DNA of 42,834 nucleotides from Candidatus Absconditabacterales bacterium (lineage in GTDB: Bacteria > Patescibacteriota > Gracilibacteria > Absconditabacterales > Absconditicoccaceae): the NCBI GenBank assembly GCA_937930555.1, contig CALHCH010000015.1, positions 1-42,834 on the forward strand, read 5' to 3'. The notes under the pieces are model-generated. The model was not told the DNA's origin. It was given only the letters and a program-made list of their open reading frames with translations, and made no database searches. Position 1 is the stretch's first letter. Each line of letters starts with the position of its first letter. Shown piece by piece: positions 1-42,834 of this stretch. The position numbers were made by a program, and so were the translations under genes.

Positions 1-2
1 TT

Positions 3-617
3 GATCACGAAAAATTTGTCAACCTAGAAAACAGCTCGTTTCCTATCATTGTATGAGACAATACCTGGAGACTAGAAAAAACCAGCATCGTCAAGCATTT
101 TGACAATGCGGCGACACGATACGGTGATCTCTACCTCATCAATGAAGATCCAGATGAGAGAGGGACCTATGCAGGAGTAGCGACATTCAATATCGTCAAT
201 GAACAAGTCACTGACGGCAATATCAGACCGATAGAGTTTACCGATAGCCGTTATGAGTTTAGCCTGACTGATATACCTCCATTTTTTCAGGCGGATCTGA
301 TAGGTGATGAGATCGTGATCGAGTCTACCACTATCGTCCCTACAGACACCACTATAGTACAAGTAGAATTGGATACAGAAGGCGATATAGACACAACAAC
401 TACACAAATAGATGACTCCGACGAGACAGAGACCGCCACGGTCGTAGAGACAGACATCGCTGTAATAGATACTCCAGTATGTGACACCGCAGACTCACTA
501 GAGAGCTGCGATCAGCTAGCAGACTGCGATCGAGTGACAGCAGTATGCAATGGTCGTATACCAGTGCTATGATGTGTGGAGATAGGTGATGATTATGAGC
601 CGAAGACGTGTGGATAA
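3..617 (+). CDS. C-terminal part of a hypothetical Asp/Thr-rich, probably secreted/surface protein (5' end outside window)
   Basis: Open from the window edge in frame 3 with UGA=Gly (e.g. IIVGDNTW), through ...DTTTTQIDDSDETETATVVETD..., ending TAA at 615-617. Confidence 0.7.
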
Positions 618-656
618 GTATTTGACAAATATAAGGTCTGTCTATAATATTTATGT

Positions 657-1553
657 ATGATAAGACCTAAATATCCTGTTATTGAAAAGACTACTTGAGA
701 CATGTTACATCGATTGGATGGAAGAGATTTTTCTCATATCATTCTTGAAGATGAGAATGGTGAGCAAGAGTTGGCTAGTGATGCTAACAAAGATAAGTTG
801 CAAAAAGAATTGATAGATATCGTTAATGGTAATCTGCGAGACCATTTTGATGAATTATGAATTATTTACAAAAATATTCCGACAAGTAAACGACATTTTT
901 CAGTTGATATTGGGGAGCGCGATTGATATTACGATCCAGAAATAAATCATATTTTTGCAGATTGTGATTTCAGATGAATTTATTTAACTCTATTGCATGA
1001 ATGATGGCATTATCAACATGCTGATATTCAAAGAGAGCGAGATCCTTCGTTTTCTTTAAACAGGAGAGCGTGATTTGATTTTTGATGACCCAATAGTGAA
1101 AATGGGTCTTATCAGGTCTTATGATGATTTATCAATGAGTGAATAACTCAAAAAATTGCTCTTGAGATAGTGGAAAATACAAAATTGGAAGTATGAGCTA
1201 TTCTAAATTGAAAATCTTTAGACTTAGATTCTAAAGATATTCATAGTATTCTCGAAACTGACGATACTTACCATGCTGAAGTAAATATAATTAATCATTT
1301 AGTTGAGTGAATAGCTAAAATAAAAAACATAAGCATTGAACAAAGTCGAAGAGAACTGCAAAAAGCAAATATATACTGAGACTTTGCTTACTTAAACATA
1401 ATTGATCAACTATATTGAACTGGCACTTTAGAAGAAATTGCTAATTATAATATCGGTAATCTGTGAAGATGGAAAGAATTTAAACAGAATAGGCGCATTA
1501 AAAAAATGATCAATCATTTGTTGAAGGTGAATGAAAAAATAATGAAATTATAG
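657..1553 (+). CDS. Hypothetical protein with an HExxH (HEGWH) motif, possible metallopeptidase
   Basis: ATG 657, TAG 1551-1553, 299 codons with no TAA/TAG and more than 15 in-frame TGA. Contains LTLLHEGWHYQH at about 985-1019. Absent from the standard-code ORF track. Confidence 0.8.
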
Positions 1554-1608
1554 GCTTTTTCTGAGTTCTTTCATTGAAATCTCCTCCCAAACCAACATAA
1601 ACACCTTA

Positions 1609-2559
1609 ATGAACCAACCAGTTACTTCAGTCAGTCAGAGACCCAAGGATTTTTCGGAATTTGTCTGACAGTCACATATCAAATCTATCCTAGAGACTGC
1701 TATCCAGAGTGCTCTCACCACGACCAAGCCACTTGGGCATCTACTGTTTTCTGGTAGTAGTGGATTTGGCAAGACGACACTGGCGACGATCACGGCGAGT
1801 ATGCTCGAGGCTCGTATCAAGATCATCACTTGATATGCTATATCCAAGCCATCCGAGCTCATCTCGATACTCAATATGATCGACGAGTGAGATGTGTTGT
1901 TTATCGATGAGATACATAGACTCAGAGCTCCTGTAGAGGAGGTGCTATACACTGCTATGGAGGATCACTGCGTAGATATGGTGATGCCAGACGGTCACCA
2001 TATCAGACTCCCCGTCTCTCCATTTACCCTCATCGGCGCCACTACCAAGCTCGAGTCTCTCACTCCAGCGTTGAAAAATAGATTTGTGTATCAATTTCAT
2101 ATGGAGCCATATACACAGAGTGAGAAACAATCTATCGTCCGTAGGTATATCGATCTCCAGCAGATCTTCTGTGATGACACGATGATAGTCACTATATCCG
2201 ACCATATAGCATCCGTACCTAGGCAGATAGCCAACTTTTGTCATCAATTAAAAGACTATCTCATAGCACACACATCCGATACCAAAGGCAAAATCAACAA
2301 AAGTACCCACACTCACGCATTGACGACAGACATACGGACAGACTTCCGATCTCGGACAGCACTAGAAAAAGGCGGTATCACACCACTCCACCAGCGCTAT
2401 CTCAGCATACTCTCGGAGTCAGAGACCGATCCCGTCTGACTCAGGACCTTATCGGCCAAACTCGGTATGTCAGAAAAAGCTATCGAAAACGATATAGAGC
2501 CATTGTTGTTTGAGCTGGATAGAATTAGAAAGACTAAGAGGGGGAGGGTGTTGAAATAG
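1609..2559 (+). CDS. ruvB: Holliday junction branch migration helicase RuvB
   Basis: With UGA=Gly: RPKDFSEFVGQSHIKSILETAI..., Walker A LLFSGSSGFGKTT, Walker B EGDVLFIDEIHRL, TLIGATTKLESLTPALKNRF; TAG stop. Confidence 0.93.
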
Positions 2560-2577
2560 TTGGTATATGGCTATCGC

Positions 2578-2612
2578 AAATCCTCCCCAGCCCTCCTTTG
2601 TCAAGGAAGGAG
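2578..2612 (+). repeat. Outer inverted repeat, left copy
   Basis: AAATCCTCCCCAGCCCTCCTTTGTCAAGGAAGGAG; matches the reverse complement of 3103-3133. Confidence 0.7.
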
Positions 2613-2624
2613 TACGTAAGGTTT

Positions 2625-2666
2625 GTCATCCTGAGCGTAGTGCAACGGAGTCGAAGGGTGCGACTC
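2625..2666 (+). repeat. REP-like repeat, inner left copy
   Basis: GTCATCCTGAGCGTAGTGCAACGGAGTCGAAGGGTGCGACTC. Confidence 0.75.
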
Positions 2667-2699
2667 ACGTTGATTAGTAATCTTACAACAAACCATATC

Positions 2700-2976
2700 A
2701 TGAAAACATATCGAGTATATATAGTACAATGCAATGATTGAAGCTACTATACATGAGTGGCCAATAACTTGGAAACAAGGCTACAGGAACATAATTATTC
2801 AGAAAATAAGAATAGCTACACATACAACAGAAGACCAGTACATCTAGTATATCAAGAAGAATGATGATCTATACAGGATGAAATACAGATAGAAAAACCA
2901 AATCAAGGGTCGATCTAGACATAAGAAGGAGCTGTTGATATCTTGAAATCACGATGAGCTAAAATGAGTGAGATAG
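2700..2976 (+). pseudogene. GIY-YIG nuclease family (UPF0213-like), apparently frameshifted near 2897-2900
   Basis: MKTYRVYIVQCNDGSYYTGVANNLETRLQEHNYSENKNSYTYNRRPVHLVYQEEGGSIQDEIQIEK in frame 1, then QIKGRSRHKKELLISGN continues one base out of frame after GAAAAACC. Confidence 0.75.
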
Positions 2977-3024
2977 TCGCACCCTTCGACTATGTCTTCG
3001 TGCCTCAGACAAGCTCAGGATGAC
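2975..3024 (-). repeat. REP-like repeat, inner right copy (inverted)
   Basis: AGTCGCACCCTTCGACTATGTCTTCGTGCCTCAGACAAGCTCAGGATGAC; inverted relative to 2625-2666. Confidence 0.75.
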
Positions 3025-3102
3025 AGCGAGAAGGCAGCATTTAGAAAGTAAAGTTTAAACTAGAGCTTGTCATTCTAAGTTGAGCGATAGCCCTATATGT
3101 CT

Positions 3103-3133
3103 CCCCCTTGATAAAGGGGGATAAGGGGGATTT
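3103..3133 (-). repeat. Outer inverted repeat, right copy
   Basis: CCCCCTTGATAAAGGGGGATAAGGGGGATTT. Confidence 0.7.
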
Positions 3134-3176
3134 GAAAACAATTGAAAACCAATCACTATTGACTACAAACAAACCA

Positions 3177-4184
3177 ATGAAAACTAAACTTCTCTTCACC
3201 TGAGAGTCAGTATATCAAGTCCACGAAGCACTTTCTTATCGGAAAGATAATTTTGTGAATAAATACGGTAAAGAGTGACTGCATATATTTCGTCATGATG
3301 AGCTGGATGTAGGTCAGATACAGTCGGCACTGATGGGAGGTGGGTTTTTTGCCGCCAAAAGTCTCGTGGTGATATATGGTATCCCCAGAGACAATATCAC
3401 GACCAATTCAGCTAAGGCAGCTGAAGCGCAGCCTGTAGAGGAATTGCTACAAAAGCATCGAGAGCAAATACCAGAAGACAATATCCTCATCCTCGTGTCC
3501 TACAAACCAGACAAAAGGACCAAAAGTTATAAGTTTTTTTCCAAACATGCAGAACTCAAAGAATTTAAACCAAAAAAACCGAAAGATCTCGTACCGTTTG
3601 TACTAAGTAGGGCGACCAATCTCCAGGACGAGACCAAATCACTGATCTCCACAGCTCAGGCACAGATGATCATCGCCAGCGTAGGACCCACTATGTACAA
3701 TCTCGCACACGAATCACAAAAACTCCAATACTATGCCCAATACCATCAGCTAGAGATGCTCAGTGACGAACAAATACAGGGCCTGATATACTCACAGTCC
3801 GAGTGAGATAACTTTAAAATCCTAGATAGCATTGTCACCGATCCATCCAAAGTCATACCCCTCATAGACGAGGCAAGAGATGACGGTACGGATATTTTTC
3901 AGTTTTTGGGTATGTTGTACCGATGACTCAAGATCATCCTATGAGTGTGTGAGCTACACGATGCAGGCGTCACATCTAGCAAGGAAGTTGCTAGCACGCT
4001 CAAGGTGCATCCATTTGCCGCATCCAAACAACGAAGTAAGGCCCAGACATTTCAATCAAAAAGGACTCAGATAGAGTCATTGTATCTCTCACTCCTACAT
4101 ATGGATCGAGACATCAAGACTGGGAGATTTCCCGCTGAGTGAGCATGGGTGCAGATCAAGAGTCTAGTGAGTAAGATTGGGTAA
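3177..4184 (+). CDS. holA: DNA polymerase III subunit delta
   Basis: MKTKLLFTGESVYQVHEAL...HIFRHDELDVGQIQSALMGGGFFAAKSLVVIYGIP..., C-terminal helical region ...GAWVQIKSLVSKIG, TAA stop; 336 codons with UGA=Gly. Confidence 0.8.
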
Positions 4185-4208
4185 GACTTTCTAGATATAA
4201 AAAAAAGC

Positions 4209-4244
4209 CTACCACTCTCATAATTCAGAGGAGAGTTTTGGTAG
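4209..4244 (-). terminator. Stem-loop followed by T-run on the minus strand
   Basis: CTACCACTCTC...GAGAGTTTTGGTAG; poly-A on + (4201-4206) is poly-T on -. Confidence 0.7.
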
Positions 4245-4701
4245 ACATCTTAGTTGCAATTTCTTGACTCACTGGATACTCCTCAGTATCAGATACAGAA
4301 CTACCTGCAATAACTTTAAGATCCAACATTACAGGTATTTTATGCAATTTGCTGTATATCACCATCAGTGAAAAGAACTGTGTTTCAATAAATTGAATTG
4401 AAGGCTTTTTCTTGTCATCTGATTTAAATATAATTTTAATACTATGTTCGAGCAAAATAATTGATCTTATCTGGCATTTTAACGCATCCAAGAAATCCTC
4501 CATTAGAAGATACTCACTAAAATCATATTGTAAGTTAATTGAACTATCGTTGATAAAGGACGACAAATCATCAAAAAGAAATTCATTTATTCTGTAAAGA
4601 TAGAAGCAATCTTTCTTATCTTGTCGATATGTAAATCTCAAATGATAATCACCTTTTCTCACACAATCAATCTTTTTTATATGTACGGTATTCATATTCA
4701 C
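4225..4701 (-). CDS. Hypothetical protein, UGA-free ORF ending at TGA
   Basis: 158 aa, AT-rich, no in-frame TGA; TGA at the end lies inside the terminator hairpin. Reading TGA as Gly would run on antisense to holA. Confidence 0.6.
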   Translation of the reverse strand: MNMNTVHIKKIDCVRKGDYHLRFTYRQDKKDCFYLYRINEFLFDDLSSFINDSSINLQYDFSEYLLMEDFLDALKCQIRSIILLEHSIKIIFKSDDKKKPSIQFIETQFFSLMVIYSKLHKIPVMLDLKVIAGSSVSDTEEYPVSQEIATKMSTKTLL

Positions 4702-4711
4702 TTTTTATTGA

Positions 4712-5137
4712 TCAGCTAATACTCTCTTTGTGCACACTAGCCTTATCTACCAATGATGCATCCACCTCAAATGACATACTGACAAGATCTGCATCAAAGC
4801 GTCTAGCCACCATAATCGCGGTTAGATGTGGCATTGGGCACATAACTTCTCCAGCTACATCTCTGAATAGCAATACTGCAGAATGGACATCAAAAATGAT
4901 TTTGGTCGGCTTGGCATCCTTAGCAACATTTTTTCTCAGTAATTTATATATAACATACGAATTACTAATTTTTGAATTATTAAATCGCGAATCTTTCATT
5001 AATCCATCTATTTCAGATCGTAAATGATCTAAAATCGTAGGAAAGAAAAATACAACTTTGTGGTTATCTTCACCAACAAGTAGTGAGACATTGTTGTTTT
5101 TATGATATTCTTTAAATTTCATGATAATGTAACTCAT
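4712..5137 (-). CDS. Hypothetical protein, UGA-free ORF ending at TGA
   Basis: 141 aa (MSYIIMKFKEYHKNNNVSLLVGEDNHK...). No internal TGA. Under code 25 it would extend to TAA at 4616-4618 and overlap the next gene. Confidence 0.6.
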   Translation of the reverse strand: MSYIIMKFKEYHKNNNVSLLVGEDNHKVVFFFPTILDHLRSEIDGLMKDSRFNNSKISNSYVIYKLLRKNVAKDAKPTKIIFDVHSAVLLFRDVAGEVMCPMPHLTAIMVARRFDADLVSMSFEVDASLVDKASVHKESIS

Positions 5138-5365
5138 TTTCTTTGTTTTTTTTATTTTTTAATCACACCTCCCACGAGCATATAGCCGTAGTGATGCCTT
5201 GTTTCGTATACATTAAAGAACATTTCCCTTAGCTTTACATACTATATATAGTATACATCATATATTGCAAGAGCTTCTCATCTGATTTTTATTATGAGAG
5301 TTAGCATACTTCATCTGATACTCCCGTAGCAAGTATCCTTGTCGGATTATCACCAAAAAACGAAA

Positions 5366-5644
5366 CTACTTTATCCTCACCTCTTTCAGCTCATACTCAT
5401 AGCCATTATCAGCGAGTAGTGTATTTAGCTCATCACGGAGCTGGACTCTCGTCACAAACCACTGCATCTTGTCCTCTCTCGGATCGAGCTGGATATGTAG
5501 CTTATGCCATCTCAGATATCCAGACAGCTCGTCAGGATACTTGCTTTTGTGTTTTATTGATTGTATGAGAAATGCTCCTATACTCAGTTGAGTGAGGTTT
5601 TTTTGCCAGAGTCTTTGTTGGAGGTGGGTAAACGCGTGTTTCAT
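5366..5644 (-). CDS. Hypothetical protein, weakly DUF721/DciA-like
   Basis: 92 aa MKHAFTHLQQRLWQKNLTQLSIGAFLIQS...LHIQLDPREDKMQWFVTRVQLRDELNTLLA, TAG stop; family assignment tentative. Confidence 0.55.
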   Translation of the reverse strand: MKHAFTHLQQRLWQKNLTQLSIGAFLIQSIKHKSKYPDELSGYLRWHKLHIQLDPREDKMQWFVTRVQLRDELNTLLADNGYEYELKEVRIK

Positions 5645-5651
5645 AATATAT

Positions 5652-5710
5652 GGTTATTGGTTATTAGTCATTAGTGATTGGTACTTTTGAGCGTACCAAT
5701 AACTAATAAC
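5652..5710. repeat. Imperfect inverted repeat between convergently spaced genes
   Basis: GGTTATTGGTTATTAGTCATTAGTGATTGGTAC-ttttgagc-GTACCAATAACTAATAAC. Confidence 0.55.
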
Positions 5711-6819
5711 TATTCTTCATATCCTTTTTCATTCTGTGCTATATACTCATAAGGCAGTTTCTTTATTCGAAACAGATATATATTAGCTCCAAAAAATATC
5801 AGTGCCATAGCACCAAATACTAACAGCTTGCCTACTCTATCCGTGCCCAGGCTCAGCATCACTGTCATAAAAAACAACGACCATCATCGGATAAATGCCC
5901 TCACCTCGTGTCTGTTTCGACCCATGGTCATGAGTCTATAGTGCAGATGTATCCACGTGCCATCAAACGGTGAAACGCCTTTTCTCAGTCTATCTATCAT
6001 TACCCATATGGCGTCAAATAGAGGTAACGCAAGCACCACGATGATCGTACCAATCTTGGCTCATCATAGCAGGGAAAGATATCCTAGCGCAAATCCAAAA
6101 TACATGACTCAGACATCTCTCAGGAGTCATCGTGGCTTGTACTCTAGTATGGTCGCGAGCAATGACAACACAAACAACGCCAATGAGATTATCTGCACAC
6201 GTATCAATAATTCACTCTGTCCCAAGCTCATAAACTCATATCCAGGAAACACCACCAAACCTAGCAACAAAAATATCGTCAAGAAGCCAATACTAGACAT
6301 CCCCGTCGCCAATCCATATATCCCGTCCGATCGATTGATCGCATTAGTAAACAAGACAAACCGAGCTATAGTAGCCAACAATGAGGTAAAGTCACTGAGC
6401 TGTATATATCCTAGTAGTGGTATACTAAGCTCTGTGAGTCACACCCCAGAGAGATATCGAGCAGCTCCTGCTACCAGTACCTGTACCACCAGTCTCACTC
6501 CTGCAGAGAGACGATAGCGACTATCTACGATACGTCACATCTCATCCACCACCGACATCGCAGCGATGATCCCACCTCACACAAACAACCCCAAAAACTC
6601 ACGCCCAATATAATCCAGATCGAGCATGACCTTGGAGATATACAACAATACAATAAACAAAAAAATAACCACAACTCACTGCAAGGTAGGTACAGGATCT
6701 CTGGCTGGGACATCCTTTCACGGTTTGTCTAGTATGCCAAGCTGTGCAAAAAGCGTACGACCTCATCGCAGACCCAGTGCTCACACTATAATATATATCA
6801 CAAACAGCTCAAAATTCAT
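5710..6819 (-). CDS. Undecaprenyl-phosphate N-acetylhexosamine-1-phosphate transferase-like (WecA/MraY superfamily)
   Basis: Multi-TM; NAINRSDGIYGLATG and LPLFDAIWVMIDRLRKGVSPFDGTWIHLHYRLMTMG motifs; 370 codons with UGA=Gly, TAG stop. Confidence 0.85.
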
Positions 6820-6938
6820 ATCATCTCCTATATACCCATCATTGTCAGGAGATCAAGAACAGCTCCTGTGGAAATAACGGAGATATTGTGTATAGTATGC
6901 TAACTGAATTTTTGTATTAGTATCTATCTATCAACCAT

Positions 6939-7223
6939 ATGAAATACCAACAAGGAAAAATAAAGCGTGAACACTGAGTGATGAAAGAGTTTGAATGACT
7001 GCTATGACGTATGTCCAGCATCAAACAAATCAAAAGAATCATACCAGGCAGGATACACAACTCCTCATGATCTTCTTCACACAAAGGTATCAGCTTTTCT
7101 TACACCACACACTCAGGACTCAAATTTAAACTAAATAATTGAGGTACTTCTCAGGAGTGTTTTGTGATATGTGATGCTACAGACGCCAAAGATGTAGTGA
7201 GAAAGGTAGAGATGCTGGGATAA
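6939..7223 (+). CDS. DUF2103-like predicted metal-binding protein
   Basis: MKYQQGKIKREHGVMKEFEGLLGRMSSIKQIKRIIPGRIHNSSGSSSHKGISFSYTTHSGLKFKLNNGGTSQECFVICD...; TAA stop. Confidence 0.65.
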
Positions 7224-7226
7224 AAA

Positions 7227-7257
7227 AATCCGCATATGTATTTTACATAGACGGATT
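7227..7257. terminator. Bidirectional stem-loop terminator
   Basis: AATCCGCATATGTA-ttt-TACATAGACGGATT; T-run on the minus side. Confidence 0.7.
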
Positions 7258-7281
7258 ATAGATGACGAATAATTTCGAAAT

Positions 7282-7614
7282 CTAGATAACAGATTTCTCA
7301 AAATAACCTACAAATTTAACCTTAAGAGAATCCAATACGAGAGAATGAGTATTTGGATCTGAGAGCTTAAGTGCTCTTAATGATTTAATTCTCAAGTCCT
7401 CTCGAAGAGCTTTGAATTGTTGAGCTTCAGCAATTTCTTGCGGCTCAAATATCAGCATATACTCTTTTTTTTCTTGTCCAGAGGCTGTTAAACCTTCATA
7501 GACATCAACATGAATTTTGACCGTATACGCATCAGTACTGTGATGCTCACTGTATGAATCCCAAGCCCTTTTTCCAGCATCAATAATTTCTTGTTTTTGT
7601 CCTTTTGAAATCAT
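7282..7614 (-). CDS. Hypothetical protein, UGA-free
   Basis: 110 aa, TAG stop, all glycines GGN, followed by a stem-loop. Confidence 0.65.
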   Translation of the reverse strand: MISKGQKQEIIDAGKRAWDSYSEHHSTDAYTVKIHVDVYEGLTASGQEKKEYMLIFEPQEIAEAQQFKALREDLRIKSLRALKLSDPNTHSLVLDSLKVKFVGYFEKSVI

Positions 7615-7757
7615 TAGTTGTATTTTTAATTTTTATATAATTAATATTGTCAATACATATATACCAATATATATAAAATATGCAAGAGCAAGATATCAGC
7701 TCAGCTAGTACCATATACCAACAATCATACCATATATGTTGTTTGATAAGAACGTAA

Positions 7758-7800
7758 AGTCGCACACTTCGATTCCGCTTCGCTACACTCAGCATGACAA
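7758..7800. repeat. REP-like repeat remnant
   Basis: AAGTCGCACACTTCGATTCCGCTTCGCTACACTCAGCATGACAAT; same family as 2625-2666 and 2975-3024. Confidence 0.6.
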
Positions 7801-7882
7801 TACTCAAGCATAAATAGCTTAAAAAGACACGTATCCATTGATATAAATCATCAATTATTCATTATTAATAATTAATTAATTC

Positions 7883-8347
7883 ATGCTCTCACCTATAGAA
7901 ACCACACAAGTAACGCAAATCATCACCAACTATCACGAAAAAAACAAGAGGGTACCATATATCGGCGATTTGGAAAACCATCCGACTTTCGGACCATTTT
8001 TTGTAGATCTTGATCCTGAGGACAAGATTGAGGTCACAGAATTGATCAATGCATACATCAAGGCGCAGATCACGGCCGGCAAGACAAAGGGTGCGGAGTT
8101 TTTTAGGAGATTTTACAATCTCAATCAGGATGACTTCCGACTATTTAGAGATCTAAATTCGGACAAAAACAATATAGATAGTGAGGATTTTCAAGTCCTG
8201 TGAAAAGAATTGCAGCAGGAATTGTTTAAGTACGAAAATATGCTCACCAGAAATATGACCAAAAGGTGATATGCTCTGGACAAAGTAGTGAGCGCATTTT
8301 ATGATATGGTCCATGCCTACCTACCACGATTTAGTTTTGTCAAATAA
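7883..8347 (+). CDS. Hypothetical protein
   Basis: MLSPIETTQVTQIITNYHEKNKRVPYIGDLENHP...; 155 codons with UGA=Gly, TAA stop. Confidence 0.75.
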
Positions 8348-8352
8348 ACAAT

Positions 8353-8387
8353 CGTCATTGCGAGGAGGTCACGACGTGGCAATCTCA
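8353..8387. repeat. REP-like repeat (different family)
   Basis: CGTCATTGCGAGGAGGTCACGACGTGGCAATCTCA, reminiscent of common intergenic bacterial repeats. Confidence 0.6.
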
Positions 8388-8425
8388 TGAAAGTAAGTGC
8401 TACTTTATTGATATATCAAAACGTA

Positions 8426-9529
8426 ATGAGATACCTCCTGACTATCATCATAAGTCTAATCGTAAGTGCTGCTATGACACAATACTTGCTGCAGCATACT
8501 ACCAGCGATATTGATACACCAGATCCCCAACCAAAAAGAGTGGTAGATCTTGAAAATTTTGGTCTACAGGATCTACAAGACGAACTCACAGAAACAGTAG
8601 ATACAGTAGACGATAGTGTCGTGAGCATCCTTGCAAGCAAAGATTTTGTGTTGTACGATGGACGACAAGCCACATGACTGATCCAGCAACAAGTATGATG
8701 ATGAAGCGGTATCATCGTCTCTAAGGAGTGATATATCCTCACCAACAAACATGTCGTAGAAGATCCAGATGCAAGCTACACAGTGATGTTTGCTAATGGT
8801 GAGGTCGCAGAGACCACAGATGCTCGGCTGGACAAGACGCTAGATATAGCAGTACTCAAAGTAAACAAAAAATCATTGGGCGATAGAACGATAGCCCAAG
8901 CAGTACCTTTTGGTCAAGAAGTCCAAGTAGGACAATTTGCACTAGCAATTGGTAATGCCTTAGCAGAATTTGCAAATTCGGTAACGTTTGGTGTAGTATC
9001 AGGCAAAAACAGAAAACTCACGCTAGACAATGATAATCTATATGCATGACTGCTCCAGACAGATACATCTATCTCAGAATGAAACAGCGGGTGACCATTG
9101 TTTGACCTAGATGGTAAGGTGATAGCTATCAATACAGCTGTGAGTGCGTTTGGAGAAAACATATGATTTGCTATACCTATTTCACAAGAGTTTGTGGATG
9201 CAACTTTGGCATCAATACAAAAATATGACACCCTAGCGAGACCATTTGTGTGAGTGCGCTACGTAGATCTCACGGTCGAGCTGGCCAAGGAGTTTGATAC
9301 ATCATATACCCAGTGAGTATATATAGCTGAGGTAGTGCCTGACTCACCTGCAGATCAGATTGATTTGGTAGCTGAGGATATCATCACCCATATAGACTCT
9401 ATCCCCGTCGATACCACCAATCCATTTTTGTATCAGTTGTTTACCAAGGCTCCAGGACAGATCATCACACTCACTGTCATATCAGATGGGGTACCTAGAG
9501 ATGTAGAGATGGAGCTCTCAATACAATAA
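8426..9529 (+). CDS. HtrA/DegP-like trypsin-family serine protease with PDZ domain
   Basis: Signal-anchor MRYLLTIIISLIVSAAM, GGGSGIIVSKEGYILTNKHVV, TLDIAVLKV, catalytic SEGNSGGPLFD (two of its glycines are TGA), C-terminal PDZ-like. An upstream in-frame ATG at 8387 overlaps the repeat. Confidence 0.9.
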
Positions 9530-9754
9530 CCAACATCCCCCACAATCACCTCAAAACCAAAAGAGAGTTCTTCTGATTTCAATTAAAAATAGTCAGCAAC
9601 TATTCTTCTGACCAATGAAGCTTGTACACATATGGCACAATCCCTAACATCTCACAAACCACTTGACAGTAACACATCATCATTGTGATCAGCACATTCT
9701 TGTATTTCCACTAACAATTATTACTTATTAGGTATTCATCATTAATTGACCCTC

Positions 9755-10231
9755 ATGATACGAAATTTGTTGATAGCTTTGACTATGATCATCTGATGAC
9801 TACTGGCACTATATGGTCTCATCATCGCTAGAGCCCCAGACCTCAAGGATGAGTTTGATAAGATCATCCCTCTCCAGGGAGCTGTAGGTATTATATTACT
9901 TTTGATGGGAATAGTCGATTTTCTACATATATTTGACTACCTGTTGATGTTTGGATACAATACACTCGGAGCCTCACTATCTATTGCTTCTGTATTTACC
10001 AAGCTCATACTGTGATTTGTCCTGAGCTACGCACTCCTAACCAAATACGTGTTTGCTCAAGCGCCCAAAAACAAGAAAAAATGAAGAAAGAAAAAATGAG
10101 AACTCACTCGAGAACAAAAAACTGAGAAGATGTACAAAAAACTCACCCTCATCCAGGTCCCATTTGGATTCATTTCTATCCTGCTGGGAATCGTTGCTAT
10201 TGTGTTTATGGTGATGAGCTTGTTTAGTTAA
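9755..10231 (+). CDS. Hypothetical multi-TM membrane protein
   Basis: MIRNLLIALTMIIGGLLALYGLIIARAPD...; charged KNKKKGRKKKGELTREQK loop; TAA stop. Confidence 0.7.
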
Positions 10232-10249
10232 TATAGTTTGTGTAATAAA

Positions 10250-10280
10250 AAAATCGACCAAATATATCTTGGTCGATTTT
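10250..10280. terminator. Bidirectional stem-loop terminator
   Basis: AAAATCGACCAA-atatatc-TTGGTCGATTTT. Confidence 0.8.
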
Positions 10281-10300
10281 TAATTAAAAATAAGTTTCAG

Positions 10301-10531
10301 CTACTTTTTTCTTGGTGCTTTGATGCTTATATTTTTCAGCTCTTCGATATCAACAAATTTAATACCAGTTATTGAGCATATATAACCAAGAAAAAGATCT
10401 TGTTTGGAGCGAGATCCCTTTCCAAAGCTAACCTTATGAGATGGTATTCTGTAAGTGATATACTCCTCATAAACCTCATGTTCTTTTTTGCACTGAGGGC
10501 AGTACATATTTTTTCCCTTTTTAATAGTCAT
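10301..10531 (-). CDS. Small CxxC zinc-ribbon-like hypothetical protein, UGA-free
   Basis: 76 aa MTIKKGKNMYCPQCKKEHEVYEEYITYRIPSHKVSFG..., TAG stop, glycines all GGN. Confidence 0.6.
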   Translation of the reverse strand: MTIKKGKNMYCPQCKKEHEVYEEYITYRIPSHKVSFGKGSRSKQDLFLGYICSITGIKFVDIEELKNISIKAPRKK

Positions 10532-10670
10532 TTTATTTTAGTTTTGATGATTCAATATCATCAAAATGAATATATTTATCATATATTATTTGTCAACACT
10601 AATTCTCCCCATTTCCCTCGTTTTCATCTCCAAGCTCGCTATCTTATAGTTATCGATTTAGATCTCTACA

Positions 10671-10698
10671 TCCCGTGGACACGGGATCGAGATGACAG
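10671..10698. repeat. REP-like repeat remnant upstream of dnaE
   Basis: TCCCGTGGACACGGGATCGAGATGACAG; CCCGTG/CACGGG palindrome joined to the ...GATGAC end shared with the other repeats. Confidence 0.45.
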
Positions 10699-10740
10699 CA
10701 GTTTTCTTAACTCTTAATTCTGTATTCTTAATTCTTTTTT

Positions 10741-13449
10741 ATGGATATCTACGAATTTGAACTACGCTACAAGGCATATGATGGACTCTCTACCGCTCTA
10801 TGATTGGATCGAGATGAGTCGGTACTTTTGTGATTGGTGCCCAAGACTGGTGGATGAGTGCTAGAGACCAAGCTCGTAGAGACATCAGTAGAGACACTAC
10901 ATATCAAGACACTTGAGACATATACAGATCACAAACAATCTATCATAGACTCCTCTACACAGATCGTAGAGCTTACAGGCAAGCCACTCTCAGAGTATAT
11001 ACAGAGACTAGAATACGAGCTCAAGGTGGTGCACGAGATGTGATACAATACCTACTTTCTCATCGTAGAGGACTATATATCACGAGCCAGAGACCATGAT
11101 ATAGTCGTGTGACCTGGGAGATGATCGTGTGCAGGATCGCTGCTGTCATATGCTATATGAGTGACAGATCTAGATCCATTGCAGTATGATCTGATTTTTG
11201 AGAGATTTCTCAATCCTGCGCGTATCTCTATGCCAGATATAGATACTGATTTTGAGGATACGCAGAGAGATAGGGTGATAGAGTATATGTCACACAAGTA
11301 TGGTGCATCCAAGGTAGCACATATCGGGACATATATGACACTGGCAGCCAAAGCTGCATTTAAGGATGTGGCGAGAGTGATGGGAGTCAAGTTTGTAGAT
11401 GCAAATAGACTAGGAAATCTGATCACCGAGTCTACCATACCAGACTCTATAGACAACAACAAAGATCTCCAAAATGCGATCGCTGATGATAGCAGACTGA
11501 GTAAGATCATAGAATACGCTACGGCCCTAGAAGGAACGGTCAGACAGACTGGTGTACATGCCTGTGGGATGATCATCGCTCCAGAGGATACCCACCACTA
11601 CTCTGCCATCCAGCACCCACCCAAATCTGGGAGTAGCTCCAGAGATGAATCTAGAGTGGTATCTCAATATGATGGGGGTACGGTAGAAGATCTGTGACTA
11701 CTCAAGATGGATGTACTGGGCCTGAGAAACCTCAGTATCATCAAAAACACGATCAGAATCCTCAACGCAAAGGCAAAAACCGAGTGAAAAGCACTCGAAC
11801 CGATGTATCAAAAATTTTTGGATACTATGTTGTTTCATCCGCCATTGGATGACACATATGTATACAAAAAGATTTTTTGGAACTGAGATACGACATGAGT
11901 ATTTCAGTTTGAGTCCGATGGGATGAAACAGTGGTTAAAAAAGCTCAAGCCTACTGAGTTTGATGATCTGATCGCGATGGTATCGCTATATCGTCCCGGA
12001 CCTATGGAGTTTATCCCAAACTATGTGGATAGAAAACATGAGATAGAGCCTGTCTCATATATGCAGCTAGATCTAGAGAGTACGCTGAGGAGAAAATACG
12101 ACAAAGAAACGATGGAACAAGAAAAAGAAAAACTCATAGCAGATCTGTGACCTATCATGGATCCTACCTATGGTATCGCTGTATATCAGGAGCAACTCAT
12201 GCGTCTGGTACAGTCTATGGCAGGGTTTAGTATGTCAGAAGCCGACACTGTGAGGAAATGAGTAGGTAAAAAAATCCAAGCTGTGATAGAAAAAGTAAAA
12301 AAAGATTTTGTAAAAAAATGAGAAGAGCATAGACAATACAAACCAGAAACTACTATGTGGGTATACGAAAAAATGATCGAGCCTGCAGCGAGATATTCAT
12401 TTAATAAATCTCATGCTGCCTGCTATGCGTATATCTCCTACCAGACCGCATATCTCAAGGCACATCATCCCATCGAGTTTCAGGCTGCATTGCTCAGGTC
12501 AGCAGAAGAAAGTCCGGATAGGTTGGCGCAGTTTATTGATGAGGCACAGATGCAGTGATATAGCATCCAGCTCCCAGACATAAACACTGCCTACGAGCAC
12601 GTAGCTGCCATTTGAGACAAGGTATATCTGTGATTTGCTGCGATCAAGGGTATATGATCAGAGGTAGCACAGCATATAGAATCCGAAAGAATCAAAAATG
12701 GACCATATACCACGCTCCCTGATTTTCTCACAAGAAACCAAGACTATATCAACAAAAAAACCATAGAATCGTTGACACTCTCTGGAGCACGAGATGGTTT
12801 TGCTGATCGTCAGACACTCCGAGACAACGGCAAAAACATCCTCGATCGAACCAAAGCAGAACAGTCTGGATGACAAGCAGCTGGCTTGTTTGCTGCTACG
12901 GTAGTGGATGGATCAGATCTCACCCTCACTCCATCTGACCCACCGACCAAAATGGAGATGTTGGCAACCGAACATAAGGTATTCAATACGTTTGTGTCTG
13001 GTCATCCTTTTGATGGATTGTATAGCTATATGAGAGGCAAATACGGTTTTATCTCTATGTTTAAGGACAAGGAGTGATATGGTGAGTTTACCTTTTTGTG
13101 ATATATCAAAAGTATCTCCAAAAATGGAAGATGAGAATGATTTTTTATCAAAATGGAAGATGTATCAGGAGATGTGGAGTTTTATGTGACCAACAAGCTA
13201 GATCTAGTACCGTTTATGATCGTGTGAGTGAGATGATATATGGGTAGGAGAGGAAGGATAGATCAGCTCACTGTCTATGACCTAGAATCACTCATCACCA
13301 AAGCAAAAAATAACGATAAATACGATGTAGAGCAAACAGTCTGAGCTATCAGAAGAGAGAGATTTGCCAATCAGGATACGCCTAGACCAGTCCCAGCTCA
13401 AGCGCAAGTGGCATCACCTCATCCATCTGACATACCACCAGATATGTAA
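10741..13449 (+). CDS. dnaE: DNA polymerase III subunit alpha, without recognisable N-terminal PHP domain
   Basis: With UGA=Gly: [83 protein letters not shown]...; C-terminal OB-fold; TAA stop; in-frame TAA at 10729-10731 upstream. Confidence 0.93.
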
Positions 13450-13528
13450 TCGACCATGCTAGATCTTGCAAATACTACATACATCATTATCACTATTTTA
13501 CCATTTTTAGCCGGTAATAGCACAAGCA

Positions 13529-13942
13529 ATGAATTATGATGGAATCGTAGTAAACATTCTCCCTGCAGAAACAATCTCTACAGCAGGATGAGACAGACAA
13601 AAACAAACAATTGTGCTTGAAGAAGACAGAGATACTGAGTACAAGTGAGGTATTGTGATAGATTTTTGGGGAGAAAAGTGCTCCCTCCTTACTGATCTCC
13701 AAGTAGGAGAAAAAATAACCGTGTGACTCAATAGCAAAGCTAGAGAATACAACGGGAGATGGTACAATGCCATTACTGGATGGAAGGTAGATAGAGGATC
13801 TGCGGGATGAGCTGCACCAGCTGCAGCCGCGGCAAGTACAGTGGCTACGCCACCAAACACCACCACCTCATCAGCTCCAGCAGCAACCAAAACCGCTGAT
13901 GCACCAAAAACTCAAGAGTATGAAGATGAGCTTCCATTCTAA
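13529..13942 (+). CDS. DUF3127-like OB-fold protein with an SSB-like acidic C-terminal tip
   Basis: MNYDGIVVNILPAETIST...KQTIVLEEDRDTEYKGGIVIDFWGEKCSLLTDLQVGEKITVGLNSKAREYNGRWYNAITGWKV, low-complexity linker, EYEDELPF end; TAA stop. Confidence 0.75.
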
Positions 13943-13966
13943 TTACCTAAAGAAAATAGTATAATT

Positions 13967-13998
13967 AAAAAAACTCACGACGGACCGTGAGTTTTTTT
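13967..13998. terminator. Stem-loop terminator
   Basis: AAAAAAACTCACGacggacCGTGAGTTTTTTT. Confidence 0.85.
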
Positions 13999-14025
13999 GT
14001 TTACAAATTAGAGATAAGAACACAA

Positions 14026-14211
14026 CTAGTCAGTGAGATAAAAATAGAGCCGCACCAAAAAACCAGTAAGACATATCACTCACAATAGAGCAACTGTACC
14101 ATATCTAGCATCTACCTGCAAACCCAAAAACATCGCTCCACTCAATCCAAGATAACAGATGATAAAAAATGTAACTCACAACGCAATTTTTGCTCGCTTA
14201 GATGTTATCAT
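14026..14211 (-). CDS. Small membrane protein
   Basis: MITSKRAKIALGVTFFIICYLGLSGAMFLGLQVDARYGTVALLGVICLTGFLVRLYFYLTD with UGA=Gly; TAG stop. Confidence 0.55.
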
Positions 14212-14309
14212 ATTTTCACAATACCAATCACTCTGATTTTTTCAATCAATACAACGCTATTTGCGCTACACACTCTTCCAATCAGCGTCCACATCACTAC
14301 AAACAAAAA

Positions 14310-16589
14310 ATGAAAAAGTATATAGAAGAATATCTCCAACAACAACTCAATGAGCAGCAATATGCTGCAGCTAGTTTTGTCGATGGACATAGCTTGATTT
14401 TGGCATGAGCTGGATCTGGCAAGACGAGGACACTCACCTATATGATAGCCAATCTCATATATGGCCACGATATCGACCAAAACAATATACTCGCTGTGAC
14501 ATTTACCAACAAAGCAGCAGCTGAGATGAGGGAGAGATTGAGTAAAATCATCTCTGAGATGGATCTACTCAAAAAATCCTCTACACAGCTCTCATCAGAT
14601 GACTCTCCAGCAGAGTTTTTGGATGATGGATTACCGCCACCAGATATGCTCCCTCCTGTGGCGCTGGACACTCCCCCACGAGCTCGATGACCTAGCGCAT
14701 CACAGCAATACCAATGGATCGGTACGTTTCATAGTACGTTTCTCAAGATACTCAAACAAGACATAGAGCATCTATGACTCAACTGGAAAAAAAACTTTGT
14801 GATATATGATAGTGGTGATAGTAAAACACTCATCAAAAATATCATAAAATCGAAAGATATGAAAGATGTCGTAGATGCCAAAGAGGCGAAAAATACTATA
14901 TCAGCGTGGAAAAACAAATGATATATACCAGCACAAGCAGGTCTACACTGTGATACGCAATCAGAAGAGCGGATATTTGAGGTATACCAGGAGTATTGGA
15001 AACAATGCCAAGATGCCAATGCGCTCGATTTTGATGATCTTTTGTTGTTGCCTAAGTTGCTGTTTGATCAGCAGCCTGATGTATTGGACAAATGGCAGAC
15101 AAAGTTTCAACATATACTGGTAGACGAAGCGCAGGATACCAACACCATACAATTTGAGTTGATGCAGAGATTGGTGGGCAAGACTGGGAAGATTACGTTT
15201 ATCTGAGATGATTATCAGTCGATCTATCGCTGGAGAGGGGCTGTGATGTCCAATTTTCTCAATCTAGAGAAAATGCGACCGGACATCAAAACGTTTAAAC
15301 TAGAGATCAATTATAGGTCGTTGCCGCATATCGTAGAAGCAGGTAATGCGATCATAGGCAACAACAAGACACAGTACGAAAAAGATATCAAGGCACATAG
15401 GACAGGTGACAAGCATATCCGTGTGTTTAGTTTTGCTGATGAGAAGGACGAGGCGATGCAGATCCTGGAGATGATCACCAAGCTCAAGGAGGAGTGAGAC
15501 AAACAACGATCAGATTTTACCATACTATATAGGACCAATGCGCAGTCTGCTCCGTTTGAGCAGGTATGTATCACAGATGGTCTACCATACAAGATACTGT
15601 GAGGTAAGAAGTTTTTTGAGAGGAGAGAGGTTAAAGATATACTGTCGTATATGAAATTTCTCGTCAATCCTGATGATAGCCTGGCATTGAAAAGAATCAT
15701 CAATACTCCAGCTCGTCAGATCGGCAATACCACCATACAACAATGTGATGATATAGCTGTAGCACATGGTACTACGTTTGCTGATGTAGTGCTACATATA
15801 GAGACATACGCTAGCGAGCTCAAGCCTGCCGCACTCACCAAGATCAAAAAGTTTGTGAATATGATCCAACAGATGCTGATCAATCTCACACTCCAGACTC
15901 CAGCACAACTCCTAGAAAACATCACCAAAGGCACTCGCTACGAAGAACACCTCATCAAAACAGATGGAAAAGATAATGCAGAAGAAAGAATGTGAAATAT
16001 CTGACAGCTGGTAAATATGGCAATGAAATTTAGTGATATAGGACTGGACAGCACGACAGAGTTTTTTGAAGAAGTATCATTGCTTACGAGCGTGGAGGAG
16101 ACCAAGGTAGAGGACGCTGAGGCTATCAGGATGATGACTGTCCATGGTTCCAAAGGGCTGGAGTTTCCATATGTGTTTATTGTATGAGTGGAGGAAAACA
16201 TCTTCCCATTGCCCAATGCAAAGTTTGATGATGCAGAGTTGGAGGAGGAACGCAGAGGGATGTATGTAGCTATCACTAGAGCACAAGATCAGCTATTTTT
16301 GTCACACGCACATAGTAGACAACAACGATGAATGATCAAAAATAATCCACCCTCGAGATTTTTGGAAGAACTCCCGGATCATCTGGTCAAATCGTACGAT
16401 ATGTCCTGAGCGAGCTCATATATGAATGCTTATGATGCCAAAAAACGAGATGAATGAGATCGCGTCACACACAAATTATTCTGACCTGGGACGATCATGG
16501 AAGTCCGAGATGGGATATGTATAGCCAGATTTGACAATCCTAAGTTTGGCGTGAGGAAACTGGAGGGGAAATGGTTGAAGAAGGAGTAG
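14310..16589 (+). CDS. UvrD/PcrA/Rep-family superfamily I DNA helicase
   Basis: [103 protein letters not shown] stop. Confidence 0.93.
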
Positions 16590-16604
16590 AAAAAATAACT
16601 AATG

Positions 16605-16639
16605 AAAAAACCATTGGAATATATTCCAATGGTTTTTTT
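16605..16639. terminator. Stem-loop terminator
   Basis: AAAAAACCATTGGAATATATTCCAATGGTTTTTTT. Confidence 0.85.
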
Positions 16640-16659
16640 AGAACTCAAGCAATCTTGAG

Positions 16660-16785
16660 TTAGTAGACGACTCCAAATACACATACAGAATTTTGTGTAT
16701 GAAAATCTTCATCCGTCTCAATGAGAGATAAGACTTCATTTGGATCAGAACTTTCAGGCACAGTAAATAAGTTGTTGTCTGTCAT
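16660..16785 (-). CDS. Small hypothetical protein (41 aa), UGA-free
   Basis: MTDNNLFTVPESSDPNEVLSLIETDEDFHTQNSVCVFGVVY, TAA stop, terminator downstream. Confidence 0.5.
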   Translation of the reverse strand: MTDNNLFTVPESSDPNEVLSLIETDEDFHTQNSVCVFGVVY

Positions 16786-16795
16786 TTTGTTTATT

Positions 16796-17302
16796 TTACA
16801 TGGTTATCAAATACATATTTTTTCAGAACCCACCCATAGGATGCTCAATTACAATTACTTTACTTGTCTTGTCATAATGCGATAAGACATAAGTTTTTTG
16901 CTTCTTGTCTACTAGTTTTTTGACCCTACCTTGTAGGCCCTTATCATATCTATTCTCATTGTATAGGGTTAGTGTCTGCTCACAAGATTTTGCAAGAGCA
17001 GAAACGTCAACTATAAATTTCTCTCCACGTCTAATAGGAAAATTCTTAGGAATAGATTTTTTCACAAGCTTTAGAATACTACTCTCCTGCTTATCGAGTT
17101 CTGTATACGTCTTCCCCCACAATACAAGACCTAAACTAGTCACTATTGCTCCTATGAGAAATACATAACCATAAGGTATATCTGATTCATGTGACTCTAC
17201 TGGGATAGCAATGAAAGCAAAAAAAACTATACCAAGCACGGTCATAATTTGTCCCAATACTCTCAAGATCAATCTTTTCTCAAAATTTAAGTTTTCAAAC
17301 AT
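16796..17302 (-). CDS. Hypothetical membrane protein, UGA-free up to a TGA at 16823-16825
   Basis: MFENLNFEKRLILRVLGQIMTVLGIVFFAFIAIP...; TGA after HPMGGF, next stop TAA 16796-16798. End is 16823 if TGA is a stop here, 16796 under code 25. Confidence 0.65.
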
Positions 17303-17306
17303 TGTT

Positions 17307-17747
17307 TTAATTTTTATTTTTTATTATATCCTCACCCACTCGGCGAGGATTGTCTTTGTTGTCACTTCGAAAAATGTACAATCCAAAAATACTGATTAAA
17401 ATAGTTGCAATTTGAAATATTTGCAAAAAATTGAGTAGATTGCTATCAATCTCTTGAGTGTGCCTCATGCTCAATATGAACACATTCATTACCAAAAATA
17501 ATGACGCATAGTACAAAATAGATTTATTTATAATAGAAATCTTATATTGATTGCGATATTTATTTGCCACTCTAGAGACAAAAACAAATAACAATAATCC
17601 GAGAATAATCCCAATCGGAGCAGCAAGAAATTTGAATCGATCAATCCAAATAAATAAGAATAAGAACAAGGATAATACAATCACAAAAAGCATGGTCTGT
17701 AAAATAACCTTATCAATATTTTTATAAAAAAATGTTAATGAAGCCAT
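17307..17747 (-). CDS. Hypothetical multi-TM membrane protein, UGA-free
   Basis: 146 aa MASLTFFYKNIDKVILQTMLFVIVLSLFLFLF..., TAA stop. Confidence 0.65.
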   Translation of the reverse strand: MASLTFFYKNIDKVILQTMLFVIVLSLFLFLFIWIDRFKFLAAPIGIILGLLLFVFVSRVANKYRNQYKISIINKSILYYASLFLVMNVFILSMRHTQEIDSNLLNFLQIFQIATILISIFGLYIFRSDNKDNPRRVGEDIIKNKN

Positions 17748-17825
17748 ACGCTTTTCAGTTTTTTTTGTTAGTTAATTTTTTATTTACTATATATACTCCT
17801 ACGAGCCAACACATACACGTTTTTT

Positions 17826-18794
17826 TTAATTTACCAATAATTTTTCTAATTCTATCAATGCATAGGTATGATTTTTATCCAATTGGAGGAGTTTTTCAAA
17901 CGCAAGTTTTGCATCATCTTTTTTGCCATCTCTTGCTAGGACAAGTCCCTTGTAATATAATCACTGAAGATCTCTTGGGTTAATAATAAGTGCTTTATTT
18001 ATCTTAGCTAGAGATTCGCTGTTTTGCCCTAGATCATAGAGCACTATACCCTGCTGTACCAGCGCATCAGCATAGCTAGGGCTCAGCTCCAGCACGGTAT
18101 CAAAATACTCAAACGCCTCCAGTGACAGAGCCTCATCCTGATTGGTAAATCAAAGATCACTGAGTATCGTACCTTTGTTGTATCGATGGAGGTGCTGCTG
18201 AGGCTCCAACAATATCGCCGCATCAAAAAACTCCAACGCACTATCTAGCAATCACATATCAGCAAGTACAAGTCATTTGTTGGAGAGAGCTTCTACCATG
18301 CTCGGATCGTACGCCAATGCCTGATCAAACATCTGCAATGCTTCATCTACCTCTCAGAGATTATACAGAGCCAATCATTTGTTGTTTCGTATTCTAGGAT
18401 TGTTTGAGTCGATAGAAATAGATCTATCCAAAGCCACCATCGCAGCATCTATGTCTCACATTCTTGTAAGCACCATACCTTTTTCTGCTCGAGAGAGCGC
18501 ATGCTCAGGATCTATTGTGAGTGCATCATCAAAACTACTCAAGGCTTGATCAAAATGTCCCATAGCAGCTTGGGTCAATCACTTGGCATAGTGTGATTCC
18601 ACGTACTCTTTATCTTTGGAGATTGATTGATGAAATGTCCCCAATGCCTCTTGATATTTTCACTGTTCGTGTAGTTGCACTCCTTTGGTGTGTAGATCTC
18701 TAGCCTCGGGGTCTCAACTCGCTTGAGTACTACACCCGCTCAACACTCACACAGCTATCACACAACACAAAAATCCCGCTATCTTGTTCATCAT
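17826..18794 (-). CDS. TPR-repeat lipoprotein
   Basis: MMNKIAGFLCCVIAVGVLSGCS lipobox, then repeated TPR units (YQEALGTFHQSISKDKEYVESHYAKGLTQAAMGHFDQALSSFDDALTIDPEHALSRAEKG...); TAA stop. Confidence 0.88.
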
Positions 18795-18884
18795 ACAATC
18801 AAAGATAAAAGTCCAATCACGAGTATATACAGAAAATATAGTCTATTGCAATGAATAATAATGATTTGTCACTATACAGGAGAT

Positions 18885-21119
18885 CTAAGATTGCATCGCC
18901 TCTATCACCTGTGGTACAAACTCATCCAGCGACATATCTAGATATACCTCACAGTGTTTGAGATGTGCTCTATCTACTCATTTTGCAAATGCTTTGTCTT
19001 TGATTTTTTTCTTGATACTCTTGGCCTTCATGCCCTCCATACCAGTGGGTCTCATCAGAGAGTATGCATAGACAAATCATGACAACTCATCCACACTCGC
19101 GAGATATTTTCTGATCAGTGAGTCTACTGGTACACCAGTCAGCCATTCTCAGTGTGATCTGATATCGTCTCTGAGGGTCTGCGGCATATCTATCTCATCC
19201 ATCATCGCATCAAACTCATCCTTGAGATGTCTATCAGCGTCTTTGGCTATATGGTCTCGATCTATATCATGCAGGAGTCCTGTCATATACCATATATCCT
19301 CATCCTCTCACAGCTGCTGAGCAAAATATCTCATCACCTGCCCTACCTGTTCGCAGTGACGTCTGGTATCCGTGAGGTACTTGTCTGCGAGCGCATGTGC
19401 CTGATCTATACTAGGCAATCACTCATAGCTTCTCTCTATAGCATTAGATATGTTCGAAGTTCAAGTTCATAACGCATCCGCGTTAGCCTGACCACTCGCC
19501 TCATCTGACTTCATCTGACCTTCATCTGACTCTTCTGAAGCTTTATGCTGTGGCTTCATCAACGGAAACATAAAGACATCTCTGAGATTGTCCTGCTGAG
19601 TGAGTAGAGCTACCACACGTTCTATACCCATACCAAAACCAGACTGACAAGGCATACCATGCTCCATACTCAGTACAAAATCATCATCTCCACGAGTCGC
19701 TTCATCGTCTCCAGCATCTACTGCGTCACTTTGTTCGTCAAAATTTTGGACCTGGATGATCGGGTCTACCAGCTCGCTATATGCCTTGCATATCTCTCGA
19801 CCATTGACCACTACCTGAAACTGCTCTACTATCTCCGCATCGTCATCACTCTGACGAGCAAGTGGCTGCATCGTCTTGGGATAGTTGTATACAAATGCAG
19901 GTCATACGATCTTTGGTCTCATAACTTTTTTGTACAGATAGTCAATCAGGGTCGCTGTGGCCTGCTCTTCCATTCACTCTCGTGAGTGTCATGCATTTTT
20001 GATGTCTTGTCTGAGCGCATCTGCATCATCCGGACCATATGTAGATATATCGATACCAGACTCTTTGTGGACTCATTGGATATAGTCGATACGCTCTCGA
20101 GGTGTAGATCGATCTACCTTGCGGATTTCTCATTGCTTGTCCTTGATAGGTATCACAGGATCCAGTCACAGTTGATCAAATATATAGTCAAACAACTCCT
20201 CCATAAATCTCATATTGTCTTCGTAGTTTCGATACACGGCATAGTGCTCTACGACGGTAAATTCTTGCATATGGCTAGGGTCCGATCCCTCATTGCGAAA
20301 ATTTCTCCCTATCTCAAAGACTTTTTCAAATCTCCCGACGGTCGCCATCTTGAGTGCTATCTCTGGTGCGATCCTAAGAAACACATCTGTATCAAAATCG
20401 TGATGATGAGTCATAAATGGGGCTGCTGCAGCACCACTCGCAGAGTTGCCTAGGATAGGAGTGTCTATCTCCACAAATTGCTCTTTTCGGTAAAACTCTC
20501 TCAGAGCCTTAAGAAACTGTGATCTAAGCTGAAATCTCTCATAACTCTCCTGATTCATCGTCATATCTAGATATCTCTTTCTGTACTTTTTTTCTTCGTC
20601 TTGGATGCCGTGTCGCTTGTCTCCCAGTGGGCGTAGTGCCTTGCTCAGCAATTGATAGGTATCCACAAATATCGTGAGCTCACCATGCTTGGTCACAAAC
20701 AACTCTCCCGTCACTCACACAAAATCACCAATATCCAAAAATTTCTCTGCGAGCTTGTATGTATTGATCTCCTGTCCAGCTATCTCGATCTCAGTCACCA
20801 CATGCCTCCCGGTGTAGAACTTACAGAGTCCTTTGACAAAACAGATTTGGATATCTCAAGTCGCATCTCTGAGGGTAGCAAAACTTAGCTTGCCCATCGT
20901 ACGAAAACTCATCATACGCCCTGCTGTACTGTATACAGGTGTAGCTCCCTCAGACATCAATACATCCGCGTCAGCATATGTATCCGATGATAGTGCTATC
21001 AGGTCGCTGATAGCGTGTTTTTTGTTGTATTTGTTGGCATATGGTATGACGCCTGCTGATTTGAGTTGTTGGAGTCTCTGGAGACGAGTTTCGTATTCGT
21101 TGAGTGGTGTATCAGACAT
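18885..21119 (-). CDS. lysS: Lysyl-tRNA synthetase (class II) fused to a C-terminal HD-domain hydrolase
   Basis: MSDTPLNEYETRLQRLQQLKSAGVIPYANKY...RKRYLDMTMNQ...FEIGRNFRNEGSDPSHMQEFT...GFGMGIERVVALLTQQDNLRDVFMFPLMKP, linker, then HCEQVGQVMRYFAQQLGEDEDIWYMTGLLHDIDRDH...; single frame with UGA=Gly, TAG stop. Confidence 0.85.
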
Positions 21120-21196
21120 AGAGAGTAGATAAATGAAGTAAGTGTATATGCTACCTAGTATATAGACATATACACCTAGTGTGCAATATTTTATGT

Positions 21197-21228
21197 AAAA
21201 AAAGATAGGTCCGAAGACCTATCTTTTT
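21197..21228. terminator. Stem-loop terminator
   Basis: AAAAAAAGATAGGTccgaagACCTATCTTTTT. Confidence 0.85.
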
Positions 21229-21258
21229 AGATATCGCTACTATGAGATATGTAGGATA

Positions 21259-24200
21259 TTATTTACCAAATACATTTTGTACCAATTCTCTCAACTTCTC
21301 AACAACATTTTCAAATGTATTGGTAAGCATAGTAAAGAATCACGTATCTGGAAGAGTAACTGGTAGTTCAATTGGTTGTGGTAGTGGTTTGACTGCAACA
21401 GGTTTTTTGTCCATGATCTGCTTGATGATATCATCTTCCACTTTACAGTTTGCATCACATCCATCTCCATTGATGACATTGCCATCATCACATTCTTCTG
21501 TCATATTGTCAGTCACGCCGTCACCACAGGTAGCTATTACTTCTACTACTTCTATAGTACATACTGAGCTACATCCGTCTCCTGCTACCGTATTTCCATC
21601 ATCACATTTTTCACCTTCTTCTAGTGCTCCATTGCCACATACAGGCAATACTTCTAGCTCGCAGTTGGTGCTACATCCATCACCACTGAGATTGTTACCA
21701 TCATCACACTGCTCACCATTTCTCATGACACCGTCACCACAGTAGTTTGCACCTCATCATCCTCCACCTGATCATCTAAGAGTTGTACCAGCACATACAC
21801 ATACTGCATTGTATTGGTCACCAAATGTTCTTTCATTACCATCATCACAAGTCATTCCTTCTGCCTTATCTTCAAATCCTTCGTCTACATCTCCATCGTT
21901 ATCATCATCTCTACCATTACAGATCTCGTCTGGAGTAGGTACTATGACATTGAGATACTCATTGTCTTCTTCATCTTCTGATTGATCGCCGTCGTCGTTA
22001 TTTGGTGTACTATCTATATCATCTCCATCATCTGATGAGATTTCAGCTACATTGACTACTCTACCAGTGATATTGCCTACTGTCACAGTGATATTTACTG
22101 CAGTAGTATCTCCAGGCATCAATACTTTATTGATAGTGATAGAAGCATTGTTGCCTCCTATACTAGTCCAGTCAGTATCATTGAGTGTCAGTCCGCTTGG
22201 CAGACGATCAGTGATATCAAAAGTATTTGCTGTCACGGTACCTTGGTTTTCAACTTCTATTGTAAAGGTAACGATATCTCCAGTTTCTACGGTTCTAGGC
22301 TGACCAGCTTTGAGAGACTTAGTCAATGCTAGATCGTATTCTGGAGCTGTATGCACACACTCTCTCACTCTACTGAGAGCAGGACAAGCTACACCATTTC
22401 CACTTGGATTTGTCGTGATTGTTCTAGAGTCTGTTCTCGTATCATTGCTTGCACATTCTCAAATAGTCCAAGCACTTACTTCACAATCAATATTTGGAGT
22501 ACAATCTTGTGTTCTTTCAAGGGTAGGACAAGCCTTACCTCCATATGCTGGCTGTGTGGTGATAGTTCTTGTGTCTGTTCTGGTTGAGCCATTGCAAGTA
22601 CCTATACTCCAAGCACTTACTGCACAATCTACTGGGTCTACTGGAGTACCAGTACATACACATTGCTGATTGTATGTGTCACCTGTAGTCATATCATTAT
22701 TGTCATCGCAGGTAGTACCTGGTGTTGTAGATTCAAATCATTCATCCACTGTACCGTCTCTATCATCATCTACTCAGTTACAGATTTCTGTTACTGGCAC
22801 TACAAATGCAGAATCTTCATCATCTTCAGATTGATTTGGAGTGTTGTTACCTGGCGTACTATCCGTATCATCGTTGTCATCAGTTGATATCTCAGCTACG
22901 TTAGTAATTTTGTCCGCGAGGGAGACTACTTTTGTAGTGATATCTACGGTAGTAGAAGCTCCAGGAGCAAGCACTGTATCCAATGTTATTGTAGCAGTAT
23001 TGTTTGCAGCTGTATTCCAATCACTGTCAGCAAGTTCTAGCTGAGCTGGAAGATGATCAGTAATTTCATAACTATTTGCAGTAATAGTTCCTTCATTAGT
23101 TACCTTGATAGTAAACGTAACTTGGTCACCAACTTTTACCGTGCTTGATTGACCAGCTTTGAGTGATTTGTTTAGAGCTAGATCGTATGAACCACACTTT
23201 TGTTCTAGTGTCAATACTGGACAGCTCTTACCAGCTCAAGCTTGTTGTGTCGTAACGGTTCTCGTACCTGTTCTCATACCATCTGCTCCACACTCTGTCC
23301 AAGTCCACGCAGATACTTTACAGTCAGTATCTACTATACACGTATCAGTATTGCATGCTCTAGATTGAGTTCATGCTTTGCAAGCAGCTCCACCATTTGC
23401 TGGCTGAGTGACGATTGATCTAGATCTAGTCTGAGTACCTCATCCACACGTTGCACTACAAGCTGATCGCTCTGACCAAGGAGATTGTATACAGTCCACT
23501 GGAGCTGGATCAAAACATCAAGGTCTAGATCAGTTGTTGTCTTTAGTAGCACATTGTGCAGCTGTACCTCTAGTACCATCACAACATACTTCTGTAGGAT
23601 CTATAGTATCTACACATCCTGGTCTAGATCAGTTTTGATCTTTTGCTGCACATTCTGTAGGAGTGCCTGCAGTACCATCACAGCAAGGTACTCTTGCTAC
23701 TGGAGGGGTTCCACATCACTGTACATTAGATCCATTTCGATCTGTAGCAGTACATCCAGAACTAGTTGCTGGACTGCCGTCACAACAATATCTAGTCGGA
23801 TCTGGTGCATCATCAGTACCACAACCATTTAGATCTCAATTGTAATCAGCAGGACAAGTGCTTTCGTTTACAGTATATCTTCCATCACAACAAGTATGAC
23901 ATTCGATTTTATCATCAATTCTTCAGTTTCCATCATCATCAATACCATTGCATATTTCTGTTACTGAGCTATCTTCACCACAGTCTTGCTCGCAGCTAGT
24001 TGCATTTTTTGTCATCCCACTTGGACAAGATTCTCATTGAGCTACAGCTATCTTTACATCACAGTTACCTGTTCTTTCTAGACATCCATAACAAATCTCT
24101 AAAATAGGTTCTTCGCAACTATTATTGCAAGATGCAAGATCAGAAGCACCAATAGTCGCACAACTCACTGTCATTCATACAGAACCAGCTAGAGTGCAAT

Positions 24201-25467
24201 TTCAAGTATTTTCGTTACAAGCAAAGCATGATTTCATCAATGGTATACCAGGATTGGTATGAGTACATAGATCGCTGTCTTCACCGTAGTACTCACCCTT
24301 ACAAAACCAAGTTTGTGTTGCTCCAGGAGCGGTATTTACCTTGTCCCATACAAGCACACCTTCATCACAAGATCCAGGACCGCTCACACCACATACACCA
24401 TCAGTAGGATCTGGGGTCTGAGCATCATATCCTCTATAACAGCAAGATGCTGGAGGGGGGGTATCCAAACAGAATTCACCATTGCTAGATGTGTAATTTC
24501 CATGTATTGGATCAAAATCGGTATCTAATGTAAGACACGTACCTGGAGATGCTGTCCAGCTACCTTCTCCATTATCATCAATTTCACATCTATAGTTTGT
24601 ATATGCCACAGTATTTGCATTACATTCACTATTATCTGGTGCGCCATCTGAACAAATAATACTACCAACACCTACTGTGCCATCACTATTTGTAATAAGT
24701 ACTTGATAATTACCGGTATTGTCGTCAATACAAGCTCCATCATATTCTGGGTATGATACCCAAGTTCAATTATTGTTAGCTTCGCATCTATATCATTTTA
24801 CTGTATCAGGAACTTGTCCACAAGACGTTCCTATCACAGCATTGTAGTTATGATAACAAACAGTTGATCACTCTGGATATTGATTATTTGGGTCAAAAGA
24901 ACCAGACGTACCAAAACAATTTAGATTATCTGGTTGTGGTTGTGTCCAGATTCAATTTTGACAACTAATTGATGCATATTCAAAATTGAATGGTGTAGCA
25001 CAACTAGCACAAGCACATACACATCCATCATTAGGTCCTGACTGATCTCACTCACCGGTATCATCACTAGGACTTACTGGCGTCCAATATCCAGGATCTT
25101 GATCTGTGGTTCCATCTTCATTATAATGCGTAAATGTACACGATGTTCAGATTACATAAGAAGATGTCCCGCAAGACCCTCCTGTAGATCAAGTTGTACC
25201 ACCAGTTGTTGTACTGCTAGTAGTATTTCATCACGTATTTGATCCTCCTGCATCTAGACATTCATAGCAAGATGTTCAGTTTGAGTAGTATGTTTCACAC
25301 TGACCACAACCTGAGTTTTGACAAGAAGTGTAGCTAGTAAAGTCTCAAGAGTTACAACTACTCTGCACAGTTGCATTAAAATCCTGAGCAGTATTACTGT
25401 TGTTGTAGACTACCATAGCTACTACAGCAAGCAATAGACCCATAAGCAATAATCATAATTTTTTCAT
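21259..25467 (-). CDS. Giant Cys-rich surface protein (~1,402 aa) with thrombospondin type 1-like, DUF11-like, MopE-like and DUF4215-like modules
   Basis: N-terminal MKKLGLLLMGLLLAVVAMVVY; WSERSACSATCGGGTQTRSRS; two DUF11-type blocks (YDLALNKSLKAGQ...VTFTIKVTNEGT); [34 protein letters not shown]; ends EKLRELVQNVFGK TAA. Standard-code ORF fragments all share this frame. Confidence 0.85.
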
Positions 25468-25601
25468 TTTTATTATGTGTGAATAGATAAAAACATTTTT
25501 CACATAACACAATTTTACGGAGTGGCATTCGATTTGTCAAATTTTTTGCTACTTTTTTAGTATTGTCAATAATAGCTTTAGAAGCGGTTTTTGATGATTA
25601 C

Positions 25602-25648
25602 AAAAAAACTCTATAACAAAAAAATCCTAAGAGAAGGAGTTTTTTTGT
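25602..25648. terminator. Stem-loop terminator
   Basis: AAAAAAACTC...GGAGTTTTTTT flanking an A-rich loop. Confidence 0.5.
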
Positions 25649-25665
25649 AATTACATGAGAGCATA

Positions 25666-26007
25666 TTAACAGCTAGAGAGATCTTTCAATACTTGAAGCT
25701 CTTGAGCACCTGGAAATTTTTGTCACTCAGGTCCTACTCGGGTAGGATATCATTCTACTCCAGCTTGTGTGCATGCCGCAGCATCTATATCACAATCCAC
25801 ATATGTCACTTGTTCAAACGCACTGGCAAATTTGCTTTTTTGATCTTTGCAGTGACCGCACCACTCAGTACCATACATAGTCCAACCACCCTCTGTCAGG
25901 CAGCTTGCCAGCGCTACAGTGTCGTCATCCGCTACTGGAGGAGTACCACATCCACTCAATACAATTCATGCAGCTATTACTCACGTTAGTGTTAGCAACT
26001 TTTTCAT
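25666..26007 (-). CDS. Thioredoxin-like lipoprotein
   Basis: MKKLLTLTGVIAAGIVLSGCGTPP lipobox; WTMYGTEWCGHCKDQKSKFASAFEQVTYVDCD...GYPTR; TAA stop. Confidence 0.8.
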
Positions 26008-26067
26008 TTGATCTTAAATTAACAACATAAAAGAATATACTATTACCTGTTATTGAATCTGCATACT

Positions 26068-26526
26068 ATGAAACTCATCTCTCAAAACAAGCGTATTTGA
26101 TTTGATTATGAAATCACCGACAAGATAGAGGTGGGTATCGTGCTACGCGGTCATGAAGTCAAAGCGCTAAGAGAGTGAAAAATAAACATCAAGGATGCTG
26201 TAGCCATTATACATAATTCGCAACTCCGAGTCTACAATATAGATATACCTCTATATAGCAAAACAAACTACAAAAATATCGGACCTTACGAACCTAAATG
26301 AAAGAGAAAACTATTGATCAAAAAAAACGAACTATCCAAGCTAAGCAGTAAAATTGATAAAACTGGTGCGAGATTGTTAGTACAGGAGATATATTTCAAT
26401 AATAAGCAGCTGGTAAAAATCAAATTGTGACTGGGCAAAAAAAGAAAGAAGATCGAAAAAAGATCAGTAATCAAAGAAAGAGAGATGTGAAAACAGATGG
26501 ACAAAGCAATGAAGCAATATAACTAA
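26068..26526 (+). CDS. smpB: SsrA-binding protein SmpB
   Basis: MKLISQNKRIGFDYEITDKIEVGIVLRGHEVKALREGKINIKDA...; C-terminal basic tail; TAA stop. Confidence 0.92.
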
Positions 26527-26535
26527 TAGTAGTCT

Positions 26536-27486
26536 TTACACCAAAACAGTTTTGTAATCACCATTTGGACATCTAAACTCAAGCCTGGATGCTTCCAACA
26601 GCATGAGCTTGTCTTGTTCATCTCATATGCCATATAGGTAGTCTCATACTATGGGCAGTCCTAGCTGACTCAAATGATATCTGATCTGATGTGTACGACC
26701 AGTGAGTATCTCAATATCTAGTACGAGCTGTCACTCGGTAGAGCCATCCGAGATGCTCAGTATTTTTGTTATTCATTCTTTAATTGTTGCATTGGGCACT
26801 TTGGGTATCACGTCCTCTATTATATAGTGCGGCAATTTACTGTTAGATTCTAAAAACTCCAGCCCTTGTGGAGTGGTATGACTAGTGGCTGTATAATATT
26901 TTTTGAGTAGGACTGACTCTTTTTCAGGCAGAGATATCGCCAATGATTTTTGCTGAAACAGCGATTTAAAATGAGCAAGTCACTTTTCTGTTTTTGCTAG
27001 TATCATTAGCCCACTTGTATCTTTGTCCAAACGATGCACCAATCAAGCACGGATAAAATTTCATACTGTTGGGAGATGTTTGTAATGATGATATGCTCGA
27101 GCTACCACACTAGGAGTCTCAAGATCCCAGACCGAGGTCGGATGACTCAGCACTCATTTGGGTTTGTGGATCACAGTATAGTCTTCATCTTCTACTCTTA
27201 TTTCTAGATCTACTCGATTGGCTTCTTGCAATATACCTCCATCAACATATCTTTGCATACTTTCAATATTGATTTTTTCACCGTTTTTGAGCATATAAGA
27301 TTTTTTGGGATACATTGCTTGGTTGTTATTTTGTATCACAACAATCCTTCTACCCTCTATCAAGTGACCAAAAAAACTCCTACTGTACGGCAGCTGAGTT
27401 GCTAGTCGTGCATCAATTCTAGATCAGGTTCACTCATACACAAGACTATCTATAGCATCTTTAGGTGTATTATTATCATTTTTCAT
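26536..27486 (-). CDS. RluA-family pseudouridine synthase with S4-like N-terminus
   Basis: [65 protein letters not shown]; TAA stop. Confidence 0.9.
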
Positions 27487-27530
27487 TATTCGCAGTATAT
27501 ACCATACATTCACTTTTTCAACAAAAAACA

Positions 27531-27561
27531 AAAAAACTCTATGCGACGATAGAGTTTTTTT
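27531..27561. terminator. Stem-loop terminator
   Basis: AAAAAACTCTATgcgacgATAGAGTTTTTTT. Confidence 0.85.
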
Positions 27562-27587
27562 GTCATGCGGTTTTTATTCGATACATA

Positions 27588-30500
27588 TTATTTTACTCCA
27601 AACAGTTCTCTCACAAGCTCAATAACCGAATGATATATATTGGCAATGAAAGTAAATCATCAGGTAGCTGGTAGAGCTGCAGGAGGAGCAACCTGAGGTA
27701 GAGGAAGTGGATTGAATGTTGGTATTGCTTTTTTCTTCTCCATTATTGCATCTATCACTGTTTCTTCCACTTCATCGCGACAGCTAGCATTACATCAGTC
27801 TCAGTTGATAGTATTGCCATCATCACACTGTTCTGTAGTATGTAAGAGGCCGTCACCGCACACTACCTGTGCCTCCACTGGCGTGATAACCACTTCTATC
27901 AAACATAGATCACTACAACCATCTCCATTAGTGGTATTTCCATCATCACAAGATTCTCAATCCTCTATTACACTGTTTCCACATACTGCAGCTGGCTCTA
28001 TTGGTTTTGCAACACCTCCTGTAGTCTTACAATAACGAGAACATCCATCGCCGTCTATATTATTACCATCATCACACTGCTCACCATTTCTAGCGATACC
28101 ATCACCACAATAGTTTACCAAAGTAGATACTCATCATCCTCATCATCCAGAACGTTTTGGTCTTCTCAACTCTCAAGCGCATACACACATATCATTATAT
28201 ACATCATTTATTGTGTTAGAGTTATTATCATCACAAGCTCTTCACTCTGCCATACTTTCAAATCCTTCGTCCACATTTCCATCATTGTCGTCATCTCTAC
28301 CATTACATGTCTCCTGATTTGATGTCTGCAACACAACAATTTCAGCCTCATCCTCATCGTCTTCTGACTGGTCACCATCGTTATTATTTGGCTTACTATC
28401 AATATCCTCTCCATCATCAGAAGATATCTGAGCTACATTGATTAGAGTACCATTTATGTCGCCTACCATCACAGTAATATCTACATCAATAGAATCACCT
28501 GCATCCAGTGCTTCATCTACAGTGATTTCAGCATTGTTTCAGGCAATACTCATCCAATCATCATCATCTAATGTGAGTCAGCTTGGTAGATTGTCCTCAA
28601 TAACAAATGAGCTTGCAGTCACTGTTCCTTGATTAGTGACTGTGATAACAAATGTCACTCTATCACCTGCTTCTACAATTCTAGATTGACCAGATTTAAG
28701 CGATTTAGTCAATGCTAGATCGTATTCTGGAGCTGTATGCACACAAGTACCAACCATGCTAAGCTCAGGGCATTTTGCGCCATTGCCTACAGGGTCTGTT
28801 AGGATCATTCTTGTGCTTGTCATTGTATTGTTCTCCATACATACTCCTTGTTTTCGTTCACTTACTTCACAATCGATATCTGGAGTACAGACTTCTTCTC
28901 TGGTTAGCTCGGGACAGGTGCTACCGCCATTTGCAGGCTGCACTGTGATTGTTCTGGTATCTACTCTAGTAGAGCCACTACAAGCACCTATCTCTCGTTT
29001 GCTTACCATACAATCTACGGGCTTAGGCTCACACGTACATGTATCATCATTATATATCTCATTATTTGTACACGTCTGAGCTGCTGATGTGTGATCGTAT
29101 TCGGGATCTTCGCACGTTATTGGCTCACATATAGATGCAGCACATGTTGGGCATCAGTTTTGGTCGACTCATCTTTCTCACTGTCTTAGCTTCTCACCAG
29201 GCTGGCAAGGTTGTACATTACATAGAGGGATTGGACACTCTATTGCGATCTCAATTCCTTCGCAGCTACATCCGTTCGCCTGTATTTTATCATCTATAGT
29301 ATTTAGATTATTATCATCACATGTTGTTCAGATCGCTTTTGGTAGCTCTCCAGTATCATTACACTCACAATAATCCTGACTTGGACAGCGTTCAACACAT
29401 CAATTAGCATCATACTCTGTTTGCCTTCATCAACTTACCTTCAATCATTCACCGCACTCCACCATACCCAATTGAGGACAACTATCTGTTGATCTGCAAA
29501 TTGATTCGCACTGACATGTGGTTTGATTGTATGTCTGAGTATCCGTACAAGTCTGAGTAGCTGTTGTATGATTAAATTCTGGATCACCGCAAAGCATCGG
29601 TTCACAGGTATAATTTGGACAAGTTGGACATCCATCATCATCCAATGATTCAGATGAGTATACTACTTTTTCTCAAGCAATACAAGATGGTCTAGAGCAA
29701 GATGGTGATGAACATTCTCTTGGAGGGTCTACTACAAATATATCAAAGCACGTACAAGATTCTTGATTGTATTCTTGAAAACTAGTACAAGTCTGAGCTG
29801 CTGCTGCATGATCAAATTCTGGATCACTGCACACAATCAGTTCTCATTCACAGATACAATTCTTGTTGTATATATCGTTTTTGGTGTCTGGATTATTGTC
29901 GTCGCAAGCATTTCCTGGAGCATCTGACCATTGATAGTCAGCCTCACCGCAAAGTATTGGTTCACAGCTAAATTCTCTACACGTTTCACAATCATTATCA
30001 TCTACTCACATATCTCACATCACCAATCTATCTCACTGCGGACATGTAGGTTCAGGACAACTATATGGAAGACATTCTTTTGGGTCGATCTGAGTACCTT
30101 GACAACTACATCCGTCAGCCAGTATAATATCGTTTTCTGTATTTGCATTGTTATCATCACAACTAGAACCCACAAGCTTTGGAGCTTGGCCAGTATTTTC
30201 ACACACACAGACACTTTCACCACAAGATATTTTACAATTATTAGAATTATATCATACACCATCTATTTGTTGTCTTTGGTTTGCTGGACAAGTAGCATTT
30301 GTCACAGTACTACAATTCAATGTTTCACACACCTCAGATACTATTACATTTTGACAAGAGTTGTCACAATAAGTGCATTCTGATCAAGCTGATGCTGTAC
30401 ATACTACTCCATTTTGACTTCATTTGTCACACTGCTCTTGAGTGTCTTTTTTGCCATCACCACATACCGGTCCATTTACTGTCTTGTTTTGGCAGGTTGA

Positions 30501-31856
30501 GGTACAGTAAGTACAAGTAGAGCCATATCAAGGAGTACAAGCTCTTCCATTGCTAGATCAAGCATCGCACTGTTCTTGCGTGTCTTTTTTGCCATCACCA
30601 CATACTGCTCAATCTATCTCAACTTTTTTGCAAGTATTGCTACAGTATTCACAACTAGATCCATAAGTAGCGGTACAAGCTTTGCCATTCAATGAGCCAT
30701 TGTCACAAGTCTCTGATCAATTAATTTTGCCATCACCGCATACATCACCAGTAATTGTACCTATAGTACAGTCAGGCTTGCAGTACTCGCAGCTAGCACC
30801 ATATCCTGGAGCACAAAAATCATCGTCCATAGCATCATTTTTGTAGTTACATTTATTTGGTCATGCATTGTATCATGGCTCACCGCATACAGGAGGAATT
30901 GCATCATCCTCGCACTCACAAGGCATAGTAGTTATCATACTCCTTACAGCTATCATTCTCCAATATAGTTTAACTTCTATCTCATCACCACAGCTAGGTG
31001 TATTGCTTCACCAAGAACCGTTTACCATGTTTGGTGAGTTGGTAGTAGGATCATACACTCATTGGGCTATATAGGTATTTGTGGTTTTGTTCCAGATCTG
31101 AAATGGTGTCATCTCAGGGATAGAATGACCTAGATGCACAGATCGTCATTCACATGTAGCTGCATTGGTACACTGTGATCACATCCCAGCTCATCCTCAT
31201 TGTCCAAACAATCCGATACACTCACATCCATCTACCGTATACATATCATTGGCTGTGTCAGGATTGTTATCATCACAATACAGATTGGAAAAAGAGCGCA
31301 CCTCACATCCAGATCAAGTGTTTGGAATACATATACAACCAAAAGATCATCGGGTACCAACTATTCATCATTGATTACAAGCATCTCAAGGATTTTTTCT
31401 TGGAGAACCATCCATACAGGTATTCACATTTCATCAGCCTACAACTCAAGTAGGAGCGTGATGATTTAGTGTGTGAGCCATATCTCATCTATCGAATGAG
31501 TCTCATCAACTATCGTGTAGCTGCGGATTGACATCAATCAGTGATGCATCAGCACTAGCTATTTCATCTTCATTATTTGAAAATTCTTCTTGAAAGTTGG
31601 TAGTTTCATCTATTGGATTCTGAGTATCACTACGATTTTCAAGTTCGGCAGTGTTCATTATTCAGTCACGAGTCTCAGCATCCTCACCTGCTGCCATATC
31701 ACCATCATATGACTGAGTACCAAATCAGCCAGTCGACTCATCTACATCCGAAGACGAAAACATCGAATATCACAATCGGCCTATTGCTATCACGACAAAT
31801 AAGATAATCGAAAATAGTCGATGAACCGAATTTTTTGTTTGTAGTTGTGTTTTCAT
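27588..31856 (-). CDS. Second giant Cys-rich surface protein (~1,422 aa), modular paralog of 21259-25467
   Basis: N-terminal [31 protein letters not shown]; tandem [20 protein letters not shown]..C..GS.CTYC repeats; DUF11-like, TSP1-like, MopE-like and DUF4215-like modules; ends [14 protein letters not shown]. Read by hand from 31856 to about 28960 with no TAA/TAG. Confidence 0.87.
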
Positions 31857-31958
31857 TTTTGTTGCATGAAGGAAATAAAAATACTCTTCATACATATATT
31901 ATATATACTATATTCATAATTGTCAAATTATTATAGACTTTTTTTTTGCAATAAAAAA

Positions 31959-31982
31959 ATCAACTCTCTGGCGAGAGTTGAT
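31959..31982. terminator. Stem-loop terminator
   Basis: ATCAACTCTCtggcGAGAGTTGAT next to an A-run on + (T-run on -). Confidence 0.75.
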
Positions 31983-32011
31983 GTAAGCCAATTACGAATC
32001 CATAATTCATT

Positions 32012-32668
32012 TTATGACAACAAATAGTCAATACTTTCTTTTTGTATCATCTCGACCTCATCGCCTGATATATCAGCAAATACCTGTTCCACATATCATC
32101 TAATCATCAACTCCTCTGCCTGAGACTTACTCAACCCCTTGGATCTCATATAAAATAGTTTCTGCGGGTCCAACTGCTGTATCCTACATCCGTGACTAGC
32201 AGAGACATCACTACTACGCACATCTAGCATAGGCAGTGTCTTGATCTGTATATCAGATCACAAGATTATGTTTTCTTCTAGGAGATGTCCTGAGATATGA
32301 GCACATCACTCGTGCAGATCTACTCATCCATCTACCTCACATACTGATCCATCCTGTAGCAGTGATACTAGATGTAGATCAGCCGTAGACTGATCGTGCA
32401 TCAGATGAGCATGAGCTCTGAGCTTGATATCACTACCCTGCTTGCATATCAGCAGACCCTTGACTAGTATCTGCGCTCACTCGCTAGCCGACTCTATCCT
32501 GAGATCTAGCTCCACTCACTCTCTCATCAGCACCAGATATGTCAGCTGAGCTCCAGTACCCACAGAGATCGTCTTGGTACCAGATCCAGCACTATACTGA
32601 TCTATCATTGTGAGCGATGCACCAGCATCTATATGGAGGTCATCGTATGTGTTTTTAAGTACAACCAT
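32012..32668 (-). CDS. SufB/SufD-like Fe-S cluster assembly scaffold protein (short)
   Basis: LPMLDVRSSDVSASHGCRIQQLDPQKLFYMRSKGLSKSQAEELMIRGYVEQVFADI matches SufBD C-terminal core; TAA stop; 218 aa. Confidence 0.8.
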
Positions 32669-32669
32669 T

Positions 32670-33173
32670 TTATCTTAAGGTGTAAAAATATTTAACTATT
32701 TTTAGTGAATATCATTTTCTTTCTCGCACATCTATATCATCAGTACGAATACATCACATTTTTTCATAAAATTTCCTAGATTGTTTGTTTTCATACAATC
32801 ATCGAAGGAAAAATGATGTGAAATCTCTTTCTTTAAAATCTTGCACCAGATGATTAAATAATACAGATCAAATTCATGTTGACTGAACTGAAGGATCAAC
32901 ATATATTGCACCTAACTCTGGTACATCTATATGGGCAGTCAATATTCACAGTATTTTTCAGTATTTATTGATTGCTTTCCATGCAATTTTAGTTCAAGCA
33001 GTCATTTCATCTAGAATAGATCTAATACTATCTAATTTTCTTTGGCATCATTGGTCTTTTTTGATAGCATCAGGCACCAAGCTAGATGGCAAGGCGTTCC
33101 AGCTGCTTGCTCGGAGTGTTGCACACTCTTCAGCGTCAGAATCTTTTATGATACGGATTTCAATATATCACAT
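32670..33173 (-). CDS. GNAT-family N-acetyltransferase
   Basis: IRIIKDSDAEECATLRASSWNALPSSLVPDAI...LGAIYVDPSVQSTGIGSVLFNHLVQDFKERDFTSFFLRGLYENKQSRKFYEKMGC; many TGA=Gly, TAA stop. Confidence 0.85.
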
Positions 33174-33193
33174 ATTGATAATTGCATATGTAA

Positions 33194-33258
33194 ATCTACC
33201 TCAGCTCACCACCCACACCCTTCACATTTTCGATAGCATTATCCATCACAACATTGAT
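33194..33258 (-). repeat. Duplicated pheT 3'-end (copy A)
   Basis: 65 bp; 58/65 identical by hand alignment to 33863-33927; encodes [20 protein letters not shown] like the true PheT C-terminus. Confidence 0.85.
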
Positions 33259-33498
33259 CTACTTTTTATATACATCACCCCTAGATCGCATCCTATGTAT
33301 GGATACCTTTCAGTTATCATTCATTTCAAATAATATCCTCAGATCTCATACTCTGCATCTGTATCGATCATCTTTTCATTGCATCCTTACGATATCATAT
33401 CATTCCCATTTTTTATTCAATATATCGTCAATGATCCTCTTACATCTTTCTTGTTGCTTGGGAGACAGTTTAAGCAGGCACTTCATCCATTGCTCCAT
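33259..33498 (-). CDS. relE: RelE-family toxin
   Basis: MEQWMKCLLKLSPKQQERCKRIIDDILNKKWEGYDIVRMQGKDDRYRCRVGDLRILFEMNDNGKVSIHRMRSRGDVYKK* with UGA=Gly; TAG stop. Confidence 0.85.
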
Positions 33499-33751
33499 GC
33501 TGTGCTAGTTGAGTATCTAAAAACTTCACTACCTCTCTCGCATCCACTCACTCAAAATCTATCATATCCTTGTCATTATACCACTCCATATGTGTATCAT
33601 CTACATCTAGAGCAAATGTTACTTTCTTGTTACGCACAAAATCATTGATCCACATATTGATCAATGTGCTGAGTGAGACTCACAGCTCTGATGCCAATGC
33701 TTGAGCTTTGGTCTTTTTTTCGTCAGGTATTCTTGCTGTGATAGTAGCCAT
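33470..33751 (-). CDS. relB: RelB/DinJ-type antitoxin
   Basis: MATITARIPDEKKTKAQALASELGVSLSTLINMWINDFVRNKKVTFALDVDD...; overlaps the toxin start; TAA stop. Confidence 0.85.
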
Positions 33752-33752
33752 A

Positions 33753-33780
33753 GTGTTACATACATATACTAAAGTAACAC
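33753..33780. promoter_or_regulatory. Putative RelB(E) operator
   Basis: GTGTTAC-atacatatactaaa-GTAACAC perfect 7-bp inverted repeat immediately upstream of the relB ATG. Confidence 0.55.
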
Positions 33781-33862
33781 AATAGTATATATTTGTACAA
33801 CAAATGCAAATTTTTGCAACCCAACACATATAACAATTCTCGTATCTTCTGATTCATTCTAT

Positions 33863-33927
33863 ATCTACCTCAACTCACCGCCCACACCCTTCACATTTTC
33901 TATAGCTTTATCCATTACAGTATTGAT
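33863..33927 (-). repeat. pheT 3'-end (copy B, within the intact gene)
   Basis: Direct-repeat partner of 33194-33258. Confidence 0.85.
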
Positions 33928-36420
33928 ATCTTCTGTCTGGAGTTCATTGTCTCATACGATCTTGAGTCTTAGGGCAATAGACTTTTTGCCTGCTGGGAGA
34001 TGCTCACCACCATATATATCAAACACTTCTACATCTTTTACTTCCTTGATCTTGAGTATCGCGTCGGATATAGAGCCATATCATTGGTCTGTATCTAGCA
34101 CGAAGTTGAGATCTCTGGTCACAATCTGATCTTGGAGTGTCTCGTAAGAACTCATCCCTCTGGTTCACTTTTTTTGTGAGAGTGAGATGTCTAGCAGGGT
34201 CGTGAGATCTAGCTGTGCTATCACCACTTGCGATCAGTCTGGTAGCTTGAGCTGCTGAGCGTAGTATGGGTGGAGCGTCTGTAGATGTCATATGATCTTA
34301 CCATTGAGCTTGATCTCAGCCTGCTGACGAGGGTGAAATACCTTTTCCTCAGTAGGTATATATTGCAGCTTACCTTTGGCTCATATGGTAGTCAGGATGT
34401 TTTGGATGATGGATTTGGACTCTAGGAGACTATTGTCATCGAGAGTACTCGGCGATTTTTGATATATACCAAAACAAATTCTCTCCTGCTCCATAGATTC
34501 CAATTCTTTGGCCCATACATTGCCGATATCACATATCTTGATCGCATCAAAAAACGGTGCGTTTTTTTCTATCACTTCCAGCAGTGATCAGATCATAGTA
34601 GGTCTTAGGTATTTTCGTTCTGGATTGAGTCCGTTGGTCATCTCGTAGAGACTAGATGTATCGATGCCTAGCATATCTATCCATCTACTGCGTATCCACG
34701 GATACGTCTCCATCTGCACAAAACGCATCTTCTGTATCATCAGCTCCTCCAGCGATCTCCTCATCTGCACTTGTGGCGTATATGGTACATAGCCACTCGC
34801 ATCGGTATGTACCAGACTCGGTATCGTCTCAAATCACTGTATCCTGGCTATCTCCTCTACGATACATGCCTCAGTCTCTAGGTCATCAGGCGATCTTCGA
34901 CCTGGTATTACAATAGTCGTAGTCTCATCTGACGTACTCCCTCTCCTAGCGGAGCGATTGGGAGAGGGCTGGGGTGAGGGCAAAATATCACATCACAAAG
35001 ATCACAAAATCTGTTGACCCTCACTCTGGATGTCAGATCAGATCATACCTGATACTCTCTCTCGAGAGATATCTATGGCTTTCAATACAGTATCTACATC
35101 TTTGGATGTATAGATTGATACTCACGTTGGAGTACATGCTTGCTGTTGTTCGATAGTATCTACAAATACTTTTGTCGCGATTATTGACCACAATGGGTTG
35201 ATTGTTTTTTCAAATCTCAGCTCTGCATCGGTCCTAAGACCAAGTCTGGTGCCTGTCTTCCTCACTTGTACTGGATCGAAGTTTGCTACCTCTACCAATA
35301 TATTCTTGGTGCTCTCATCTATGCCTGAAGTATTGGATCAGACGATACCTGCTAGAGCGCAGATCTTGGTATGGTCAGCGATCACGATATCGTCTGGAGT
35401 CAGCTCATGTTCCTTGTCAAACAAATCCACGAAACGCTCGCCTTCTTTTGCTTGTCTGATGATAAGACCTCACTCTATCTTGTCAGCATCAAAAAAATGT
35501 ACCGGCTGTCCTGTACGATACATAAACACATTGGAATAATCCACCCAATTGGATCTTGATTGGAGTCATAGCTCGATCATCTGGAGTCTAGTGCGCAGAT
35601 CAGCATCTGCTCGTGAGATATCCTGGAGCAATATCGTATTGTAGGTCAGTACCTTGTCCGACTCTATCTGTACATCCATACTATGGCTATCTAGTCACGC
35701 TAGATCTGTGATCACCGTATCAGGCGATGTACCGTGTGCAAATATATCTTCAAGCTCCTTGCTTCCTGTCACTTGTCACTTGTCACTATCTAGCATCGTC
35801 TTCAATTCTACTGCCAAGCCAAAATGTCCAAACATATCAGGTCTATGCGTGATGGTTTTGTTTTCTACATCCAGTGATCGAGTATTAAGTCGTGGGTATT
35901 TATTGCCCAATCAAGTACCTATATCCTTCTCAGTTATATCATCAAAATCTCGCACAGTCTCTATCTCTCATTTTGCTATCTCAGCTGCCTTATCGGTTTT
36001 TTGGAGTGCCCAGATCCATTTTTCATCTAGATCTTCTGCTATACCTAGCTCTTCTTTGCTACATATCATACCATTACTGTCTTCTCATCTCAGCTCTCTA
36101 GGCTCTATCGTGAGACCTATCGCTGGCAGATGACATCCAGGCAATGCAACAACCACAAAAATCCCTGCTCTCACGTTGGTCGCACCACAGCAGATCTGAT
36201 AGCTCCCTCTCGCACCACAGTCCACCTGACACACAGTGAGCTTGTCAGCATCTGGATGATCTCTGGTCTCAGTGACGAGTCATATCACCATATCATCAGG
36301 GATATGTCTCTGGGTGACTTCCTCCACCTCACAGACCTTAAGCGTGAGCATATCTCACAGCTTATGCGGATCCACTTCAGTGTCTAGATAGGTGTTTAGG
36401 AGTGATTTGGTATATAGCAT
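33865..36420 (-). CDS. pheT: Phenylalanyl-tRNA synthetase subunit beta
   Basis: [19 protein letters not shown]/tRNA-binding N-terminus, [57 protein letters not shown]-terminus; 852 codons with UGA=Gly, TAG stop. Confidence 0.93.
34934..34981 (-). repeat. REP-like repeat translated in frame inside pheT
   Basis: Minus strand: GCCCTCACCCCAGCCCTCTCCCAATCGCTCCGCTAGGAGAGGGAGTAC, read as [17 protein letters not shown]. Confidence 0.75.
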
Positions 36421-36504
36421 ATGTCAAAAGTATATAGAATATAGAATAGTATATATGTATGTAAGTTGCATATAAAAACCACTCCTAGTCTCAAAAAAGA
36501 TATA

Positions 36505-36540
36505 CAAAAAGCCCATATCAAATTTGAGAGATGGGCTTTT
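36505..36540. terminator. Stem-loop terminator
   Basis: AAAAAGCCCATATCAaatttgagAGATGGGCTTTT. Confidence 0.75.
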
Positions 36541-36560
36541 ACTGGATAAAAAATCCGATG

Positions 36561-36962
36561 TTAGAAATATCCTTCTAACGAATGATGTTTTGATATTGAC
36601 TCAAGACGGTCTTCATTTAAGTAACTATAAATTGGTTTCATTTCTGTGCCACTGTATCCAATACTTTGATTACTACCATTTATTGATACGATTCCAAGAG
36701 CATTCAGTTCTACTCTAGATTTGCCTTCTCTTACAAGTAATTCACTAATTACAAAAGAACATATTACGTCATTATAGGGAAATACATATTCCTTCTTTGT
36801 GACATTCTCTAGACAAGACTGTTTTACAAATTCGTAGTTTCCGTTTTCAATTTCATTAGTTACAGTTTTCAAGATTTCAGCTCTCTTGTCGAGCTTTACA
36901 TCAAACAAATTACAGCTAAAAAATAAGACAGCTAAAACCATCATAATAATTACTCTTTTCAT
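36561..36962 (-). CDS. Hypothetical lipoprotein, UGA-free
   Basis: MKRVIIMMVLAVLFFSCNLFDVKLDKRAEIL... lipobox (LFFSC); TAA stop; followed by a stem-loop. Confidence 0.65.
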   Translation of the reverse strand: MKRVIIMMVLAVLFFSCNLFDVKLDKRAEILKTVTNEIENGNYEFVKQSCLENVTKKEYVFPYNDVICSFVISELLVREGKSRVELNALGIVSINGSNQSIGYSGTEMKPIYSYLNEDRLESISKHHSLEGYF

Positions 36963-37117
36963 TTTTATAAAAATTTAATGATCAAATATTTTTTTATTTT
37001 GATACCATATATACATATTTAAAAGACTAAAGTCAAGTACACACCCTAGAAAACCCGTACAAAATACATAAAGTACAACAGACTAACTAGTCAAATTCAT
37101 CTAATATATCCAAACTC

Positions 37118-38134
37118 ATGAATATATGCACCATATGAGGAGGTACAGCTCAGGCTGGACTGCTCCAGATACTCGCGACACATCTAGATATCAGCTCCCT
37201 CACAGGGATAGTATGTACCACCGACAATGGCGGCTCGAGCAGGATCGTGAGAGACTCACTAGAGATGCCATCTCCAGGCGATGTCCGCAACTGTCTCAAC
37301 CATATATCAGACACAGACTCTACGCTGGGCTCTTTGCTCAATTATAGATTTGAGGATGGGGAGCTGAGCGGTACGCACCTAGGCAATCTCATCATATGAG
37401 CACTGACTCAGATGCACGGATCTCTGGAGGCAGCGGTCAGCAAGCTCTCCTGAGATATGGATCTGGTACCCACCATCCTCCCTGTCAGCAATACCTCTAC
37501 CAATATATGTGCCACCCTCACCGATGGGTCACACGTAGTAGGTGAGCGAAACATCATCAAAAGAAAAAATCGTAGTGCGATCGAGTCGTTCCACTTGGAA
37601 GATGATCAGGCGACTGTACTCCCAGCAGTGACTCAGGCGATAGCACATAGCGACTATATCATTATATGCCCTGGAGTACTAGGTACTGCCATCATTAGCA
37701 CACTACTCCACGACTGACTACACCAAGCCATCGCAGACAATCCAGACGCGAAGATCATCTATTTTTGCAATATATTTACGTATGCGAGTCAGACAGATGG
37801 ACGATCGGTGAGTGATCATGTGCGCTGTCTGGAGTCGTATCTCCCTAGATCAGTAGATCACCTCATAGTAAATACCGATGAGTCCTCTCCAGATCTCATC
37901 GAGTACTATGGTCATAGAAATCACCATATGGTCACACTAGATCTAGACAATATATCAGATGATACACGTATCCGAGATGGATATTTTATCCAGTATGTAG
38001 ATGCCGCGTCCATACAGTGACTAGAACGCGCATCCAACAAAAAACAACATGTCTGAACACATGTTGTCCGTCCTGATAGCGAGAAAGTACTTGATGTAAT
38101 GAGTAGGATTTTTGGAACATCACAAACTTCTTAG
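37118..38134 (+). CDS. yvcK: YvcK/CofD-family protein (gluconeogenesis factor-like)
   Basis: MNICTIGGGTAQAGLLQIL, CTTDNGGSSRIVRDSLEMPSPGDVRNCLNHI, GTHLGNLIIGALTQM, IICPGVLGTAIISTLL; TAG stop. Confidence 0.88.
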
Positions 38135-38137
38135 GAG

Positions 38138-38225
38138 ATTGTCATCTCGACTGAAGCGAAGCGAAATGGAGAGATCTTTGGTCTACGCATCACGCTACGC
38201 GAGATACTCCGCTCAAGATGACGAC
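38138..38225. repeat. Palindromic REP-like repeat with inverted GTCATCT/AGATGAC ends
   Basis: GTCATCTCGACTGAAGCGAAGCGAAATGGAGAGATCTTTGG...ATACTCCGCTCAAGATGAC between the convergent yvcK and phosphohexomutase genes. Confidence 0.75.
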
Positions 38226-38229
38226 TAAA

Positions 38230-39684
38230 CTACACCAACGAGTGGATCTGATCAGAAAGCGATGCTGCTAGATCATCATTTTCTGCTTCGATCACGAGCT
38301 TGAGTACCGGTTCAGTATTGGATGGTCTGAGCACAAACCATCGCTGATCGTCGTATATGCCTACACCATCGGTAGTATCTATAGTATATCACTTAGACTT
38401 ATAATGAGCGATTACATTGGAGAGTGAAGTTGCGGTGTCTTGAACCTTTATTTTTTGCATTGGGAGCTTGGTGTATATCAGGTATGGCTGAGCTAGATCA
38501 GCGAGAGACTGCTGAGTGGACTCCATCTCTCACAGCACATGGTACAATGCCAGTAGAGGAAACTCAAATCCTCACACTTCAGGAAAAAATAAATGTCCAC
38601 TATTTTCTCCACCAAATATTGCTCATTCATTTTCCATGAGTTTTTTGACATGTGTATGTCAGACTCTGCATTTGAGTGGAGTGCCTCAGAGTGAGGATAT
38701 CTTGTCTATCACCGTACGAGAAGTAAATACATCGTGCACGACGATAAGAACATCATGAGTTTCGGTGATTTTTGTGTTTTTGAGTATATCGGAAGCGATA
38801 ATACCAGTCACTATATCTCACTCGATGATCTGCCCCGTATGATCTACAAATCCCAGTCTATCTCCATCACCATCAAACATAATACCCAGATCAGCTCACT
38901 GACTCCTGACCTCAGCTATAAGCATCTCGTAGTCATGTGGCACCTGCGTGTCGCTTTGATGGAGTGAGTAATTGGTGTCGGCTTTGTTGCATATGGTGAT
39001 GATCTCTAGCTGTATATTAGCTGCTATTTTTTTTAGCAACTCTTGCTCGTAAGCCACAGATGCTCAAGTAGAAAAATCCACCACAATCTTGTAGGATCCA
39101 CTGAGTGAGTCATACTTGCTCAGCAGCAGCTGATCTAGGGCAGATAATTTTTGCTGGACTAGAGAGTGTGATGCAGAATTATTTGCATCAGTAATAAGAC
39201 TTGAGATCTCATCTGGAGAGAGCACTGGAGCTGGTATATACTCTGATATCATATCCTGGAGCTGAGCTGAGGGGATGAGTTGTCAAGTACGATCTACGAT
39301 CTTGAGACCTACATACTCAGGTGGATTGTGAGAAGCAGTAAACACCACTCACACATCAAAATTATCCTTGGCTATATAGTATAGATACGAGGAGCTACAT
39401 ACTCATCGCATCTGCTCCTGATCTCACATATGTTGCACTGGAAGCCCTATGTTGGTATACTGTGAGATACCAGATTCTTGTAGTCCAGTCACAAAATATG
39501 CTATCAGCTCGTTGTTGGCTTGTCTCACATCGCTAGCAAATACCGCACGAGCATCAGCCCCAATGCTAGACATCAGATGAGCACCTATTCCTCTCCCGAG
39601 ATTGTATGCAAAATCATTATCCAAAGGATCTTGGTATATGCTCCTGATATCATAAGACTTGAAACAAGAATCGTAGTTTTTCAT
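38230..39684 (-). CDS. Phosphomannomutase/phosphoglucomutase
   Basis: FKSYDIRSIYQ, VGVVFTASHNPPEYVGLKI, LGIMFDGDGDRLGFVDHTG, GENSGHLFF, LRPSNTEPVLKLVIEA; TAG stop. Confidence 0.92.
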
Positions 39685-39692
39685 AGATAGTA

Positions 39693-40481
39693 TTAGTCGC
39701 TAAAAAATGTGAGTATATCATCGTGACAGACTCAGTTGGTATACAGTGCGTCTGTAAACTCTTGTGTAATAGGCGATCAGTCCAATGTGGTTACTCTACC
39801 TCCAGCTTCTGATATGATGCATACAAATGGTGCCATATCGTACAGACTTTGTTTGGGAGCCACAAAGGCTTCTATCTTGCCTTGTGCTAGATAATGATAT
39901 GCACGCAAACGATCACTCTTGTAATACTGCACCGCATCACAAAGTTGTTTTAATTGATTGTAGGTCTCATCTCTTTGGTGATATTTGCGTCTCTCATGAG
40001 CAATATATGCCTCTGCGAGTGGACGATCTGATACCTGTATTTTTTTTCAATTGCGATATGCTCAGTATCATTTGGTGGCATATACCACCTCATCTATCAC
40101 AGGCATATGCGAGATACCCAAGACTATCTCAGATCAATACTGCAATGCCACCAATATCGATCGATCGTCAGTCCCTCTAGCAAATTCTCTCGTCCCATCT
40201 ATGGGATCTATAATTCGAGTATATTCAGAATCATTGTCTTGAGTACCAGTCTCCTCTCATATCATATTGGCTCCTGGTATGAGATCAGCAAGTCACTGTA
40301 TCAAAAACTCCTCTATCGCTCTATCTGCGTCAGTCACAGGCGATCCATCAGTTTTCATGTCATCTGATGACTTGGTCTGTATCTGGAGATCTTGGATATT
40401 GGTCGCATACTGCAGTCATATCTCAGCTGCCTGTTGGACTAGTGATAGAGACTGATTTAGTATTTCTTGGAGGTTAATCAT
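39693..40481 (-). CDS. Inositol monophosphatase/histidinol-phosphatase family protein
   Basis: DGSPVTDADRAIE, GANMIGEETGT, RIIDPIDGTREFARG, C-terminal SEAGGRVTTLDG; TAA stop. Confidence 0.9.
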
Positions 40482-40521
40482 ATGTGGTAGAGAATAAATT
40501 AATTCTTACAAAATACTAGAT

Positions 40522-41367
40522 TTATCTGACTACACGAGCAGTGTAGCTAAGCCGCAAACCAACTCAAAATAATACCACACTCAACCACTGACTCGTACTC
40601 AACACTCATACCATCTCATACTCAGGCAGATCTTTGAGATACTCTACCAAAAATCTCAGCACCCCATATCACATCATGTATATTCACGCTATCATCCCAG
40701 GTCTCGCACGCCTACGATATATGGTCACAAAGATTGTCCATCATAGTATCAGAAGCGCCGCTCACTCACCCAATGATTGGAGAAAGTTAGTATTTATTCT
40801 CTCGAGCATATCTACCTGATCAAACACATGCGTTAGTCACAATGACTGTAGTCTCGCTCACAACTCAGGTCAAATTTGGGAAAGCGGCTTACCTACAAGC
40901 TCTTGATTGAGATAATTACCATATCTTCATAACAGGCTTCATATCGGCACAATCAACAATACCATATCACCAAACAAAAATAACTCATCTCTCGAGAGTT
41001 TGTACTTGCGGACGAGATACAGCAGACCTAGGACTACCCCGCATATCCCTCACACAAAACTCATCCCTCATTGATTGATCTGCACTATCTCCAACAGATG
41101 CTGAGAGTAGTATGCTCGCTCATAAAATATCACATGACCCAATCTCCCTCACAAAATCACTCACAACATAATAATCAAAAAAATGTCATCTAGCTTGGTC
41201 AGGAGGAGTTCGTGAAGTCTTGGATATTTTTGTGTATTTTTGGTATCGGGACCCAGAAATCGTCATCTCGGTAGTCGAAACAAAAACATATAGCCACACA
41301 AAAAACTAATGAGATAGAATATCCCATATCGATGTATCGGTCGTCCAAATATTTCAAATGCGATCAT
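40522..41367 (-). CDS. lgt: Prolipoprotein diacylglyceryl transferase
   Basis: MIAFEIFGRPIHRYGIFYLISF, LGGRLGHVIFYERAYY, IVQINQGGMSFVGGICG, RYGNYLNQELVGKP; TAA stop. Confidence 0.9.
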
Positions 41368-41451
41368 GATTAGTGAAAATTACATGAATTAGACAAGTTG
41401 GTTAAATTAGAAAAACTCGCTCATACCAATACACTATCCTGAATTGTGGGC

Positions 41452-41488
41452 GTCATCCTGAGCTTGTCGAAGGGTGGACGAACACAAT
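41452..41488. repeat. REP-like repeat remnant
   Basis: CGTCATCCTGAGCTTGTCGAAGGGTGGACG; same family as 2625-2666 and 2975-3024. Confidence 0.7.
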
Positions 41489-41507
41489 GAAGGATTTTAT
41501 GAGGAAA

Positions 41508-41669
41508 CTACTCCTCTGGCTCCAATTTCTTGAGCTGAGACTGACATAACTCATAACATTTTTTGGCTTCTGTCTGGAGAGTGATGATCTGTTGTACATC
41601 TATAAGGTCATCTCACTGGAGCATCTCATGGATCTCCTGCAATCTAGTATATGCCTCAGCAAATGTCAT
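41508..41669 (-). CDS. xseB: Exodeoxyribonuclease VII small subunit
   Basis: MTFAEAYTRLQEIHEMLQGDDLIDVQQIITLQTEAKKCYELCQSQLKKLEPEE; TAG stop. Confidence 0.7.
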
Positions 41670-41695
41670 GATATGGGTATGCAAAATTATAAAAA

Positions 41696-42061
41696 TTATA
41701 TGTCTTCTATGATCTCTACAGGCACGTCTACTACCAATTCGTGCAAAAAGCTCAGCACTACTGGCACAAACAAAAAAGCTATACATGAGCCGAGTACTTT
41801 TTCTGACATATCTTCATCCGATCTATATATCACATACTGGATACAATGCAATAATAGCACTAAAAAAGGAAGTATCATATAGATCACTACAAATCTAGTA
41901 TTTTGTTGGAATGTGTCATAAAACAGAGAAACAAACCAGTCATATATATCCACAAACATACTCAATCACAAAACATACCCTAATATACAAATCATCAAAA
42001 AAATATTTGGAAGAAAGGTGAGGTTTTTTTGGTAGGTGTGAATCACAGAGCGAAAAGACAT
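41696..42061 (-). CDS. Hypothetical membrane protein
   Basis: MSFRSVIHTYQKNLTFLPNIFLMICILGYVLGLSMFVDIYDWFVSLFYDTF...; TAA stop. Confidence 0.65.
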
Positions 42062-42070
42062 GTATAAAAA

Positions 42071-42834
42071 CTAAAAAGAAGTGAAATCTAGATATGGCTG
42101 CAATACCTCCGGTACGTTTACATCTCCGTCAGCAGTCTGATAGTTTTCTACTATGGCTGCCAACGCTCTGCCTAGAGCTACGGCAGTACCATTGAGCGAG
42201 TGTACAAATTCTTTGGTAGCACCATCCTTATACTTGATCTTGGCTCTACGTGTCTGGAAGTCAGTGGTATTGGATGTACTTGTCACCTCCTTGTACATAT
42301 CTATCCCAGGAAATCGCGCCTCGAGGTCGTACTTTTTGGCTGCTGGAGCTCATAGATCACCAGTACATATATTGATCCTCTGATATGGTATACCCAGATC
42401 GGAGAATATCTCCTCCTCGATCTGCCTGATCATCTTATGCTCTTTTTCGCTATCTGCTGGAGTCACAAAACTCACCATCTCTATCTTATCAAACTGATGA
42501 AGTCTAATTAATCCCTTGGTATCCTTGCCATATGTCCCTGCCTCCCTACGATAACAGCTACTGAGTCACACATATCTACGAGGCAATTCATCAACATCAA
42601 AAGTCTCGCCCGCATGCTGAGCGACCAATGGTACCTCTGCTGTCCCGATCAGTCGTAGGTCATCTTCTTCCCACTGATCTTGCTCCATTCATTCCAAGGT
42701 TGGGTTTACCCTATACAGATTGGTACTATCATTGGGGAGAAATCATGTCGCAAACAATGCGTCTTTTTTTACCAGTTGTGGGACGAGCGTAAGCTCAAAT
42801 CACTTGCCCACGAGCTTGTTGGTGACGTAAGTCG
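42071..42834 (-). CDS. serS: Seryl-tRNA synthetase (5' end outside window)
   Basis: [105 protein letters not shown]; TAG stop. Confidence 0.93.

Follow-up and report, generated by a model that had tools for sequence, protein, structure and literature searches.

Code-11-compatible phages of Gracilibacteria and Absconditabacteria have no in-frame TGA, and they carry back-up TAA or TAG codons close behind TGA (PMC10746230). In the absconditabacterium Vampirococcus lugosii, 126 genes have been attributed to horizontal gene transfer on the basis of phylogeny, and it has been speculated that TGA readthrough makes foreign proteins aberrant (PMC8080830). Opinions differ on whether stop-codon reassignment is a barrier to foreign genes, and direct cases have been lacking (PMC8080830).

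In this study, we followed up a sequence-only reading of a 42,834-nucleotide stretch of DNA from a Candidatus Absconditabacterales bacterium, referred to here as the window. That reading had described two neighbouring ORFs, P0001 and P0002, as a standard-code-like island. As in the code-11-compatible phages, the pair is free of in-frame TGA in a host using code 25, and TGA is possible as its terminal codon. However, the phages have close back-up stops, whereas the pair has none near (the next in-frame TAA or TAG lies 32 and 78 codons on), and the pair is chromosomal, with holA on one side, and shows neither phage genes nor viral matches. As in V. lugosii, these would be foreign genes in a host with TGA as glycine. 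In that organism the case was made from phylogeny, whereas here it is made from TGA absence together with a terminal TGA, in genes without homologues, and the sites of the predicted readthrough can be pinpointed in the sequence.

Results

Genetic code of the host

The window is the entire contig C15 of genome G000 (a MAG of 1.2 Mb in 89 contigs, 85.5% complete). The gene for DnaE at positions 10741-13449 contains 26 TGA codons, 16 of which could be aligned to Thermus DnaE. Thermus has glycine at 12 of these 16 columns, the background being 49 of 624 aligned columns. A search of G000 with the prfB model found no RF2 in this 85% complete MAG; the one release factor match is RF1-like and falls below the prfB cut-off. 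The same model gave one RF1-like release factor below the cut-off in every family member with a match, and RF2 above the cut-off in 11 standard-code members of the class. Taken together, the glycine columns of DnaE and the failure to find RF2 establish that the host reads TGA as glycine. Neither tRNA-Gly(UCA) nor tRNA-Gly(UCC) was present among 29 tRNA matches and 60 sampled loci of the incomplete MAG, and a tmRNA search of G000 at this completeness recovered none. As checked on DnaE and RF2 absence, the host code is thus that of Gracilibacteria/SR1 (NCBI table 25), and the pair differs from it in that both ORFs are without any TGA-Gly.

The ORF pair and its predicted readthrough

The features of the locus are as follows.
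3177-4184, plus strand: holA, DNA polymerase III delta subunit, a native code-25 gene with 6 TGA-Gly; left flank of a variable gap
3991-4224, minus strand: code-25 extension of P0001, 78 codons, antisense to the 3' end of holA
4200-4248, minus strand: terminator-like hairpin with U-run, -16.6 kcal/mol, z = -3.0; genome copy number 1
4225-4227, minus strand: TGA of P0001, a standard-code stop, in the apical loop of this hairpin
4225-4701, minus strand: downstream ORF P0001, 158 aa, starting at GTG 4701 or ATG 4695, TGA-free, two Gly codons (both GGT), stopping at TGA
4616-4711, minus strand: predicted readthrough tail of P0002, 32 codons (code 25) to the first in-frame TAA or TAG
4712-4714, minus strand: TGA of P0002, a stop in the standard code and, given host code 25, predicted to be Gly
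4712-5137, minus strand: upstream ORF P0002, 141 aa, ATG start, TGA-free, three Gly codons (all GGN), stopping at TGA
5366-5644, minus strand: P0007, a small conserved protein that bounds the variable gap on the right

Both ORFs are free of in-frame TGA in table 11 on the minus strand, both end at TGA, and both are AT-rich (GC of 0.304 for P0001 and 0.343 for P0002, as against 0.401 for the window), just as the sequence-only reading had stated. Open frames of this length are rare by chance: a table-11 stop-free frame of at least 141 codons appeared in only 4 of 1000 dinucleotide-shuffled versions of the region, and here two such frames stand in tandem. The codon usage of the pair is no outlier within the window. 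Alignment-free structure prediction yielded unusable models of the tested proteins, with pLDDT values of 34-40.

In the other genes of the window, TGA accounts for 314 of 905 Gly codons (34.7%). The TGA share of genes goes up as GC goes down. The pair has 5 GGN and 0 TGA codons (two Gly in P0001 and three in P0002), for which P = 0.12 at the window mean TGA share and P = 0.019 under a GC-dependent, overdispersed native model. With a 5% prior, the posterior of a TGA-free class for the pair is 0.72. With only five Gly codons (P about 0.02-0.12), the no-TGA argument is weak by itself. The combination of being TGA-free and ending at TGA is also partly circular, as a table-11 ORF that stops at TGA has none earlier; code-25 ORFs, in turn, end at TAA or TAG by construction. 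TGA absence in the pair alone is therefore suggestive, but not decisive, as a sign of a foreign code.

Under code 25, P0002 would be 173 aa long and end at 4616. Because the host is without RF2 and reads TGA as Gly, the P0002 protein would be lengthened by a tail of 32 residues, the codons of which overlap P0001 by 86 nt, out of frame, with a codon-position GC (0.19/0.41/0.22) that is not coding-like in that frame. P0001 would be 236 aa long and end at 3991, and its 78 additional codons overlap the holA 3' end at 3991-4184 in antisense, which agrees with the earlier statement that glycine at this TGA leads to tens of codons antisense to holA. The same TGA had been placed within a terminator hairpin, and it does lie in the 11-nt loop of a predicted terminator-like hairpin that is followed by U8 after the stem. 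The consensus terminator scan, which accepts loops of 3-8 nt only, did not list this hairpin. No in-frame TAA or TAG occurs between the P0001 TGA and the U-run; if the hairpin ends transcription, the P0001 message is probably without any stop codon. The stop signals of both genes are probably no longer functional in this host. Unproductive readthrough, as proposed in the sequence-only reading, fits the RF2 absence and a terminator standing ahead of any in-frame TAA or TAG, and it stays at the level of a prediction.

The holA gap among relatives

The left flank of the gap is assigned with confidence (Pfam DNA_pol3_delta_C, 8e-12, for HolA). Occupancy of the gap between holA and P0007 is patchy: it is about 140 bp long and empty in G012, 1.2 kb in the window, and 2.6 kb in G002, a member of the same genus, in which it holds five different minus-strand ORFs (P0013, P0012, P0015, P0016 and P0011). 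In G001, no island adjoins holA. Counted up to the first TGA, the G002 gap ORFs have 24 GGN and 0 TGA codons for Gly (P = 3e-9 in the overdispersed model), as compared with 125 TGA and 34 GGN in their neighbours; TGA writes about 61% of Gly in G002 overall and 79% beside the gap. In P0015, the first stop-type codon met is TGA, and in G003, P0014, which adjoins holA, meets TGA directly after its UVR-motif C-terminus. The UVR motif is real in the G002 and G003 gap genes P0014 and P0016, and weakly so in P0011. The frames of P0015 and P0016 differ and overlap (L045:8674-9673 in G002), and the two are possibly one frameshifted UVR-motif gene.

When the window pair was compared with the G002 gap genes, P0002 and P0012 gave p = 0.44, and P0001 and P0015 gave p = 0.007 among about ten comparisons. 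As similarity is at best marginal, what is shared is place and coding style, and the synteny is positional only. Orthology of P0002 and P0012, considered on account of their ends (VHKESIS and MHKASIK), was rejected for lack of significance and was not taken as a sign of TGA replacing TAA.

These comparisons bear on the possibility that the pair consists of native, Gly-poor, fast-evolving code-25 genes, in which a TGA-Gly happens to lie near the C-terminus, so that TGA would be no stop in them and the true proteins would have 173 and 236 aa, unless their ends have decayed. Five Gly codons make TGA absence only mildly unusual, and a TGA stop follows from how table-11 ORFs are drawn. However, the P0001 extension crosses a strong hairpin and U-run and is antisense to holA, that of P0002 runs over the following gene with a non-coding-like position GC, and the gap of G002, a host that otherwise uses TGA at 61-79%, has 0 TGA in 24 Gly codons. 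We consider native genes unlikely.

A genome-wide class of TGA-free genes

Sampling covered about 723 kb of G000 and 330 kb of G002. The per-gene TGA share is two-peaked in both genomes. Compared with a single overdispersed class, a mixture that includes a TGA-free class is preferred by 50 log units in G000 and by 85 in G002, and the TGA-free class makes up about 5% of the genes in G000 and 17% in G002. The class ends in 16 TAA, 8 TAG and 7 TGA in G000 (7/31 TGA) and in 30, 11 and 4, respectively, in G002 (4/45 TGA), these counts being rough since the filter drops extensions of >25% of length. Most TGA-enders of the class have an in-frame TAA or TAG 1-27 codons on, with one candidate at 66 and the pair at 32 and 78.

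The TGA-free genes of G002 form runs within contigs that also bear TGA-rich genes, which speaks against simple bin contamination. Such runs are located at the following positions.
L118:353-6382: TGA-free run in a G002 contig
L119:15326-18699: TGA-free run in a G002 contig
L120:13666-19138: TGA-free run in a G002 contig
L122:5692-10397: TGA-free run in a G002 contig

One G002 contig of 146 kb, for instance, opens with six consecutive TGA-free genes within 6.4 kb. Families represented in the G002 runs are OmpA-like, aldehyde dehydrogenase, NadD-like, adenylosuccinate-synthase-like and rhomboid; the class genes of G000 that were tested are mostly without a family.

A TGA-free gene of G000 at L267:11450-12100 has TGA followed at once by TAA, a tandem back-up stop. 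In the window, 16796-17302 and 17307-17747 (minus strand) form an AT-rich, TGA-poor tandem pair (11 GGN and 1 TGA; 4 GGN and 0 TGA) with no Pfam assignment for either; in 16796-17302 the TGA stands 9 codons ahead of TAA, and this gene, too, may be an import that ends at TGA and has a back-up stop. An AT-rich, lipoprotein-like ORF at 36561-36962 (minus strand, GC 0.31) has 7 Gly codons, none of them TGA.

Searches for homologues and donors

P0002 had no match in Pfam, PHROG, NCBIfam, genome_contigs, the relatives or the viral collections. P0001 had none in Pfam, phage records (tblastn) or viral contigs, and none in 353 genomes of the class by a pattern-based scan that reaches close relatives only. 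The pair has no PHROG match and no adjoining phage genes. For the G002 gap genes, P0016 had no match in phages (tblastn), and P0011 gave marginal matches only, to the UVR region, in plasmids (tblastn). A code-25 homologue with internal TGA, or a conserved extension past the TGA, would speak against the sequence-only reading; neither was seen, there being no significant homologue at all.

A relationship to bifunctional nucleases (BFN/DUF151, PF02577) was considered for P0001 and P0002, whose C-terminal halves look similar to these enzymes by eye, and was examined using Pfam, PF02577 across 59 genomes, our own profile and shuffle tests. Pfam gave no match. Our own profile drew on BFNs of Bacteroidota and Patescibacteria, and 18% of shuffled sequences match it equally well, so the assignment was dropped. 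An end-to-end hhalign match of P0011 to BFN-UVR was reduced to the UVR motif after realignment. A scan of genome_contigs with an Acinetobacter plasmid BFN mostly matched its insertion-sequence-derived N-terminus.

Discussion

The pair was probably acquired recently from a standard-code source, either a bacterium or a mobile element, and inserted into the variable gap between holA and P0007, its TGA stops being left unrepaired. This is the best-supported reading of the locus: standard-code import, as first suggested from the sequence, draws its support mainly from comparison (the G002 gap with its 0/24 TGA, and the TGA-free class) and not from the two ORFs themselves, while the donor homology search came back empty. 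The recipient genome would be of the Gracilibacteria/Absconditabacteria type with code 25. Residence in this host would have been too short for TGA-Gly codons to be gained and for the TGA stops to be mutated to TAA. As TGA to TAA takes one transition and GGA to TGA one transversion, a recent arrival would be expected to show exactly such a state. If the genes are expressed, translation of P0002 would read through 32 codons into the next gene, and that of P0001 would proceed into the gene's own terminator and arrive at the transcript end without a stop. The expected products, an aberrant P0002 and a nonstop P0001 message, would possibly amount to little or nothing useful, an effect put forward in general form in the V. 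lugosii study (PMC8080830).

Cargo of a dual-code phage is an improbable source. Phages of this kind, free of in-frame TGA and equipped with back-up stops, have been described (PMC10746230), and most of the sampled TGA-free genes that end at TGA are followed a short way on by an in-frame TAA or TAG. However, the pair itself lacks a near back-up stop (32 and 78 codons), neither PHROG, phage nor viral-collection matches nor adjoining phage genes were found, and prophages integrated in these hosts show dense TGA use (PMC10746230).

De novo or decaying ORFs (pseudogenes, or frameshift or assembly errors near both 3' ends) are similarly doubtful: the ORFs have no homologues, a shift of one base would bring natural ends into frame at the TAA codons in the 4248-4250 region and at 4702-4704, which are now out of frame, and the G002 gap also holds a probable frameshifted or overlapping pair (P0015/P0016), but this account needs two independent errors and has to explain two long frames with none of the three stop codons where the other frames of the two genes carry 1-11 TGA each, a point that is itself weak, about 2.1 TGA being expected under codon-position shuffling (P(0) = 0.11).

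Recent acquisition of the pair leads to a broader and much more tentative idea, namely that the TGA=Gly code of this genus might be a live, leaky filter on incoming genes. Imports would then appear as the TGA-free class (about 5-17%), with TGA stops persisting near back-up stops, and the holA-gap pair would be a case without back-up, one message being forced to be nonstop by its own terminator. If this is true, TGA content would gauge the residence time since transfer. The genome-wide TGA-free class could serve as a homology-independent marker of recent acquisition, also for genes without relatives, and genes with a terminal TGA and no back-up stop are concrete sites at which to look for the predicted readthrough or nonstop outcome. 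Standard annotation is wrong at such sites under either code, table 25 giving over-long, overlapping proteins.

Repeats were also noted. The intergenic region at 2550-3180 of the window is made up of short repeats, which also turn up at many other sites of the sampled genome. A repeat of about 150 bp is interspersed at about 20 sites (L044:12200-12352 and many G003 contig ends), and these are often the ends of contigs.
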